NCBI RefSeq assembly: GCF_018919065.1 | Contig: NZ_JAHLQG010000024.1 | Coordinates: forward strand, 1 to 64,000 | Length of the DNA: 64,000 nucleotides | Source of the DNA: Blautia sp. MSJ-9 | GTDB taxonomy: Bacteria; Bacillota; Clostridia; Lachnospirales; Lachnospiraceae | Reading direction: 5' to 3' | Shown here: positions 1-64,000 of the stretch, piece by piece | Layout: each line of letters opens with the position of its first letter | Position numbering within the stretch: the first letter of the stretch is position 1 | Notes under the pieces: generated by a model | Database searches by the model: none | The model's input: only the letters and a program-made list of their open reading frames with translations | What the model was told of the DNA's origin: nothing | Translations under genes and position numbers: made by a program

Positions 1-295
1 CTGACTTTTCCCACAGTTCCATCCGTGTTTCGTAAGAAGATACACTTCCCAATGCATGCTGGATTGCGGCTCGCCTCAGGTAGGACGGCATCTTCGGAAA
101 GCGAAGATCAAAATCAAAGCGTGCAGGATTCTTTTTTGTAGTATGCACCAGATGCTCTGCAGCATTAAACCGCCTTTTGGCATCCGGTATCTCTGCCAGT
201 TCTTCCCACACCTGCTCATATATTTCTGTCAGGTAACTGACCGCAGACCGGTAGATTTCCAGTGTCTGGCGGACTGGGATATTCTGTTTTCTCAC
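1..295 (-). CDS. TnpB-related IS200/IS605-type protein, N-terminal part (cut by window edge)
   Basis: The reading frame opens on the minus strand with a GTG codon, preceded by AAGGAGG about 11 bases upstream, and runs off the left edge after about 98 codons. An ATG four bases further upstream is in another frame that stops quickly. The translation contains RQTLEIYRSAVSYLTEIYE, a KRRFNAAEHLVH stretch and SYLRRAAIQHALGSVSSY. This pattern is, to my recollection, the start of the TnpB-related accessory proteins of IS200/IS605-type elements in Lachnospiraceae. The catalytic part lies outside the window, so neither activity nor element ends can be judged. The family call is from memory of the motif pattern. 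Confidence 0.6.
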   Translation of the reverse strand, partial: MRKQNIPVRQTLEIYRSAVSYLTEIYEQVWEELAEIPDAKRRFNAAEHLVHTTKKNPARFDFDLRFPKMPSYLRRAAIQHALGSVSSYETRMELWEKS

Positions 296-300
296 TCATA

Positions 301-577
301 ATGAATCCTCCTTAATTTTTGTATATTATTATCTAAAAAATAATGTTCAAAGTAAAGCAATCATCACATTACATTGCATATATAGTTACGTAAAGATTCT
401 TTGACAGGTGCTTTTCTCTGGAAATTCCGATTGTTCTAATTATTTTTAGTTCTACCTTCTTGCCCTTCGGACAAGAAGTATCCCTCGTTTTCAGCTCGGT
501 CAATTCCGATTGAGATTTCACCCGTTTTATAAGCTGATTTTCTTTCCAGTCAATTGTGGAATCCACCTGGCATATAA
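301..577. other. Gene-free stretch upstream of the transposon gene
   Basis: I see no convincing gene. A 65-codon minus-strand frame at 369-566 has no ribosome binding site and no recognisable composition. The stretch holds one strong hairpin at 456-478 (arms CTTCTTG and CAAGAAG plus inner CC/GG pairs). Its position upstream of a TnpB-related gene would fit a structured transposon end, but this is inference. Confidence 0.4.
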
Positions 578-596
578 GTCACAGAGTGGCTGTGAC
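578..596 (-). terminator. Hairpin directly after the MATE gene
   Basis: A perfect 7-bp stem (GTCACAG / CTGTGAC) with a 5-base loop begins at the stop codon of the minus-strand MATE gene. The downstream T run is weak (TTATAT), so termination efficiency is uncertain. Confidence 0.5.
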
Positions 597-1957
597 TATT
601 TTCCAGCCCAAATTTTCTTAAAACTTATAACAAAAAACAGAGTTTCTGCAAGTCCTGTAATTCCCCATGAGAAGATATATAAAAGATACAGTGATGAAAT
701 CGTCTGGAAATGTGCAAATACTGTATAAATCCAGACAATACGAAATACGCAGGAGCCCAGGATAACGATAATGGTAGGCGGAATACTTTTTCCGATACCT
801 CGGGATGCGGCGATGCTGCCGTCCATAAAACAGCTGAATGCATAGCTGAATGCCATAATACGAATCCTCTGCATACCAGCATCAATAACTGCTGGTTCCG
901 TGGCGAACAGAGAAAGAAACTGTGGGCCAAACACAAGGAGTAGTCCACCCAGGATTGCACCGAAAATGAAGGCATATGTAAGGCTGATTCTATAAGATTT
1001 CAGCATTCGTTTTTTATTACCGGCACCCCAGTTCTGACCGATAAAGCTTGCACATGCAGTATAAAAAGAAAACATGACATTATAGATCAGGGAGTCAGCA
1101 TTTGCAGCAGCTGCATTTCCGGAAACCATCACTGCATCAAAAGAGTTGACACCAGTCTGCACAAACAGGTTTGCAATGGCAAAGATTCCGTTCTGAAGAC
1201 CTGTAGGGATACCAAGCATGAGAACTGCTTTGCAGGCCTTGGGGTGCAGGCAGATCTTACGCAGAGATACTTTGCAGTCATCGGTTCTTCTGAGGAGATG
1301 GATCATCACCAGAGAAGCAGAGACATAGAGAGAAATCGCGCTGGCTGTTGCAACACCTGCGGCTGCCATATGACAGACGATAACGAAAAATAAATTCAGA
1401 AGAACATTGATCACACCTGCAATGAAAAGGTAGATCAACGGTCTTTTTGTATCGCCCCGGGCACTTAATACGCCGTTACCGAAATTGTACACAGCCATTG
1501 CCGGCATTCCCAGAGAATAAATCTTCATATATAAAATAGCCTGATCAATAAGTTCCGGCTTCGTGTTCATCATGGACAGCATCCGCCCGGAAAACAGAAG
1601 ACAGATGGCGCAGACGAGCAGACCTGTGATTGCGCACAAAAGAAGAGAAGTATGGATTGTTTCTTCTATGCCTTTTTTATCTCCGGCACCCAGTTCGTGA
1701 GCTACGCGAACATTGACACCGGCACCCATTCCGATAAGGATTCCGGTAAACAGAGTAACCAGCAAAGTTGTGGAGCCGACGGCACCTAATGCCATATAAT
1801 CTGCAAACCGTCCAACAACGGCAACATCGCTTAAGTTAAAAAGAACCTCCAGTACCTGTGATCCCATAAGTGGAAGGCTGAAGAGGAGTATATTTTTCCA
1901 GAGAGAGCCTGTGGTCATCTCAATGGAATGAGATTTCTTTTTTTCATTTTCACACAT
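596..1957 (-). CDS. MATE family efflux transporter
   Basis: This 453-residue, strongly hydrophobic protein has the length and repeated layout of MATE drug/sodium antiporters, with two halves of six predicted membrane segments. The N-terminal GSLWKNILLFSLPLMGSQVLEVL segment, read in pieces, and the FNLSDVAVVGRFA loop are typical of the first helix pair. The ATG is preceded by GAGGT. It is a single gene with its own hairpin at the 3' end. Family members export cationic drugs or metabolites using Na+ or H+ gradients; the substrate cannot be read from sequence. Two further MATE genes lie at 48.9-51.7 kb. Confidence 0.9.
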   Translation of the reverse strand: MCENEKKKSHSIEMTTGSLWKNILLFSLPLMGSQVLEVLFNLSDVAVVGRFADYMALGAVGSTTLLVTLFTGILIGMGAGVNVRVAHELGAGDKKGIEETIHTSLLLCAITGLLVCAICLLFSGRMLSMMNTKPELIDQAILYMKIYSLGMPAMAVYNFGNGVLSARGDTKRPLIYLFIAGVINVLLNLFFVIVCHMAAAGVATASAISLYVSASLVMIHLLRRTDDCKVSLRKICLHPKACKAVLMLGIPTGLQNGIFAIANLFVQTGVNSFDAVMVSGNAAAANADSLIYNVMFSFYTACASFIGQNWGAGNKKRMLKSYRISLTYAFIFGAILGGLLLVFGPQFLSLFATEPAVIDAGMQRIRIMAFSYAFSCFMDGSIAASRGIGKSIPPTIIVILGSCVFRIVWIYTVFAHFQTISSLYLLYIFSWGITGLAETLFFVISFKKIWAGK

Positions 1958-2346
1958 AAAATTACCTCATAAAAATTACTTCATCCGAATTATACAATAC
2001 TCTGTTGAAAAAGGTTTGTAAAGAGGTGAAAATGAAGAATATTTGCGTGCTTTTTCTTGCTAGCTTTCAGCTCGGGAGTTTGACAGTTGAATAATAAAAA
2101 AAGTACTTGCAATTACTATACTTCAAAACAATGGCAAAAATCGCTGAACCCCAGTAAACACAAGGGATACAGTGATTTTTTCTTCTAACAACTGTCAAAG
2201 ACAGGATTATATCAGAAAAACAAAGAGTTCTCAATCTGACCAAAATCGTTTTATCTACAAAAGGTAACATCCTGTTTCCTGACCGACATCTCGAATGACA
2301 AGTCCTGATGAACCAGTAAAAATCAAATTTTCAAAACCTCTGTAAA
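1958..2346. other. Gene-free stretch with a 121-bp inverted-repeat element
   Basis: About 390 bases carry no convincing coding frame. The only clear structure is an 11-bp inverted repeat (TTTGACAGTTG at 2079-2089 and its complement at 2189-2199) enclosing about 100 bases of AT-rich DNA. No target-site duplication is obvious. The stretch separates two minus-strand transcription units. Confidence 0.45.
2079..2199. repeat. Possible MITE-like element with 11-bp terminal inverted repeats
   Basis: Perfect 11-bp inverted repeats (TTTGACAGTTG ... CAACTGTCAAA) bound a 121-bp non-coding segment. The size and layout fit a miniature inverted-repeat element or an insertion-sequence remnant, but no flanking duplication is visible and no second copy occurs in this window. 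Confidence 0.3.
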
Positions 2347-2396
2347 ATCAATAAAGCCCATGCAGTATTCAAAAATCCCGCATCGGCTTTATTGAT
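2347..2396 (-). terminator. Terminator of the asr operon
   Basis: A perfect 12-bp inverted repeat (ATCAATAAAGCC / GGCTTTATTGAT) with a 26-base loop lies about 20 bases after the asrC stop codon. The long stem supports a terminator or mRNA-stabilising hairpin, although no pure T run follows. Confidence 0.6.
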
Positions 2397-2418
2397 TCTG
2401 ATTATCTTTTCCCTGAAA

Positions 2419-3384
2419 TTATCTATAATGTATTCCGCTCCAGTAAATATTATCTTTCACGATTGTTTCCGGTGGAAGCTCTACACCGTCCAATGCCCAT
2501 TTTTTATATTCTGCAAAACCCACACGGTCAATAATGTATCCCACATGTTCCTTACCGCCAGGCGCATTGGGATCAATATATTCCTTCACAAATTTATAGG
2601 TATTCAGGATAACTTTGATGATGGTGTCTTCGTCTGCCCAGATCAGAAAATCTTCTCCCAGACGTGGATTTTTCTTTCCTGTTCGTCCCATAAGTGTCAG
2701 ACGATAGTATTTCTTTTCACTTCTGGTCCATGCTCTGGTCGGACATTTTGTCACGCAGACGCCACATCCTACGCATTTTTCTTCGTTGCGTACGATCCTG
2801 TAGTTTTCCATCTTTAACGCATCCACTGATAACTTATCACAGCCTTTTATGCAGGCACCACAGGAAACACAACGATTCGGGTCATATTGTGGCTCTGTCA
2901 TGCCGATAATTCCAAAATCATGCATTCTCGCCTTGATACAGTCATTGGCACAGCCTGTAAGTGCAATTTTGAAATGAAAATCATTAGGAAATATCGCCTT
3001 TTCAATTCTCTTCGCAAAGGCTGCTGTATTATAATTTCCAAAAGGACAGACTCTGTTTCCGATACATGCACAGACATTTCTGGTTCCTGATGCCGGATAC
3101 CCGGTACCTGTCTCATTTTGATTAATCTGAAGATTATCTATGATCGGCTGGAGCATCTCATTAACTTTATCCATATCTTCCATATGGATTCCTTCAATTT
3201 CAAATCCCTGGCGTGTGGTAAGATGAATCTGTCCGTTTCCATATTTTCTGGCAATATCCACCACCTGCTGCATGACATCTGCATTACAGCAGCCTCCCGG
3301 AACACGCACTCTGGAGGCCGTAAGCCCACGAACCTTTGATACACGGAAGGCATTTTTCTTCAGTTTCTTTGTATTAATATCCAT
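2419..3384 (-). CDS. asrC: Anaerobic sulfite reductase subunit C
   Basis: AsrC is the siroheme subunit of the NADH-dependent sulfite reductase that reduces sulfite to sulfide. I chose the ATG at 3384 (MDINTKKLKKNAFRVSKV) because GGGAGGA lies 7 bases upstream; this gives 321 residues. The siroheme/[4Fe-4S] site is visible as CIGNRVC (C-x5-C) followed by GCANDC (C-x3-C). Two ferredoxin-type clusters follow: CVSCGACIKGC and CVGCGVCVTKCP. It is the last gene of crp-asrA-asrB-asrC, 13 bases after asrB. All expected cysteines are present, so the enzyme should be functional. Confidence 0.95.
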   Translation of the reverse strand: MDINTKKLKKNAFRVSKVRGLTASRVRVPGGCCNADVMQQVVDIARKYGNGQIHLTTRQGFEIEGIHMEDMDKVNEMLQPIIDNLQINQNETGTGYPASGTRNVCACIGNRVCPFGNYNTAAFAKRIEKAIFPNDFHFKIALTGCANDCIKARMHDFGIIGMTEPQYDPNRCVSCGACIKGCDKLSVDALKMENYRIVRNEEKCVGCGVCVTKCPTRAWTRSEKKYYRLTLMGRTGKKNPRLGEDFLIWADEDTIIKVILNTYKFVKEYIDPNAPGGKEHVGYIIDRVGFAEYKKWALDGVELPPETIVKDNIYWSGIHYR

Positions 3385-3397
3385 TATGATTTCCTCC

Positions 3398-4186
3398 CTA
3401 ATCAAACAGTTTTTTGCCTTCTGAATAGCAGAATACCGGACCATCCAGACAAATATAGGTGTCATTCATTCGGCAATGCCCGCATTTACCAAGTCCGCAG
3501 CACATTTTTCTTTCCTGCGAGATCCATATCTGTTCTTCCTTCATTCCCAGCTTTAAAAGCTCTGCTACTGCAAATTTCATCATGACCGGAGGTCCGACAA
3601 CAATAGCTGCAGTCTCATGGATATTATCAGGTTCAAGTTCCGGAATATATTTTGTAACAAGTCCTGTCCTATAAGAATCGTCATCGGATGAGTCCACCGT
3701 CAGGATCAGATCCATCTGCTGTTCCCATTTCTTCAGATCTTCACGGAACAAAATATCTGACGGAGATTTAAAACCAAGGATCGTATGTAATTTTTTTACT
3801 TCATTCTGATGCTCACCGAAGTAACTGATCACACCTCGCACAGGAGATACTCCTGTTCCACCGGCTACCACGATCAGTTCTTTCCCCTGATAATTCTCTT
3901 TCTCGAAACCATTTCCATAAGGACCACGCATAAAAAAGCTGCTTCCCTCATTCAATTCAAAAATTTCTCCGGTTACTTTACCAACCTTACGTATGGTCAG
4001 ATCAACATAATCTTCTCCGATACCACTGACAGAAATGGGCGCCTCACCATATTTCGGAATAGAAACTTCAAAAAACTGCCCTGGTCTTACATCTCCCACA
4101 TATGTCATGCGGAATGTATATTCTGTTTCTGTATGCTTCACAATTTCTTTTATCTTAGATAAGAAAGGAATATATTCATTTGCCAT
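3398..4186 (-). CDS. asrB: Anaerobic sulfite reductase subunit B
   Basis: AsrB is the FAD/NAD(P)H-binding electron-input subunit, 262 residues long as usual. It resembles ferredoxin-NADP reductases: RGPYGNGF in the FAD region, VVAGGTGVSPVRGV for the nucleotide-binding fold, and a C-terminal [2Fe-2S] cysteine cluster (CCGLGKCGHC, with a further Cys in TYICLDGP). The start has GGAGGG upstream. It begins one base after the asrA stop, indicating translational coupling. Confidence 0.95.
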   Translation of the reverse strand: MANEYIPFLSKIKEIVKHTETEYTFRMTYVGDVRPGQFFEVSIPKYGEAPISVSGIGEDYVDLTIRKVGKVTGEIFELNEGSSFFMRGPYGNGFEKENYQGKELIVVAGGTGVSPVRGVISYFGEHQNEVKKLHTILGFKSPSDILFREDLKKWEQQMDLILTVDSSDDDSYRTGLVTKYIPELEPDNIHETAAIVVGPPVMMKFAVAELLKLGMKEEQIWISQERKMCCGLGKCGHCRMNDTYICLDGPVFCYSEGKKLFD

Positions 4187-4187
4187 C

Positions 4188-5186
4188 TTATTTTCCCTCC
4201 TTTTCTTTCAGTTTCTGAAGACATGCAATATAGGAAATATACTCCGGACACACATTTTCACAACGTCCGCAACCGACACACATATGGTATCCAAATCTTT
4301 TCTTATAATCTGAAATTTTATGTAATACCTTAAAACGCATTCTTTCACCCTGATTCTGGCGGAAGCTGTGCCCTCCGGCAATGTCAGAATATCCGTCCAC
4401 CTGACAGGAAGCCCATACACGGCGGCGCTCTCCAGCCTTTGGATTGTCTTTATAAAAAATATCCTGCATAGTAAAACAGGTACATGTGGGACAGACAAAA
4501 TTGCAGCGGCCACAGCCAATACAGCGGCTGCCATATTCCTGCCACATGGAATCCTGGTGAATTGTATCCGGAAGTTTCTCCGGAACCTCTACATGAACCT
4601 CATTCTTTTCCACAAAAGTGGGTTCCTCCTGAACATTCTGTCCATAATCCCATAATAATTCTTCCAGTTCTCTGCATCTCAGTTCCATGTAACAGCCCTT
4701 TTCATCCTGAAAAATATACATATCATATTCTTCACAACGATTTGTGCCCATACTTACACAAAAACAATTTTTGCCGGATTCCTTACACCCCATCACAGCA
4801 AAAACTGTATTTTCCCGCATTCTTCTGTAATAATAATCCTCTGCACCGTTTTTCAGGTACATCTCATCCAGACGTTTCAGAGCATGAAAATCACAGCTTT
4901 TCAAAAAAATCAATCTCTGCCTTGCTGCTCCGTCTGCTGTTTTCATCTCATTCTCTGTAAAATAAAGAATCGTCTCTGAAATTGGAAACAATACTTCCTT
5001 AAAACTGTAATCCGACTTCTGATCCCAGACAAGTTCTTCCCAGCTGTCCAACCGTCCATAACGAATTACATCTGTATCTGAAAAACATCCTGTTCCCTGG
5101 TAAATTCTCGGTCCATACACATCATAGGATTCCTGCAGAATTTCAAAAATCTTCTGCATCTCATCATTGTTGAAACGTTTTCCCAT
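4188..5186 (-). CDS. asrA: Anaerobic sulfite reductase subunit A
   Basis: AsrA carries electrons within the sulfite reductase complex. I set the start at the ATG at 5186 (MGKRFNNDEMQKIFEIL), preceded by AAAGGGG; an upstream start at 5210 would overlap the crp stop and lacks a better site. The 332-residue product ends in two [4Fe-4S] motifs, CIGCGRCNFVCPTC and CVGCGRCENVCPEY, and has the conserved FLKSCDFHAL segment of the family. It is the first structural gene of the operon, directly after the Crp/Fnr regulator gene. Confidence 0.95.
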   Translation of the reverse strand: MGKRFNNDEMQKIFEILQESYDVYGPRIYQGTGCFSDTDVIRYGRLDSWEELVWDQKSDYSFKEVLFPISETILYFTENEMKTADGAARQRLIFLKSCDFHALKRLDEMYLKNGAEDYYYRRMRENTVFAVMGCKESGKNCFCVSMGTNRCEEYDMYIFQDEKGCYMELRCRELEELLWDYGQNVQEEPTFVEKNEVHVEVPEKLPDTIHQDSMWQEYGSRCIGCGRCNFVCPTCTCFTMQDIFYKDNPKAGERRRVWASCQVDGYSDIAGGHSFRQNQGERMRFKVLHKISDYKKRFGYHMCVGCGRCENVCPEYISYIACLQKLKEKEGK

Positions 5187-5206
5187 CAGATACCCCTTTC
5201 TTATAA

Positions 5207-5896
5207 TCACATTTTATAGAATTCTGCAAGACCTTCAAAATCTGTCAGTGTAAATCGCTTATTACCATAATGGATCAGACCTCTGTCCGTAAGGACCTTA
5301 CAGGCACGGGATACATTTTCCCTTGGTGCTCCAACCAGATCTGCCATCAGGGTAATGGTAAGATCAATATCTATCATCACTCCGTCTTCCGTATCCACAC
5401 CAAAATCACGACCCAGCTTCCACAATTTTGCAGCTATTTTTCGCTCCATCTGCATGTTCCCGGTCGTATTTTTTAACTGATGGCCCATTCGCCAGAGATT
5501 TCTTTCATATTCTCTCAGAACAGCTCTTGTCAGATCATGACTCTGCTCCATAAGATGAAGGAATGGTTCTTCTGCAATTTCCAGTATCTGCACCGGACAG
5601 GCAGCCTCACAAAAAAGTGCATTGGGCTTTTTACTTACAATACTCTGATTTAAAAGCCGTCCTTTTCCCAGGATAAAAATCACCTTTCGATTTCCGTGCT
5701 TTGTCAGATTATAAAGCATCACTTCTCCTGAATACACAAAATACACTGTTTTTGTTCTGCTGCGTGAATGAAAAATCACTTCCTTTTTCTTATAAGAAAC
5801 AATCTTACTTTCATTAAGCAGATTCTGCAGAATGTCCTTTGGTATTTCTCTGAAAAAATCCATATTCCCCAATTCCCTGATTGTTATCTGTCCCAT
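5207..5896 (-). CDS. Crp/Fnr family transcriptional regulator of the asr operon
   Basis: This 229-residue protein has an N-terminal cyclic-nucleotide-binding fold (about residues 10-120) and a C-terminal winged helix with TLMADLVGAPRENVSRACK, the recognition-helix region of Crp/Fnr proteins. There is no N-terminal cysteine cluster, so it is not an Fnr-type Fe-S oxygen sensor; the ligand is unknown. The ATG has GAGG 8 bases upstream. It is the first gene of the operon with asrABC and a candidate binding site sits in its promoter, which suggests autoregulation and activation in response to sulfur or redox state. Confidence 0.9.
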   Translation of the reverse strand: MGQITIRELGNMDFFREIPKDILQNLLNESKIVSYKKKEVIFHSRSRTKTVYFVYSGEVMLYNLTKHGNRKVIFILGKGRLLNQSIVSKKPNALFCEAACPVQILEIAEEPFLHLMEQSHDLTRAVLREYERNLWRMGHQLKNTTGNMQMERKIAAKLWKLGRDFGVDTEDGVMIDIDLTITLMADLVGAPRENVSRACKVLTDRGLIHYGNKRFTLTDFEGLAEFYKM

Positions 5897-5966
5897 TGTA
5901 TCAACCTCACTGGCATAACTTTTGCAGCCTTGATAATAAACTACTCCTGTCTTGCTCTCCTTTTGT

Positions 5967-6008
5967 ATTATAATGAAAAAGTTTATCGTTTTCCGTGATG
6001 TACGTCAC
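5967..6008 (-). promoter_or_regulatory. Class II Crp-type promoter of the crp-asrABC operon
   Basis: On the minus strand a consensus -10 (TATAAT, 5972-5967) has no good -35. Twenty-two bases upstream lies GTGA-N6-TCAC (5995-6008), a near-perfect Crp/Fnr half-site pair (12 of 14 positions palindromic). With the -10 placed at -12 to -7, the palindrome is centred at -41.5, the standard position for class II activation. The spacing was counted directly from the sequence. Confidence 0.75.
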
Positions 6009-6150
6009 ATTTATATAGATAATTACTTCATCCGAATATTTATGTACAGATGTCCATCTGCTTATAATTTACCAATCTTATAATTAAAAATCAATCTTCA
6101 CTTATCAGTTCTTGTCCACACATGGACATTCTTGTAAAATTGTACATAAA

Positions 6151-6183
6151 AATGCCAGTGCATATTTAATGTCCACTGGCATT
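6151..6183 (-). terminator. Terminator after the small membrane protein gene
   Basis: A perfect 10-bp stem (AATGCCAGTG / CACTGGCATT) is followed on the minus strand by TTTTT, a standard intrinsic terminator about 50 bases past the stop of the 59-residue gene. Confidence 0.75.
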
Positions 6184-6236
6184 ATGATTTTGCAACATTC
6201 AATTTTCTCTGATTAGACAAATACCGAGTTGTATCA

Positions 6237-6416
6237 TCACTTATCTTTATCTTTTTTCGAAAAAATAAGACTGCCAGATATACCAAACGATATACCCAGG
6301 CATATTCCGATTCCAATTCCTGCCATGCTGTTTAATGAGTTTATAAAAACAACGCTCCAGAGCATCGCTGCTATGATTCCGATGGTGATACCTATAATTA
6401 TCCTTTTGCTTTTCAT
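6237..6416 (-). CDS. Small two-helix membrane protein, function unknown
   Basis: The ATG at 6416 has GGAGG 8 bases upstream; a longer version starting at a TTG would begin before that site and is rejected. The 59-residue product reads as a lysine-rich start, a hydrophobic helix (IIIGITIGIIAAMLWSVVF), a Gly-rich second helix (GIGIGICLGISFGISGSLIF) and a charged tail KKDKDK. It has its own terminator. I do not recognise a family. Such glycine-zipper-like small proteins occur as membrane-stress or toxin-like peptides, but nothing here decides that. Confidence 0.6.
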   Translation of the reverse strand: MKSKRIIIGITIGIIAAMLWSVVFINSLNSMAGIGIGICLGISFGISGSLIFSKKDKDK

Positions 6417-6595
6417 AATCTTATCCTCCAACAAGCTTTAAATCCCGATTAAGCATTCACCTGTTTTAGGAGATTTAATAACTGTTATATTCTGTTATTA
6501 AATTCTTCACACCCCCTTAAAAACACTGAATTTATCACAGATGAACTTTCCCTTAAAAAGACTGTTAGATATTATTTCTACAAAAATAAGAACAG

Positions 6596-7918
6596 TTATT
6601 CTGATACTTTATCAAAGAAAGCGATCATATAGAGCGGTAATGTGATTATTCCCTCTTCGCTGGTTCCTACATTCCCATCTATGAACTTATATCCATAGCT
6701 TATATCTTTATTATTTTTCATGATCGACTTTAGTGAATTTGCACGTGTATTTCCACTCTTGACCTCAATAGGAACTACTTTTCCATCTTTTTGAATGATT
6801 ACATCAATTTCTTTTTTCGTTGTCTCATTTTTGTAGAAATATAACTGATATCCCTTCTTATAAAGAGCATCTGCTACAGCACATTCAAATATTCCTCCTT
6901 TGGAATTTCCTGCTAAGGTATTTTCTATAATATGCTGCTTCAAGGAAAAATCTTTCATCGCCATCAACAGAGACAAGTCCGTTGTATAAGCTCTGAAAAA
7001 ATCATCTCTTGCATAATCATCCAGATCAAATCTTATATCTGTTACAAGTTTACACAAATACAACATATCTGCACGAAGTAACCATTCGATACTAGAAAAA
7101 TACTTCTGTGCCCTGCCTCCATGCTCAACTTCTTTATATTGAAATTTATGATTCTCTTTATCCAATAACTGTTTCGCAAGGGAAAGGTAGCACTTCTCCG
7201 CTTTTACCTTTTCTTCAGCTGTAGCATAATGAACTATATCATACTGATATCCCTGTAACAGGCTTCTCTGAATCCGGTCAACCTCCCTAAAATCTTTTGT
7301 ATCTATATACTTCTGAACTGCTTCCGGCATACCACCTATAGCGACATACTGCCTAAAATATTTCATCATCTGAGAATGAATTGCCTCTGGAATAGTAGCT
7401 TTTGAACCAAGATATCCACAGAGATTCATTATCATATCCTCAGAGATTCCCATTCCCCAAAGAAACTCCTCAAAATCTATTCCATACATTTTCAAATAAT
7501 CAACATACCCAACAGGGTAAGAAGAAGCACGTTTATAATCAATTCCTAAAAGTGATCCTGATGCAATAACATCAAATCTATTATCTAATGCCCAAAACTT
7601 AAGAGAAGTTATTGCTTCCTGACACTCCTGAATCTCATCCAGAAAAATCATAGTCTTTCCTGGAATAATCTTCTTTTCAGGAAAACGAAACCGCATAGCC
7701 ATAACCATATTATCTACTGTTAGATCACCGGAAAAAATATCCATCGCAGACGGTATCTGTTTAAAATTAATTTCAACAATTTCTTCATAGTTCTCTTCTG
7801 CAAATCTTTCAACTATATATGTTTTTCCTGTTTGTCTGGCTCCCTGAATCACAAGACATTTTTTGTTTTTTGAATCTACCCATTTTTTTATGTAATGCGT
7901 CACTTTTCTTTTTAACAT
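6596..7918 (-). CDS. AAA-type ATPase with DUF4143 domain
   Basis: The start at 7918 (MLKRKVTHYIKKWVDSK) has AGGAGG 6 bases upstream and gives 440 residues. The N-terminal AAA_14 domain shows a Walker A (VIQGARQTGKTYIVERF) and Walker B (KTMIFLDEIQEC), then sensor SGSLLGI. The C-terminal DUF4143 part ends in a nuclease-like signature (KEIDVIIQKDG followed by VPIEVKSG), the D-x(n)-ExK pattern of PD-(D/E)xK folds. This family is widespread and poorly characterised; DNA binding or conflict roles have been suggested. Three copies of a 32-bp repeat lie upstream. It is a single-gene unit. Confidence 0.85.
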   Translation of the reverse strand: MLKRKVTHYIKKWVDSKNKKCLVIQGARQTGKTYIVERFAEENYEEIVEINFKQIPSAMDIFSGDLTVDNMVMAMRFRFPEKKIIPGKTMIFLDEIQECQEAITSLKFWALDNRFDVIASGSLLGIDYKRASSYPVGYVDYLKMYGIDFEEFLWGMGISEDMIMNLCGYLGSKATIPEAIHSQMMKYFRQYVAIGGMPEAVQKYIDTKDFREVDRIQRSLLQGYQYDIVHYATAEEKVKAEKCYLSLAKQLLDKENHKFQYKEVEHGGRAQKYFSSIEWLLRADMLYLCKLVTDIRFDLDDYARDDFFRAYTTDLSLLMAMKDFSLKQHIIENTLAGNSKGGIFECAVADALYKKGYQLYFYKNETTKKEIDVIIQKDGKVVPIEVKSGNTRANSLKSIMKNNKDISYGYKFIDGNVGTSEEGIITLPLYMIAFFDKVSE

Positions 7919-7997
7919 AAAACACCTCCTGTTACCAAACAATATTTTTATCAAGAACAACTTTGCAACATTTTTAATTACTATATTTCTTTTATTA

Positions 7998-8093
7998 TCA
8001 ACATTTTAGAAAGCAAAAATGTCCATATGTCAACATTTTAGAAAATAAAAATGTCCATCCATCAATATTTTAGAATATTATATCATTGATCAG
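7998..8093. repeat. Tandem 32-bp repeats upstream of the AAA/DUF4143 gene
   Basis: Two nearly identical 32-bp units start at 7998 and 8030 (TCAACATTTTAGAAA...AAAAATGTCC) and a decayed third at 8062. Each full unit contains an inverted repeat (ACATTTT...AAAATGT), so each is also a dyad. They lie 80-175 bases upstream of the AAA gene start and could be tandem operator sites. No other gene lies within reach upstream. Confidence 0.6.
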
Positions 8094-8206
8094 GATATAT
8101 TAAAAGACTTTTTTCTATCAAAAGCCCTCATAACTGCAACCTCCGATGTTCTCAAGGTACCGGCATTGTAACTCTCTTAATTATAAATATATGTATTTAA
8201 TAATGA

Positions 8207-8368
8207 AAAATTTCAATCATTTTATATTTACATGAGAACAAAGGAAGTACCCGTGAAGAAGGATTCTATATTACTACAAAATATAAAAGAAAAACATATG
8301 TCTGCAAAGTATATGTAGTAAAAAATTCAAGGATTTACGTAGTAGCAACCGCACCGACAGGCGCTTGA
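8207..8368 (+). pseudogene. Startless 53-codon frame, probable 3' remnant of a gene
   Basis: The plus strand is open from 8207 to a TGA at 8366-8368 without a usable start codon. The translation (pieces: REEGFYITTKYKRKTYVCKV and YVVKNSRIYVVATAPTGA) has protein-like alternating beta-strand character, unlike shadow frames. It may be the C-terminal end of a deleted lipoprotein or secreted gene. I do not recognise the family. The rest of 7919-8467 holds only the 32-bp repeats. Confidence 0.3.
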
Positions 8369-8467
8369 CAAGGGGCATATCATCCCGCATCGGCTTTTTA
8401 CTTCGGTTTCTTTTCCCTGTAATTTTTTCTACCTCCCAAACATATCATTGCTCCATAACAAGGAAAT

Positions 8468-8836
8468 CTATTGTACAGCTTTTTTTAAGTTCATAAAGAA
8501 AATTGCTATTTTATCTAACTTTCCTTCATTATATTCTGCAAAATCCAGATAATATTTTGGAATACTTACAGCTTGAATTTCTTTTTTATATAACCATTGT
8601 CTTGTTTTTGCTTCCGGTGCAAAAATAACTGCCTGATTTTCACCGGAAAAAATCTCATTATAAGTACATGCTGAACGATCCAAAACACACTTCCAATCCA
8701 TATTCTTATTCTGAAAATATCGATTTAATTGATTCAAAAATTTCTTTGCTTTTTGCATATAAATGACATTCATAATTGGATTATAATGTTCTCCCTCTAT
8801 TACAGGAATTTCCCATACTAAACAACACGTTTTCAT
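8468..8836 (-). CDS. Hypothetical protein, 122 residues
   Basis: The ATG has AGGGAGA 7 bases upstream, a good ribosome binding site, so I regard the gene as real. The product (starting MKTCCLVWEIPVIEGEHY) is soluble, rich in Lys and aromatic residues, with a central IFSGENQAVIFAPEAKTR segment; no signal peptide or membrane helix is visible. I do not recognise the family. It lies alone, downstream of the IS200/IS605 right end, and its upstream region (8837-8920) would have been replaced by the insertion, so read-through from the element could now drive it. Confidence 0.55.
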   Translation of the reverse strand: MKTCCLVWEIPVIEGEHYNPIMNVIYMQKAKKFLNQLNRYFQNKNMDWKCVLDRSACTYNEIFSGENQAVIFAPEAKTRQWLYKKEIQAVSIPKYYLDFAEYNEGKLDKIAIFFMNLKKAVQ

Positions 8837-8927
8837 TTACAAATCTCCCTTTACAAAATGCATGACTCCTCAATTTCCTAATCAACAAAACTTGAATTTA
8901 TTTATGTTTCGTCATTAGTGACATGCT

Positions 8928-9080
8928 CCCACCACTTAAATCTCTGATTTTGAAGTGGGGGCTTCTTGCTCAATGGCTCTACTGAGCCAAGTATCTACAA
9001 GCTATCCTCGCGTGCCCCGCGATTTTTTGCCCGGACACGGGCATATTTCTTACTTATTGTCTTGTCCGGATACGGACAGT
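8928..9080 (-). ncRNA. Candidate omegaRNA / right-end RNA of the IS605 element
   Basis: Directly after the tnpB stop, five hairpins follow one another: TGTCCG/CGGACA (9063-9078), GCCCG/CGGGC (9029-9042), TCGCG/CGCGA (9008-9022), TGGCTC/GAGCCA (8974-8989), and an outermost stem pairing CCCACCACTT with AAGTGGGGG (8928-8961). In this family the tnpB mRNA 3' end and right end form the RNA that guides TnpB, with the guide taken from flanking DNA. Here the guide would be the bases just below 8928. The structures are read directly; the RNA itself is inferred. Confidence 0.6.
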
Positions 9081-10184
9081 TTATGCTGCCAGCATCCTTC
9101 TTGCCTCTTCACGGATGTTGATTGCTGCATTTCGATCTCTGTCCATCTCATTTCCGCACGTACAGCGGTAAACTCTTTCGGATAATTTCAGCTCTTTTTT
9201 TATCTTTCCGCATTTACTGCATTTTTTGCTTGACGGGAAAAAGCGGTCTACCTTTACTAATTCTTTTCCCTTCCAGGCAAGCTTATAATCCAGCATATTC
9301 CGGAACATCCCGTATCCATTATCCTGTATACTTTTCCCAAAATGCAGGCACTGGCTCATCGCTTTCATATCAATATCTTCCACCGCAACTATATCGTACT
9401 GGTCTGTGATCCTGCGGCTCAGTTTATGCAGATAATCTCTTCTCTGGCTGCGTATTTTTTCATGGCACCTGGCAACTTTCTTTTTCTGTCGCACATAATT
9501 ACGGCTTCCTTTTACACATCTCGACAGTTTACGCTGCTCCCTTGCCAGCCTTTTTTCATTTTTTCTGAAGAATCCTGCTTCTTCCATCTCAATCTCTTCT
9601 GAAAACACAGCCATCCCCTGCATCGCATAATCAATCCCAAGTATTTTAGCATTACTGTAATCCTTATCTGCTGCTTGATTTTCGCAGCTGTATCCTTCAT
9701 ACAGCAGACTTGCAAAATATTTTCCGGATGGCTCCATACTGACTGTCACTGATTTCAAACGGCAGTTTTCTGCAGGCTCCCTGTGTTTTTTCATGGAGAT
9801 CCATTTTAATTTCGGAAGCCGGATCCGGTTATCTTCTACCAGAATATTTCCGTTGACTACATTTGTTGTATAGCTGTTTTTGGAGTGATGTTTTGACTTG
9901 AAACGTGGAAATCCAACCTTAGGATCACGAAAAAAATTCTTATATGCTTTTTCCAGATGGAGCTGAACATTTGCCAGTGCCAGCGAATCAACTTCTTTCA
10001 GAAATGGATACTCCTTTTTATACATAGCTGGTGTATTCTTTAACATCTTCTTTGTCTTTTTATACTCCTGGATCTTGTCATTAAGCATCTGGTTGTACAG
10101 AAAACGACAGCAGCCAAATGTTTTTCCAAGGAGTATCTTCTGTTCTTCTGTTGGATAAATCCGGAAACGATATGCTATGTTCAA
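9081..10184 (-). CDS. tnpB: RNA-guided TnpB endonuclease of an IS200/IS605 element
   Basis: The start is a TTG at 10184 that overlaps the tnpA stop (TTGA), with GGGAGAG 8 bases upstream; longer versions run through tnpA. The 367-residue product has all RuvC-type acidic residues: Asp in GIDYAMQGMAVFS, Glu in VAVEDIDMKAMS and Asp in EMDRDRNAAINIREE. Between them lies the zinc ribbon CSKCGKIKKEL...CTCG. The N-terminus (YRFRIYPTEEQKILLGKTFG) is the usual helix-turn-helix-like start. The gene appears complete and catalytically intact. TnpB cleaves DNA at the donor or target site using the omegaRNA. Confidence 0.93.
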   Translation of the reverse strand: MNIAYRFRIYPTEEQKILLGKTFGCCRFLYNQMLNDKIQEYKKTKKMLKNTPAMYKKEYPFLKEVDSLALANVQLHLEKAYKNFFRDPKVGFPRFKSKHHSKNSYTTNVVNGNILVEDNRIRLPKLKWISMKKHREPAENCRLKSVTVSMEPSGKYFASLLYEGYSCENQAADKDYSNAKILGIDYAMQGMAVFSEEIEMEEAGFFRKNEKRLAREQRKLSRCVKGSRNYVRQKKKVARCHEKIRSQRRDYLHKLSRRITDQYDIVAVEDIDMKAMSQCLHFGKSIQDNGYGMFRNMLDYKLAWKGKELVKVDRFFPSSKKCSKCGKIKKELKLSERVYRCTCGNEMDRDRNAAINIREEARRMLAA

Positions 10185-10588
10185 TTCTTTTTCTCTCCCT
10201 GATTTTCGATGTATTGACGGATCACTTCTACTGGTGCCCCTCCTGCCGTCAAAAGACAGAAACTCTGACTCCAGAACGCTTCTTTCCAAAGTTTTTCCCG
10301 GATTTCCGGATACTCTTTTTTCAGCAGCCTGCTGCTGGCACTTTTATAAGCATTGATAAATTTGCTGAGTTCTGTTTTAGGCTGTGCACGAAACATTACA
10401 TGAACATGGTCAATATCATGATTCCATTCCTCCAAAACAATTCCATACCGTGGGGCAATATATCCCCATATTTCCTTTGCTCTTTCTGAAATCGGATCAT
10501 TGATAACTTTTCTTCGATATTTCACCACCATAATCAGGTGATAATACATCAAGTACACTGAATGTGCATTATGATCCATATTTTCCAT
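10181..10588 (-). CDS. tnpA: IS200-type Y1 transposase TnpA
   Basis: The 135-residue protein is a single-strand DNA HUH transposase. The HUH pair is in HDIDHVHVMF and the catalytic tyrosine is in VEVIRQYIENQG near the C-terminus. The first strand, HSVYLMYYHLIMVVKYRR, is family-typical. Length and motifs match intact, active members. It starts at an ATG with AAAGGA upstream and a matching promoter, and its stop overlaps the tnpB TTG start by four bases. Confidence 0.93.
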   Translation of the reverse strand: MENMDHNAHSVYLMYYHLIMVVKYRRKVINDPISERAKEIWGYIAPRYGIVLEEWNHDIDHVHVMFRAQPKTELSKFINAYKSASSRLLKKEYPEIREKLWKEAFWSQSFCLLTAGGAPVEVIRQYIENQGEKKN

Positions 10589-10632
10589 AAAACCAGTCCT
10601 TTTTTTGAGTAATTATCTTATCGACTGATTCT

Positions 10633-10661
10633 ATTATACCATGGATCCCACTACCAAACAA
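10633..10661 (-). promoter_or_regulatory. Promoter of tnpA-tnpB
   Basis: On the minus strand TTGTTT and TATAAT are separated by exactly 17 bases, about 45 bases upstream of the tnpA ATG. Confidence 0.6.
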
Positions 10662-10708
10662 GTGTTCTTTTTATTTTTTGCAATTCATCTCCCACCTGTA
10701 GAGGAAGG

Positions 10709-11062
10709 AGAATTCTTGCTATATATTATGTTAAAAAGTATTTAAAAGAAATGGGAATTAAAGTAAACACAACAACTGTCTACCGCTATCTGGATAAGCT
10801 TTGCGCAGAACACGTTGTAATTAAATACCCGGATCTGAATTCTGACAAAGCAGTGTTTCAATTCGCAGGAGAAGAAAAAAAATGTACAGACCACCTGCAT
10901 CTGAAATGTATCAGATGCGGAAATGTTGTACATCTTGACTGTGACTTTATGGGTGAATTAAAAGAGCATCTGTTCCGGGATCATGGATTCCGTCTGCAGT
11001 GCAGCGGAGATATGCTTCATGGAATCTGCAAAGACTGTGAAAACAAATCCGATCAGCTGTGA
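10709..11062 (+). pseudogene. Fur-family regulator lacking its N-terminus
   Basis: Fur homology starts abruptly around 10715 (YYVKKYLKEMGIKVN, then TTTVYRYLDKL, the recognition helix) and continues to a normal end. The metal-binding C-terminal domain is intact: DHLHLKC, CIRCGNVVHLDC and the second zinc pair CKDC. A normal Fur/Zur has about 25-35 more residues in front, with the first helices. The only in-frame ATG, at 10751, has no ribosome binding site. The break coincides with the left end of the IS200/IS605 element, so I infer that insertion or an associated deletion removed promoter and start. A shortened product from 10751 would lack part of the DNA-binding domain. Confidence 0.75.
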
Positions 11063-11826
11063 TCTGTTTCAGATGTAGCATGATGAATCTGGCGAATCAC
11101 ACATCTGATTGATACCGGTACTGTAAAAAGGCAGGCAATCGCCCCAGACAGCATGATTGCAACATCCTGAAAAAGAAATTTGGAATTGAGAATAATTTCC
11201 AGGTTATATTGCTGTGTCTGAACATAGGCAAATAACAGAATAGAGCCTCCAAGATAAGCAAAAAGCAACGTATTTACAGTTGTTCCTATGATTTCTTTTC
11301 CAACCTGATAGCCGGAAGAAGTAAGTTCTTTCGCTGTCAGGCTGTTTTTATGTGTCCAGACTTCATATACAGAAGAAGTTACAGATAAAGCAGTATCAAT
11401 AACCGCTCCAAGAGTACTGAAAACAGTTACAAAAACTGCCACATGAAGCATATTAATATGGATATCCGTACTGTAATAATACATAAAATCATCTTCTGAA
11501 AGCTGAAGCTCATTCAGTCCGTAGCTTCCTGATCTCCATATAATAAGATAAATCGGAATAAATAAAAGCAGCATTACAAGCAAGGTAGCCAGAAAAGCCG
11601 CCCGTGTCTTTGGATTGTTTCCATTCTGGTAGAACAGGGAATTATAGCAGACTCCTGCCCCTGCAGCCAATATCAGAAGCAGCGCCGGGAAACCAATGGA
11701 CATCAGAAGAATCGAAATAAACAGAATTACAATATTACCGGCCAGTGTCATAAGAGAAACTGCTCCGCGCTCCCCACCAATCAGAATCATTAAAATAATC
11801 AACACCAGTGCAAGAAAAATTATCAT
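11053..11826 (-). CDS. YibE/F family membrane protein
   Basis: This 257-residue protein has about six to seven hydrophobic segments and the family core FSTLGAVIDTALSVTSSVYE, in which an Asp lies inside a membrane helix, followed by SSGYQVGKEIIGTTVNTLLF. YibE/F proteins are of unknown function. The ATG overlaps the stop of the preceding paralogue (ATGA), so the two are translationally coupled and may form a hetero-oligomer. Its 3' end overlaps the convergent Fur remnant by ten bases. YibE/F genes are, as I recall, often found beside Fur-family genes in Firmicutes, which hints at a metal-linked role; that is inference. Confidence 0.8.
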   Translation of the reverse strand: MIIFLALVLIILMILIGGERGAVSLMTLAGNIVILFISILLMSIGFPALLLILAAGAGVCYNSLFYQNGNNPKTRAAFLATLLVMLLLFIPIYLIIWRSGSYGLNELQLSEDDFMYYYSTDIHINMLHVAVFVTVFSTLGAVIDTALSVTSSVYEVWTHKNSLTAKELTSSGYQVGKEIIGTTVNTLLFAYLGGSILLFAYVQTQQYNLEIILNSKFLFQDVAIMLSGAIACLFTVPVSIRCVIRQIHHATSETDHS

Positions 11827-12923
11827 TTTTTGTCGCTCCTTTTCAGAGATGGTAGTTTCATGATAATAGAAGAAATAAAAACAGATACAGGGATTGCCAG
11901 TACAATTCCTATACTTTCAATCAGAAAACGACAGATATCATATGGAATATGATATCGTATGATCGTTATAAACCTGATCTCATTGTTCATTTTCAGGATA
12001 AACATAGGAATCATGCCGCTTGTCAGAACAAAAAGCAACACATTTATCATAGTTCCCATAATGTCATATCCGATTTCCCGTCCTGAATGTATTAATTTTC
12101 TCAGAGAAACATCTGGATTTTTCCGGACAATTTCCCCTGTTGCAGCACTAATAGTTACAGCTACATCCATGATAGCTCCAAGTCCTGTCAGCATAATATC
12201 TGTCCAGAATATATCAGCAGAATTACTCATACTCCCCAGATATTCCAGATTGGAATAATCCAGATCTCCAAAAAACTGAATAGAAAATTCAAATAGTGCC
12301 ATGATCAGAAACAGTACACATATGGTTGAAATAACAGAAGCCCATGTTTTTCTGTGGATTCCATTCAGACAGATCAAAGTTGTTACCGAAAAAAGAAAAG
12401 CAATTACATTGCAGATATTTAAGATATTTTCCCCTTTCATAAAAGCCTGAAATCCAAACACGAATATAATTGTGTTCAATATCAACGATATGATCGTATA
12501 GAATCCCTGTTTTCCTGTAATACAGATCAGAAGAAAAAACAGACCACCTGCCAGCAATGCCAGATAACCATCACGCTTTATGGAACGTATGGATTTCCCT
12601 GGATTTTCCCTTGAACCGCTTAAAAGGACCGTGTCTCCTTTATGATATTTCTGATTCTGAACCTGAGACGATGTATATTCATTAGAAATAGAAATCTCTT
12701 CCCCTTTATGGGTACCGTTTAATATACGCGCTGTAATTTTCTGAGTATAATAATGCTCTTCTGCATCTCTGGTTCCTTTCCTGCTCATTGTTTCCTTTTC
12801 TGTTACTGAAGATATCTTCGCCAGAGGCGTATGGTAAAACCTGGCGTTAAAGCAGGTAAATAAAACACAAATAATATAGATACCTGCCAATAGATATTTC
12901 ATCCGAAATAAATGAGATTTCAT
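11823..12923 (-). CDS. YibE/F family membrane protein with extracytoplasmic domain
   Basis: The 366-residue protein begins with a membrane anchor (LLAGIYIICVLFTCFNA), then an extracytoplasmic beta-rich domain to about residue 120 (TARILNGTHKGEEISISNEY, KYHKGDTVLLSGS), then about seven membrane segments. The conserved core GLGAIMDVAVTISAATGEI and HSGREIGYDIMGTMINVLLF parallels its downstream partner, marking the pair as paralogues. AAGGAG lies about 13 bases upstream of the ATG. The small soluble domain resembles an OB-like fold seen in longer YibE/F proteins. Function unknown. Confidence 0.8.
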   Translation of the reverse strand: MKSHLFRMKYLLAGIYIICVLFTCFNARFYHTPLAKISSVTEKETMSRKGTRDAEEHYYTQKITARILNGTHKGEEISISNEYTSSQVQNQKYHKGDTVLLSGSRENPGKSIRSIKRDGYLALLAGGLFFLLICITGKQGFYTIISLILNTIIFVFGFQAFMKGENILNICNVIAFLFSVTTLICLNGIHRKTWASVISTICVLFLIMALFEFSIQFFGDLDYSNLEYLGSMSNSADIFWTDIMLTGLGAIMDVAVTISAATGEIVRKNPDVSLRKLIHSGREIGYDIMGTMINVLLFVLTSGMIPMFILKMNNEIRFITIIRYHIPYDICRFLIESIGIVLAIPVSVFISSIIMKLPSLKRSDKK

Positions 12924-13067
12924 AGGATTCTTTTTTCTCCTTCTTAGTAAAAAACATTACAACCTTAAAGATACTAATCAGTTACTTTTTATCGAAATAA
13001 TATTTTACACTTTTTTAAATCCTAGTCAAGATATAAATTTGCAAGTAATTTGCAATATAAATTTAAA

Positions 13068-13107
13068 ATACCCTTTAATAGATATTTCTCATCTACTTAA
13101 GGGGTAT
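13068..13107 (-). terminator. Terminator after the ABC-GH127 chimeric gene
   Basis: An imperfect stem (ATACCCCTTAA / TTAAAGGGTAT) followed on the minus strand by TTTTAAATTT lies about 12 bases beyond the chimeric gene stop. Confidence 0.6.
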
Positions 13108-13118
13108 CTGTTTCATTT

Positions 13119-14372
13119 CTATGGTCTGAGTTCCTTCATCCACACAAGCATTTCACCCTCGCCTCTGTTATTCCAGTAAGGATACGGGATTGCTGTGAGT
13201 TCTATGTCTTCCAACTGTGGTTTCTGTCCGCTGTAAAGGCTGTCGGAAACGGAAGATTCTACGATTTTCTTTGCTTTGGCTTTTACAGTTACAATTCCGC
13301 CGAAGAGATCAGATTTTTCTTCTCTCAGAGGTGCATCTGTATCAACAAAGATTGCCGGGAGATTCTGGGAATTGTCGATTTCTTCCAGACTGTAAGTATT
13401 TACCCATGGAAATTCTGTCTGAAGTTTTACGGAAATCTTATCTTCATTCCAGTCAAGCTCTGTCTCATTGGATACAAAGAGATTTACATACAGTTCTTTT
13501 TTCTCCGGTTTCTGCGCATAAACATACTGTCCGAGAGATGCCAATGTTCTCGCGATATTCGGAGGACAGCATGCTACTCCAAACCATTTCTGGCGAATTG
13601 GTTTTACATGTTTCTTGGAGGTTCCTTCCATGCATGCAGGCGGCCATACCTCCAGAGGATTCACATAGAAGAAGCTCTTTCCGTCCAGCACGATTCCCGC
13701 AAGAACCGTATTGTATAATGCACGTTCTGCCACATCCATGTACTGACTTTCTCCTGTGATCTGTGCCATTCTCAGTCCAAACAGGGCAAGTCCGATGGAT
13801 GCACAGTTCTCAGAATAGTTGTATTCATTTGGCAGGTCATAATCTACGGTAAAGCGTTCCAGATATCCGGATGAACCAATTCCCTGCGGATCAAGTCCAT
13901 TTACAGGTTCATCCAGAATTATAATTTCCGGATTTCCAAGCATGGCACCAGCGATTCCAAGTCTTTGCTTCATTCCCATAGAAAATCCGCCAAACTGTCC
14001 TTTTGCATTCTGTAATCCGACAAATTCAAGAACACGGTCAATCTCTTTCTTATCCTTGATGCCTTTCATCATGCAGTAATAATCCAGATTATCTCTCGCA
14101 TCCAGATAATCAAAGAAATTCTTTCCTATAAAAAATCCTATTCTTTTTCTTGCCCGCAGCAGATCATTGTTGCTTTTACTTCCTGCAATTGATATTTTCC
14201 CATGTTCAAACTCACTAAGACCTAATATTATTTTAAATATCGTTGTCTTACCGGCACCATTTTTTCCAATCAGTCCGTATATTTCTCCCTGATGGATATT
14301 CAGATTAACATCTTTTAATACCTGATGAGTTCCATAACTTTTTTGAATATCTTTTAGTGTAATCATATTCAT
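13119..14372 (-). CDS. Chimeric ORF: ABC transporter ATPase N-terminal part fused to GH127 C-terminal half
   Basis: From the ATG at 14372 (AGGAAG upstream), residues 1-164 are an ABC ATPase with Walker A (GLIGKNGAGKTT), signature (FSMGMKQRLGI) and Walker B (IIILDEPVNGLDPQG). At about residue 165 (near 13880) the sequence switches, in frame, to the C-terminal part of a GH127 beta-L-arabinofuranosidase (GSSGYLERFTVDYDLP...). It keeps the probable acid/base Glu (LERF), the zinc ligands E-x-C (SENC) 16 residues later and the Cys pair (ACCPPN) 78 residues on. The ATPase H-loop and the first half of the glycosidase are missing. Neither half should work; it is probably a deletion product or an assembly join. 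Confidence 0.85.
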   Translation of the reverse strand: MNMITLKDIQKSYGTHQVLKDVNLNIHQGEIYGLIGKNGAGKTTIFKIILGLSEFEHGKISIAGSKSNNDLLRARKRIGFFIGKNFFDYLDARDNLDYYCMMKGIKDKKEIDRVLEFVGLQNAKGQFGGFSMGMKQRLGIAGAMLGNPEIIILDEPVNGLDPQGIGSSGYLERFTVDYDLPNEYNYSENCASIGLALFGLRMAQITGESQYMDVAERALYNTVLAGIVLDGKSFFYVNPLEVWPPACMEGTSKKHVKPIRQKWFGVACCPPNIARTLASLGQYVYAQKPEKKELYVNLFVSNETELDWNEDKISVKLQTEFPWVNTYSLEEIDNSQNLPAIFVDTDAPLREEKSDLFGGIVTVKAKAKKIVESSVSDSLYSGQKPQLEDIELTAIPYPYWNNRGEGEMLVWMKELRP

Positions 14373-14514
14373 ATCCTCTGCTTCCTTTCGTATTTGTTGA
14401 CCTGATTGTATAAAAAAAGTACGGTTGCAGCCACCAATTATTGCGTATATCATGCTTTACATTGGGGTTTACATCGTACATTTACAGCGTTTTATGAGAT
14501 ATAAGGTTAGTATT

Positions 14515-14646
14515 TTATGCCCCTGACTGTATCAATGCTTTTTGCGCAGCCGTCTTGTAGTACTTCGTACCGTTAAAAATGGAATAGCCGTTTTGCAGTA
14601 GCGGAACTGGCATTCCGTTTAAGCGTAATTTGCACTACTTGCTCAT
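14515..14646 (-). pseudogene. Short coding remnant upstream of the chimeric gene
   Basis: On the minus strand a frame from 14646 has an in-frame TAG at codon 4, then reads on for 39 codons (LNGMPVPLLQNGYSIF, then NGTKYYKTAAQKALIQSGA) to a TAA. The composition is protein-like, and I suspect a remnant of mobile-element cargo, but cannot name the family. The remainder of 14373-14663 shows only the upstream region of the ABC gene. Confidence 0.3.
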
Positions 14647-14663
14647 AACCGAAACATAACGAA

Positions 14664-14694
14664 GGGACAGGAAATCCTAAACGACTCCTGTCCC
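14664..14694 (-). terminator. Terminator of the sugar-acid operon
   Basis: A perfect 9-bp stem (GGGACAGGA / TCCTGTCCC) lies about 30 bases after the eda stop. The trailing T run is short, so strength is uncertain. Confidence 0.65.
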
Positions 14695-14723
14695 TGTCTG
14701 TTGAATATGTGTAACAGCACCGA

Positions 14724-15362
14724 TTATTTTCGGATAGATTCAACCAGATTTCTGGCTTCTGCTGTCAGCTCTTTAATTTTGTCAAATGCCCCTGCTTTTA
14801 CAAGATCTCCTTTTACCATCCAGCTTCCGCCGCAGCATACGATCTTGTCAAAGGAGAGATAATCTTCCAGGTTCTTTGCATTAATTCCGCCTGTAGGCAT
14901 GAATTTAATTCCTGTATAAGGTGCTGCCATAGCTTTGATCATGGCAATTCCTCCTGCCTGTTCTGCAGGGAAGAATTTTACAGTTTTCAGGCCGCGTTTC
15001 ACTGCCTGTGCAACCTCAGAAGGAGTAACGCATCCCGGTAAAACAGGAATCTCTTTTTTCAGACAATAGTCTACGATTTCCGGATCAAAGCCAGGGCTTA
15101 CAATAAACTTTGCACCTGCTTTCACAGCCGCATCTACCTGCTCTGTGGTAAGTACAGTTCCTGCTCCAACCAGCATTTCCGGGAACTTTTCAGCCATCAG
15201 ACGAATGGACTCTTCTGCTGCCGCTGTACGGAAAGTAACTTCCGCACATGGAAGTCCGCCTTCTACAAGTGCCTGGGCAAGCGGCACTGCATCCTTTGCA
15301 TCTTCCAGAACTACTACAGGGACAACTCCCACTTCATGAAATCTTTCTGCTAAATCTTTCAT
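14724..15362 (-). CDS. eda: 2-keto-3-deoxy-6-phosphogluconate aldolase (KHG/KDPG aldolase)
   Basis: The enzyme splits KDPG to pyruvate and glyceraldehyde 3-phosphate, the last step of this operon's pathway. I place the start at the ATG at 15362 (MKDLAERFHEVGVVPVV), preceded by AGGTGAG; an ATG 21 bases upstream has no site. The 212-residue class I aldolase shows the (beta/alpha)8 signatures: GGLPCAEVTFRT with the general-base Glu, GAGTVLTTEQ, FIVSPGFD, the Schiff-base Lys in KTVKFFPAE, and MPTGGI. It is the last gene of the gntP-HPr-dehydratase-kdgK-eda series. Confidence 0.93.
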   Translation of the reverse strand: MKDLAERFHEVGVVPVVVLEDAKDAVPLAQALVEGGLPCAEVTFRTAAAEESIRLMAEKFPEMLVGAGTVLTTEQVDAAVKAGAKFIVSPGFDPEIVDYCLKKEIPVLPGCVTPSEVAQAVKRGLKTVKFFPAEQAGGIAMIKAMAAPYTGIKFMPTGGINAKNLEDYLSFDKIVCCGGSWMVKGDLVKAGAFDKIKELTAEARNLVESIRK

Positions 15363-15420
15363 TCGAATTTTCTCACCTTTCATAATGTTTTATCGAACTT
15401 CAGCCATAAATCCTGATGTC

Positions 15421-16473
15421 TTATCTCTTAATATCAAAATTCATTTCCATTACATGTCTGATCAGGGAAACGTCATCTGTAATATTTCCGTCTCCATGGA
15501 TCGTATGCTTCACCGCACTTGCAGCAACACCGAAGTTTACTGTATCCTCAGGTGTGTAATCATTCATCAGAGCGTAGATGATTCCGCTTACAAATGCATC
15601 TCCGCCTCCCACTCTGTCCAGAATGTGGAAAGTCAGACGTCTGCTTTCATAGATTTCTCCATCTTTCCACAGATAAGCAGAAAGACTGTTTTCACTGCAG
15701 CTGTGTGCAAATCTCACATGTCTCGCAATGCATTTGATATTTGGATATCTCTCCACAAAGGCTTCAAATACTTTTTTCTGTTCTTCACAGTTGGGCTGGA
15801 AAGGAACACCGTCCTTCACATCTCCGGCTCCATGATCCTCTTCATTTTTCCAGATATGATAAGGTTCTATTCCAAAAAGGACATCCACATACGGCAGACA
15901 GAGTGTGCAGAAATCTCTTGCTTCCTCCCAACTCCATAAGGTACTTCTGAAGTTTCCGTCAAAGCTTACTGTCATACCCATTTCCTTTGCAGTTTTCAGA
16001 CAGGTCAGGATCAGTTCCCTGCAGCTTTTTCCAAGGGCAGGAGTGATGCCGCTTAAATGAAGCCATGTATAACCTTCCAGCAGTTTTTTCACATCTGTCT
16101 TACTGAAATCATACTCAGAAAACGCACTGTGCTTTCTGTCATAAACCACCTTGCTTGGGCGGATTCCATATCCGGTTTCCAGATAATAAGTTCCCAGACG
16201 ATGAGTAGGAGTCTCTTCTTCTGTAGAATAAACAATGCTGTCACAGTTTACATCATTGCTCCGCATCATACGAACAGCACTTTTGCCCAGACTGTTATCC
16301 GGCACAACTGTGAAAAATGAGGCATCAATTCCAAGATTTGCAAGGGAAAGGGCCACATTGGCCTCACTTCCCCCATATCTTGCTTCAAAGGTTGTAGCTG
16401 TTCTGATTTTTTCATAATCCGGCGGTGTCAGACGCAGCATAATCTCGCCGATGGTAATAAATTTATGCTTCAT
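15421..16473 (-). CDS. kdgK: 2-keto-3-deoxygluconate kinase (PfkB family)
   Basis: The enzyme phosphorylates KDG to KDPG, feeding Eda. The start is the ATG at 16473, two bases after the dehydratase stop, with GGAG 8 bases upstream; a TTG six bases earlier is rejected. The 350-residue product has PfkB features: GGSEANVALSLANLG near the N-terminus (sugar lid) and DRVGGGDAFVSGIIYALM near the C-terminus with the catalytic Asp. Close proximity to the dehydratase indicates co-translation. Confidence 0.92.
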   Translation of the reverse strand: MKHKFITIGEIMLRLTPPDYEKIRTATTFEARYGGSEANVALSLANLGIDASFFTVVPDNSLGKSAVRMMRSNDVNCDSIVYSTEEETPTHRLGTYYLETGYGIRPSKVVYDRKHSAFSEYDFSKTDVKKLLEGYTWLHLSGITPALGKSCRELILTCLKTAKEMGMTVSFDGNFRSTLWSWEEARDFCTLCLPYVDVLFGIEPYHIWKNEEDHGAGDVKDGVPFQPNCEEQKKVFEAFVERYPNIKCIARHVRFAHSCSENSLSAYLWKDGEIYESRRLTFHILDRVGGGDAFVSGIIYALMNDYTPEDTVNFGVAASAVKHTIHGDGNITDDVSLIRHVMEMNFDIKR

Positions 16474-16475
16474 AA

Positions 16476-18221
16476 TCAATACTCCAGATAAGCTCCCTTC
16501 ATTGGGCTTGCTGCATGCTGGCTGAAAAGACGCAGCACACCTTTTTTGTATTTTGCTTCTCTTGGTTTCCAGTTTTTACGTCTTTCTGCAAGAATCTCAT
16601 CGATTTCTTCCATGGACTTGCGCTCTCCTGCGATTCCGATGATATTTAATTTTCTTTCCATAACATCGATTTCGATCAGGTCGCCTTCTTCTACCAGTGC
16701 AATAGGGCCTCCGTCAACAGCCTCCGGGCTGCAATGTCCGATAACCGGACCTGTAGATGCACCTGAAAAACGGCCGTCAGTGATCAGGGCAATGCTCTTT
16801 CCAAGTTCTTTATCACTGCTGATTGCTTCGGAAGTATAGAACATTTCCGGCATTCCGCTTCCTTTCGGTCCCTCGTAACGGATAAATACAGCATCACCTT
16901 TCTGAACCTTATGTTTCAGTACTGCATCCAGGCATTCTTCCTCGCTGTCAAAAGGTCTTGCGCGAAGAACAGATTTAAACATTTCCTTCGGGCATGCAGT
17001 ATGTTTAATCACTGCGCCTTCCGGTGCCAGGTTTCCACGAAGGATTGCAATACTTCCATCTGTTCCGATTGCTTTATCATATGGACGGATAATATCTTCT
17101 TTTGTAAGATTTACATTGTATCGTTTGTTAAATTCCTGAAGCCACTTCTCACATTTCTCATAGAATCCGTTGTTCTTCAGCTCTTCAAGGTTTTCACCCA
17201 GAGTCTTGCCTGTAACTGTCATGACATCCAGATGGAGATGCTCTTTGATTTCTTCCATGATTGCCGGTACACCGCCTGCATAGTAGAAGCATTCTGCAGG
17301 CCAGCGTCCTGCAGGACGAACATCCAGAAGATATCTTGCATTTCTGTGAAGTCTGTCGAAGGTGTCTCCTGTGATCTCAATGCCAAATTCATGAGCAATT
17401 GCAGGAATATGAAGCAGACAGTTTGTACTTCCTGAAATTGCTGCATGTACAAGGATTGCATTCTCAAAGCTGTCCATTGTTACAATATCAGAAGGACGCA
17501 TATTTTCCATCTGTGCGATTCTCACAGCCTGTCTTCCCGCTTCTCTTGCAAAAGCCAGAAGATCTGGACTTGTGGATGGCATCAGTGCTGTACCCGGAAG
17601 TGCAAGTCCCAGTGCTTCTGCCATGATCTGCATTGTAGATGCTGTTCCGATAAAGGAACATGCACCACAGCTTGGGCAGGCATTGCATTTTGCCCAGTCA
17701 AGCTTCTCTTCATCAATTTCACCACGTTCAAATTTAGCGCTGTACATTCCAAGCTGTTCCAGAGTCAGCATTTCCGGTCCTGCATTCATAGTTCCGCCCG
17801 GTACAAATACAGACGGAATATTAACTCTTGCAAGTCCCATCAGATTTCCGGGTACACCCTTATCACAGCTGGAGAGATAAACTCCTGCATCAAATGGTGT
17901 TGCATTTGCATGAATTTCAATCATGTTTGCGATCATTTCACGGCTGGCAAGACTATAATTAATTCCATCTGTACCCTGGCTTTCTCCGTCACAGATATCT
18001 GTGCAGTGATAACGGGCACCAAATCCACCTTCCTCAGCAATTCCCTTGCGGACCTCTTCCACAAGAATGTTCAGATGTCCACTTCCTGGATGGCTGTCTC
18101 CGTATGTACTCTCTACCATAACCTGTACTTTTCCCAGGTCTTCTTTCTTCCATCCTGTACCAATACGCAGCGGATCAAGCTCCGGTGCAAGCTTTCTCAT
18201 TTCCTGACTTTTTAACTGCAT
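16476..18221 (-). CDS. Sugar-acid dehydratase of the IlvD/Edd family (probably gluconate)
   Basis: The 581-residue protein is an Fe-S dehydratase of the dihydroxy-acid/6-phosphogluconate dehydratase family. Cluster cysteines are visible in LSSCDKGVPGN and KCNACPSCGACSFIGTAST, and the C-terminal signature is TDGRFSGASTGPVIGHCSPE. Together with a GntP permease, a KDG kinase and a KDPG aldolase it most likely converts D-gluconate (or a related aldonate) to 2-keto-3-deoxygluconate, a semi-phosphorylative route. The family also includes arabinonate, xylonate and galactonate dehydratases, so the exact substrate is open. Confidence 0.85.
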   Translation of the reverse strand: MQLKSQEMRKLAPELDPLRIGTGWKKEDLGKVQVMVESTYGDSHPGSGHLNILVEEVRKGIAEEGGFGARYHCTDICDGESQGTDGINYSLASREMIANMIEIHANATPFDAGVYLSSCDKGVPGNLMGLARVNIPSVFVPGGTMNAGPEMLTLEQLGMYSAKFERGEIDEEKLDWAKCNACPSCGACSFIGTASTMQIMAEALGLALPGTALMPSTSPDLLAFAREAGRQAVRIAQMENMRPSDIVTMDSFENAILVHAAISGSTNCLLHIPAIAHEFGIEITGDTFDRLHRNARYLLDVRPAGRWPAECFYYAGGVPAIMEEIKEHLHLDVMTVTGKTLGENLEELKNNGFYEKCEKWLQEFNKRYNVNLTKEDIIRPYDKAIGTDGSIAILRGNLAPEGAVIKHTACPKEMFKSVLRARPFDSEEECLDAVLKHKVQKGDAVFIRYEGPKGSGMPEMFYTSEAISSDKELGKSIALITDGRFSGASTGPVIGHCSPEAVDGGPIALVEEGDLIEIDVMERKLNIIGIAGERKSMEEIDEILAERRKNWKPREAKYKKGVLRLFSQHAASPMKGAYLEY

Positions 18222-18283
18222 GATTTTTTCCTCCTGTAATTTTATACTGTCAGAATCAAAAGGTATTTTGACCCTGATATCAT

Positions 18284-18520
18284 TTATTTTCGGATCAGAT
18301 TCAGGCTTTCCAGCTTTTCTCTGACGAACTCTGCTTCTTCTTCTCCTACACCTATTTCCACCTGTTCAAAGGTCGGCAGACTGAATACCCCAAGCATGGA
18401 CTTGGCATCTACCACATATCTGCCACAGAGCAGATCTACGTCACCTCTGCAGCTCTCTGCAATCTGTACCAGATGTTTCGCATCATACATATCTCTTAAA
18501 TAAACCGGTATCTTTACCAT
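18284..18520 (-). CDS. HPr-like protein without the active-site histidine
   Basis: The start is the ATG at 18520; AGGAGG lies 9 bases upstream and overlaps the gntP stop codon, so translation is coupled. The 78-residue product (MVKIPVYLRDMYDAKHLV...) matches the HPr fold: the VVDAKSMLGVFSLP segment aligns with the Ser46 region (AKS) of HPr. The usual GxHARPA segment with His15 is replaced by MYDAKHLVQIA. It therefore cannot be a standard phosphocarrier. It resembles Crh in keeping only the regulatory serine region. Its place between permease and dehydratase suggests a local regulatory role, which is inference. Confidence 0.75.
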   Translation of the reverse strand: MVKIPVYLRDMYDAKHLVQIAESCRGDVDLLCGRYVVDAKSMLGVFSLPTFEQVEIGVGEEEAEFVREKLESLNLIRK

Positions 18521-18533
18521 TTTTCTTTGCCTC

Positions 18534-19889
18534 CTATGCAAAAATCGAAATGACCAAGCTTACAATAAGTGCTGTGACACCGATCAGTGTCTCCATAATT
18601 GTCCAGGATTTCAGTGTTGTCTTCTCGTCAATCTCAAGGAAGGTTCCTACCAGCCAGAATCCTGCATCATTTACATGGCTCAGAGCTGTGGCACCTCCGC
18701 AGATAGCGCAGCACATTGCTGCTCTGTAGAGCATGCTGGTATCCATAACTGCCGGCATGGTTGCCATAATTCCGGATGCCATTGTCATTGCTACGATGGA
18801 GCTTCCCACAGAAGCACGGACAAGAATAGCAATGAAAAATGCGATCAGGATCAGCGGAAGTCCGCTTTTCTCAAGAGCAGGTCCGATGATGTTTCCAAGT
18901 CCGGAATCCTGCAACATCCAACGGATCACACCGCCACTGGCAATAACCAGAAGGATCATACCTACAGGTCTGAGAGAGTGATCCAGGATTTTCTTTAACT
19001 GTGCACCTGAGAAGCCTCTGCGGATTCCCAGGAAATACATTGCAGCCAGAGTTGCAATTGTCAGTGCCAGGAATGGTTTTCCAAGGAATCCCAATACATC
19101 CTGTACACCTGCCGGAAGCGGCATATATTTTGATAAGGTACTGAGAAGGATCAGAACAAGAGGTATGAGGATCACACCAAGTACCAGTCCAAAGGATGGC
19201 AGTTCTTTTCCGTCATCTTTGATCTCGCCTACATTGGCAGGAAGCTCTGTAAAAATCTTATTTCCGATAAATCCGCCCCAGATAATACCAGAAACCAGCA
19301 TACAGATTAATGCTGTAGGAATTCCGACCATGATCATGGTTCCAAGATTTACGCCAAGGGCATTTGCCACAAGTACAGATCCGGCTGACGGCGGTACAAA
19401 AGCGTAACCACTGGCAAGACCTGACAGAAGGGGGATTGCATAGTACAGAGTTGATTTTTTTGTCTGCTTCGCAACACTGAATGCCAGCGGGATCAGTACC
19501 ACAACTCCTGCTTCAAAGAACACTGTGGTTCCGATTACCAGTCCTGTAAGTCCCAGTGCCCATCCTGCTTTTTTCTGACCGAATTTATGGATCAGTGTCT
19601 CTGCAATCCTCTGTGCGCCACCGCTTACTTCCAGGATTCCTCCAAACATGGAGCCAAGACCTACCAGAAGTGCAATACCCTGAAGTGTTTTTCCAACACC
19701 CTTTTCTACTGTGTCGGAAATCATGGTAAGCGGCATTCCTGCACCTGCTCCGATGATAATAGCTGAAATCATCATTGACAGAACCGGATGAAGTTTGAAT
19801 TTGATGATCAGTACCAGTAATACGATGATTCCTACTGCTGCTGCGATCATTAATCTCATGGGATCTGCTGCAAAAGTTGTTTCTTCCAT
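18534..19889 (-). CDS. GntP-family gluconate:H+ symporter
   Basis: This 451-residue permease has about 12-14 hydrophobic segments and GntP signatures: GSMFGGILEVSGGAQRIAE, VIGTTVFFEAGVVVLIPLAF, GYAFVPPSAGSVLVANALG and CGGATALSHVNDAGFWLVG. Members import gluconate or other aldonates with protons. It is the first gene of the catabolic operon and faces the GntR regulator across a 280-base region with repeated palindromes. Its TAG stop lies inside the ribosome binding site of the HPr-like gene. Confidence 0.92.
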   Translation of the reverse strand: MEETTFAADPMRLMIAAAVGIIVLLVLIIKFKLHPVLSMMISAIIIGAGAGMPLTMISDTVEKGVGKTLQGIALLVGLGSMFGGILEVSGGAQRIAETLIHKFGQKKAGWALGLTGLVIGTTVFFEAGVVVLIPLAFSVAKQTKKSTLYYAIPLLSGLASGYAFVPPSAGSVLVANALGVNLGTMIMVGIPTALICMLVSGIIWGGFIGNKIFTELPANVGEIKDDGKELPSFGLVLGVILIPLVLILLSTLSKYMPLPAGVQDVLGFLGKPFLALTIATLAAMYFLGIRRGFSGAQLKKILDHSLRPVGMILLVIASGGVIRWMLQDSGLGNIIGPALEKSGLPLILIAFFIAILVRASVGSSIVAMTMASGIMATMPAVMDTSMLYRAAMCCAICGGATALSHVNDAGFWLVGTFLEIDEKTTLKSWTIMETLIGVTALIVSLVISIFA

Positions 19890-19909
19890 TTTTTCCTTTT
19901 ACCTCCTTG

Positions 19910-20019
19910 ATTCATCTGATGTTTTTCTGTTTTTTCTCAAATACATCTGACCTATTTTCTGTTTTTCTTCTGAATTTACTTGTTTTTTCGCTTTTCGCTC
20001 TTTAATTCATCTGATGTAT
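19910..20019. promoter_or_regulatory. Repeated palindromic operators between gntP and the GntR regulator
   Basis: Two copies of a palindrome, ATTCATC-T-GATGTTT (19910-19924) and ATTCATC-T-GATGTAT (20005-20019), and one half copy (ATACATCTGA, from 19941) lie in the divergent region. This spacing and symmetry suit a dimeric FadR-type GntR repressor acting on both promoters. Assignment to this regulator is inference from position. Confidence 0.6.
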
Positions 20020-20170
20020 TTATCATATATTCTCTTCTCCAAAAATGCAATATGGAATTTTATCTAAATTTTTGTATTTATTTTTGTGCATATTAGCACT
20101 TTGACATTCATTTCGAAACACATTATCATAGAGATTAAGAAATTTCACTTTTAGAAACGGAGTAAATCAT

Positions 20171-20863
20171 ATGACGAATTCATCAGAAGAAAAAAGTCTT
20201 CCACAGAAAATCTCGGAAGACATTATTTCACTTATATTAGAAGAGAACCTGCAGCCCGGAGACAAGCTTCCTAATGAAACGATTCTTTCTGAGCGTCTGA
20301 ACGCAGGAAGAAGTTCCGTCCGGGAGGCCATGAAGCTGCTTGCTTCACGAAACATTGTTACCATACGTCAGGGTTCCGGCACTTATATTGCTTCTTCTCC
20401 GGGAATGGTAGAGGATCCTCTGGGCTTTACCTTTATCGGAAACAAGCAGAAGCTGATCCATGATCTTCTGGAGGTACGCTTCCTTCTGGAGCCTTCCATA
20501 GCAGCTATGGCAGCTACGAACGCAGAAGAAAAAGACATAAAAAAAATCACCGCTCTCTGCGATAAAGTAGAAGTGTTACTGAATAATCATGAGGATCACA
20601 CACAAAAAGATATTGAATTTCACGCTGCCATTGCCCTGAGCAGTAAGAACGTTGTGGTTCCGCGGCTGATCCCGGTGATCAACAGCTCTATTCCTCTTTT
20701 TGTGGAGACCACCGGAAATACTCTTCATACCGAAACAATTGAAACGCATCGTGAGATTGCAGATGCCATCGCAGCCCACGATCCTCTCCGCGCACAGGAT
20801 GCCATGTATCTTCATCTGGTCTATAACAGAAAACGAATCCAGCTTATCGAAAATAAAAACTGA
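20171..20863 (+). CDS. FadR-type GntR transcriptional regulator of the sugar-acid operon
   Basis: The 230-residue protein has an N-terminal winged helix (KLPNETILSERLNAGRSSVREAMKLLASRN, read in two parts, with the wing RQGSGTYIA) and a C-terminal FCD domain whose metal-ligand positions are visible: Asp in EEKDIKKI, His in IEFHAAIA and His in ETHREIADAI. Such regulators bind sugar acids or their keto derivatives. It is divergent from the operon it probably represses. GGAG lies 8 bases before the ATG. A strong terminator follows. Confidence 0.9.
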   Translation: MTNSSEEKSLPQKISEDIISLILEENLQPGDKLPNETILSERLNAGRSSVREAMKLLASRNIVTIRQGSGTYIASSPGMVEDPLGFTFIGNKQKLIHDLLEVRFLLEPSIAAMAATNAEEKDIKKITALCDKVEVLLNNHEDHTQKDIEFHAAIALSSKNVVVPRLIPVINSSIPLFVETTGNTLHTETIETHREIADAIAAHDPLRAQDAMYLHLVYNRKRIQLIENKN

Positions 20864-20890
20864 AAAAGTTCTGGCAAAACATACAGAAAA

Positions 20891-20926
20891 AGAGAATTCC
20901 GGAGAAATATGACTCCGGAATTCTCT
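20891..20926. terminator. Bidirectional terminator between the GntR and TRIC genes
   Basis: A perfect 14-bp stem (AGAGAATTCCGGAG / CTCCGGAATTCTCT) with an 8-base loop is followed by TTTTT on the plus strand and preceded by AAAAA for the minus strand. It serves the two convergent genes. Confidence 0.9.
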
Positions 20927-20929
20927 TTT

Positions 20930-21589
20930 TTATTTTCGTTCATGTGGTGACAGCCTCGGCAGATTCCAGTGGTAATGTGCTGCCAGATAACGGATCAGCA
21001 CTACCACGATTGAAGATACGATCATAGCTTCCACATTTCCAACAAACCGATTCATATAAACACACACGATTGCACCAATAATCGACGCACAGGCATAGAT
21101 ATGCTTTACAAAAATATACGGCGGTACACTTGCCATCATGTCTCTGAGCAGACCGCCGCCTACTCCTGTGATGGTTCCAAGGAATACAAGCAGGAATGCA
21201 TTGTCCATATATCCCTGGTGGATTCCCGTATTTACTCCTACTACTGTAAAAATCCCCAGCCCGACAGAGTCCATCGCCAGCATAATTTTATCATAGGTTT
21301 CCCGTCTGTGTCCCTGCAACAGTTCTCTCTTGAAATAAAAGATAAAGAAAACAATGCAGGAAGTAAGCACTGACACCAGCGCATACACGGGATTCGTAAA
21401 TACAGCCGGAGGGATCACTCCCAGAACAATATCCCTGATCATCCCTCCTCCTACTGCTGTTGCCACTCCCAGAACGCTGACGCCGAAAATATCCATATTC
21501 CGTTCTACGCCTACCATGGCTCCTGAAGCGGCAAATGCCACTGACCCTGCCATTTCCATAACAAATGTTACAATTGACTGATAATCCAT
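20930..21589 (-). CDS. TRIC-type cation channel family protein (UPF0126, YicG/YadS-like)
   Basis: The 219-residue membrane protein has seven hydrophobic segments in two similar halves, each with a Gly-rich motif: AVGGGMIRDIVLG and GVGGGLLRDMMA. This duplicated layout is that of prokaryotic TRIC-like channels. Family members conduct monovalent cations; a glycine export role has also been proposed for some. It is a single gene convergent with the GntR regulator. Start and length fit the family. Confidence 0.85.
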   Translation of the reverse strand: MDYQSIVTFVMEMAGSVAFAASGAMVGVERNMDIFGVSVLGVATAVGGGMIRDIVLGVIPPAVFTNPVYALVSVLTSCIVFFIFYFKRELLQGHRRETYDKIMLAMDSVGLGIFTVVGVNTGIHQGYMDNAFLLVFLGTITGVGGGLLRDMMASVPPYIFVKHIYACASIIGAIVCVYMNRFVGNVEAMIVSSIVVVLIRYLAAHYHWNLPRLSPHERK

Positions 21590-21621
21590 ATTTAGTTTTT
21601 AACTCCTGATTCTATTTTATT

Positions 21622-21648
21622 GTTACTGTTGATTCCATGCACAGTAAC
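21622..21648. repeat. 27-bp palindromic repeat, copy 1
   Basis: GTTACTGT...ACAGTAAC with an 11-base centre; one of four 27-bp intergenic copies (see 48815, 51873 and 53962). It lies just upstream of the TRIC gene. Confidence 0.65.
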
Positions 21649-21757
21649 TTCTTATTCGCTGCTGTCCCATCCTCTCTGCAGCAGTATACTTTTACAGTAT
21701 ACAAAACATGTTCCCCAAAAGCTTCAAAAATCCTGCCCCTGTAAAAATTCTTTTCTC

Positions 21758-22768
21758 CTATAACAACTGCTGTACAGATGCTCCTTTAAACAAAGTACCA
21801 TCCACTGTAAATCTGTCAACCAGTGTTGTCTTCGGATTCTCGATCAGATCGATCAGCTTCTCCGCCGCGATCCTGCCGATCGCCACTGTATCCTGACAGA
21901 GTGTGGTCAGTTTCGGCTCCAGTATCTTCGCAATGGTAATTCCATCATATCCCGCAATGGAAATATCCTCCGGAATCCGAAGTCCTCTTTCTCTGATCTC
22001 ATTGATCCCTCCGATCGCCGCGTAATCATCCGGATAAAGGATACAGGTCGGCGGATTCGGAAGATCCAGAAGTTCTCCCGTTGCTTTCGCTGCACTGTCC
22101 GCATCTCTGTATGGACTTTCCTTAATATATTCATCCGGAGTGTCCACTCCCATTCTCTGCAGGGTTCTGTGAAAACTTGTAAGCCGGATTCTTGTCACAG
22201 AAGTATTATCGCCGTGAATATAGGCAATTCTTCTGTGTCCCTGCTGGTAAACATAGGTGACAAGATCCTCCATGCCCTGACTGTTATTGGAAACAACCGC
22301 AATATTTCCATCAAATACATGGTCGATGGTAACCACCGGAATATCTGACCGGATCAGTTCCTGCACCTCATCTGCATAAAAATCCACGCAGGCAACTACA
22401 ACTCCGTCTACTCCTCTGTAACGGCAGTGCTCATAGTAACTCAGCTTCTGTCCGGAAATTTTCCCGCTTGTAAAAGTGATATCGTAACCTCTCTCCTCTG
22501 CCGTTCTCTTAAAACTCTCCAGCACATGATTAAAATAATCATGGGTAAGTCCGCTGGCCGCTTCATCCACGAACATCACTCCAAGATTGTAGCTTCTCTT
22601 GGTCTTCAGCGTTCTTGCCGAAGAATTAGGCAGATAGCCCATTTCCGAAGCCGTTTTCAGGATAAATTTCCTTGTTTCTTCACTGATATCAGAATAACCG
22701 TTCAGTGCTTTGCTGACACTCGCCACTGAAACATTACACTTCTTTGCAATCTCTTTCATTGATACCAT
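21758..22768 (-). CDS. LacI-family repressor, probably of cellobiose phosphorylase
   Basis: The 336-residue protein starts with the LacI helix-turn-helix (MKEIAKKCNVSVASVSKALN) and hinge (NSSARTLKTKRSYNLGVMF), followed by a periplasmic-binding-like sensor domain with FDGNIAVVSNN and PEDISIAGYDGI. GAGG lies 7 bases before the ATG. It is divergent from the cellobiose phosphorylase gene with a 387-base region between them that contains a LacI-type palindrome. The effector is likely a beta-glucoside-derived sugar; this is inference. Confidence 0.9.
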   Translation of the reverse strand: MVSMKEIAKKCNVSVASVSKALNGYSDISEETRKFILKTASEMGYLPNSSARTLKTKRSYNLGVMFVDEAASGLTHDYFNHVLESFKRTAEERGYDITFTSGKISGQKLSYYEHCRYRGVDGVVVACVDFYADEVQELIRSDIPVVTIDHVFDGNIAVVSNNSQGMEDLVTYVYQQGHRRIAYIHGDNTSVTRIRLTSFHRTLQRMGVDTPDEYIKESPYRDADSAAKATGELLDLPNPPTCILYPDDYAAIGGINEIRERGLRIPEDISIAGYDGITIAKILEPKLTTLCQDTVAIGRIAAEKLIDLIENPKTTLVDRFTVDGTLFKGASVQQLL

Positions 22769-22798
22769 AGGCGTGCCTCAATCTTTCCTAAAATTTTT

Positions 22799-22812
22799 CG
22801 TAAACGTTTTCG
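22799..22812. promoter_or_regulatory. LacI-type operator
   Basis: CGTAAACGTTTTCG, 12 of 14 positions palindromic around the central CG, lies about 30 bases upstream of the lacI start codon. The central CG with A/T flanks is typical of LacI-family sites. Confidence 0.55.
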
Positions 22813-23008
22813 TACATTTTTATGTTTTCATTATATAACTACTCGCACAATTTTTCAAGCTGTAAGGCGATTTCTTTGTGCATTTTTCATACATTTCGTA
22901 TGGTTGCACAATTTTTCGCCTTCATATTTTCCTTTTATCACAAAGACCATTCATCATTTTAACGAAAATCATCCTTTGATTTTGGCTACTTATTTTTATT
23001 CAAAACAG

Positions 23009-23037
23009 TTGATTTTCTCGTCTTCTTCCGCTATACT
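23009..23037 (+). promoter_or_regulatory. Promoter of the cellobiose phosphorylase gene
   Basis: TTGATT and TATACT are separated by exactly 17 bases, giving an untranslated leader of about 110 bases before the ATG at 23156. Confidence 0.6.
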
Positions 23038-23155
23038 AGGGACAAATAGCAGTAATCGCCACGATGATCGTTTGTTTTAGTCTAAACTTATTCGTTTTCG
23101 TGTTTGAATTTTCTGTATATTTCAAACAATTCCAGCAAAAACAGGAGGATATTTT

Positions 23156-25591
23156 ATGAAATTCGGTTATTTTGATGACAATGCCAAAGAATACGTCATC
23201 ACCACACCAGATACTCCACTGCCATGGATCAATTATCTGGGTTCTCAGGACTTCTTTTCACTGATCTCCAACACCTGCGGTGGATACAGTTTCTACAAAG
23301 ATGCCAAACTTCTTCGTATCACCCGTTATCGTTACAACAACATTCCGGCAGACTCCAACGGAAAATATTACTACATCCATGACGGAGAAGACATCTGGAA
23401 TCCAGGCAGCATGCCATCAAAGACGCCTCTGGATTCTTATGAATGCCATCACGGAATCGGCTACAGCCGTTTTCTTTCTTCCAAAAACGGATTAAAAGCA
23501 GATCTTCTTGCTTTTGTCCCGGTAAATACTACCTGTGAGATCAACAAACTGACTCTTACCAACACAACCGACACTCCGAAAACCTTTTCTCTTTTCTCTT
23601 ATGTAGAATTCTGTCTCTGGAACGCAGTCGATGACAGCACAAACTTCCAGAGAAATTTAAGTATCGGAGAAGTGGAACTCGAAGGCAGTACGATTTATCA
23701 CAAAACAGAATATCGTGAACGCCGCAGACATTACAGTTTCTTCAGCGTAAACAGCCCGGTTGATGGTTTTGATACAAGCAGAGATGCTTTTCTTGGTATG
23801 AATAACGGAAACTCTTTTCCTGCTGCTGTAAAAGAAAATAAAGCAAGAAATTCCGTGGCAAGCGGCTGGTATCCAATCGCAAGCCACCAGATTAATATAA
23901 CACTTTCTGCCGGAGAATCCAAGGACTTTATTTTCGTTCTTGGCTACAGTGAAAATCCGCAGGATCAGAAATTCGTGGCTCCGAATGTAATCCGCAAAGA
24001 CGGCGCACACAAAATCCTTGAACAGTTCCAGACAACTGAACAGGTTGACGCTGCATTTGCAGAGCTGAATGCTTACTGGGATAAATTACTCTCACGTTAT
24101 CATGTAGAAAGTAACGATGAGCATGTAAACCGTATGGCAAATATCTGGAATCAGTATCAGTGTATGGTTACCTTTAACATGTCACGTTCTGCTTCTTATT
24201 ATGAATCCGGTACCGGCCGTGGAATGGGATTCCGTGATTCCTGTCAGGATCTGCTCGGTTTCGTACATCTGATTCCTGAACGTGCAAGAGAACGTATCCT
24301 GGATATCGCAGCCACCCAGTTCGAGGACGGAAGTGCTTATCACCAGTATCAGCCGCTTACCAAGAAAGGCAACCTGGATATTGGAAGCGGATTCAACGAT
24401 GATCCGTTATGGCTGATCGCAGCGGTTTCCGCTTACTTAAAAGAAACCGGTGATTTCTCTATCTTAAACGAAATGGTTGACTTTGATAACCAGAAAGAAA
24501 AAGCAGCTCCTCTGTATGAGCATCTGCGCCGTTCTTTTGAATACACAGCTACTCACCTCGGACCGCACAAACTTCCGCTGATCGGACGCGCAGACTGGAA
24601 TGACTGCCTGAATCTGAACTGCTTCTCCACAGAACCAGGAGAATCTTTCCAGACTACAGGACCATCTGAAGGACCGGTTGCCGAATCTGTATTTATCGCC
24701 GGTATGTTTGTAAAATATGGTAAAGAATTTGCAGAAATCAGCCGTCATATAGGCGATACCGCCGCTGCTGATAAAGCTGAAAAAGAAGTCGACGCCATGT
24801 ATCAGGCAATTCTGGATGCAGGCTGGGACGGAGAATGGTTTGTCCGTGCATATGATGCAGAATCTAAGAAAGTCGGTTCCAAAGAATGCAAAGAAGGTCA
24901 GATTTTCATTGAGCCGCAGGGCTTCTGTGTTATGGCAGGAATCGGTGTCAAAGAAGGTCTGGCAGAGAAAGCTCTGGATTCTGTCAAAAAACGTCTGGAT
25001 ACCAAATATGGCATTATGATCCTTCAGCCGGCTTACACCCAGTATTATTTGAACCTTGGAGAAATTTCCTCCTACCCACCGGGATATAAAGAAAATGCAG
25101 GTATCTTCTGCCACAATAACCCATGGGTTTCCATCGCAGAGACTGTGATCGGACGCGGCAACAGAGCTTTCGAAATCTATAAGAAAACCTGCCCGTCTTA
25201 TATTGAAAATATCAGTGAAATCCACTGCACAGAGCCATATGTATATTCACAGATGGTCGCAGGCGCTGACGCAGTTTTCCATGGTCAGGCAAAAAACAGC
25301 TGGCTGACCGGTACTGCAGCATGGACTTTCTGGAACCTGTCTCAGGCTATCCTGGGTGTACAGCCATCCTACGATGGACTTTGCATCAATCCATGTATCC
25401 CGGAAGGATTTGGTGATTTCACACTTACCAGAACATTCCGCGATGCCGTTTACCACATCGAAGTAAAAAATCCGGATAACGTTCAAAAGGGTGTTAAGAA
25501 AGTGGTTGTAGACGGCAAAGAATATGAAGGCTGCCTGATTCCATTTGAAAAAGGAAAGAAAGAATATCATGTGACTGTTTACATGGGATAA
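23156..25591 (+). CDS. Cellobiose phosphorylase (GH94)
   Basis: The 811-residue protein has exactly the length of clostridial cellobiose phosphorylases and begins [16 protein letters not shown], as they do. It converts cellobiose and phosphate to glucose 1-phosphate and glucose in the cytosol. Visible GH94 features are [32 protein letters not shown], the catalytic Asp in [13 protein letters not shown], and the phosphate-site region [26 protein letters not shown] lies 7 bases before the ATG. It is a single gene opposite a LacI repressor; no cellodextrin transporter is in the window. Confidence 0.95.
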
Positions 25592-25633
25592 TGATTTCAT
25601 TCTTTTTACTCACAACAGACACATCATAAACAT

Positions 25634-25702
25634 AAAAGTCGATTTTCAGATATCATCCACAGGAGTTTACTTCTCCTGTGATGATCTGAAAATAGACTTT
25701 TT
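25634..25702 (+). terminator. Terminator of the cellobiose phosphorylase gene
   Basis: A long, nearly continuous stem runs from AAAAGTC through CACAGGAG, a 7-base loop, CTCCTGTG and on to GACTTTTTTA. With about 30 bp of pairing and a T run it is a strong terminator. Confidence 0.9.
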
Positions 25703-25722
25703 TATTTCCAAATGTAAAAAAA

Positions 25723-25761
25723 CAGACACACCACCAGCTTTTTCAGCTGATAATGTGTCTG
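25723..25761 (-). terminator. Terminator of the GGGtGRT operon
   Basis: On the minus strand CAGACACA...TGTGTCTG, with an inner AGCT/AGCT pair, is followed by a run of seven T, about 60 bases after the gene stop. Confidence 0.85.
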
Positions 25762-25821
25762 CTATTAAACCTGTCTGGACACAAATCTTACTTTATTAAG
25801 ATCAAAATCTATATTCTGATA

Positions 25822-26832
25822 TTAGAATTTACCAGCTTTAGCAGCTTCCTCGATGGAAACAGCTACTGCAACTGTCATACCAACCATCGGGTTGTTACCA
25901 GCGCCGATGAGACCCATCATTTCTACATGAGCCGGTACGGAAGAAGAACCAGCGAACTGTGCATCAGAGTGCATACGTCCTAATGTATCTGTCATACCGT
26001 AGGAAGCTGGACCTGCTGCCATGTTGTCCGGGTGAAGTGTACGTCCTGTACCGCCACCGGAAGCAACTGAAAAGTATTTCTTACCTGCTTCAAGACGTTC
26101 TTTCTTGTATGTACCTGCAACCGGATGCTGGAAACGTGTCGGGTTTGTGGAGTTACCTGTGATAGAAACGTCAACGTCTTCTTTCCACATGATAGCAACA
26201 CCTTCCGGAACGCTGTTAGCGCCGTAGCAGTTAACTTTTGCACGAAGTCCTTCGGAGTATGCTTTTCTGAATACTTCTTTAACTTCGTTCTTGTATGGGT
26301 CGTATTCTGTCTCTACATATGTAAAGCCGTTGATACGGGAAATGATCTGAGCTGCATCTTTTCCAAGACCGTTCAGGATAACACGTAATGGTTTCTGACG
26401 AACTTTGTTAGCTTTCTCAGCGATACCGATAGCACCTTCAGCTGCTGCGAAGGACTCATGTCCAGCCAGGAAGCAGAAGCACTCTGTTTCTTCTTCAAGA
26501 AGCATCTTGCCAAGGTTACCATGTCCAAGACCTACTTTACGTGTATCAGCAACGGATCCAGGAATACAGAATGCCTGAAGACCTTCTCCGATAGCTGCTG
26601 CTGCGTCTGCTGCTTTCTTACATCCTTTTTTGATTGCGATTGCAGCACCTACTGTATATGCCCAGCAAGCGTTTTCGAAACAGATTGGCTGAATGCCTTT
26701 GATCTGATCGTATACGTTAAGACCTGCGTCTTTTGTGATTTTCTCAGCTTCTTCGATAGAAGCAATGCCATAGCTGTTTAAAACAGAATTGATTTTGTCA
26801 ATTCGTCTCTCATATGATTCAAATAAAGCCAT
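25822..26832 (-). CDS. GGGtGRT family protein, function unknown
   Basis: The 336-residue cytosolic protein contains the family-defining ASGGGTGRTLHPDN motif near residue 260, plus FCIPGSVADTRKVGLGHGN and FLAGHESFAAAEGA. AGGAGG is present before the ATG. It follows the IscU/NifU-like gene by 18 bases, sharing its promoter and terminator. Pairing of these two families is, as I recall, common in anaerobic Firmicutes, but no function is established. Several conserved Cys (PICFENACW, ECFCFLAG, VNCYGAN) would suit an Fe-S or metal site; that is inference. Confidence 0.85.
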   Translation of the reverse strand: MALFESYERRIDKINSVLNSYGIASIEEAEKITKDAGLNVYDQIKGIQPICFENACWAYTVGAAIAIKKGCKKAADAAAAIGEGLQAFCIPGSVADTRKVGLGHGNLGKMLLEEETECFCFLAGHESFAAAEGAIGIAEKANKVRQKPLRVILNGLGKDAAQIISRINGFTYVETEYDPYKNEVKEVFRKAYSEGLRAKVNCYGANSVPEGVAIMWKEDVDVSITGNSTNPTRFQHPVAGTYKKERLEAGKKYFSVASGGGTGRTLHPDNMAAGPASYGMTDTLGRMHSDAQFAGSSSVPAHVEMMGLIGAGNNPMVGMTVAVAVSIEEAAKAGKF

Positions 26833-26850
26833 TTCCTGTTACCTCCTAAA

Positions 26851-27543
26851 TTATTCTTTTCTTGGGTCGATAATTTTAACAGCGTCTGCAACACGGCCAT
26901 ACTGACCTTTTGCTTTTTCCCATGCAGTATTCGGGTCATCGCCTTTTTTGATGAAATCAGTCATTTTTCCAAGGCTTACGAACTGATATCCGATAATCTC
27001 ATCATCTGCATCAAGAGCAATACCTGTTACATAACCTTCTGCCATTTCAAGGTAACGAGGTCCTTTTTTCAGAGTTCCATACATTGTACCAACCTGAGAG
27101 CGAAGTCCTTTACCAAGGTCCTCGAGTCCAGCGCCTACCGGAAGTCCGTCTTCTGAGAATGCAGACTGTGTACGTCCGTAAACGATCTGAAGGAAAAGTT
27201 CTCTCATAGCTGTGTTAATCGCATCACAAACTAAGTCAGTGTTCAGTGCCTCCATAACTGTAAGTCCCGGAAGGATCTCAGAAGCCATAGCTGCAGAGTG
27301 AGTCATACCTGAACATCCGATAGTCTCAACCAGTGCTTCCTGGATGATACCTTCTTTAACATTTAATGTAAGCTTACAGGCACCCTGCTGTGGTGCACAC
27401 CAGCCAACACCGTGTGTAAGACCGGAAATATCTTTGACTTCTTTTGCCTGTACCCATTTAGCTTCTTCTGGGATTGGAGCGGCGCCATGATGAACGCCCT
27501 GTGCAACTGGGCACATTTCTTCTACTTCGCGTGAATAAATCAT
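26851..27543 (-). CDS. IscU/NifU-like iron-sulfur cluster assembly scaffold protein
   Basis: The 230-residue protein has an N-terminal part with GWCAPQQGACKLTLNV and ETIGCSGMTHSAAMASEIL, which matches the second cysteine region of IscU-like scaffolds. The usual IscU has about 130-150 residues; here a further C-terminal portion (about residues 150-230) is added with no motif I recognise. GGAG is present upstream. No IscS desulfurase is nearby. It forms a two-gene operon with GGGtGRT and has an unusually structured leader. Confidence 0.75.
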   Translation of the reverse strand: MIYSREVEEMCPVAQGVHHGAAPIPEEAKWVQAKEVKDISGLTHGVGWCAPQQGACKLTLNVKEGIIQEALVETIGCSGMTHSAAMASEILPGLTVMEALNTDLVCDAINTAMRELFLQIVYGRTQSAFSEDGLPVGAGLEDLGKGLRSQVGTMYGTLKKGPRYLEMAEGYVTGIALDADDEIIGYQFVSLGKMTDFIKKGDDPNTAWEKAKGQYGRVADAVKIIDPRKE

Positions 27544-27926
27544 TGTAAAACTCCTTTCAAGTATAGATTAACTTCATGTTGTTATACCCGTCACTGTACG
27601 GAACTGCTGAATGAACCATACAATGTAAATCTCTGAAGTCTGCTGAATCACTTCAGATGAGTATGCCTAACAACCTAGTGTTATTTTCTCACAAAAGTGG
27701 TGATTCGTCCAGTCATAATTTGTAAAATTTTTAACTATCTTTAATTTTTTTGGCTGCACAGACATCTTCTTATGCAATGTTTTGGTAAATTTTAATAAAT
27801 CCCCGCCAAAAATCTCTTTCTGTTAAATAGCGAAGTATATAATTTTATGATACAATGTACTAGAGCGTGTTTGAAAAATCATTTCTCGTTAAATTTTAAT
27901 CTTATTTTTAAGAAAGGATTTCTGTT
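27544..27926. other. Divergent region between the scaffold operon and traX
   Basis: About 380 bases without a gene. The left part holds the structured leader at 27604-27657. The right part is very AT rich and should contain the traX promoter; I could not fix its boxes with confidence. Confidence 0.4.
27604..27657 (-). promoter_or_regulatory. Structured leader of the scaffold-GGGtGRT operon
   Basis: An 8-bp stem (TCTGAAGT / ACTTCAGA, 27632-27657) whose loop contains CTGCTGAAT is followed 36 bases away by a second CTGCTGAAT (27604-27612). The elements lie 60-115 bases upstream of the scaffold start. This could be a cis-acting RNA or operator; no known riboswitch pattern was recognised. Confidence 0.35.
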
Positions 27927-28667
27927 ATGACAACACAATTACCAGCTTCCTTTCTCCCGGAGAAATTCCGGATTCTGAGTGGAAGCATCTTGAAATTAAT
28001 TGCTATTATTCTGATGCTCATCGATCATACCGGATTGATGATCCTGTATAATTATCCTGCCACAACTGCGACTCTTTTTCATTTTGGTGGAATAGATTAC
28101 AGCTGGTATCGCATTTTTCGTGATATCGGAAGAGCCGCATTTCCCATCTTCTGTTTTCTTCTGGTGGAAGGATTTCTGCATACCCATGACCGTAAGAAAT
28201 ACGGGCTGAACCTACTTGTGTTTGCATGTATCTCTGAGATTCCGTGGAACTTCATGTTTACCAACACCTGGAGATACGAGAAGCAGAATGTATTCTTTAC
28301 TCTGTTTCTGGGATATCTGGCTTTCTGTGCACTGGAATATTTCTGGGATAACCAGAAGATGCAGTTCCTGTGTATACTGGCACTGCTGGCCGTTTCAGTA
28401 TTCCTGAAGGCAGATTACGGATGGCGTGGATTTGTGTTCCTGCTGATCATGTACTGGTTTCGCAATGAAAAAACCGCTCAGGCAATCATTGGAAGCTGCT
28501 GGCTGTATTACGAATGGAAAGCATGTTTTGCATTTCTGTCCATTAATATGTACAATGGCGAACGTGGATTCATAAAAGGAAAATTTCTGAAATATGTTTT
28601 TTACTGGTTCTATCCGGTACATATCATCATTTTGGTAATCCTCAGAAAAATCTTATTTCTGTCCTGA
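27927..28667 (+). CDS. TraX family membrane protein
   Basis: The 246-residue protein has about seven to eight hydrophobic segments. The TraX pattern is clear: LKLIAIILMLIDHTG at the start, RDIGRAAFPIFCFLLVEGF, FACISEIPWNFMF and YPVHIIILVILRKIL at the end. The founding TraX acetylates pilin; chromosomal homologues probably acylate surface polymers, which cannot be tested here. AAGGATT precedes the ATG. It is a single gene divergent from the Fe-S scaffold operon. Confidence 0.88.
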   Translation: MTTQLPASFLPEKFRILSGSILKLIAIILMLIDHTGLMILYNYPATTATLFHFGGIDYSWYRIFRDIGRAAFPIFCFLLVEGFLHTHDRKKYGLNLLVFACISEIPWNFMFTNTWRYEKQNVFFTLFLGYLAFCALEYFWDNQKMQFLCILALLAVSVFLKADYGWRGFVFLLIMYWFRNEKTAQAIIGSCWLYYEWKACFAFLSINMYNGERGFIKGKFLKYVFYWFYPVHIIILVILRKILFLS

Positions 28668-28780
28668 TGTCCGGCGGATATTCGCAATTAAAGCAGGGGG
28701 CTTACCTGATTGGGTTAAAACGCATATAAAATACAGGGCAGACCGATATAAACAATAGGCTTACATAAGCTGACCAAAAT

Positions 28781-28831
28781 AAAAAGATGCAAGAAAGATA
28801 TCAAGCATATCTTATCTCTATTGCATCTTTT
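28781..28831. terminator. Terminator between traX and the transglutaminase-like gene
   Basis: AAAAGATGCAA...TTGCATCTTTT pairs over 11 bases and has A/T runs on both sides, so it can serve the minus-strand gene ending at 28833 and possibly the convergent traX transcript. Confidence 0.75.
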
Positions 28832-28832
28832 A

Positions 28833-29654
28833 TTATTTCCAGTTTACTTTACCGCCATCTATCTCTAATGCATATGTCTTATCGCATCTGAGTCTATACG
28901 GGTATTTGTTTCTTGCCACAAAAAACAGGTTGGCGTCCAGATGTCCATTCTGCATACTGCAGTCTATCATTTTCCATCCTGAATCAACACGTACCTCGCA
29001 CCATCCATGCGGGGACAGGGGATGTGTCGGTCCCCAGGCTGTTACAGCTCCCACTGCAACCCTGCTGTCATATCCAAGAACCCGGGCAATATATGCCATG
29101 GTTACTCCATAATAATAGCAATCACCACAATGTCTGGTAAACATAAACCGGGCATAAGACGGCAATTGCGAAACACCAGGCGGCGTATCCCCTTTATTCA
29201 GATATGGGTATTTTCTCAATGCGTCAAAACACTGCCTCAGTCGTGCCCTTTGTCTGGAACCCGGATTTGAATTCTTCATCACAAAATCCACTGCCAGTTT
29301 TACCTCAGTTGATGTAACTCTGACTCCGGCTCTGTCTACATAATAGTATCCTCTGGATCTGGAACCTACGATCTTATTTCTTGCCAGAGCATAATCGGAT
29401 CCAAAATAGTAATATTGTCTTCCAATCTTTTTCCATCCTTTGATCCGTTTACCATTTTCCGCATAATAACGCTGTCTGTTCTTTGTATACCATCCTGTAT
29501 ACAGATTTCCTGTCCTGTCACAGACTTTTCCTTTTTCCATGGTTATTTCAGCCTCTGCAGCAATATTCGAAGCCCCATACGCAGCAGAAGTCAGGAGCAG
29601 TATCACCATAAATAACACTGCTATGACAAAAATCTGTTTTAATATCTTTTTCAC
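28833..29654 (-). CDS. Secreted transglutaminase-like protein with wall-binding-type repeats
   Basis: The start is a GTG that overlaps the stop of the upstream gene (GTGA). The 273-residue product has a signal peptide ending near AAYGASN. Two or three aromatic repeats follow (LYTGWYTKNRQRYYAENG, IKGWKKIGRQYYYF), resembling choline/glucan-binding repeats. The C-terminal transglutaminase-like domain shows the Cys-His-Asp triad candidates: Cys in HCGDCYYYGVT, His in SPHGWCEVRV and Asp in WKMIDCSM. It may act as an extracellular peptidase or cross-linking enzyme on the cell wall. Coupling to an acyltransferase-like gene is curious but unexplained. Confidence 0.82.
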   Translation of the reverse strand: MKKILKQIFVIAVLFMVILLLTSAAYGASNIAAEAEITMEKGKVCDRTGNLYTGWYTKNRQRYYAENGKRIKGWKKIGRQYYYFGSDYALARNKIVGSRSRGYYYVDRAGVRVTSTEVKLAVDFVMKNSNPGSRQRARLRQCFDALRKYPYLNKGDTPPGVSQLPSYARFMFTRHCGDCYYYGVTMAYIARVLGYDSRVAVGAVTAWGPTHPLSPHGWCEVRVDSGWKMIDCSMQNGHLDANLFFVARNKYPYRLRCDKTYALEIDGGKVNWK

Positions 29655-30319
29655 TGTTTCTCAACAACTTCTGTTCTTGATTTGTAAATGTGATTTGCAG
29701 GTACACATCCTCTTACTGAGGAGAGCGGATAAATATTGCAGCAACGTCCGATCACTGTTCCTGGATTTAATACAGAACCGCAGCCAACTTCTACATTGTC
29801 GCCAAGCATTGCGCCAAATTTTTTCAAACCTGTTTCAATCTTTTCATCGCCATCTTTTACAACTACCAGTTTCTTGTCAGATTTTACATTAGAACAAATG
29901 GAACCTGCACCCATATGGGATTTATAACCAAGAACAGCATCACCTACATAATTGTAATGCGGAACCTGTACTTTGTTAAAGAGCACCGCATTTTTCAGCT
30001 CTGTAGAGTTTCCTACCACTGCCCCCTCACCTACGATTGCCTTACCACGAATAAATGCGCAATGACGTACCTCTGCCTCTTTGCCAATAATAACTGGTCC
30101 ATTGATACAAGCTGTCGGTGCTACTTTTGCACTCTTTGCGATCCACACGTCTTCTGACGGATGGTCATATTCTTCTTCTCTCAAAGTCTGTCCGAGTTTC
30201 ATAATGAAATCGCCAATCTCTGGTAATACTTCCCACGGATAGGTCTTTCCTTCGAATAAATCCTTTGCGATTGTTTCATTTAAATCCAGAAGATTTGCAA
30301 TTGTAAAATCTTTTAACAT
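29651..30319 (-). CDS. Left-handed beta-helix sugar-nucleotide acyltransferase-like protein
   Basis: The 222-residue protein consists mainly of hexapeptide repeats (VWIAKSAKVAPTACINGPVIIG in part, AEVRHCAFIRGKAIVGEGAV, GDNVEVGCGSVLNPGTVIG), the left-handed beta-helix of acyltransferases. The FIRG and GNSTELKNA segments resemble the C-terminal domain of GlmU. There is no nucleotidyltransferase domain. It is probably an acetyltransferase acting on a sugar nucleotide, with the precise reaction unknown. It overlaps the secreted transglutaminase-like gene by four bases. Confidence 0.75.
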   Translation of the reverse strand: MLKDFTIANLLDLNETIAKDLFEGKTYPWEVLPEIGDFIMKLGQTLREEEYDHPSEDVWIAKSAKVAPTACINGPVIIGKEAEVRHCAFIRGKAIVGEGAVVGNSTELKNAVLFNKVQVPHYNYVGDAVLGYKSHMGAGSICSNVKSDKKLVVVKDGDEKIETGLKKFGAMLGDNVEVGCGSVLNPGTVIGRCCNIYPLSSVRGCVPANHIYKSRTEVVEKQ

Positions 30320-30405
30320 AATATTTTCCTCTTTTCTCTTGCTATACGATAATTTTCATTAAGCCTCTGTTTTCGGCTTCAGATTATAATCTGAAGGCTG
30401 CAACA

Positions 30406-32577
30406 CTACTTTTTATCTGCCGTTTTCCTGTAAGTACGTGAACGACTTGTTCCTGCTGTTGTTCTGCCTGCCGTTTTCGTCCCGGTTTTGGCAGTTGAAT
30501 CTTTATAGTTCACTGCTGCAGCATCAAAAAACCGACGCAGATATGGCTGAAAATTACTTTCCTCTACCTGTTTGGTCCTGATACGGATAAAATGTTCCAG
30601 TTTATCCATATACTCCTGTTCCGTGATGCTTCCCTCGGCTACATAATTAAGACCTTTTTCCCAGCTTGCCGTAAGCTCCGAATTCAACAACTGCCTGATA
30701 GAACAGTTTACCACGTCAAAAATCATCTCTCCCAGAAGGGTCGGTGTGATCACCTGTGTTTTCTTATTCAACGACAGATATTTGATATTAACCAGTTTCT
30801 TAAGAATTTCTGCTCTGGTGGCGCTGGTGCCGATTCCGCAGCTCTTAATCTGAGCACGGAGTTCTTCGTCCTCAATAAGCTGTCCGGCATTTTCCATTGC
30901 AAGGATCATCGAACCGGAATTGTAACGCTTCGGCGGTGATGTCTCACCCTCTTTGATACTCAGGCCGTCCACGGAAAGTATATCACCTTTTTTCAGGTTC
31001 TGCAACGCAGCAAGGAGTCTGCTGTCACATGCCATATCTTCCGAAGAATCGTCTGAACCATTCTTTCCGTTATCTGAATCTGCATCATCACTTCCATTAT
31101 TCCCTGCTGCACCAGTTCGGTTTCCACCACTCATAGCATCTGCTGCTTTTCGCTTCGCAAAAGAATTTGTGGCAACTTTTAAGTATCCTTCATCCAGCAA
31201 TACTTTAAATGAGGAAAAGAAACTTTCATTTTGGATTTTTGTCACAAGACTGACTTTCTGATACACGGCAGGCGGATAGAAAATGCACACAAATCTTCTG
31301 ACAATTGTTTCATATACACGCTGCGCGGTAAGAGATACACTCTTTAACGCATTCAATCCCTGACCAGTTGGTACGATCGCATAATGGTCGGTAATCTGCT
31401 TATCGTTGACATATCTGGTCTTCGCCAGATTTTTATAATTGCCCTGCTCGATAATGTGCTGTGCGATCTCTGCTGTATGTTCATAATTACGCAGGCCGGA
31501 GATATTTTTGTAAATCTCCTTTGCTGCAGCAGTTGATAACACACGGGCATCGGTTCTCGGATAAGTGACCAGTTTCTTTTCATACAGTTCCTGTACAATC
31601 TTTAATGCCTCATCCGGGCTGATCTTGAACAGTTTGGAGCAGACATTCTGAAGCTCCGCCAGGTTAAACAACAACGGCGGATTCTTATTCTCTTTCTTTC
31701 GCTCTACTTTTTCTACAATACACTGCAACGGCTGATTTACGGATAACTCCTGAATCAATTTCTCCGCATACGCTTTCTCTTTAAATCCATTCTCTTTATA
31801 CAGATAAGGAGTCTGGAAATATCTGCTGCCTTCGACAGCTCTCCACTCTCCCTCAAAGTTTTCTCCCTTAAGGGCAATGCTGCTGAGCACACGGTAAAAC
31901 GGTGTTTTCACAAATGCACGGATCTCGCGTTCTCTTCGCACTACCATTCCAAGTACACAGGTCATGACTCGTCCTACGGAAATAGCCTGATACTTCGTAT
32001 TTAAATAATTCGACACACTGTTTCCATAACGCAGTGTCAGTACACGGGAAAAATTGATTCCCATGAGATAGTCTTCTTTCGCCCGAAGATAGGCTGAAGC
32101 AGAAAGATTATCATAAGATGACAGATCCTTTGCCTCTCTGATTCCTCGCATGATTTCTTCTTCTGTTTGGGAGTCGATCCAGACTCTCTTTTCTTTTTTT
32201 CCATGAACGCCTGCCATCTGTGCGACCAGGCGGTAAATATATTCTCCCTCGCGTCCGGAGTCGGTACACACATAAATCGTGTCCACATCCTCTCGATTGA
32301 GCAGTCCTTTTACAATCTCGAACTGCTTCTGAACGCCGGGTATCACTTCATATTTAAATTCGCGCGGCAAAAAAGGCAGGGTATCTAAACTCCACCTTTT
32401 ATATTTGATATCATATTTTTCCGGGTAGCTCATGGTGACCAGATGTCCTACACACCAGGTCACCACGCTGTCCTGAGATTCCAGGTAGCCATCCCGTCTT
32501 TGTCCGTTGATCTTCAAAGCTTTCGCGAATTCCTGTGCCACACTGGGCTTTTCGGCTATGTATAAAGCTTTTGACAT
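30406..32577 (-). CDS. topB: DNA topoisomerase III
   Basis: The ATG at 32577 (MSKALYIAEKPSVAQEF) lies one base after the upstream stop; an earlier GTG is possible. The 723-residue type IA topoisomerase has the Toprim motifs (AEKPSVAQ; CTDSGREGEYIYR), the active-site tyrosine in VTYPRTDARVLS and GIGTSATRAEILKKL. It relaxes and decatenates DNA by single-strand passage. Two oddities: a Gly/Asn/Asp/Ser-rich insertion at about residues 480-515 and a basic, Thr-rich tail (about 25 residues) in place of zinc fingers. It could be chromosomal or related to conjugative-element TopB; context favours chromosomal. Confidence 0.93.
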   Translation of the reverse strand: MSKALYIAEKPSVAQEFAKALKINGQRRDGYLESQDSVVTWCVGHLVTMSYPEKYDIKYKRWSLDTLPFLPREFKYEVIPGVQKQFEIVKGLLNREDVDTIYVCTDSGREGEYIYRLVAQMAGVHGKKEKRVWIDSQTEEEIMRGIREAKDLSSYDNLSASAYLRAKEDYLMGINFSRVLTLRYGNSVSNYLNTKYQAISVGRVMTCVLGMVVRREREIRAFVKTPFYRVLSSIALKGENFEGEWRAVEGSRYFQTPYLYKENGFKEKAYAEKLIQELSVNQPLQCIVEKVERKKENKNPPLLFNLAELQNVCSKLFKISPDEALKIVQELYEKKLVTYPRTDARVLSTAAAKEIYKNISGLRNYEHTAEIAQHIIEQGNYKNLAKTRYVNDKQITDHYAIVPTGQGLNALKSVSLTAQRVYETIVRRFVCIFYPPAVYQKVSLVTKIQNESFFSSFKVLLDEGYLKVATNSFAKRKAADAMSGGNRTGAAGNNGSDDADSDNGKNGSDDSSEDMACDSRLLAALQNLKKGDILSVDGLSIKEGETSPPKRYNSGSMILAMENAGQLIEDEELRAQIKSCGIGTSATRAEILKKLVNIKYLSLNKKTQVITPTLLGEMIFDVVNCSIRQLLNSELTASWEKGLNYVAEGSITEQEYMDKLEHFIRIRTKQVEESNFQPYLRRFFDAAAVNYKDSTAKTGTKTAGRTTAGTSRSRTYRKTADKK

Positions 32578-32578
32578 A

Positions 32579-33334
32579 TTATTTATCTGCACTCATCTTT
32601 CTGAGCGGCCATGCCAGCAACAGGGCACCGCCCACCATATTTCCTAATGTTACTACTACCATGCTTTTGACCATGGCTCCGATGGATAATCCAGGTACCA
32701 GGTAATATGCGGTAACAAAGATTCCCATGTTTGCGATGCAGTGCTCAAATCCACTTACAACGAATCCTGAGATACACATGGTGATCATCAGAAATCTTCC
32801 TGCATCACTCTTTAATTTCATTCCGCAGAGTACACCGAGGCAGACAAAGAAATTACAGAGCACTGCTCTGAAAAACATCTGTCCAAGTGGAATACTCAGC
32901 TTGTTTCCGATAAATCCTGCAAAATAATCCGCAGTTCCGGATGCTCCTGCCCATGCAAAAAGCAATGCCATGATGAAACATCCGACAAAGTTTCCAAGGT
33001 AGCTTACGCCCCATACCTTGCCTGCTTCTTTCCAGCTTACCTGCTTGTCAAAGGCTCCGAACGCCATTACCATATTGTTTCCGGTAAAAAGTTCGCCGCC
33101 TACGAAGCTGATCAGAAGAACTGCGATGGAGAACACTAAAGCTCCCAGGAATTTTCCCCATTCAGGCATGGTCTTGGAGAAGACGTTTCCAACTACATTA
33201 CTGTAGATCATGGCCATATCAATGAAAAAACCTGCCATGACCGCACGGATAAAGTACTTGAAAAAGTTAGTGTTTACCAGGTTACTCTTGGCTTTCGCCG
33301 CGTTTGACACTTTCTGTACATCTTCGTAATTCAT
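32579..33334 (-). CDS. Formate/nitrite transporter family channel
   Basis: The 251-residue protein has six membrane segments with FNT signatures: GGELFTGNNMVMAFG, YLGNFVGCF and GFVVSGFEHCIANMG. FNT channels move formate, nitrite or hydrosulfide. Formate export is the most likely role in a fermenting anaerobe; hydrosulfide transport should be kept in mind given the sulfite reductase elsewhere. GGAGGTG precedes the ATG and a clear promoter lies upstream. Its stop is one base before the topB ATG. Confidence 0.9.
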   Translation of the reverse strand: MNYEDVQKVSNAAKAKSNLVNTNFFKYFIRAVMAGFFIDMAMIYSNVVGNVFSKTMPEWGKFLGALVFSIAVLLISFVGGELFTGNNMVMAFGAFDKQVSWKEAGKVWGVSYLGNFVGCFIMALLFAWAGASGTADYFAGFIGNKLSIPLGQMFFRAVLCNFFVCLGVLCGMKLKSDAGRFLMITMCISGFVVSGFEHCIANMGIFVTAYYLVPGLSIGAMVKSMVVVTLGNMVGGALLLAWPLRKMSADK

Positions 33335-33367
33335 AACTACACCTCCGCAATGTATTTTATTGAGAAC

Positions 33368-33396
33368 ATTATATCATTTCAATGTCTGTTCTACAA
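33368..33396 (-). promoter_or_regulatory. Promoter of the FNT-topB unit
   Basis: On the minus strand TTGTAG, a 17-base spacer and TATAAT, about 30 bases upstream of the FNT start codon. Confidence 0.6.
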
Positions 33397-33549
33397 CCAA
33401 AATATTCAAACAATTTCTTAATATTTGTTTGGATTTGTAATTATGTTTCATTATATCCGAAGATTTTTTAGTTTAATTTCTTTAACTTTGTAGTTATCTA
33501 TTCAATTCTGAAATGATACAAGTATCTGAAATTAATGCTGAAAATTTTA

Positions 33550-34599
33550 TTATTCAAACACAACCGCTTTCTCCTGCCGCTCTGTTACATATCCAATAAT
33601 GCCGCCAAAAATATCCATACCTGAAAGTTCTTCTGCAAGGGCATTAGCTTCTTCTGATGGTACTGCAAGCAGAAGTCCACCGGATGTCTGCGGATCAAAT
33701 ACCAGATCTTCCATCCAGAGCTCTTTGATCTCGCTTCGCACTTCACTGCCTGCGAAATCACGGTTTCTGTATGCACCTTCGGGAATTAATCCCATCTGCG
33801 CGTATTCTTCTACTCCCTCAATGATCGGAAGTTTCTCAGACTGGATCATCAGAGTCTTGTGGCTGCCTTTTGCCATCTCCAGGCTGTGTCCTGCGAGGCT
33901 GAATCCGGTTACGTCTGTACAGCTGTGGATCGTGTATTTGGATGCGATCTCTGCTGCGTATTTGTTCAGCTTCGCCATGATCTTCTGGACTCTCTCGATT
34001 TCTTCCTGAGATGCCATTTCTGCCTTAATAGCAGTGTTGAGGATTCCGCATCCCAGTGGTTTGGTAAGGATGAGGATATCGCCTGCTTCGGCACCGTAGT
34101 TTTTCCACATTTTGTCCGGATGTACGTAGCCCGTTACGCAGAGTCCGTATTTCGGTTCTTTGTCATTGATGGTGTGACCGCCAGCAAGGACTGCTCCGGC
34201 CTCCATAACCTTATCCGCACCACCGCGCAGGATCTGTTCCAGTACTTCCGGACCAAGGCAGTTTGGAAATGCTACGACATTTAATGCCAGCTTCGGTACA
34301 CCACCCATTGCATACACATCACTCAGCGCATTGGCCGCTGCGATCTGGCCGTACATGTACGGATCATCTACTACCGGCGGAAAGAAATCTACGGTGTGGA
34401 TCATTGCCAGTTCATCGTTGATTTTGTATACTGCTGCATCGTCCGATGTCTCCGGGCCTACCAGAAGCATCGGATCTGTAAATTTCGGAAGTTTGCCCAC
34501 TACCTGTGCCAAGACTTTCGGACCGATCTTTGCGCCGCATCCGGCTGCGCTGGCGAGCTGTGTGAGACGTACTTTATTTTTATCTGTTTCGTTTCCCAT
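33550..34599 (-). CDS. selD: Selenide, water dikinase (selenophosphate synthetase), Cys form
   Basis: SelD makes selenophosphate, the selenium donor for selenocysteine, selenouridine in tRNA or Se-cofactors. The start is the ATG at 34599, with GGGGTGA 8 bases upstream; a TTG 27 bases earlier is rejected. The 349-residue protein has the N-terminal active-site segment as AAGCGAKIGP, so Cys replaces the Sec used by many clostridial SelD proteins, with the catalytic Lys retained. GGHTIND and DPQTSGGLL are conserved AIRS-type motifs. A DUF3343 gene lies immediately upstream in the same direction. Confidence 0.93.
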   Translation of the reverse strand: MGNETDKNKVRLTQLASAAGCGAKIGPKVLAQVVGKLPKFTDPMLLVGPETSDDAAVYKINDELAMIHTVDFFPPVVDDPYMYGQIAAANALSDVYAMGGVPKLALNVVAFPNCLGPEVLEQILRGGADKVMEAGAVLAGGHTINDKEPKYGLCVTGYVHPDKMWKNYGAEAGDILILTKPLGCGILNTAIKAEMASQEEIERVQKIMAKLNKYAAEIASKYTIHSCTDVTGFSLAGHSLEMAKGSHKTLMIQSEKLPIIEGVEEYAQMGLIPEGAYRNRDFAGSEVRSEIKELWMEDLVFDPQTSGGLLLAVPSEEANALAEELSGMDIFGGIIGYVTERQEKAVVFE

Positions 34600-34740
34600 A
34601 AGTTTATTCACCCCAGTTAAATTCAATACTCAAAATCTCTCCAAATAGAGATTCTGAATTTAATTGTATCATGGATTCACATATCCGTCAAAACACTGGG
34701 GTTCTATTATATATTGGATAATCCGATAAATCCAGAAGAT

Positions 34741-34977
34741 TTATATGAGAATCCTATAAATCTTCTCATATTCCAGATCCTGTTCTTTCATATAAGAAGT
34801 GGTTTCTTCCTCGCTCTGTTCTCCGCATTTCCACGCAAGACCGCAGGAGGCAGATATCTCTCTTGGAACGGGAATGAGTCTGCCTGTAAATCCAGTTTTC
34901 TTACACTCCCGTTCCATAGCAATTGCCTGAGTAGTAGTTCCAAACGTTACTACTGTTGTCAATACCTTTTCTTTCAT
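34741..34977 (-). CDS. DUF3343 protein (putative Se/S carrier-like)
   Basis: The 78-residue protein starts at an ATG at 34977 (MKEKVLTTVVTFGTTTQA), with GAGAGGA about 11 bases upstream; a TTG two codons earlier is possible. It has the family pattern FGTTTQAIAMERECK and RLIPVPREISASCGLAWKC. DUF3343 proteins are annotated as putative Se/S carriers and occur with selenium genes; adjacency to selD fits. The Cys in SCGLAW is the likely functional residue. A hairpin (34735-34765) overlaps the end of the coding region. Confidence 0.85.
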   Translation of the reverse strand: MKEKVLTTVVTFGTTTQAIAMERECKKTGFTGRLIPVPREISASCGLAWKCGEQSEEETTSYMKEQDLEYEKIYRILI

Positions 34978-35126
34978 GACCAATCATATCCTCTCTATCA
35001 TATGTGTTCCTATTCTAACTTACCAGACACATTTTTGCAAACTCTATCTCCTGTTCGGCAGATATTCTCAATCTACACTCAGTCAATTAACCATTCTAAA
35101 GACAATACTCTTTTTTCGCTACATAA

Positions 35127-35154
35127 AAAGAGGTGCCGACACCGACACCTCTTT
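35127..35154 (-). terminator. Terminator of asd
   Basis: AAAGAGGTG/CACCTCTTT with a short inner stem lies 17 bases after the asd stop and continues with T residues on the minus strand. Confidence 0.85.
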
Positions 35155-35170
35155 CATTACTTTTTATAAA

Positions 35171-36256
35171 TTATTTCGCCTGGATATATCCCTTAGCTTT
35201 TAATGTCTCAGCGCAGAGAACTGCTCCGCCTGCTGCACCTCTGACTGTGTTGTGGGAAAGTCCTACGAATTTCCAGTCATATACAGTATCTTCACGAAGA
35301 CGTCCTACAGATACTCCCATGCCGTGTTCGAAGTTTACATCCTCTGTTACCTGTGGACGGTTGTCCTCTTCCAAGTACTGGATGAACTGCTTCGGAGCGC
35401 TTGGAAGTTCTAATTCCTGTGGAAGTCCTTTGAACTCTACCAATGCTTTGATAAGCTGTTCTTTCGTCGGGTTCTTACGGAATTTAACGAATACGGCTGC
35501 TGTATGTCCGTTCAGTACCGGTACACGGATGCACTGGCATGTGATAACTGGTTCTGTAGCAGGTTTGATCACACCATCTTCTACTTTACCCCAGATTCTT
35601 AACGGCTCTTTCTCACTCTTCTCTTCCTCGCCTCCGATGTATGGAATGATGTTTCCAACCATTTCCGGCCAGTCTTTGAATGTTTTACCTGCTCCGGAGA
35701 TTGCCTGGTATGTAGTAGCAACTACTTCATATGGCTCGAACTCTTTCCATGCAGTTAATACAGGAGCGTAGCTCTGGATAGAGCAGTTTGGTTTAACAGC
35801 GATAAATCCGCGTGTTGTTCCGAGACGTTTCTTCTGGGATTCGATTACATCGAAGTGTTCCGGGTTGATTTCCGGCACTACCATCGGTACGTCCGGTGTC
35901 CATCTGTGGGCACTGTTATTTGAAACAACCGGTGTTTCTGTCTTTGCATATTCTTCTTCAATCTTCTTGATCTCTTCTTTTGACATATCTACAGCAGAGA
36001 ATACAAAGTCAACTGTTGCAGCAACTTTCTCTACTTCATTTACGTTCATTACGATAAGATTCTTAACACCCTCTGGCATTGGAGTGTCCATTTTCCATCT
36101 TCCGCCTACTGCTTCTTCGTATGTTTTTCCCGCACTTCTTGGACTTGCAGCTACAGTTACAACTTCAAACCACGGATGATTCTCAAGCAGGGAGATGAAT
36201 CTCTGACCTACCATACCTGTAGCACCTAAAATACCGACTCTAAGCTTTTCACTCAT
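35171..36256 (-). CDS. asd: Aspartate-semialdehyde dehydrogenase
   Basis: The enzyme reduces aspartyl phosphate to aspartate semialdehyde, the branch point to Lys, Met, Thr and diaminopimelate. The 361-residue protein has the NADP-binding GILGATGMVGQRF, the active-site Cys in VKPNCSIQSY and the conserved QAISGAGKTFKDWP. These features, the length and the ending LCAETLKAKGYI place it in the fungal/archaeal-type subfamily rather than the usual bacterial type. AGGAGAAAG precedes the ATG. It is a single gene with its own terminator. Confidence 0.93.
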   Translation of the reverse strand: MSEKLRVGILGATGMVGQRFISLLENHPWFEVVTVAASPRSAGKTYEEAVGGRWKMDTPMPEGVKNLIVMNVNEVEKVAATVDFVFSAVDMSKEEIKKIEEEYAKTETPVVSNNSAHRWTPDVPMVVPEINPEHFDVIESQKKRLGTTRGFIAVKPNCSIQSYAPVLTAWKEFEPYEVVATTYQAISGAGKTFKDWPEMVGNIIPYIGGEEEKSEKEPLRIWGKVEDGVIKPATEPVITCQCIRVPVLNGHTAAVFVKFRKNPTKEQLIKALVEFKGLPQELELPSAPKQFIQYLEEDNRPQVTEDVNFEHGMGVSVGRLREDTVYDWKFVGLSHNTVRGAAGGAVLCAETLKAKGYIQAK

Positions 36257-36392
36257 AATATCTTTCTCCTCTTTATCTTCTACCCGCGTCTCTACCCTTG
36301 CGCGGACATTTTTATCCAGGTGTCCTTATATTGCGTACATCTGTCTTTCTTGTACATACTATACCAAACTAAAGTAAAATGCAAGTATTTTT

Positions 36393-37772
36393 TTAATTTT
36401 CTTCCAGATATTTTTTGTTCTCAGCGATGACTTTCCCCATTACATCAGGACCTGGTGCACCGATGATCATACGTTTCTCTACGCAGGTGCGCATACTGAT
36501 GGCTTCATAAATGTCGTTCTCGAATACAGGGCTGATGGCTTTGTATTCTTCAAGAGGAAGTTCATCCAGGGAGATTCCCTTGTCAATGCAGGCGAGTACC
36601 AGACGGCCTACAATACCGTGTGCGTCACGGAAAGGTACACCATGGTTTACCAGATAGTCTGCTGCATCTGTAGCGTTGGTAAAGCCGTTCTTTGCACTTG
36701 CTTCCATGTTCTGTTTGTTGAACTGCATAGTGGAGATCATACCTGTGAAGAGGGCAAGGCATCCTTTTACAGTGTCAATTGCGTCAAATGTGAGTTCTTT
36801 GTCCTCCTGCATGTCTTTGTTGTATGCAAGCGGAATTCCTTTCATGGTTGTAAGAATGGAAGTTAATGCTCCATATACACGGCCCGTTTTTCCTCTTACA
36901 AGTTCTGCGATATCCGGGTTCTTTTTCTGTGGCATGATACTGCTGCCTGTGCTGTATGCATCATCGATTTCTACGAAGCGGTATTCGTTGGAATTCCACA
37001 TGATGATCTCTTCGCAGAAACGGCTCATGTGCATCATAATTGTGGAGAATGCGGACAGAAGTTCAATTACATAGTCTCTGTCTGATACAGAATCCATGCT
37101 GTTTCTGGTCGGTCCGTCGAAGCCGAGAAGTTTAGCTGTGTATTCTCTGTCAAGCGGATAAGTGGTTCCTGCCAGAGCACCTGCTCCCAGAGGACAGGTG
37201 TTCATTCTCTTGCGGATATCTGCAAGTCTGCTTCTGTCACGTACGAACATTTCAAAGTATGCACCTACATGGTGAGCAAGGGTGACTGGCTGGGCTTTCT
37301 GAAGATGGGTGAAGCCCGGCATGTATGTGTGGACATTCTCTTCCATAATTTTCTGAAGTGCTTCGAGAAGTTTCTTTACCAGTTCGTCTGTTTCGTCGAT
37401 TTCATCTCTTACATAGAGTTTCATATCAAGAGCTACCTGGTCGTTACGGCTTCTTCCTGTATGAAGTTTCTTGCCTGCGTCACCGATTCTGTCGATGAGG
37501 TTTGCTTCTACGAAGCTGTGGATATCTTCATATTCAGATGTGATCTCAAGTTTGCCGGATTTTACGTCTGCAAGGATTCCGTCAAGACCTGCTTCGATCT
37601 GGTTTTTTTCTTCTGCTGTCAGGATTCCCTGTTTGGCGAGCATTGCTACGTGTGCTTTGCTGCCTCTGATATCCTGTTCGTAGAATTTCTGGTCAAAAGA
37701 GATTGATGCGTTGAAGTTATATACAAGTTTGTCTGTTTCTTTTGTGAAACGTCCGCCCCAAAGCTGTGCCAT
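36393..37772 (-). CDS. argH: Argininosuccinate lyase
   Basis: The enzyme releases arginine and fumarate in the last step of arginine synthesis. The 459-residue protein begins AQLWGGRFTKETDKLVYNFN and has HTGRSRNDQVALDMKLY, the catalytic-His segment GFTHLQKAQPVTLAHH and the superfamily signature GSSIMPQKKNPD. GAGG precedes the ATG. argG is not adjacent. Length and motifs are normal. Confidence 0.96.
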   Translation of the reverse strand: MAQLWGGRFTKETDKLVYNFNASISFDQKFYEQDIRGSKAHVAMLAKQGILTAEEKNQIEAGLDGILADVKSGKLEITSEYEDIHSFVEANLIDRIGDAGKKLHTGRSRNDQVALDMKLYVRDEIDETDELVKKLLEALQKIMEENVHTYMPGFTHLQKAQPVTLAHHVGAYFEMFVRDRSRLADIRKRMNTCPLGAGALAGTTYPLDREYTAKLLGFDGPTRNSMDSVSDRDYVIELLSAFSTIMMHMSRFCEEIIMWNSNEYRFVEIDDAYSTGSSIMPQKKNPDIAELVRGKTGRVYGALTSILTTMKGIPLAYNKDMQEDKELTFDAIDTVKGCLALFTGMISTMQFNKQNMEASAKNGFTNATDAADYLVNHGVPFRDAHGIVGRLVLACIDKGISLDELPLEEYKAISPVFENDIYEAISMRTCVEKRMIIGAPGPDVMGKVIAENKKYLEEN

Positions 37773-37850
37773 TGTGTTATTCCTCGTTTCTTTTTATTTT
37801 TTTTACTTTTACGTGTTAGTGTATCATATTTTTCCAGGATTGCAAAGTGG

Positions 37851-38483
37851 TTAGTTGGGATTCCTGTTCTCCGCTTCTCTTCTGGAATAAACGCATCCGC
37901 AGTAGTTCTGGCGGTAGAGGTCGTATTCGTGGGAGAGTTCGATGGAACGTTTGTATCCATTCTTTTTCTTAAAGTCGGATGGGAGGTGCTGGACATGGTA
38001 GATCTGCGCCAGTTCTTCTCCGATTTCGTTGATCTTGGCCGCATTTTTCAATGGGCTGATAGAGAGGGTTGTTGTGAAATAGTCATAGCCGCCTTCTTCT
38101 GCCAGTTTTGCAGCTTCTTCCATACGCAGACGGTAGCATTTGAAACAGCGTTCACCGCCTTCGGGTACATCTTCGAGGCCTTTTGCCATCTGGAAGAATT
38201 CCTGTGGATTGTAGTGGCCCTCCACCAGTTTGACAGGATGTTCAAATTCCATGGAATTTACCAGTCTGGTAATTTCGTGGACTCGTTTTTGGTATTCTTC
38301 TTCCGGGTAGATGTTTGGGTTGTAGTAGAATACTGTGATGTTGAAATATTTTGACAGGTATTCCAGTACGTAGCTGCTACAGGGTGCGCAGCAACTGTGG
38401 AGGAACAGACTTGGAACTTTATTGTCCTTTTGTTCCTGGTCTATAAGTTTTTCCAGTTCTTTTTGATAGTTTCGTTTATTCAA
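37851..38483 (-). CDS. queH: Epoxyqueuosine reductase QueH
   Basis: QueH performs the last step of queuosine synthesis in tRNA, reducing epoxyqueuosine. The only suitable start is a TTG at 38483 (MNKRNYQKELEKL), with AAGGA about 13 bases upstream, a weak arrangement. The 210-residue protein has the family cysteines: LHSCCAPCSSYVLEYL, GGERCFKCYRLRM and NYCGCVYSRRE, for an Fe-S cluster plus metal. It is the unrelated functional replacement of QueG common in Firmicutes. Confidence 0.92.
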   Translation of the reverse strand: MNKRNYQKELEKLIDQEQKDNKVPSLFLHSCCAPCSSYVLEYLSKYFNITVFYYNPNIYPEEEYQKRVHEITRLVNSMEFEHPVKLVEGHYNPQEFFQMAKGLEDVPEGGERCFKCYRLRMEEAAKLAEEGGYDYFTTTLSISPLKNAAKINEIGEELAQIYHVQHLPSDFKKKNGYKRSIELSHEYDLYRQNYCGCVYSRREAENRNPN

Positions 38484-38557
38484 TCGTGTTGTTACATCCT
38501 TTCTGTATCTTCACAAATGCTTTTTTATTATCATCTTTTATAAGATGCAAATCCAAT

Positions 38558-39469
38558 TCAGGCATTCTCCATTGCTTCTTCGTAATAATGTGCTTTTTTC
38601 GATTTTCTGCACTCTCCAATGCGTTCGCCCATTTTTACAATGGTCTCATATCCCTCTTCCGTGTTCTCGATCAGGTCATAGTCAATGCGGACTTTTCCCG
38701 GCTGGATGAGGAGAATTACTGTGGAACCACCAAATTCAAAGTTGCCTTTTTCCTGGCCTTTTTTTACATCAGCAGGATTTTTATGGAGGTTTTTGATTTT
38801 TCCTACCATCATGGCACCTACCTCCATCATGAGGATTGTGCCAAATTGCTTTGTTTTCAGCAGGATATATTCTCTGGCATTTTCTTTGTAGATTGGGTAT
38901 ACGTCGTTTGCTGCAGGATTTACTGTGTGGAAAACGCCGGGCAGGGTTATGTTTGCGGATTTTCTGCCGTCTGCTACATAGCAGTAATGATGATAGTCGT
39001 CCACTGTAAGTCGAAAGATCAATGCATAGCCACCTGTATATCTCTCAGCAAGTGCTTCATTCTTCAGAAGCTGGCCTACTGTATATTCTGTATCTTTAAT
39101 GCTGAAGCGGGAATCTGAGCTGATCCTGTGTACGGAGAGTTTTCCGTCGCAGGGGCTGATCAGGACGTTTTCACGCATATCGATCGGGCGTTCTTCTTTT
39201 CGGATGCGCCTTATGAAGAAATCATTCCATGAAGAGAAATTCCGCTTTTCGTAAATGCTCAGGTCGATCCTGTTGTTCTTTACAAAATCCGGTACAAATC
39301 TGGCAGAGAGTCTGGTGTTAAGCAGGACTCCTGCTGCTTTTGACACGAAAGGTCGGATCAGGAGTTTCAGGCAGAGTCTGCCACCCCTGTCGTTATATAA
39401 ATGCCGCAGAAATTTGTCCTGCTCATTCTCTTCAATCGTGATATTTCCTTTTCTGTCAATATACTTCAT
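38558..39469 (-). CDS. psd: Phosphatidylserine decarboxylase
   Basis: The enzyme makes phosphatidylethanolamine from phosphatidylserine. I use the ATG at 39469 (MKYIDRKGNITIEE), with GGAGGG upstream, giving 303 residues. The autocleavage site that creates the pyruvoyl group is visible as FEFGGSTVILL (GGST instead of LGST), with other motifs SPCDGKLSVHRI and LTVDDYHHYCYVADG containing catalytic His. The precursor would be cut before the Ser. It lies after pssA, separated by a hairpin. Confidence 0.92.
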   Translation of the reverse strand: MKYIDRKGNITIEENEQDKFLRHLYNDRGGRLCLKLLIRPFVSKAAGVLLNTRLSARFVPDFVKNNRIDLSIYEKRNFSSWNDFFIRRIRKEERPIDMRENVLISPCDGKLSVHRISSDSRFSIKDTEYTVGQLLKNEALAERYTGGYALIFRLTVDDYHHYCYVADGRKSANITLPGVFHTVNPAANDVYPIYKENAREYILLKTKQFGTILMMEVGAMMVGKIKNLHKNPADVKKGQEKGNFEFGGSTVILLIQPGKVRIDYDLIENTEEGYETIVKMGERIGECRKSKKAHYYEEAMENA

Positions 39470-39537
39470 TTGTATCGTCCCTCCATGTAAAAGTTCAGTA
39501 CAGGTAATTCCCATGGAATTTCCTGTTTATAAAAGTA

Positions 39538-39576
39538 TGACCGCAGCATCCCTGTTTCTCGGGACCGCTGCGGTCA
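39538..39576 (-). terminator. Hairpin between pssA and psd
   Basis: A perfect 10-bp stem (TGACCGCAGC / GCTGCGGTCA) lies about 20 bases after pssA. It may partially terminate, so that psd is expressed at a lower level than pssA; no long T run follows. Confidence 0.65.
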
Positions 39577-39595
39577 GTCAACAGTTGTATTTATT

Positions 39596-40216
39596 TTATA
39601 TCAAACGGAACATCTTCGCAAGTGCAAGTGCCACGACTGCAACCAGCAGGATACGTACCGGATTCTGCGGTTTTTTCACCTTGATGTCCAGGATAAAAAG
39701 CAGTCCTACGATGATCACTGCAATATGTATCACGATCAGGAAATACAGTCCGCAATATCTTCTCATCAGATAAAGGAACGGCAGAATGATCGCCATGGAT
39801 GTGATCGGCAGACCCTGATAATACTGTCTGTTCTCAGAAGTCTCATTCTGTCTCTTTGCTTCTGAAACATTAAAATAAGCAAGGCGGATGACTGATGCCA
39901 CACTGTAAAAAATCAGCGCTGCAACTCCTGCAGGTGTATTCACACCCAGACAGTAACAGATCATTGCCGGAAAAATACCAAAGCAGACTACATCACAAAG
40001 AGAATCAATCTGGATTCCGAAGTTCTTCTCATCATCCGTACGGTTCTTCTTTGTTCTGGCAATTTTTCCATCAAACATGTCGCATAATCCGGAAAGTGCC
40101 AGACAGAAAATCGCAATTCTGAAATTTCCTTCCAGCGCCCTGGTAATTCCAAATACCGAAATTCCCAGGCTTATATAAGTCAATACCACCGTGTAATCAT
40201 AAATTCCTAAAAACAT
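39596..40216 (-). CDS. pssA: CDP-diacylglycerol-serine O-phosphatidyltransferase
   Basis: The enzyme makes phosphatidylserine at the membrane. The 206-residue protein has about six to seven helices and the CDP-alcohol phosphotransferase motif D-G-x2-A-R-x(n)-G-x3-D-x3-D, visible as MFDGKIARTKK...FGIQIDSLCDVV. GGGGAGAAG precedes the ATG. It follows the flippase-like gene by 10 bases and precedes psd, so the three form a phospholipid cluster. Confidence 0.9.
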   Translation of the reverse strand: MFLGIYDYTVVLTYISLGISVFGITRALEGNFRIAIFCLALSGLCDMFDGKIARTKKNRTDDEKNFGIQIDSLCDVVCFGIFPAMICYCLGVNTPAGVAALIFYSVASVIRLAYFNVSEAKRQNETSENRQYYQGLPITSMAIILPFLYLMRRYCGLYFLIVIHIAVIIVGLLFILDIKVKKPQNPVRILLVAVVALALAKMFRLI

Positions 40217-40226
40217 AACTTCTCCC

Positions 40227-41255
40227 CTAACCTTCTTGTTCTTTTCTTCCTATTGTAAGATATGCCACGCAGGTCATCACTGCACTGATGAGCATCTGCG
40301 CATAATAGGAAATTCCTCTGCTGAGTAACATTGCAGGGAGCAATGATTCTCCGAAAACCGGTGCAAACATCACCAGATAAAGAGATTCACTGATTCCCAT
40401 TCCTCCGGGTAAAGGCAGCATATCAACAGAGACAGATATGACAGACTGCAGGATCGTAAGGGTTATGATGGAATATCCATGAAATCCCAGCGAACGGTAT
40501 ACCCAGTATGTAACTGTAAATAACAAAATCCTCTGCACCATAGTGATCAGGAACACTTTCAGGATCACCAGCTTGTGACTCGCCCAGAAAGCTGCCGTCT
40601 CATGATACTGATCCATAGATGCTTCCAACTTCTCAAGTCTGGTTTTCTTTGGTTTAAGAAAGCGGAAATGCTCGATAAGCTTCAGGCCTTTTACCATGAT
40701 CCATTTCGCCAGTCCCGGTGCAAATACAAGGATCATCATAAAAGTGACGCAGAAAATATTCAGGCCTACACCCAGGTAAAATACCCACATGTACTGCCCG
40801 AGGTATCCCTCCAGAAAACCTCTGCCAAAAATCCAGATCACAATTCCGATCACCACCAGGACCGCTTTATAAGTAATGGTGACGATCATCAGGACCAGCG
40901 TAGTGACAGGAATCGGAAGTTTGTCCTTTTTCATAAAATAGATCTGCATAGGCTGTCCACCGGATGCAGACGGAGTGATGCAGCTGAAAAAGAATCCTAC
41001 GAAGGAATACAGGGCACAATGTCCCATTTTTACTTTTGCCCCGAGAGTCCTCATCATATAGAAAATGATCACGGACTCGCCAAGTATGAACAGTACCACG
41101 CAGACGATACTGATCAGTAAGTAAACCGGATCTGCCTGCCGTACTGTATGAATAATCTCTCCCAGATCCTCGCCCTTAAATACCATATATACAGTAAGGG
41201 AAAATACAAGGATCAGAAAGACGGTGTTAAATATCGCTTTCTTTTTGTTTCTCAT
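40227..41255 (-). CDS. Lysylphosphatidylglycerol synthase TM-region family protein (flippase-like)
   Basis: The 342-residue protein has about eight membrane segments and the conserved pattern SFVGFFFSCITPSASGGQP followed by DMLPLPGGMGISES, the core of the PF03706 family. It has only the membrane part; the aminoacyl-transfer domain of MprF is absent. Such proteins are thought to move lipids across the membrane. Co-transcription with pssA and psd suggests a partner role in phosphatidylserine or ethanolamine lipid handling, which is inference. Confidence 0.85.
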   Translation of the reverse strand: MRNKKKAIFNTVFLILVFSLTVYMVFKGEDLGEIIHTVRQADPVYLLISIVCVVLFILGESVIIFYMMRTLGAKVKMGHCALYSFVGFFFSCITPSASGGQPMQIYFMKKDKLPIPVTTLVLMIVTITYKAVLVVIGIVIWIFGRGFLEGYLGQYMWVFYLGVGLNIFCVTFMMILVFAPGLAKWIMVKGLKLIEHFRFLKPKKTRLEKLEASMDQYHETAAFWASHKLVILKVFLITMVQRILLFTVTYWVYRSLGFHGYSIITLTILQSVISVSVDMLPLPGGMGISESLYLVMFAPVFGESLLPAMLLSRGISYYAQMLISAVMTCVAYLTIGRKEQEG

Positions 41256-41444
41256 TTGCTTACACTTTCTTATACAGTTTTTTACAGCATTCGTCTGATT
41301 TCTATACCTGATTCCTGTATGTCCGGGTGTCCTGACATCGCGACAAAAATACTATAGTTTATCTATTATATCATACCCTGGCATTTCTGCATATCATAAA
41401 TTATGAAAATATTCGTTAATATTCTCTCTGCGCTTTCATTCTTA

Positions 41445-41466
41445 ATTGCCTGGGCAATGGAATTTT
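41445..41466. repeat. Short palindromic repeat shared with 51919-51942
   Basis: ATTGCC-TG-GGCAAT followed by GGAATTTT matches ATTGCC-TGC-GGCAATGGAATTTT in the repeat cluster near 51.9 kb. It lies in the leader region of the ABC importer genes. Confidence 0.45.
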
Positions 41467-41521
41467 ACAGCGACATATGGACATTAACAAATATTCATCG
41501 AATATATATGGAGGTATCTGT

Positions 41522-42289
41522 ATGAAACCACTGCTGGAAATTACAGATGTCTGTCTCTCCTACCACAGTTTATCAGGGGAAACCCCTGCCCTTTCTCATA
41601 TATCCTTTCAGCTGATGCCAGGTGAATTTCTCGCTATTGTCGGGCCATCCGGCTGTGGAAAGTCTACGCTTCTGAACCTGATCTGCGGTCTGATCCGGCC
41701 GGAACAGGGGCAGATTCTTCTGGATGGCACGCCGGTGACTTCCGGCGACTGCCGTATCGGATATATGTTACAAAAGGATCATCTGCTGGAGTGGCGGACA
41801 ATTTATAAAAATGTTCTTCTCGGTCTGGAGATCCGTAAGGAACTCACTGCCGAAAAACTTGCTTATGTAGATCAGCTTCTCTCAGATTACGGTTTGGACA
41901 AATTCCGTTCTGCACATCCGTCTGAATTATCTGGAGGAATGCGCCAGAGAGCTGCCCTGATCCGTACTCTGGCATTAAAGCCGGAACTTCTTCTGCTGGA
42001 TGAACCGTTCTCTGCACTTGACTACCAGACCCGTCTCAATGTCAGTGACGACATCGGAAGGATCCTGCGTCAAGAGAAAAAAACTGCAATCCTTGTCACT
42101 CATGATATTGCGGAAGCGATCAGCATGGCAGACCGGGTTATCATTCTTTCACCCCGGCCTGCCATTATTTGTAAGATCGTGCCGATCCATTTTGATCTGG
42201 AAAACCGTACTCCGATGGATTCCAGAAATGCCCCTGACTTTAAATCTTATTTTAATCTTATCTGGAGGGAACTGAATCATGATGCCTGA
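41522..42289 (+). CDS. NitT/TauT-type ABC importer ATP-binding protein
   Basis: The start is the ATG at 41522 (MKPLLEITDVCLSYH), with GGAGG 7 bases upstream. The 255-residue protein has Walker A (GPSGCGKSTLLNL), Q-loop (GYMLQKDHLLEW, typical of nitrate/sulfonate/thiamine-precursor importers), signature (LSGGMRQRAALIR), Walker B (LLLLDEPFSALD) and H-loop (VTHDIAEAI). Its end overlaps the permease start by 11 bases. No substrate-binding protein lies beside it, so the substrate is unknown. Confidence 0.9.
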   Translation: MKPLLEITDVCLSYHSLSGETPALSHISFQLMPGEFLAIVGPSGCGKSTLLNLICGLIRPEQGQILLDGTPVTSGDCRIGYMLQKDHLLEWRTIYKNVLLGLEIRKELTAEKLAYVDQLLSDYGLDKFRSAHPSELSGGMRQRAALIRTLALKPELLLLDEPFSALDYQTRLNVSDDIGRILRQEKKTAILVTHDIAEAISMADRVIILSPRPAIICKIVPIHFDLENRTPMDSRNAPDFKSYFNLIWRELNHDA

Positions 42290-43073
42290 AGCTTCCTATC
42301 ATCAACAACAGTATCTCCGTCATCAGAAAAGAGAAAAGAAGCTGGTTACTTTTCTTCGGATTTTTATTCTTCTTCTCTTTCTGGTGTTGTGGGAAATCTC
42401 TGCCAGAACCGGGCTGATCGATTCTTTTATCTTCAGCAGTCCGGGAATGATCTGGCACAGTTTCTGCAGTATGTGCAGCGATGGCTCTATTTTTCCCCAC
42501 CTTTCTGTGACGATCACGGAAACACTGGTCAGTTTTCTGTTCGTTGTTGTTCTGGGTACAGGGATGGCAGTTCTGCTGTGGACCTGTCCCAGACTTGCAA
42601 AAATCACAGAGCCTTACCTCGTGGTATTGAACAGTCTGCCGAAATCTGCACTGGCGCCTTTACTTATCGTATGGCTTGGTGCCAATGAACGGACAATTAT
42701 TGTCTGCGGTATGTCAGTTGCTATCTTTGGTTCGATCCTGAATCTGTATACAGGTTTCGGCGAAGCAGACCCGGAGAAACTGAAACTGATCGAGACGCTG
42801 GGCGGCGGGAAGAAAGAGAAACTTATGAAGATTATTCTTCCGTCCTCTGTGCCACTGCTGCTCAGTGTTATGAAAGTTAATATCGGTCTTTGCCTGGTCG
42901 GTGTCATCATAGGAGAATTTATCGGTGCCAGAAAAGGACTTGGATATCTGATCATCTATTCCAGTCAGACTTTTAAGCTTACCTGGGTGCTGATGTCCAT
43001 TATCATCCTGTGCATCATCGCTATTATCCTGTATGGACTCCTCGGACTTGTTGAAAAGCGTGCCCGTAGATAG
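42279..43073 (+). CDS. NitT/TauT-type ABC importer permease
   Basis: The 264-residue permease has about six membrane segments and a family EAA loop visible as IETLGGGKKEKLMKIILPSSVP, plus NSLPKSALAPLLIVWLG and the C-terminal IIGEFIGARKGLGYLIIYS. It pairs with the overlapping ATPase gene. The group includes importers for nitrate, taurine, aliphatic sulfonates and the thiamine precursor HMP. No TPP riboswitch was seen upstream. A terminator follows. Confidence 0.9.
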   Translation: MMPEASYHQQQYLRHQKREKKLVTFLRIFILLLFLVLWEISARTGLIDSFIFSSPGMIWHSFCSMCSDGSIFPHLSVTITETLVSFLFVVVLGTGMAVLLWTCPRLAKITEPYLVVLNSLPKSALAPLLIVWLGANERTIIVCGMSVAIFGSILNLYTGFGEADPEKLKLIETLGGGKKEKLMKIILPSSVPLLLSVMKVNIGLCLVGVIIGEFIGARKGLGYLIIYSSQTFKLTWVLMSIIILCIIAIILYGLLGLVEKRARR

Positions 43074-43163
43074 TTGTTAATTTCTTAACCGCTATCTTTT
43101 ATAACGAAACGGTTTCGGAAATGGATTCAATGTCCGGAGAAAATTTTTACCACAAAAAATAAG

Positions 43164-43213
43164 CCCGGAAAATCATGAAGTTCCATTTGACTGGGTACTT
43201 CTGAATTTCCGGG
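43164..43213 (+). terminator. Terminator of the ABC importer operon
   Basis: CCCGGAAA...TTTCCGGG with inner GAAGT/ACTTC pairing is followed by TTTTC, about 90 bases after the permease stop. Confidence 0.8.
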
Positions 43214-43268
43214 TTTTCTCTTGTCTCTGATCACCAGATGATAAAAAATATATTTCTGGTCCTCAACA

Positions 43269-43544
43269 TTATTTCATATTTGCAAATCGTTCCACTGCCT
43301 TTGTAAAGTTTGCGATAGTCTTATCCGCATCTCCATGCTCGATTCCATCACGCACACAATGCTGAATATGCCCTTCCAAGACCACCTGTCCTGCTTTATG
43401 CAATGCTGATTTCGCTGCGTTTATCTGTGAAAGGATATCCTCACACGGAACATCTTCGTCAATCATACGGTCAATCGCCTGCACCTGTCCGATGATCTTT
43501 CTTAATCGTCTGTGCAGATTGTCAGAATCCATACACTGTTTCAA
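43269..43544 (-). CDS. csoR: CsoR-type metal-sensing repressor
   Basis: The start is a TTG at 43544, chosen because GGAGG lies exactly 7 bases upstream; the ATG four codons later would have a spacing of 19. The 91-residue all-helical protein shows Cys34 (VPCEDIL), His59 and Cys63 (EGHIQHC). The 25- and 4-residue spacings equal those of the Cu(I) ligands of CsoR. RHRRLRKIIGQVQAI-like basic residues near the start fit DNA binding. No copper exporter or chaperone gene is adjacent, so it may act at a distance or on itself. Confidence 0.85.
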   Translation of the reverse strand: MKQCMDSDNLHRRLRKIIGQVQAIDRMIDEDVPCEDILSQINAAKSALHKAGQVVLEGHIQHCVRDGIEHGDADKTIANFTKAVERFANMK

Positions 43545-43559
43545 GTTAACACCTCCCAG

Positions 43560-43573
43560 TACCTCTACAGGTA
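43560..43573. promoter_or_regulatory. Candidate CsoR operator
   Basis: TACCT-CTAC-AGGTA, with perfect 5-bp arms, lies 16 bases upstream of the csoR start, with a further CCTGTATAC word beside it. The position suggests autoregulation. Confidence 0.45.
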
Positions 43574-43622
43574 TTTGTATACAGGCATTATCTATGAACC
43601 AGCGAATTTTGTCAAGTATGCT

Positions 43623-44189
43623 TTATTTTTCACACATCGCCAGAAACGCCTTATGTATCTCATCATTCTCGTCCAGTTCCGGGTGGAATGCGAGGGCGAG
43701 CTGGTTTTTATATTTTACGGCTACGATTCTGTCTTCTACTGTTGCAAGTACCTGTACGCCGTCTCCTGCTTCTGCTACATACGGGGCGCGGATGAATGTC
43801 ATTGGGACTTCTCCAATTCCTTCCAGATCAGCTTCTGTATGGAAGCTGCCGAGCTGTCTTCCATAGGCATTACGCTTCACGGTTACTGGCATGGTCTGTA
43901 AGTGACCTGGTTCTCCGCCTTCAAGATTGTCTGCCAACAGGATCAGTCCTGCACAGGTTGCCAAAACCGGCATTCCTGCTTCTATCTGAGATTTGATGGT
44001 GTCATACATTCCAAGTTCTTTGAGGAGTTTTCCCTGTACTGTGCTTTCTCCTCCCGGAAGTACCAGACCATCGTAATGCTGTTCCAGATCTTCTGCTTTT
44101 CTGAGTTCAATACAGGATGCGCCCAGTTTCTCAAGTTTCTTCTCATGTTCGATAAAGGCACCCTGCACTGCTAAAACTGCAATTGTCAT
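43623..44189 (-). CDS. pdxT: Pyridoxal 5'-phosphate synthase glutaminase subunit
   Basis: PdxT releases ammonia from glutamine for PdxS. The 188-residue class I amidotransferase begins [19 protein letters not shown] and has LPGGESTVQGKLL, the nucleophile Cys in PVLATCAGLILLA, and the His-Glu pair in ALAFHPELDEND. The ATG overlaps the pdxS stop by one base (TAATG). Confidence 0.96.
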   Translation of the reverse strand: MTIAVLAVQGAFIEHEKKLEKLGASCIELRKAEDLEQHYDGLVLPGGESTVQGKLLKELGMYDTIKSQIEAGMPVLATCAGLILLADNLEGGEPGHLQTMPVTVKRNAYGRQLGSFHTEADLEGIGEVPMTFIRAPYVAEAGDGVQVLATVEDRIVAVKYKNQLALAFHPELDENDEIHKAFLAMCEK

Positions 44190-45061
44190 TATTTGCCTCT
44201 TTCTGCCATCAGAAGCTGGATCTCGCTTTCATTGATACCAACCATGGCCTCTCCAAGATCTTCGGATAACTCTGCGATCATCTTCGCATCTGTATAGTTC
44301 GTAACTGCTTTTACGATTGCATTAGCTCTCTTTGCCGGATTACCGGATTTGAAGATGCCGGAACCAACGAATACACCCTCTGCGCCAAGCTGCATCATCA
44401 GAGCTGCGTCTGCAGGAGTTGCAACACCGCCTGCTGCGAAGTTTACTACCGGAAGTTTGCCGTTCTTATGTACATATTCAACCAGTTCATATGGTACCTG
44501 AAACTGTTTTGCAGCTTCGAAGAGTTCATCTTCTCTCATGCTTGTAAGCTGTGCGATGGCACTGTTCATTTTACGCATATGGCGTACTGCCTGCACGATA
44601 TCTCCGGTTCCTGGTTCTCCTTTTGTACGGATCATGGAAGCACCTTCATTGATTCTTCTCAGTGCCTCTCCAAGGTCTTTTGCACCGCATACAAACGGAA
44701 CTTTGAAGTTTCTTTTATTAATATGATAAACATCATCTGCAGGAGATAATACTTCACTCTCATCAATATAGTCGATCTCGATGGCTTCCAGCACCTGCGC
44801 CTCTACGAAATGACCGATTCTGCATTTTGCCATGACTGGGATGGAAACTGCATTCTGGATTCCCTGGATCATCTTTGGATCACTCATTCTGGAAACACCG
44901 CCTGCTGCACGGATATCTGCCGGGATACGCTCCAATGCCATAACTGCACATGCACCTGCTGCCTCTGCGATCTTTGCCTGCTCCGGTGTGGTAACATCCA
45001 TGATGACACCGCCTTTTAACATCTGTGCAAGCTGTTTGTTTAATTCATATCTGTTTTCCAT
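44189..45061 (-). CDS. pdxS: Pyridoxal 5'-phosphate synthase subunit PdxS
   Basis: PdxS condenses ribose 5-phosphate, glyceraldehyde 3-phosphate and ammonia to PLP. I use the ATG at 45061 ([18 protein letters not shown]), with AGGAGG 8 bases upstream, giving 290 residues. Highly conserved segments are [17 protein letters not shown] (with the catalytic Asp), the Lys in [29 protein letters not shown] and [19 protein letters not shown]. It forms a two-gene operon with pdxT and is divergent from pdxR. Confidence 0.97.
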
Positions 45062-45369
45062 GTGAAATTCCTCCTGTGTTATATTTGATTTCTGATATCG
45101 TTTCTCCAAATCTGTTCACCCTCATCATCCCGGAATATTATCAACAAGTTATACTTGTCATCTACATCTCCGGTTTTCATTAACATTCACTCATCAAAAA
45201 TATCTTGAGAAATATTGTCGACGAACAGTAACGATTTCAAACAATTGCAATGAAATATTAAATCTCTTCTGTACGAATCAGCTTGGACAGAGTATAATGC
45301 AGAAGTGAATATATTTAAATCGTCAATTCAGATATATTCAGTAAGGTCAGATTGGAGAAACTATCACAA
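45062..45369. other. Divergent regulatory region between pdxS and pdxR
   Basis: About 300 bases without a gene. It holds a perfect palindrome at 45144-45158, a half copy of the 27-bp repeat (GAACAGTAACGAT, 45223-45235) and a TATAAT about 70 bases before the pdxR start. Confidence 0.5.
45144..45158. promoter_or_regulatory. Candidate PdxR operator
   Basis: ACAAGT-TAT-ACTTGT is a perfect 6-3-6 palindrome about 85 bases upstream of pdxS in the divergent region. Its use by PdxR is inferred from position only. Confidence 0.45.
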
Positions 45370-46767
45370 ATGATTACCTATAATTTTACAAATACAGGGT
45401 CAGATTCCCTTTACGAATATTTATATAAATGCATCAAAAACGACATATTACAGGGAAATATCAAGCCCGGAGAGAAATTACCGTCCAAACGCTCTTTCGC
45501 AAAAAATCTGGGTATAAGCGTGATCACTGTAGAAAATGCCTATGAGCAGTTAATTGCAGAAGGTTATATTTATTCCATGCCGAAAAGAGGCTTCTATGTC
45601 ACTGATTTCAAGAAAGCCATAGAGATCGAAAAGAAAAATATCACAAAAGAAATGGTTCCACTCACAAGCGGAGACTCCGGATACCTGGCTGATTTTTCCA
45701 GTAATCAGACACAGTCCGAGCTTTTTCCATTCACGATCTGGACAAAGATGGTTCGTGAAGTATTAAACGAGAATCAGATGCAATTAATGACCAACCCTCC
45801 ATGCGGCGGAATCCTTTTTCTCCGCGAGGCCATTGCCACATATCTGAAAGAATTCCGCGGCATGACTGTCCTGCCGGAGCAGATCATCGTAGGTGCCGGT
45901 ACGGAATACCTCTACGGACTTCTGATCCAGCTTTTCGGCAAAGATAAAGTCTATGCTGTAGAAAATCCAGGATACAGAAAAATCCCTCAGATTTATAAAA
46001 GCTGGCAGGTTCCCTGCGAATACATCGATATGGACGGCGACGGGGTAAAAGTTTCTAAACTGGAAGAAAAAAAAGCAGATATTCTTCATATCTCCCCTTC
46101 TCATCATTATCCTACAGGTATCGTTATGCCGATCAGCAGACGCTATGAGCTTCTCGGATGGGCTTCCAGAGGAGAAAACCGCTATATCATCGAAGATGAT
46201 TACGACAGCGAGCTTCGGCTGAGCGGTCAGCCAATCCCGACACTACAGAGCATTGATGTCTCGGATAAAGTTATTTATATGAATACATTTACAAAGACCC
46301 TTTCCTCTACTGTCCGTATCAGTTATATGGTACTTCCCGGGCATCTGCTGGATGAATTTTATAAAAAACTTTCTTTTTACTCCTGTACTGTCTCAAACTT
46401 TGAACAGTACACACTGGCAAAGTTCATTCAGGAAGGTTATTTCGAGAAACATATCAATCGACTAAGAAATTACTATCATTCCAAACGTGATTCTCTGATC
46501 AAAGCCATCAGGAACAGCCGATTGAATGATCTTGTTACCATTTCCGGAGAAGAAGCAGGTGTGCATTTCCTTATGGAAGTTCATACTTCTCTGACAGAGT
46601 CGAAACTGATCCAGTCTGCAGGTGCTCACAGCATAAAACTTTCCCCCCTGTCCGGTTACTATCACGTTTCGGATGAAGCGCCGGAGAATGTATATATTAT
46701 GAATTATTCTTCCATTGAAGTGGCTGATATAAAGGAAATCATTCACCGTCTGAGCCAGTGTATGTAA
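45370..46767 (+). CDS. pdxR: MocR/GntR-type regulator PdxR
   Basis: The 465-residue protein joins an N-terminal GntR winged helix (KLPSKRSFAKNLGISVITVEN) to an aminotransferase-like domain (about residues 110-460). The PLP lysine is in NTFTKTLSSTVRISY, with IIEDDYDSELR and ENPGYRKIPQ as other fold-type I motifs. Such proteins sense PLP. The position divergent from pdxST gives the PdxR assignment. I use the ATG at 45370; a TTG at 45352 in the same frame is possible. Confidence 0.9.
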   Translation: MITYNFTNTGSDSLYEYLYKCIKNDILQGNIKPGEKLPSKRSFAKNLGISVITVENAYEQLIAEGYIYSMPKRGFYVTDFKKAIEIEKKNITKEMVPLTSGDSGYLADFSSNQTQSELFPFTIWTKMVREVLNENQMQLMTNPPCGGILFLREAIATYLKEFRGMTVLPEQIIVGAGTEYLYGLLIQLFGKDKVYAVENPGYRKIPQIYKSWQVPCEYIDMDGDGVKVSKLEEKKADILHISPSHHYPTGIVMPISRRYELLGWASRGENRYIIEDDYDSELRLSGQPIPTLQSIDVSDKVIYMNTFTKTLSSTVRISYMVLPGHLLDEFYKKLSFYSCTVSNFEQYTLAKFIQEGYFEKHINRLRNYYHSKRDSLIKAIRNSRLNDLVTISGEEAGVHFLMEVHTSLTESKLIQSAGAHSIKLSPLSGYYHVSDEAPENVYIMNYSSIEVADIKEIIHRLSQCM

Positions 46768-46978
46768 ATAATTTTCGAAAATATCGACATCTTTTTCCAT
46801 ATTGTCGAAAATTTGTAGCTTTTTCCATTTATATCTGGTAAAATTGATATAGATTGTTATTTCAGTCTGTAATGTCTTTCAGGGAATAATGACAGGCCTG
46901 TTTTTCAGAGCAGAAAATGAATGTCCTGAAATTCAATACCACCACATAAGATTCATAATAGAACATAAGGAGGCTCTT

Positions 46979-48673
46979 ATGAAAACAAAGAAATGGTTCA
47001 GAAAAACAACCGCAATCTGTGCTGCGGCACTTCTTGGTACCGCTGCAATTCCATCTACAGCATTTGCAGCAGACAGCTACGCTTCCATCGAAAAAGATGC
47101 ATGGGCAAAAAAGGTCACAGAAATGGTATCTTCTTACGCTACATCTATAGAGGAAAGCCAGTCTCTGATGTCCGGAATGCAGAGTGATATGATTCTGAAA
47201 TTTGAAGATTCCGGCCGCTCACTTCTGGGATTTATCGCACCATTTGATGTCTCCTGGCTGGACAATGTCACACTTTCCAATGATATTTCTTTTACAGAGG
47301 GAAAAGAGGGAGTGCTCATGAAGCTCCTTCTTAACGACAGCGAAATCTGTACTTTAGAATATTATATGGATCCGGACACCCAGAATATTTATATGCGCAT
47401 TCCAGAACTCTCTGATAAATATTTCAAGACCAATCTGGCAGAAGCCGCGGACCAGCAGGCTGCCAGCATTGAAAGTGATATCGAAGAGTTAGCCCCTGGC
47501 GATACAGACGTAAATATTCCGACTGATCATTTTGCCACAGCTTATTCAGACAGTATCAACCTGAGTGTTTCCATGATGTCTGATCTGGCGGCAACATTGC
47601 CGGAAGCATCTGTGGTAGAAACACTTCTGAATAAATACGGCTCTATGCTCTTCGATAACATTACAGAAGGCGAAAGCAGTCAGGAAACTCTTACAACCGG
47701 TGAGATCAGCCAGGACTGTACTGTATACGAAGCACAGGTTTCAGCAGAAGATGCCGTCAAAACTGCAACCGCAATCCTGGAAGAAGCAAAATCAGACAGT
47801 GATATTGAGAACATCCTCAATACCTGGACAGACAAACTTTCCAGCAATGAAGATCTGTACGAAAACTTCACCAAAGCTGTAGAAGACGGCCTTGATTCTC
47901 TGAAAGATGCAGATACCAGTAATTCCGATGATTCTCATCTCAACACCAGAATCTGGGTTGATGAGACCGACAGAATTGCAGGACGTGAGATTGAATTTCA
48001 GGAGGGCGATGAAATAACTCCTGTCCTGAACTGGCAGATGACGAAAGACGGCTCAGACTTTGGTTACCTTCTCTCCATTGAAACAGATGATTCCGGCACA
48101 CTCTCCCTGTCCGGATCCGGTCAGATTAATGACGGTAAATTAAACGGAACCTATGAAATTTCTCAGGACGACACAGCCGCAGCCATTATTGAGGTAAAAG
48201 ATTACGACACAGAATCTGCAAAAGAAGGTTACTTAAATGGTAACTATACCATCACTTTCCCTGCTGATTCTTCAGAAGACGGAGATTCTTCGCTTTCCAT
48301 GTTTGAGAACTTCGCGCTTGTATTAGACTTAAATTCAGCAAAAGATTCCGGTTCTGTTGCACTGTCCGTTGAAAGTGCAGGCAGCACTCTCGGAAGCTTC
48401 ACAATTACTTCCGGTGCAGGAGAATCTGTTGATATCCCGGATCTGACAGCTCTTGGAGACGTTTATGACATAACCAATGACGATGATATGAATTCCTATG
48501 CTGCCACACTTGACTTCACCACTCTTATGGACAACTTGTCCAAAGCTGGCGTTCCGGACGAGGTCATCACTTATGTTCTCAGTGGTGGAAGTGCTACAGA
48601 TCAGGATACAAATGAAGGAACCGTTGAATATGGAGTTTCTGATTACAGTCCTGAGGAAAAAGATGCAGCCTGA
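46979..48673 (+). CDS. Large secreted protein, function unknown
   Basis: I use the ATG at 46979, with AAGGAGG 5 bases upstream; the longer frame to 46889 has none. The 564-residue product has a signal peptide (KKWFRKTTAICAAALLGTAA, cleavage near AFA-A) and no wall anchor or lipobox. The mature part is acidic, rich in Asp, Ser and Thr, with helix-rich (residues 25-280) and beta-rich (290-540) portions, including FGYLLSIETDDSGTLSLSGS. It resembles secreted proteins of unknown function common in Lachnospiraceae. It lies alone, with hairpins downstream. Confidence 0.7.
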   Translation: MKTKKWFRKTTAICAAALLGTAAIPSTAFAADSYASIEKDAWAKKVTEMVSSYATSIEESQSLMSGMQSDMILKFEDSGRSLLGFIAPFDVSWLDNVTLSNDISFTEGKEGVLMKLLLNDSEICTLEYYMDPDTQNIYMRIPELSDKYFKTNLAEAADQQAASIESDIEELAPGDTDVNIPTDHFATAYSDSINLSVSMMSDLAATLPEASVVETLLNKYGSMLFDNITEGESSQETLTTGEISQDCTVYEAQVSAEDAVKTATAILEEAKSDSDIENILNTWTDKLSSNEDLYENFTKAVEDGLDSLKDADTSNSDDSHLNTRIWVDETDRIAGREIEFQEGDEITPVLNWQMTKDGSDFGYLLSIETDDSGTLSLSGSGQINDGKLNGTYEISQDDTAAAIIEVKDYDTESAKEGYLNGNYTITFPADSSEDGDSSLSMFENFALVLDLNSAKDSGSVALSVESAGSTLGSFTITSGAGESVDIPDLTALGDVYDITNDDDMNSYAATLDFTTLMDNLSKAGVPDEVITYVLSGGSATDQDTNEGTVEYGVSDYSPEEKDAA

Positions 48674-48760
48674 TCTGAATATCCGGAATACGTTGCGTTA
48701 CGTAGAACGTTATATTCTGATTGTAGAACAGGCAGAAATAAATTTAATTATAACTTATAC

Positions 48761-48786
48761 GTCAGATATGGCAGAGCATATCTGAC
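48761..48786 (+). terminator. Hairpin after the secreted protein gene
   Basis: GTCAGATATG / CATATCTGAC pair perfectly over 10 bases with a 6-base loop, about 90 bases after the stop. No T run follows; a terminator or stabilising hairpin. Confidence 0.45.
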
Positions 48787-48814
48787 ACCCATTATTACTG
48801 TTATATAAAACAGT

Positions 48815-48841
48815 GTTACTGTTCGCTCTGTGAACAGTAAC
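48815..48841. repeat. 27-bp palindromic repeat, copy 2
   Basis: GTTACTGTTC-GCTCTGT-GAACAGTAAC, the most perfect copy of the family (10-bp arms). It lies between the secreted protein gene and a MATE gene. Confidence 0.7.
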
Positions 48842-48864
48842 AAAACAATAACATTTAATAACAG

Positions 48865-48900
48865 AAAGGGGCTGCCGCGAAAAAGCGCGACAGTCCCTTT
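48865..48900 (+). terminator. Hairpin directly upstream of the MATE gene
   Basis: AAAGGG-CTG-CGCG pairs with CGCG-CAG-CCCTTT apart from single mismatches, ending about 20 bases before the MATE start codon. It may end upstream transcription or attenuate the MATE gene. Confidence 0.5.
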
Positions 48901-48921
48901 CGAACGGATGAGGAAATAAAA

Positions 48922-50295
48922 ATGAATACAACAGCAGATCTTGGCAAGGCTCCAATACGCACTCTGGTGCTGCAGCTTGCCATTCCTTCTATGACCGCGC
49001 AGTTTGTCAATGTCCTTTACAGTATCATTGACAGAATGTATATCGGACATATTGCCGGTAACGGCACGCTTGCCCTTGCAGGTGCAGGTATATGCGGTCC
49101 TATCATTACACTTCTTACGTCTTTCGGCACCCTGGTAGGAATCGGCGGTTCCATCACCATGGGCATCCGCCTGGGCGAAAAGAACACCAAAAAAGCAGAA
49201 CAAGTACTGGCAAATTCCTTTCTTATGCTCAGTATTTTCTCTGTTCTGCTGACTGTCAGCTTTCTTCTGTTAAAAGACAAGCTTCTGATGTGGTTTGGAG
49301 CAAGTGCAGCTACTTTTCCATTTGCCAATACTTACCTAACCATTTACACAACAGGAACTTTCTTTGCACTGATGGCTACAGGACTGAACTACTTTATCAA
49401 CTGTCAGGGTTTTCCGCTCGTGGGAATGTTTACGGTTCTCATCGGTGCAGGCTGCAATATCCTGCTGGATCCTGTGTTTATCTTTGGATTTCATATGGGG
49501 ATCGCCGGCGCTGCAATTGCAACCGTCATTTCACAGGTACTTTCCTGCATCTTTGCCATGACTTTCCTGTTTGGAAAAAAAGTACCTGTAAAGATCACCT
49601 TCGGACAATATGACCTGAAGATCATGGGCAAGATCATTTCTCTGGGATTTTCTCCCTTTCTGATCCTTGCCACTGACAGTCTGATCCTGATCATCATGAA
49701 TACGGTCCTTCAGAAATACGGCGGCGCCTCCCAGGGTGACATGCTGATCACCTGCGCTACCATCGCCCAGAGCTATATGCTTCTGATCACTTCACCGATG
49801 ATTGGTATCAGCGGAGGCACACAGGCGATCCTCAGTTACAATTACGGTGCAAAACGTGCGGACAGAGTCAAAGACGCAGAAAGGAACATTCTGGGGGTAA
49901 TGCTTATATTTACCACCATCATGCTCCTTCTCTCCCGGCTTGTACCGCGGTATTTTGTTCTGTTATTTACAACGGATCCACAATATATCCGCTTCTCTGT
50001 CTGGGCAATTCAGACCTATACACTGATGATCATCCCGCTGAGCTTTCAGTATGTTTTCGTAGATGGTCTTACTGCTCTGGAAAGACCGAAAACAGGACTT
50101 GCACTTTCCGTTACCAGGAAATCGCTATTTGTGCTCAGCGCAGCAGTTCTGCCTGTTTTTTTCGGAGCAAAAGCTGCTTTTTTCGCGGAACCTGTAGCTG
50201 ACGGAGTTTGTTCTGTACTCTCCACAATTGTGTTCCTTCTCCTTATCAACCGTCATCTGGAGAAACGCTGTCAGTCAAATACAGATCTGGCTTAA
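48922..50295 (+). CDS. MATE family efflux transporter (MepA-like)
   Basis: The 457-residue protein has 12 hydrophobic segments in two halves. MATE features include VNVLYSIIDRMYIGHIAG, SFGTLVGIGGSITMGIRLGE and GTQAILSYNYGAKRADRVK. GAGG precedes the ATG, and a strong hairpin precedes the gene. It is convergent with another MATE gene, with 18 bases between the stops. Export of drugs or metabolites; substrate unknown. Confidence 0.9.
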   Translation: MNTTADLGKAPIRTLVLQLAIPSMTAQFVNVLYSIIDRMYIGHIAGNGTLALAGAGICGPIITLLTSFGTLVGIGGSITMGIRLGEKNTKKAEQVLANSFLMLSIFSVLLTVSFLLLKDKLLMWFGASAATFPFANTYLTIYTTGTFFALMATGLNYFINCQGFPLVGMFTVLIGAGCNILLDPVFIFGFHMGIAGAAIATVISQVLSCIFAMTFLFGKKVPVKITFGQYDLKIMGKIISLGFSPFLILATDSLILIIMNTVLQKYGGASQGDMLITCATIAQSYMLLITSPMIGISGGTQAILSYNYGAKRADRVKDAERNILGVMLIFTTIMLLLSRLVPRYFVLLFTTDPQYIRFSVWAIQTYTLMIIPLSFQYVFVDGLTALERPKTGLALSVTRKSLFVLSAAVLPVFFGAKAAFFAEPVADGVCSVLSTIVFLLLINRHLEKRCQSNTDLA

Positions 50296-50313
50296 CTGCC
50301 CTATCGCAATTCC

Positions 50314-51651
50314 CTACTGCAGCAAACGGTTCCAGTAATATTTTATCCCGATCCCTACTACCACTGCTGTTGTAAGTTCACAAATCCAAAATGCATTCCA
50401 TACAGCGCCTGCTCCTGCAAAATGGCATAACAGGTAAGCTGCCGGAATGATTACAACAATATATCTTAATAAAGAAATCACCAGAGACTGGGTACCTTTG
50501 CCCAGTCCTTCTAATGCTCCGCAGACCGTAACAGAAATTGCAGACGGGATAAATCCAACACAGATGATTCTCAGTGCTGTTGTACCAATCTTTACAGTCT
50601 CCGGATTCTCAGTAAACATTCCCATCAGCGATGCTGATGCTGCAAGGCAGAGGATCGTTCCCGCCAGCATGATCATACCATTCAGACAGAGAGAAATACC
50701 GAAGATCTTTTTCACACGTTTTGTCTCACCTGCCCCATAATTGTATCCCATCAGAGGACGCATTCCCTGTACAATACCACTTGCCGGCAGATACAGAAAA
50801 GTCTGCAGTTTGTAATAGATTCCCAATACTACTACATAACTTCCGGAGAATGCAGACAGGATCTGATTCAGGAATGAGATCAGTACGGAAGGAAGCGCAA
50901 TATTCAGGATTGCCGGAATACCTACCATATATAATTTTCCATCCAGATTTCTGTCAGCTTTCATATACTTTCTGCTGACTCTGACCGGTATCTCACATTT
51001 CTTATATGCGATCAGATACACCAGAACATTAAATACCTGTCCAAGTCCGGTCGCAAGTGCTGCACCTCTGATCCCCATTTTCGGGAAAAATCCAACTCCA
51101 AAAATAAGAAGCGGATCCAGGATAATGTTGGAAATACAGCCCACCAGCAGACTGAGCATCGTAAGTTTCATCATGCCTACTGCCTGGAAAATCTTTTCAA
51201 AGGATAGGCTGATCATGATCACTGTAGAAAACGCAAATGCGATCGTTGAATACTGTACTCCAAGTGAGATCACATCCTGTTCCTTTGTAAACATCTTAAG
51301 GAATACAGGCATGAATGGAATGCAGATTGCTGTAAAGATAATTCCATGAATAATATTAAAAAGCATACCATGAGTAGCTGCTGTATTTGCCTTTCCGATA
51401 TTCTTTGCTCCCAGATGGAAGGATATCTGTGCATTAATTCCTACACCAAAACCAATCGCAACTGCATTGATAAAGTTCTGCACCGGGTATACCAGAGACA
51501 ATGCCGTCATTGCCTGCTCGCTGATCTTTGCCACAAAGAAACTGTCCACAATATTGTACAATGAATTCACAAGCATGGACAGGACCATTGGCATAGCCAT
51601 AGATATCAGCAGTGGAAATACCGGTTTTTCTTTCATAAAAGTGTTATTCAT
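50314..51651 (-). CDS. MATE family efflux transporter
   Basis: The correct start is the ATG at 51651 (MNNTFMKEKPVFPLLISM), with AAGGGGA upstream; the frame extends 54 codons further without support. The 445-residue product shows MLVNSLYNIVDSFFVAKIS, FGVGINAQISFHLGAKN and GMRPLMGYNYGAGETKRVK, the MATE pattern. It differs clearly from the convergent MATE gene, so the pair is not a recent duplication. Confidence 0.9.
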   Translation of the reverse strand: MNNTFMKEKPVFPLLISMAMPMVLSMLVNSLYNIVDSFFVAKISEQAMTALSLVYPVQNFINAVAIGFGVGINAQISFHLGAKNIGKANTAATHGMLFNIIHGIIFTAICIPFMPVFLKMFTKEQDVISLGVQYSTIAFAFSTVIMISLSFEKIFQAVGMMKLTMLSLLVGCISNIILDPLLIFGVGFFPKMGIRGAALATGLGQVFNVLVYLIAYKKCEIPVRVSRKYMKADRNLDGKLYMVGIPAILNIALPSVLISFLNQILSAFSGSYVVVLGIYYKLQTFLYLPASGIVQGMRPLMGYNYGAGETKRVKKIFGISLCLNGMIMLAGTILCLAASASLMGMFTENPETVKIGTTALRIICVGFIPSAISVTVCGALEGLGKGTQSLVISLLRYIVVIIPAAYLLCHFAGAGAVWNAFWICELTTAVVVGIGIKYYWNRLLQ

Positions 51652-51872
51652 TCTTTTCCCCTTTCTTTTTTCTTTCGTACTGCCATTTCCGTGGCAAAAA
51701 AATACCACACAATTATCAGTACATAAATGTACGACAATTGTGTGGCGAAAAAAGTTCATGTTTCTCACAAGACTGAAAAATCCACACCAGTTTTGGCATG
51801 ATAAACATACCATAAATTGCTGATATCTGTCAAGTATTTGTTAAAACACCTCGCCGGGCGTGTAGATAGTAC

Positions 51873-51899
51873 GTTACTGTTCACTCCGTTTACAGTAAC
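51873..51899. repeat. 27-bp palindromic repeat, copy 3
   Basis: GTTACTGT...ACAGTAAC, same length as the other copies, in the intergenic region upstream of a MATE gene. Confidence 0.65.
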
Positions 51900-51906
51900 G
51901 TAGCCA

Positions 51907-52018
51907 AAATTCATTCCAGATTGCCTGCGGCAATGGAATTTTGGCTTGTATGTCTCGGGATTTTGGCATATTCATGCCAAAACACCTCGCGGAATAGTGT
52001 TGTGTGAACAGTAACGAT
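51907..52018. repeat. Compound palindromic repeat cluster
   Basis: The cluster starts with a hairpin in which AAAATTC-TTCCA-TTGCC pairs with GGCAA-TGGAA-TTTT, continues with a 9-bp palindrome around 51971, and ends with a half copy of the 27-bp repeat. Part of it recurs at 41445. Confidence 0.5.
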
Positions 52019-52026
52019 AGTACCAA

Positions 52027-52767
52027 TCAGTTCTGGTCTGTCAGTGTCTGTACCCACTTTACTGCATTCTCCTGATTCTTTGATGAATATGGGATCACAA
52101 TACACATCGGTTCATAAGCGACTCCCAACTCTTCGGCAAGTTTACTGTCTGTAATGGAAATATGTGTCTTATCTGTCTGTTCCCCAAAGGATTGAAAGGT
52201 ATCCTCTCCCAGAAGTTCTTCCAAATCTGCAAACGGCTGATTTTCATTCAACGTCTGATACAGAGATTCCGGCATAACCATCACATCAATGGATCCTGTC
52301 TGAACCTGTGTCACATATGCCATCTGTGCAGTATAATCAAATTCCTTCTGCTCAGAATCTGTAGTAAGGTTAACTCCTATCTCAACCCTGCTGTATTTGT
52401 CATCACTGCAGCCAAGAACATCCTTAATCTCCTGTTCAAGTGTATCTGTATCGCCTGCCAGAGAATTGACTACAGATACTGCCATTACTGTCTGTATTTT
52501 AGCATTTTCATAATAGTCCTTTGCTGCAAATGCGAGTGCGATCGCTGCGATCACTCCGAAAATAGCCGGTTTATAATACATCCAGATATATTCCAGCTTC
52601 TTTCCGAATCCCATTCCCTTTAACTTCTCTTTCTCAATCAGGCGTCTTTCCTTCTTTGACAGATCCGTCTCATTCTTGATCTCCGGATTAAGCACACTCT
52701 CATCGTGCTGTTCTGTCTGTTCCACTCTCTTCTCCCTCTGGTTCGTGTCCTGATTTTTTTCTGTCAT
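52027..52767 (-). CDS. Single-pass membrane protein with binding-protein-like outer domain, function unknown
   Basis: The 246-residue protein has a charged, probably disordered N-terminal 45 residues, a basic stretch (KKERRLIEKEKLKGMGF), one membrane helix (PAIFGVIAAIALAFAAKDYY) and an outer domain. That domain has segments like GSIDVMVMPESLYQTL and GVAYEPMCIVIPYSS, which recall extracellular solute-binding folds. AGGAG precedes the ATG. The family is not recognised by name. A sensor or assembly factor is possible. Confidence 0.6.
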   Translation of the reverse strand: MTEKNQDTNQREKRVEQTEQHDESVLNPEIKNETDLSKKERRLIEKEKLKGMGFGKKLEYIWMYYKPAIFGVIAAIALAFAAKDYYENAKIQTVMAVSVVNSLAGDTDTLEQEIKDVLGCSDDKYSRVEIGVNLTTDSEQKEFDYTAQMAYVTQVQTGSIDVMVMPESLYQTLNENQPFADLEELLGEDTFQSFGEQTDKTHISITDSKLAEELGVAYEPMCIVIPYSSKNQENAVKWVQTLTDQN

Positions 52768-52837
52768 TTCTTCTCCTTTGTGCCTTTTTCAGCTGATTTT
52801 CTTATGATTCTTCAGGCATCTGCACAGATGTCAAAAC

Positions 52838-53899
52838 TCAGTGTAGTTTTGTTTTTCTGTCATAAGATTTACTGAATACTATACCACATTTCTCATGGTG
52901 TGAACAGCTTTTGACATAGATATTTACTCTGAAAATACAGTAAATGATCAGTAATGTCATTCCATATACACACAATGGTCGCAACCAGAGCCAGCATCCA
53001 ATTCTGCTGATTCCTGTGCAGCCAGAGATTCTTTTCGCAGCATCAGCCACTGCAGGATGAATCAGATAAACGGGAAACGCATACTTCTGTCCTGCTTCTG
53101 CCAGCACCTGCGGAAATGTTTTTTTCCTTCCATATAATATAAGCCAGATAAACAGACAGATGACCGTAATACAGTTTCCCAGATAAATCTCTCTGGCTCC
53201 CTGCAGACAGTATTCCAGAACACTGAGTATGATCCCTGACACAATCCCTGCAACAAACTTTCGTTCTATACTCTCTGACAGTCTCTGTTCCAGTTTATCC
53301 TGCTTCTCGTGGATCATCTGCCCCATAAGATAAAAACTCATACCTGTAAACAAAAAGTTTCTGTATTCCATCGTATGGTAAAATCCACCTGCAAATCTGC
53401 AGAACTCTGCTCTCCACAAAAGTACCACAGATAATATCGGAATGCAGCAGTACGCCGCCTTTCTGATATGCAGCTTTTCGATACAGAAATCAACCGCATA
53501 ACAGTAAATAAGTGCAGGCAAAAACCACAGATGTGCCCTGACAGGTGAAGTACTGTTATAAAAAACAAATTCCTTCAGATGCTCTATATCCGTAAGTTCT
53601 TTTATCCACTCTGCCGCATTCCCTCCGCCTGAAACTTTCATCAGATATTCCCAGCCAAAATAAAACAGGATAGATACTGCAAAGAGTTTCAGGATATGTA
53701 TGATCTTAAAGGGTATCTTAACTGCAGCATTATTGTTTTCATAATAGCAGAAATATCCGGATACCATAAAGAAAAATGGCACTGCACATCTGGCAAATAC
53801 TTTTATGATCTGACCTGTCTCTCCTGGAAAGCTTACATGAATACAGACTACCAGAAATGCTGCTATTGCTTTTGCCACATCCAGACTTTTGTTCCTCAT
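52838..53899 (-). CDS. Acyltransferase family 3 membrane protein
   Basis: The 353-residue protein has about ten hydrophobic segments and starts KSLDVAKAIAAFLVVCIHVS, with the conserved His of the acyltransferase_3 family, then RCAVPFFFMVSGYF. These enzymes O-acetylate surface sugars or peptidoglycan-linked polymers, or act in export. GTGAT precedes the ATG weakly. It lies alone, with a 27-bp repeat just upstream. Confidence 0.88.
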   Translation of the reverse strand: MRNKSLDVAKAIAAFLVVCIHVSFPGETGQIIKVFARCAVPFFFMVSGYFCYYENNNAAVKIPFKIIHILKLFAVSILFYFGWEYLMKVSGGGNAAEWIKELTDIEHLKEFVFYNSTSPVRAHLWFLPALIYCYAVDFCIEKLHIRKAAYCCIPILSVVLLWRAEFCRFAGGFYHTMEYRNFLFTGMSFYLMGQMIHEKQDKLEQRLSESIERKFVAGIVSGIILSVLEYCLQGAREIYLGNCITVICLFIWLILYGRKKTFPQVLAEAGQKYAFPVYLIHPAVADAAKRISGCTGISRIGCWLWLRPLCVYGMTLLIIYCIFRVNIYVKSCSHHEKCGIVFSKSYDRKTKLH

Positions 53900-53961
53900 C
53901 TTATCACCTGCCTTTATCTTCTGCGTGTCAATATAGCAAAGCTTATCCTCTGTGTCAATCT

Positions 53962-53988
53962 GTTACTGTTCCTTCCGTGCCCAGTAAC
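53962..53988. repeat. 27-bp palindromic repeat, copy 4
   Basis: GTTACTGTTC...CCAGTAAC, 27 bases long, between the DUF3825 and acyltransferase genes; the right arm is slightly degraded. Confidence 0.6.
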
Positions 53989-54011
53989 GTCTATCTTTCC
54001 TGTAGTCCATC

Positions 54012-54767
54012 TCAGGCAGATGGAGCACCCAGAAGCCAGCTTTTATCTACTCTGGCAAGAAGTCTGGCATTGTGATACGCCATCCGCAATGTCAGGCAGG
54101 TCCGGCCCAGATATTTGCTTCCATCGGGTGTCTTCATACATGCCAGTGCCAGATCCGGCCTGCCCGGGTGTCTCAGACAGATAGGGATCAGTAACTGGAT
54201 AGAATGATTGTAATACTGCGGGATCGCAGTCTTATAATCTGCCTCCAGCATCCGTCTGGTCTGCTTCAGTGCCCCGTCAAACAGCTGCAGACGCATGCTG
54301 CTTTCCCGCACTTCTTTTGGCAGACGCGCTGCATTCTCTTCATCTCCGAATATGTGATCATACTGTGGGATGACCGGAAGCTTCGTGTCAAATACAAGAT
54401 CTGACGGATTCTCTACATAGCTTGCTTTTTCCGGCAGACTGGTGATTCCTTCTTTTAATAAATAATATTCTGTGTAAAATCCATCCAGAAACCACGGCTG
54501 CCTGTCCGGAACCAGATTGGGAATAAAGTACGCATAGATCGGCTGATAATAGTAATTAAAGAGTCCTGTATTAAATATGGCATAATTCTTTCTCTCCCAC
54601 ACCTTCTGTTCTTCATAAAGACGTTTAAATGTATGCTCCAGATATCCTTTCAGGATTCCGTTATCTTCTGTATCCGAAAAACTCCACTTCTCCGGCACCA
54701 TCCTTGCCAGATTCTGGATCTGACGGTTATAATCACCGCAGTAAGTAAAATCGAATAAATTGATCAT
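54012..54767 (-). CDS. DUF3825 domain protein
   Basis: The 251-residue cytosolic protein matches the DUF3825 pattern: NYAIFNTGLFNYYYQPIYAY, QPWFLDGFYTEYYLL, YDHIFGDEENAARLP, a tyrosine/asparagine-rich IPQYYNHSIQLLIPI and the ending LTLRMAYHNARLLARV. AGGAGG lies 6 bases before the ATG. DUF3825 appears in proteins linked to RNA or conflict functions, but its activity is not established. Single gene. Confidence 0.75.
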   Translation of the reverse strand: MINLFDFTYCGDYNRQIQNLARMVPEKWSFSDTEDNGILKGYLEHTFKRLYEEQKVWERKNYAIFNTGLFNYYYQPIYAYFIPNLVPDRQPWFLDGFYTEYYLLKEGITSLPEKASYVENPSDLVFDTKLPVIPQYDHIFGDEENAARLPKEVRESSMRLQLFDGALKQTRRMLEADYKTAIPQYYNHSIQLLIPICLRHPGRPDLALACMKTPDGSKYLGRTCLTLRMAYHNARLLARVDKSWLLGAPSA

Positions 54768-55126
54768 CAGGCTCCTCCTGTTCCTGCACCTTACATATTG
54801 TTCTCTCTTATATTTATTGTATTTTGGAAAAATTGTGGCAGAACTGCCAGATTATGATTCGTATGGAAAATCTGTTTCCAGCATAGAAATATGCTGCTTT
54901 TGGTTCTTATTTAACATATCATATCTACAGTTAAAAGACAAGCATTAGTATCCTTCAAAAAAATCCAAAACTCCCCATTTCATGCACTGGCAGAGCCTGA
55001 TGCTTGTAGGCTGACAGTAAACTGTGTTATACTTTACCCAGATTGGAAATCAGCAAATGTAAACTATTTATCTGTTATAGTACGCATTTGTTAACAGCAC
55101 TATTTTTTTTAAAAGAAGGTTTTCAC
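54768..55126. other. Divergent region between the DUF3825 and MerR-methyltransferase genes
   Basis: About 360 bases without a gene. It contains a perfect palindrome TGGCAG-AA-CTGCCA (54836-54849), a weak hairpin around 55000 and the promoter of the MerR gene. Confidence 0.5.
55004..55032 (+). promoter_or_regulatory. Promoter of the MerR-methyltransferase gene
   Basis: TTGTAG, a 17-base spacer and TTATAC. The spacer contains the palindrome ACAGT-AA-ACTGT (55014-55025), a possible operator. Confidence 0.5.
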
Positions 55127-56308
55127 ATGAAAAAAGACGGCTACTACTCTTCCGGAGAATTTGCACGGATGGCTCATGTAACGCTCCGGACCATCCGTTA
55201 TTATGATAAACAGAATATCCTCAAACCCTCCTATGTGACAGAATCCGGGGCACGTTTCTACACAGATGAGGATTTCGCCAGACTTTCCCAGATCCTGCTT
55301 CTGAAATATCTGGGATTCTCTCTGGACGATATCCGGGAGATGACCATTGATGATTCGGATTATCATTTCATGGAGAACTCTCTGAACATTCAGCTGAAAC
55401 TGGTGCGTGACCGCATCGAGCAGATGCAGCTGGTAGAAAAAGCAATCCAGGATACTACAGAAGCAATCCGCTCCCAACATGCCATTGACTGGAATCAGAT
55501 GCTTGACCTGATCCATCTGACCGGCATGGAAAAGAGCATGAAGAATCAGTACCAGAATGCATCCAATATTTCTTCCCGTATCAATCTCCACAGTCTCTAC
55601 TCCCAGAATAAGCAGGGATGGTTTCCATGGATTTATGAACAGTGCCACATTCAGCCCGGTATGCGGATTCTGGAATTAGGATGTGGCGACGGAGCTCTGT
55701 GGGCACAGAATATCCAGTTCCTTCCCCAGGATATTTCGGTTACACTTTCCGATCTGTCTTCGGGAATGCTCCGTGATGCCAGACGTGCCATCGGGCGAAA
55801 GGACAGCCGTTTCTCTTTTGAGGTATTTGACTGCGCAGAAATTCCTCATGAAGACTGCTACTTTGATCTGGTGATCGCCAACCATGTACTGTTTTACTGC
55901 GAGAATATTCCTGCTGTATGCAATGAGATCCGCAGGGTGCTTGTCCCAGGCGGCAGGCTTGTATGCAGTACTTACGGAAGCAGACATATGCAGGAAGTCA
56001 GTCAGCTGGTACAGAATTTCGACGACCGCATTGTCCTCTCTGCTGACAGACTGTATGAACGTTTCGGCAGAGAAAACGGAGCTGCGATACTGAATCCGTA
56101 TTTTTCCCATATTTCCTGGGAATCCTATAAGGACTCCCTTCTTGTCCCGGATGCAGAACCGCTGATCTCCTATATTCTTTCCTGCCATGGAAACCAGAAT
56201 CAGTATCTTCTGGACAGATATAAGGATTTCCGTGGATTCGTATCACGAAAAACAAAGGATGGCTTCTTCATTACAAAAGATGCAGGCATTTTTCTTTGTG
56301 AAAAATAA
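55127..56308 (+). CDS. MerR-family regulator fused to a SAM-dependent methyltransferase
   Basis: I use the ATG at 55127 (MKKDGYYSSGEFARMAHV), with AGAAGG 7 bases upstream, giving 393 residues. Residues 5-75 are a MerR winged helix (VTLRTIRYYDKQNILKPSYV, SGARFYTDEDFARLSQI), 80-115 the dimerisation helix, and about 180-290 a class I methyltransferase with motif I (ILELGCGDGALW), LSDLSSGML and VIANHVLFYCENI. Such one-piece designs could sense SAM or a methyl acceptor. A MerR-type promoter with a palindromic 19-bp spacer lies just after the gene, in front of rmlA. Confidence 0.85.
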   Translation: MKKDGYYSSGEFARMAHVTLRTIRYYDKQNILKPSYVTESGARFYTDEDFARLSQILLLKYLGFSLDDIREMTIDDSDYHFMENSLNIQLKLVRDRIEQMQLVEKAIQDTTEAIRSQHAIDWNQMLDLIHLTGMEKSMKNQYQNASNISSRINLHSLYSQNKQGWFPWIYEQCHIQPGMRILELGCGDGALWAQNIQFLPQDISVTLSDLSSGMLRDARRAIGRKDSRFSFEVFDCAEIPHEDCYFDLVIANHVLFYCENIPAVCNEIRRVLVPGGRLVCSTYGSRHMQEVSQLVQNFDDRIVLSADRLYERFGRENGAAILNPYFSHISWESYKDSLLVPDAEPLISYILSCHGNQNQYLLDRYKDFRGFVSRKTKDGFFITKDAGIFLCEK

Positions 56309-56337
56309 CCAAATTTTAACTTTTTTGTAAAAAGCAC

Positions 56338-56368
56338 TTGAAGGTGACCTTAGGTCACCTTTTATAAT
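56338..56368 (+). promoter_or_regulatory. MerR-type promoter with palindromic 19-bp spacer upstream of rmlA
   Basis: TTGAAG (56338-56343) and TATAAT (56363-56368) are 19 bases apart. The palindrome AAGGTGACC-TTA-GGTCACCTT (56341-56361) fills the spacer. An over-long spacer occupied by the operator is the hallmark of promoters activated by DNA distortion by MerR-family proteins. The start of transcription would be about 155 bases before rmlA. Confidence 0.8.
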
Positions 56369-56532
56369 ACAATTACCAAAGTCAGGAATATATCGTAAAT
56401 CAGCCTGACAATCCAGAAACCCGTTGAACCAGCCAGTATCGTAACAGTCTGATATTCCACTTATCATTTACACAGATAACTGACGAAATATCACCCTAAC
56501 TACGTACTGACAAATGAAAAAGGAGAATACAA

Positions 56533-57429
56533 ATGAAAGGTATTATTTTAGCAGGCGGTTCCGGCACACGCCTCTACCCGCTCACCATGGTAACATCCAA
56601 GCAGCTTCTGCCAATCTATGATAAACCAATGATCTACTATCCAATGTCTGTACTGATGAACGCAGGGATCCGTGATATCCTGATCATCTCTACTCCACAG
56701 GATACCCCACGTTTCGAAGAACTTCTGGGTGACGGACATCAGTTTGGTGTTCATCTCACCTACGCCGTACAGCCAAGCCCGGATGGACTTGCACAGGCCT
56801 TTATCATTGGCGAGGAATTTATCGGTAATGACACAGTTGCCATGGTTCTTGGCGATAACATTTTCGCAGGACATGGTCTGAAGAAGAGACTTCAGGCTGC
56901 TGTACAGAATGCAGAATCAGGCGAAGGCGCTACTGTATTCGGATACTATGTAGATGATCCGGAGAGATTCGGCATTGTGGAATTTGACAAAGAAGGCAAA
57001 GCCATCTCTATTGAAGAGAAACCGGAACATCCGAAGAGCAATTACTGTGTAACAGGATTATATTTCTATGACAACCGTGTTGTAGAATATGCAAAGAATC
57101 TGAAACCAAGTGCCAGAGGCGAGCTTGAGATCACAGACCTCAACCGCATTTATCTGGAAAAAAACGAATTAAACGTTGAACTTCTCGGTCAGGGATTCAC
57201 ATGGCTGGATACCGGCACACATGAGAGCCTCGTAGAAGCCACAAACTTCGTAAAAACTATGGAAAGCCACCAGCACCGCAAGATTGGATGCCTGGAAGAG
57301 ATCGCATATCTCAATGGATGGATCACAAAAGAGGATGTGCTGAAAGTTTATGAAGTACTGAAAAAGAACCAGTATGGCCAGTATCTGAAAGATGTACTGG
57401 ATGGCAAATACCTGGATGTACTTCACTAA
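56533..57429 (+). CDS. rmlA: Glucose-1-phosphate thymidylyltransferase
   Basis: The enzyme makes dTDP-glucose for rhamnose. The 298-residue protein has [46 protein letters not shown] and [12 protein letters not shown], as in standard RmlA (RfbA). AAGGAG precedes the ATG. It is followed by 160 bases with two perfect hairpins before rmlB, so the genes may be differently expressed. Confidence 0.96.
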
Positions 57430-57431
57430 TT

Positions 57432-57455
57432 GAATCAGAACCATCCTTCTGATTC
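57432..57455 (+). terminator. Hairpin after rmlA
   Basis: GAATCAGAA-CCATCC-TTCTGATTC, a perfect 9-bp stem, begins three bases after the rmlA stop. No T run; a partial terminator or stabiliser. Confidence 0.55.
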
Positions 57456-57512
57456 TGCCGAAATTGTTTCTGTTAAACAGAATTTAAATCATTCGCCCCT
57501 AATACTTTCTCT

Positions 57513-57551
57513 CTGTAATCTGTCATCAGTTCCTTCTATGACAGATTACAG
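57513..57551 (+). promoter_or_regulatory. Long hairpin in the rmlA-rmlB gap
   Basis: CTGTAATCTGTCAT pairs perfectly with ATGACAGATTACAG over 14 bases, 40 bases before the rmlB start. It may protect or attenuate the rmlB message. Confidence 0.55.
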
Positions 57552-57592
57552 CAGAATACTTATATTATTTATAAAATTAAAGGAGAATCACA

Positions 57593-58621
57593 ATGAATAT
57601 TATCGTAACCGGCGGTGCCGGATTTATCGGAAGCAACTTTATTTTTCACATGTTAAAGAAATACCCGGACTATCGTATCATCTGTCTGGACTGCCTGACA
57701 TATGCAGGAAACCTTTCCACTCTTGCTCCTGTTATGGACAACCCGAATTTCCGTTTTGTTAAGGAAAGCATCACAGACCGCGAAGCTGTTTACAAACTCT
57801 TCGAAGAAGAACATCCTGACATGGTTGTAAACTTCGCAGCAGAAAGCCACGTAGACCGTTCCATTGAAAACCCGGAAGTTTTCCTTACTACTAACATTAT
57901 TGGTACTGCTGTCCTCATGGACGCATGCCGTAAATACGGAATCAAACGTTACCATCAGGTATCCACTGACGAAGTATACGGAGATCTGCCACTAGACAGA
58001 CCTGACCTGTTCTTCACAGAGGAAACTCCGATCCACACCAGCAGCCCTTACAGCTCTTCCAAAGCTTCTGCAGACCTTCTGGTACTTGCTTACCACAGAA
58101 CTTACGGACTGCCTGTATCCATCAGCCGCTGCTCCAACAACTACGGACCATATCATTTCCCGGAAAAACTGATTCCGTTAATGATCGCCAACGCATTAAA
58201 TGACAAACCACTTCCAGTATACGGAACAGGCGAAAATGTTCGTGACTGGCTCTATGTAGAAGACCACTGCCGTGCCATCGACCTGATCATCCACAAAGGA
58301 CGTGTAGGAGAAGTTTACAATGTAGGCGGACACAATGAAATGACAAACATTGATATCGTTAAGATCATCTGTAAAGAACTCGGCAAACCGGAAAGCCTGA
58401 TCACATACGTAGCAGACCGTAAAGGACACGATATGCGTTATGCGATTGACCCGACTAAGATTCACAACGAACTGGGATGGTTACCGGAAACTAAATTCGC
58501 AGACGGTATCAAGAAGACTATCAAATGGTATCTCGAGAACAAAGAATGGTGGGAAACTATCATCTCCGGTGAATACCAGAACTACTATGAAAAAATGTAC
58601 GCACACCGCGGGGAGGCATAA
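57593..58621 (+). CDS. rmlB: dTDP-glucose 4,6-dehydratase
   Basis: The 342-residue short-chain dehydrogenase has VTGGAGFIGSNFIFHML, NFAAESHVDRSIENP, the catalytic STDEVYGDL and YSSSKASADLL (Tyr-x3-Lys), and RCSNNYGPYHFPEKLIP. It makes dTDP-4-keto-6-deoxyglucose. AAAGGAG precedes the ATG. rmlD follows after three bases. Confidence 0.96.
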   Translation: MNIIVTGGAGFIGSNFIFHMLKKYPDYRIICLDCLTYAGNLSTLAPVMDNPNFRFVKESITDREAVYKLFEEEHPDMVVNFAAESHVDRSIENPEVFLTTNIIGTAVLMDACRKYGIKRYHQVSTDEVYGDLPLDRPDLFFTEETPIHTSSPYSSSKASADLLVLAYHRTYGLPVSISRCSNNYGPYHFPEKLIPLMIANALNDKPLPVYGTGENVRDWLYVEDHCRAIDLIIHKGRVGEVYNVGGHNEMTNIDIVKIICKELGKPESLITYVADRKGHDMRYAIDPTKIHNELGWLPETKFADGIKKTIKWYLENKEWWETIISGEYQNYYEKMYAHRGEA

Positions 58622-58624
58622 ATT

Positions 58625-59566
58625 ATGAAAGTTTTTGTAACAGGTGTAGGCGGTCAGCTCGGACATGATGTTATGAATGAACTTGCGAAACGCAGCTATG
58701 AAGGTGTAGGAAGCGATATCGCTCCTTCCTACAGCGGAATTGCTGACGGTACTGCAGTTACCACAATGCCTTATGTACAGATGGATATCACTGATAAAGC
58801 TTCTGTAGAAAAAGTCATCAAAGAAGCAAAGGTTGATGCAGTGATCCACTGCGCTGCATGGACAGCTGTAGACGCTGCCGAAGATGAGGAAAATCAGCCG
58901 AAAGTCCGCCTTGTAAATGTAACCGGAACCCAGAATATTGCTGATGTGTGCAAAGAGCTTGACATCAAGATGCTGTATCTGTCCACTGACTATGTGTTCG
59001 ATGGTCAGGGAACCACTCCATGGGAGCCGGACTGCAAAGACTATAAACCATTAAATGTCTATGGACAGACAAAGCTGGACGGTGAACTTGCCGTATCCGG
59101 CACAGTTGATAAGTTCTTTATCGTCCGTATTGCATGGGTATTCGGCAAAAACGGCAAGAACTTTATCAAAACCATGATCAACCTCGGAAAAACTCATGAT
59201 ACTCTCTCCGTAGTCAATGACCAGATCGGTACACCTACTTATACCTATGACCTGGCAAGACTTCTGGTAGATATGATTGAAACTGAAAAATACGGTTATT
59301 ATCATGCAACCAATGAGGGCGGATATATCAGCTGGTATGATTTCACAAAAGAAATCTTCCGTCAGGCCGCTGCCATGGGACACCCGGAATATCTCCCGGA
59401 AAACATGACAGTCAACTCCGTCACAACTGCAGAGTATGGCGCTTCCAAAGCAGCCAGACCGTTTAACAGCCGCCTGGATAAGAGCAAACTGACAGCCAAT
59501 GGTTTCACACCACTCCCCACCTGGCAGGATGCACTGGGACGTTATCTCAAGGAACTGGATTTCTAA
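58625..59566 (+). CDS. rmlD: dTDP-4-dehydrorhamnose reductase
   Basis: The 313-residue protein has MKVFVTGVGGQLGHDVMNE, CAAWTAVDAAEDE, LSTDYVFDGQG and YGQTKLDGELAV, standard for RmlD. It makes dTDP-L-rhamnose in the last step. GGGGAGG in the end of rmlB serves its start. The epimerase rmlC, needed between RmlB and RmlD, is absent from this cluster. Confidence 0.94.
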   Translation: MKVFVTGVGGQLGHDVMNELAKRSYEGVGSDIAPSYSGIADGTAVTTMPYVQMDITDKASVEKVIKEAKVDAVIHCAAWTAVDAAEDEENQPKVRLVNVTGTQNIADVCKELDIKMLYLSTDYVFDGQGTTPWEPDCKDYKPLNVYGQTKLDGELAVSGTVDKFFIVRIAWVFGKNGKNFIKTMINLGKTHDTLSVVNDQIGTPTYTYDLARLLVDMIETEKYGYYHATNEGGYISWYDFTKEIFRQAAAMGHPEYLPENMTVNSVTTAEYGASKAARPFNSRLDKSKLTANGFTPLPTWQDALGRYLKELDF

Positions 59567-59599
59567 CAAGACGGAGTAATTTCCTATAACATAAAAAAT

Positions 59600-59638
59600 C
59601 AGCTGGCAGCCGGCATATATTATACCGATTGTCAGCTG
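59600..59638. terminator. Bidirectional terminator between rmlD and the symporter gene
   Basis: CAGCTG...CAGCTG with an inner CGG/CCG pair is followed by a T run on the plus strand and by TTTTTT on the minus strand; it serves the convergent units. Confidence 0.8.
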
Positions 59639-59671
59639 TATTTTTTTATACTCTTTTTCTGTTTTCTTCTG

Positions 59672-61351
59672 CTATTCTTCTTCTCTGCTGCGCTCCATAT
59701 ATTTTTCCATATCCAGTATTTTCTCTGATTTTGCAACGATCAGGGATGCTGCCACATCACCAAGACTATTGCTCATGGCACGCATCATACCCAGAAGCGA
59801 ATCCATTCCCATGACCAGACCAATTCCAGCCAAAGGCACCTGCATCTGAGTCAGCAATACTGACAGACACACAAGCCCTGCTCCCGGCACTCCCGGCGCT
59901 CCCACCGACAGGACCAGAACAGAGAAAAACATGGACAACAGCATTCCTCCACTGATCTCCACACCAAAGATCCTTGCCAGTGTCATGCCGAATATTACAA
60001 GATATATACAGGTTCCATCCATATTCACTGTTGCACCTAAAGGAATTGACAGAGAATAGATTTTCTTTGGAATGCCAAGCTTATGTTCACAGGCATCCAT
60101 ATTTACTATGATCGCAGCATTACTGGATGCCAGTCCAAACACCTGCAGCATAGTAGGGCTGTATTTCTTTATAAATGGTACAGGAGTCAGATGTCCGATC
60201 AAAAGGATCAGCAGACAGTAAATTCCCAGCATTACAATAATACCAACTGTAAAAGTTCCCAACATTGCCAGCATTGACAGTAATACATCCGGTCCTGTCT
60301 TTAATATAACTGTTAAAACAGATGCAAATGTTGCAATCGGTATAAACTGAACCAGAATAACCGTAATCTTCAGGAAAAGTGAATTACAGGCTTCAAATAT
60401 ATCCTTCAATATTTTGGAATAATCTCCGATCTTTCCAAGTGCGATCCCGATCAGGATTGCAAGAAAAATCAGCTGCAGCATATTGGATTCCAGAAAAGGT
60501 TTCACAAAATTCGAAGGAATAATATTAACAATAGTATCCTTAATAGAGATACTGACATCCGAAGATGCAATTGCTGACACATCTGCAGTCAGCTTTGATG
60601 CAAGCCTCGGATCTCCGGGCTGAAAAACATAAAAAATACCAGTTGAGGAAAGAATAGCCAGTAGAGTCGTAAGCATATAAAATCCCATAATCTTACCACC
60701 GATCCTGCCAACCTCCTTCAGATCTCCAAACTGAGAAATACTGCTGACAATGGAAAAGAATACCACAGGACCTACGATCATTTTTAATGCATTCAGAAAC
60801 ATGGTACTGATAGATGAAAAGATATTATCATTTAATGCAGTATTAACTGTATCAGGTACAAAGGTCTTCATAAGCATTCCCACCACAATGGCTGCTGCCA
60901 GGGCAAACATTGTCTGTATTGCCATTGCATGTGGATTTTTCTGTACCATGATCTCCACCATATTTGTATGATTCTTATTCTTATAGCGCAGCTGGTCTTT
61001 ATTAGATCTCAGAAGGATATCTCTGATCATTCCCTCTTCTTCCTGCGAAGACTGCTGATCATCATTCTCCCGGTTCAGTACCTCCTCAACTGTATATCCC
61101 TGTATCAGTTGAAATTCCTGTCCCCTGAGAGTCATATTGACATAAATCCTGTTCAGATTTTTATTTAAACTGATACCAATCTGATCATCTTGACTCTCTG
61201 CGTGTTCAGTCAGTTTAACCAGCGCTTCCTCTGCCACAAGCATTGTCTTGATTCTTTGCTTTTTTGCAATTTTTAATTCTGTAAGACCATTCTCAACAAA
61301 ATTAATGCCGTCTGATATTTTTGACTGTTCAATTGATATTTTTTTATGCAT
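59672..61351 (-). CDS. Dicarboxylate/amino acid:cation symporter with an N-terminal ATPase-like domain
   Basis: The 559-residue protein has two parts. Residues about 135-550 are a sodium:dicarboxylate/glutamate symporter: SSNAAIIVNMDACEHKLG, PLGATVNMDGTCIYL and RAMSNSLGDVAASLIVAK are the family signatures. The first 130 residues are additional and resemble a GHKL/RsbW-type ATPase domain: MLVAEEALVKLTEHA (N-box-like, with Lys in place of Asn), then RDILLRSNKDQLRYKNKN. No Gly-rich ATP lid is evident, so ATP binding is doubtful. GGGGGAAA precedes the ATG. A terminator is shared with rmlD. Confidence 0.85.
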   Translation of the reverse strand: MHKKISIEQSKISDGINFVENGLTELKIAKKQRIKTMLVAEEALVKLTEHAESQDDQIGISLNKNLNRIYVNMTLRGQEFQLIQGYTVEEVLNRENDDQQSSQEEEGMIRDILLRSNKDQLRYKNKNHTNMVEIMVQKNPHAMAIQTMFALAAAIVVGMLMKTFVPDTVNTALNDNIFSSISTMFLNALKMIVGPVVFFSIVSSISQFGDLKEVGRIGGKIMGFYMLTTLLAILSSTGIFYVFQPGDPRLASKLTADVSAIASSDVSISIKDTIVNIIPSNFVKPFLESNMLQLIFLAILIGIALGKIGDYSKILKDIFEACNSLFLKITVILVQFIPIATFASVLTVILKTGPDVLLSMLAMLGTFTVGIIVMLGIYCLLILLIGHLTPVPFIKKYSPTMLQVFGLASSNAAIIVNMDACEHKLGIPKKIYSLSIPLGATVNMDGTCIYLVIFGMTLARIFGVEISGGMLLSMFFSVLVLSVGAPGVPGAGLVCLSVLLTQMQVPLAGIGLVMGMDSLLGMMRAMSNSLGDVAASLIVAKSEKILDMEKYMERSREEE

Positions 61352-61418
61352 ATTTCCCCCTATCTTACGAAACTATCCTTCCAGCCCACTGCAGAACAAA
61401 CAATCAGGACTTTATCTG

Positions 61419-63389
61419 TCAGACCACTACCTTCGTTTTATTCTGCTGCATTTTCTGCCATGCACATCCGGCAACGATCAGAAGCAGTCCCAAAATATCC
61501 GTCATAAGCGTTGGATTGATAAGCATCAGTCCTCCTACAGCCAACATAACGCGGACAATTGCAGGCATCTTCACAAACAGAAAACCTTCCAGTGATGCTG
61601 ACAGACCAAATACGCCGATTAGTGAAGTGATAAAAATCTGAACTACACTGACAGCAGTGGTATCGATCAGAAGCATGGACGGATTGAAGCAGAATACATA
61701 CGGCACAATGAATACCGCGATAGCCAATTTCGAAGCTGTAAATGCAGTCTTCATTGGGTTCGATTTTGCGATTGCAGAACCTGCATAAGCAGCAAGTGCT
61801 ACCGGCGGTGTAATATCTGCTACAATACCAAAATAAAATACAAAGAAGTGAGCTGCCAGGATCGGCACTCCCATACGAACCAGAATCGGCGCACAGGTTG
61901 CTGCCATGATACAGTAGTTCGCAGTTGTCGGAACACCCATACCAAGTACGATGCAGCAAAGCATTGTAAGGAACAGTGCAATGATCAGTCTTCCGTTTGC
62001 AACACCGATGATTCCGTTGATCAGGTCATTTGCAAGACCAGTCATAGTGATGGAACCGGAAATAATACCTGCAACACCGCAGGCTACTGCTACGGAAATA
62101 ACGCCTCTTCCGCCTGCTTCCAGAGCGTCCAGGCACTTTGTAACACTGATCCTGTTCTCTTTGTCAAACAGACTTACCACGATAGAAAGAATAATCGCAT
62201 AACTTGCAGCTTTCTGCATAGTCATATAGTTTCCAGATACCCAGACAACCAGCATAACCAGAGGTAATAACAGGTAAATCTTACGGATCAGGATCTTGAA
62301 TACAGGAAGTTCTTCTTTCGGAATACCGGAAAGTCCAAGTTTCTTGGCTTCCAGATGTACTGCGATAAAGATTCCAGCAAAATACAGCAATGCCGGCAGA
62401 ATCGCTCTGACAATAATCTGTGAATACGGAACACCTACAAAGTCAGCCATCAGGAATGCTGCAGCTCCCATGATCGGAGGCATGATCTGTCCACCAGTAG
62501 AGGAAGCAGCCTCAACAGCACCGGCAAACTCTGGTTTATATCCTGTTTCTTTCATCATAGGGATGGTAACGGAACCTGTGGTAACTGTATTACCTACAGA
62601 AGAACCGGAAACCATTCCGCAGAGTGCAGAACTGATAACTGCTACTTTTGCAGGACCACCTGCATATTTTCCGGCTACGCAGTTTGCAAGCTGGATAAAG
62701 AAATTGGAGATTCCTGTTCTCTCAAGGAACGCACCAAAGATAATAAACACTACAATATACTTGGAGCATACATTCACCGGTGTGGAGAAAATACCTTCTT
62801 TTGTATAGAAGAGGTTACGCACCAGGAATTTCACTCTGCCAAAGAATGCCGGATTGGTAAGTCCTACAGCTAATGCATAGATCAGGAAAAATCCTGCTAC
62901 GATCAGAATTGGAAGACCAACGCATCGTCTGGTAAGCTCAACCAGTGCCAGAATACCAACAATACCGATAATGATCTGATAAGTTTCAAATCTGGTACCC
63001 TGATTAATGATCTTATTTGCATTAAAAGTGAAATACAGAAACGCTCCTGTGCCAAGCAGCATAAAAATAATATCGCCGATCGGCATATAGTTCTCTCTGA
63101 TATCACCCTTTTTTGCAGGATAAGTCAGAAATCCGATCAGAACGATCAGTCCAAGGAAAGAAGTCAGTCGGATTTCTTCCAGGAATGTTGCAAAAAGTGT
63201 TACATAAATACACCATAATGAAAATGCAATCAGAATTCCGCGGACAGCCAGTTTATATTTTCCGGTCCATACACGGACATTTGACTCACGGTCATATTTC
63301 TTCATAACCGCATCTACATCTGCTTCACTGACAGCATCTGTCTGTCCTGCCGGGGATGTATTTACTTTTTTACTCTTATTTTCTTTCAT
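61419..63389 (-). CDS. TRAP transporter fused permease (TAXI type)
   Basis: The 656-residue protein unites the small (4-helix) and large (12-helix) TRAP permease subunits, as in TAXI-TRAP systems. Signatures are GMVSGSSVGNTVTTGSVTIP, AAASTGGQIMPPIMGAAAFLM (part), GMGVPTTANYCIMA and GIVADITPPVALAAYAGSAIAK. It works with the binding protein encoded immediately upstream to import an organic acid using an ion gradient. The binding protein gene ends five bases before the permease ATG. Confidence 0.93.
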   Translation of the reverse strand: MKENKSKKVNTSPAGQTDAVSEADVDAVMKKYDRESNVRVWTGKYKLAVRGILIAFSLWCIYVTLFATFLEEIRLTSFLGLIVLIGFLTYPAKKGDIRENYMPIGDIIFMLLGTGAFLYFTFNANKIINQGTRFETYQIIIGIVGILALVELTRRCVGLPILIVAGFFLIYALAVGLTNPAFFGRVKFLVRNLFYTKEGIFSTPVNVCSKYIVVFIIFGAFLERTGISNFFIQLANCVAGKYAGGPAKVAVISSALCGMVSGSSVGNTVTTGSVTIPMMKETGYKPEFAGAVEAASSTGGQIMPPIMGAAAFLMADFVGVPYSQIIVRAILPALLYFAGIFIAVHLEAKKLGLSGIPKEELPVFKILIRKIYLLLPLVMLVVWVSGNYMTMQKAASYAIILSIVVSLFDKENRISVTKCLDALEAGGRGVISVAVACGVAGIISGSITMTGLANDLINGIIGVANGRLIIALFLTMLCCIVLGMGVPTTANYCIMAATCAPILVRMGVPILAAHFFVFYFGIVADITPPVALAAYAGSAIAKSNPMKTAFTASKLAIAVFIVPYVFCFNPSMLLIDTTAVSVVQIFITSLIGVFGLSASLEGFLFVKMPAIVRVMLAVGGLMLINPTLMTDILGLLLIVAGCAWQKMQQNKTKVVV

Positions 63390-63394
63390 ACCGG

Positions 63395-64000
63395 CTATTC
63401 CCCTTTCGTGTCAACTGTGATTCCGTGCTCTGCATAGTAACGTGCAGCGCCTTCATGGAACGGTATTGTCATACCTGTAGTGGCATTTTCCAGGGAAAGT
63501 TCGGCTCCCTTTGCATTCTCGGATGCAATCTCATCTGCATGATCAAAGATAGCAGCAGTCATATCGTAGACAATATCATCATCCAGGCTCTCAGATACAA
63601 CGATCGTCGCCTTAACAGTAATGGTCTCCACCGGTTCGTCCTGTCCCGGATAAGTACCTGCCGGAATCTGATAGGTGGTATAATACGGACAACTGTTCAG
63701 AATCGTATCACGGACCTCTCCGTCAATATTGATCAGATATACCCCGTTGGTCGTTGCAAGCTCTGTGATCGCTGTTGTAGGCGCCCCCGCAACAGCAAAC
63801 GCTGCGTCAATTTTTCCATCCTTTAATGATTCTTTACTGTCCTCAAAGGAAAGATACTGCGGATGAATATCATCCAGAGTAATACCGCCTGCATTTAAGA
63901 CATCCAATGCATTGAAATATACACCTGAGTTTCCTGCACCGATGGATACGCTCTTGCCTTTCAGATCTGCTACTGTCTTGATGTCAGGATCCATGGTAAA
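63395..64000 (-). CDS. TAXI family TRAP solute-binding protein, C-terminal part (cut by window edge)
   Basis: About 200 codons run to the right edge; the signal peptide and first part are outside. Visible family segments are VADLKGKSVSIGAGNSGVYF, KESLKDGKIDAAFAVAGAPT and PFHEGAARYYAEHGI at the C-terminus, typical of TAXI proteins that capture glutamate or related acids. The ATG at 63994 is internal, not the start. Confidence 0.9.
   Translation of the reverse strand, partial: FTMDPDIKTVADLKGKSVSIGAGNSGVYFNALDVLNAGGITLDDIHPQYLSFEDSKESLKDGKIDAAFAVAGAPTTAITELATTNGVYLINIDGEVRDTILNSCPYYTTYQIPAGTYPGQDEPVETITVKATIVVSESLDDDIVYDMTAAIFDHADEIASENAKGAELSLENATTGMTIPFHEGAARYYAEHGITVDTKGE

Follow-up and report, generated by a model that had tools for sequence, protein, structure and literature searches.

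Many Gram-positive bacteria have polysaccharides containing rhamnose among their surface components. In the stretch of 64 000 nt of Blautia sp. MSJ-9 DNA analysed here (the window), a gene for a MerR-type protein fused to a methyltransferase is followed on the same strand by genes for dTDP-L-rhamnose synthesis. This locus raises the question of whether the fusion controls these genes, at which DNA element it does so, and what it senses. From comparisons of genome sequences, we consider it probable (roughly 0.8) that the fusion is a MerR-type one-component regulator of dTDP-L-rhamnose synthesis, with the methyltransferase domain as its sensor.

The fusion protein and the downstream rml genes

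The fusion gene extends on the plus strand from ATG at 55127 to a stop codon ending at 56308 and encodes 393 amino acids; the start in the open reading frame list was TTG 55043, but homologues align from ATG 55127 instead. The initial annotation had placed a MerR domain and a class I SAM methyltransferase in one 393-residue protein, and the Pfam search agrees. MerR_1 (PF13411) covers residues 7–72 (E 4.5e-18, 65.5 bits, above cut-off), PF00376 matches the N-terminus at 39.8 bits (above cut-off), and Methyltransf_11 (PF08241) covers residues 182–280 (E 8.9e-18, above cut-off). The protein can thus be divided into a wHTH (residues about 7–72, based on Pfam), a probable linker or dimerization helix (about 75–130, judging by how MtaN and 3hh0 align), a class I SAM methyltransferase core (about 175–300) and a conserved C-terminal part (301–393). 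For the N-terminus, 3hh0 is the nearest solved relative together with the activators MtaN, TipA and BmrR, and the profile alignment continues past the wHTH into the putative helix, up to residue 111 with MtaN and 124 with 3hh0. Among the homologues listed from named genome contigs, the closest is a Blautia wexlerae protein with 92% identity.

The fusion scored below the cut-off of each of the NCBIfam models for MerR, ZntR, CueR and CadR-PbrR. Among the 25 best of 64 NCBIfam families, no named methyltransferase equivalog reached its cut-off, the best being BioC with 71.8 bits (cut-off 184.95), and no GyrI-like or TipAS effector domain was among the 17 Pfam families listed. The possibility of a DNA methyltransferase was set aside, since the Pfam matches are to general small-molecule-type families. 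Upstream of the fusion gene, and pointing away from it, are genes for a DUF3825 protein (54012–54767) and a membrane protein (52838–53899), the latter with a weak resemblance to the membrane part of VanT, below the NCBIfam cut-off.

The next gene on the strand is rmlA, as the initial annotation had stated, encoding glucose-1-phosphate thymidylyltransferase (56533–57429; TIGR01207, 483 bits, cut-off 360.65). It is followed, also on the plus strand, by rmlB for dTDP-glucose 4,6-dehydratase (57593–58621; TIGR01181, 496 bits, cut-off 365.1) and rmlD for dTDP-4-dehydrorhamnose reductase (58625–59566; TIGR01214, 286.5 bits, cut-off 224.05). The remaining gene of the set, rmlC, is located on another contig of the same genome (C4:66895–67404, L168).

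A MerR-type promoter–operator between the fusion and rmlA

Between the fusion gene and rmlA lies a 31 bp MerR-type promoter–operator on the plus strand (56338–56368, TTGAAG-19 bp-TATAAT), consisting of a ‒35 element TTGAAG (56338–56343), a spacer of 19 bases (56344–56362) and a ‒10 element TATAAT (56363–56368). The perfect palindrome AAGGTGACCTTAGGTCACCTT (56341–56361, 10+1+10, assigned to neither strand) is the putative operator for the MerR domain, and overlaps the final 3 bases of the ‒35 element. Direct reading of the positions confirmed the earlier description of a promoter with a 19-base spacer filled by a palindrome; its location past the fusion stop codon also stood, but the gap to the ‒35 element is 29 bases, not 30. 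The start of rmlA is 164 nt past the ‒10 element, and rmlA is probably the first gene of the regulated operon.

An A-tract lies just 5′ of the ‒35 element (56329–56333, plus strand, positions ‒9 to ‒5). Each of these positions is A in 71–80 of the 85 distinct sites described below, a conservation approaching that of the operator, and the tract could be a UP-like element or a bend helping this promoter.

A chance palindrome was ruled out by three results. At up to three mismatches, the 21-mer had no match in 100 dinucleotide shuffles of the window, and it occurs at one place in the 3.67 Mb genome (84% complete). A generic scan (TTG-19-TA..T, at least 6/9 symmetric pairs) also detected this site alone in the window. 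The region ahead of the window's own fusion gene was searched for an operator and none was found. We also considered whether rmlC is a further target in the genome of the window and rejected this, given that the gene is on contig C4 and the genome's only site is at the fusion locus.

Conservation of the site among homologous loci

We compared 109 homologous loci, consisting of 29 from a draw of 299 family genomes (L003–L031, the best of the matches) and 80 from a genome collection (L032–L111, the best 80 of 175 relatives). The 31-mer was found at up to three mismatches to TTGMANNTGMCNNNNSGKCAYCTTNTATAMT in 94 of the 109. Ten of these are copies as judged from the 81-base context, leaving 84 distinct loci. 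By tblastn count, the gene after the site is rmlA in 75 and rmlB in six, that is, in all 81 readable distinct loci; in the other three the sequence stops within 162 bp past the ‒10 element, at a contig end (L075, L107) or at the end of the flank (L100). The distance from the ‒10 element to the start codon is 20–203 nt (median 72) in the distinct loci. In 76 of the 84, the site follows the fusion at no more than 250 bp; it is 680–2852 bp away in seven and on the opposite strand in one.

For the information content, 85 distinct 91-mers were obtained from 95 of 110 loci (including the window, L002) scoring at least 26/31 to the consensus. The 31-mer carries 1.62 bits per base, compared with 0.69 for the 30 bases upstream, mostly from the A-tract, and 0.22 for the 30 bases downstream. 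The site searches fixed the 19 bp spacing, so that conservation of the spacer length is weak evidence.

Co-inheritance of the fusion and the site

In the family draw, 49 of 299 genomes matched the fusion protein at E ≤ 1e-40. After three with a methyltransferase lacking MerR (G056, G089, G242) were set aside, 46 carriers remained, two of which (G115 and G125) have the paralogue type only (33–34% identity). The site was present at up to two mismatches in 33 of the 46 carriers versus none of the 253 other genomes (Fisher p about 1e-33, relatedness ignored), a test that is not fully independent because the site pattern was partly built from the same genomes. At exactly three mismatches, 20 further genomes gave matches, of which four are carriers and 16 non-carriers. 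Reversed control patterns matched 7/299 family genomes and 6/64 genus genomes at up to three mismatches. Given the 16 non-carriers and the 7/299 of the reversed control, the three-mismatch matches are partly noise. Two of the non-carrier matches directly precede other MerR genes (L120, L136).

Thirteen of the 46 carriers lacked a site at up to two mismatches and nine at three (G073, G108, G111, G125, G132, G174, G194, G243, G266). Of these nine, G125 has the paralogue type, seven belong to a distant clade and gave weaker candidates only, and G174 (76% complete) had no site even with a wider pattern. Since rmlA is present in 254 of the 299 family genomes (E ≤ 1e-70), the site does not simply follow rmlA.

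In the genus draw, the fusion is present in 24 of 64 genomes and the site in all 24 carriers. Matches were found in 3/40 non-carriers. Two of these are inside open reading frames; the third is a perfect site 83 bases from a contig end, and this contig opens with the coding sequence for the C-terminal residues of the fusion. Four genus carriers had an extra three-mismatch match, and the one examined is inside an open reading frame.

As a negative control, we used 20 family genomes without the fusion (no match at E ≤ 1e-40) whose rmlA is 85–92% identical to that of the window. The 500 bp upstream of rmlA contained no site in any of them, with a best score of at most ‒14 bits, compared with at least 38.6 bits for the training sites and 55.3 for the window site. 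Second rmlA copies in three carriers (G194, G263, G127) likewise had no site. In two other carriers, no site precedes the rmlA gene that was examined (G118; G029, with 195 bp upstream readable); the sites in these genomes precede rmlD (in G118) and the fusion.

Sites away from the fusion gene

In 15 of the 109 loci, no site was found in the stretch examined, and 11 of these were then searched genome-wide. The site was detected in 10 of the 11 genomes, the miss being the incomplete G174, and the gene after it was rmlA in all 10 (nine distinct contexts). The fusion and the site are on separate contigs in seven of these genomes and on one contig in three, at distances of 3.7 kb (G302), 3.8 kb (G301) and 10.7 kb (G308). 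In G301 and G302, rmlC is together with rmlABD beside the fusion, rmlABDC being located between the fusion and the site. Sites were also placed for the other four of the 15 loci: before rmlA, they lie 10.7 kb after the fusion in G148 (the same region as G308), 1.5 kb after it in G296 and 1.7 kb from it in G179; in G043, the site is 2.4 kb from the fusion, with rmlB 641 nt further. In G046 (L189:4954), rmlC is preceded by a second operator-like site at a great distance from the fusion, which suggests that the genes of the regulon need not lie together on the chromosome.

Seven carriers from a draw at the level of the order were also checked. Six have the site, before rmlA in five and before rmlB in one (G578), with G611 and G613 matching at three mismatches. 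G604 gave only an unconvincing three-mismatch match, with no rml gene within 1.5 kb, and has the same genus label as one of the carriers listed above without a site at three mismatches. G584 is probably the same assembly as G299, because the coordinates are identical.

These positions bear on a different reading of the palindrome, namely, that it serves the fusion gene as an intrinsic terminator with only the look of an operator. Just past the stop codon, the RNA does form a stable hairpin (81-base stretch, ‒15.3 kcal/mol, z ‒3.0), and TTTT follows. It was, however, not called by the terminator scan, and several half-site positions are identical in 85/85 sites instead of being compensated. The element also tracks rmlA or rmlB, including the seven of 84 loci at 680–2852 bp from the fusion, the one on the other strand, and the 10 genomes where it is farther off or on another contig. 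Because the element stays with the rml genes when the fusion lies elsewhere, the terminator was rejected as extremely improbable.

The co-occurrence of the palindrome with the fusion, for which the initial annotation had proposed a search of genomes, thus held in the family draw (partly circular), in the genus draw and where site and fusion lie apart.

Matched change of recognition helix and operator

We then compared residues 20–21 of the fusion with operator positions 9:17 in an alignment of 96 rows (A1). KK is present at residues 20–21 in nine rows, and the operator is C9:G17 (TGCC/GGCA) in all eight of these with a known site. Rows with R21 have A9:T17 in 73 cases and an asymmetric C9:T17 in two, and 12 rows (nine R21, three paralogues) are without a site at up to three mismatches. 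For two of these eight (L067, L096), the locus itself has no site; a genome search in which either base was allowed recovered TGCC/GGCA for each. A ninth KK case outside A1, G578 (52% identical), carries TGCC/GGCA as well, in a site that precedes rmlB and is located about 10 kb away from the fusion. In addition, C9:G17 is present in the palindrome ahead of the gene in each of three deep paralogues with K21 (L154, L155, L156). On a tree from which the DNA-binding domain was left out, and in which G578 is absent, the KK rows of A1 group as a single clade (95/87), so the change of KK and operator was probably one evolutionary event; for a formal independent-pairs sign test these events are too few to give any power.

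The same change helps to weigh whether a different MerR-family protein binds the site, the fusion being only an adjacent gene or a methyltransferase whose HTH is vestigial. The MerR family is large, and two MerR proteins without a methyltransferase match (L120:688–1476, L136:1555–2355) each have a comparable TGACG-type palindrome directly upstream of the gene that encodes them. Against such a protein, the presence or absence of the site tracks the fusion even where gene and site are apart, the operator changes along with the recognition helix of the fusion itself, and no MerR homologue was flagged in the flanks examined, of up to 1.5 kb on each side, at the 10 sites away from the fusion. We regard binding by another MerR protein as very unlikely. 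Cross-talk of the L120 and L136 proteins with the fusion's sites is possible.

That the protein acts at this site on the rml genes had earlier been an inferred link. It is now strongly supported by co-inheritance, and also by the sites apart from the fusion and the matched change of recognition helix and operator.

Model of regulation

MerR promoters have a 19–20 bp spacer that holds a palindrome and are activated by distortion (PMC9909328, PMC1526738). The element in the window fits these features, and a dimer on the spacer with ligand-dependent activation is therefore expected. By analogy with the MerR family, a dimer of the fusion would sit on the palindrome between the ‒35 and ‒10 elements of the rmlA (or rmlB) promoter, whose 19 bp spacer would be too long for RNA polymerase. 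The C-terminal methyltransferase domain would be occupied by SAM, by a small molecule resembling an acceptor, or by both (the ligand is our guess); the ligand-bound dimer would bend and untwist the spacer and turn the promoter on, while the ligand-free dimer would keep it low.

Alternatively, the fusion might purely repress, blocking the promoter until a ligand releases it, with no distortion-type activation. The palindrome does overlap the ‒35 element by 3 bases, and a MerR-type example, CvkR, is reported in print. In contrast, the 19 bp spacer between good promoter boxes is kept in the matched sites, as a need for distortion would predict, which counts for little given that the search fixed the spacing. 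Pure repression appears unlikely.

The methyltransferase domain as a candidate sensor

Motif I (E-x-G-x-G-x-G) and an acidic motif II are present in the methyltransferase domain. E183, G185, G187, G189 and D209 are identical in 93/93 proteins of the rml clade, and C186 and D235 are conserved in 98%. Y142, R151, H155, W168, N317, G318, Y349 and K384 are common to six relatives without MerR (31–35% identity), one of which is a NUDIX fusion. H253 and H287 are present in 98/98 fusions, the corresponding residues being M and G in five of the six relatives without MerR. SCHGNQ at 352–357 was found in the rml clade only, among the rows compared. This pattern suggests a working SAM site and a specific second pocket. 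The initial annotation had also suggested that the switch couples methylation state or a methyl-acceptor ligand to dTDP-rhamnose production; of this, the sequences show the intact SAM signature, and the coupling itself is a conjecture.

The signal might be SAM or the SAM/SAH ratio, which would tie sugar-nucleotide output to one-carbon status. The SAM signature (E183, G185, G187, D209, D235) is at least 98% conserved in the 93 rml-clade proteins, but Y142, R151, H155, H253, H287, Y349, S352–Q357 and K384, all outside that signature, are equally invariant and therefore indicate a second ligand. We consider a sensor of SAM alone rather unlikely.

A trigger enzyme would be a putatively active methyltransferase whose turnover is followed by transcription, with, for example, a cell-wall precursor, a sugar nucleotide or a foreign compound as substrate. 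The eight residues from Y142 to K384 shared with the six standalone-type relatives are consistent with such activity. The fusions depart from these relatives, however, at the candidate pocket positions H253 and H287, as a changed role would predict, and the gene neighbourhood suggests no substrate. A trigger enzyme is doubtful, if slightly less so than a sensor of SAM alone. Our guess is that an acceptor-like ligand together with SAM ranks first as the signal, followed by a trigger enzyme and then by SAM alone.

At somewhat below even odds, we tentatively propose jointly that the methyltransferase has turned into a sensor and that the fusion belongs, as one branch, to a wider, undescribed class of one-component MerR–methyltransferase regulators whose operators and signals have diverged. 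Occupancy of the active site would then directly set transcription of the rhamnose operon, the occupants being SAM and a specific acceptor, possibly an intermediate of the rhamnose pathway or of the envelope.

Comparison with known regulators

The drug-sensing MerR group (BmrR, Mta, TipAL, SkgA, EcmrR) has GyrI-like or TipAS effector domains. The wHTH and next helix of this group align with those of the fusion (MtaN, TipA and BmrR chains), whereas the effector of the fusion is a class I SAM methyltransferase by Pfam, and its target is a sugar-nucleotide operon instead of efflux or resistance. Ada-type regulators, in which a methyl-transfer domain is likewise joined to transcription control, have a different fold and chemistry. 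A palindrome within a 19 bp spacer is common to the drug-sensing group and the fusion, as described for the family (PMC9909328). The metal-resistance regulators MerR, ZntR, CueR and CadR have a strong palindrome in a 19 or 20 bp spacer, as here (PMC1526738); unlike in these proteins, the C-terminal part of the fusion is a methyltransferase domain.

The MerR plus methyltransferase architecture is already in print. Vibrio cholerae VCA0264 (merR1) is described as a MerR regulator with a C-terminal methyltransferase domain, a likeness by description, and the portion of PMC9662190 at hand gives no target, operator or ligand for it. In the open-licence PMC literature, we found no described MerR–methyltransferase regulator of rml genes, no operator, target or ligand for a MerR–methyltransferase protein, no MerR regulator of rml genes of any kind, and nothing that regulates the supply of dTDP-rhamnose in Blautia or related bacteria. 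The outcome here is a defined regulator, which is carried by gut Blautia and related bacteria, with a defined 31 bp target and a natural specificity variant. If the methyltransferase domain is the sensor, the MerR family would gain a further type of effector domain, and there would be a handle on the ligand.

Distant relatives and paralogues

Several relatives with identities near 50% (L142–L145, L147–L149, L159, L228, L230) have rml genes next to the fusion in the same orientation, and three others (L146, L151, L227) have no rml gene near it. Weak candidate sites (3–5 mismatches, each the best match in 6–10 kb) were found before the fusion in L143, L144, L145, L147, L148, L149 and L159, and before rmlA in L142 and L143. 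The initial annotation had cautioned that in the MerR family the site more often precedes the regulator's own gene, and this holds for the distant relatives with a diverged site before the fusion. G266 has a diverged site (8.6 bits) before rmlA on another contig. As sites precede rmlA, rmlB, rmlC or rmlD across genomes, the pathway appears to be the target.

In the order draw (344 genomes), whole-profile matches outside the family were found in two genomes (G321, G481; 34–36% identity), with no rml genes in the 12–13 kb examined. Seven others outside the family match the methyltransferase part only, three of them in open reading frames of about 430 aa. Among 348 genomes drawn from the phylum, none outside the family matched the whole profile at E ≤ 1e-60. 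In G481 (L226), a two-mismatch site on the minus strand adjoins the distant fusion, 41 nt before a 266-aa open reading frame that is not an rml gene; this frame may be another target for sites of this type.

The deep paralogues L154, L155 and L156 have the same MerR plus methyltransferase architecture, with 33–34% identity to the fusion, and each has a MerR-type palindrome about 30–240 bp upstream of its own gene. They differ from the fusion in their operator sequences and in having no rml genes in the 6–10 kb examined, and may represent a wider class with other signals. Their palindromes (L154:432, L155:5628, L156:4637) are beside TetR, AraC-type or methyltransferase genes. In one relative of the methyltransferase domain (L164:2719–3921), the fusion partner is NUDIX instead of MerR.
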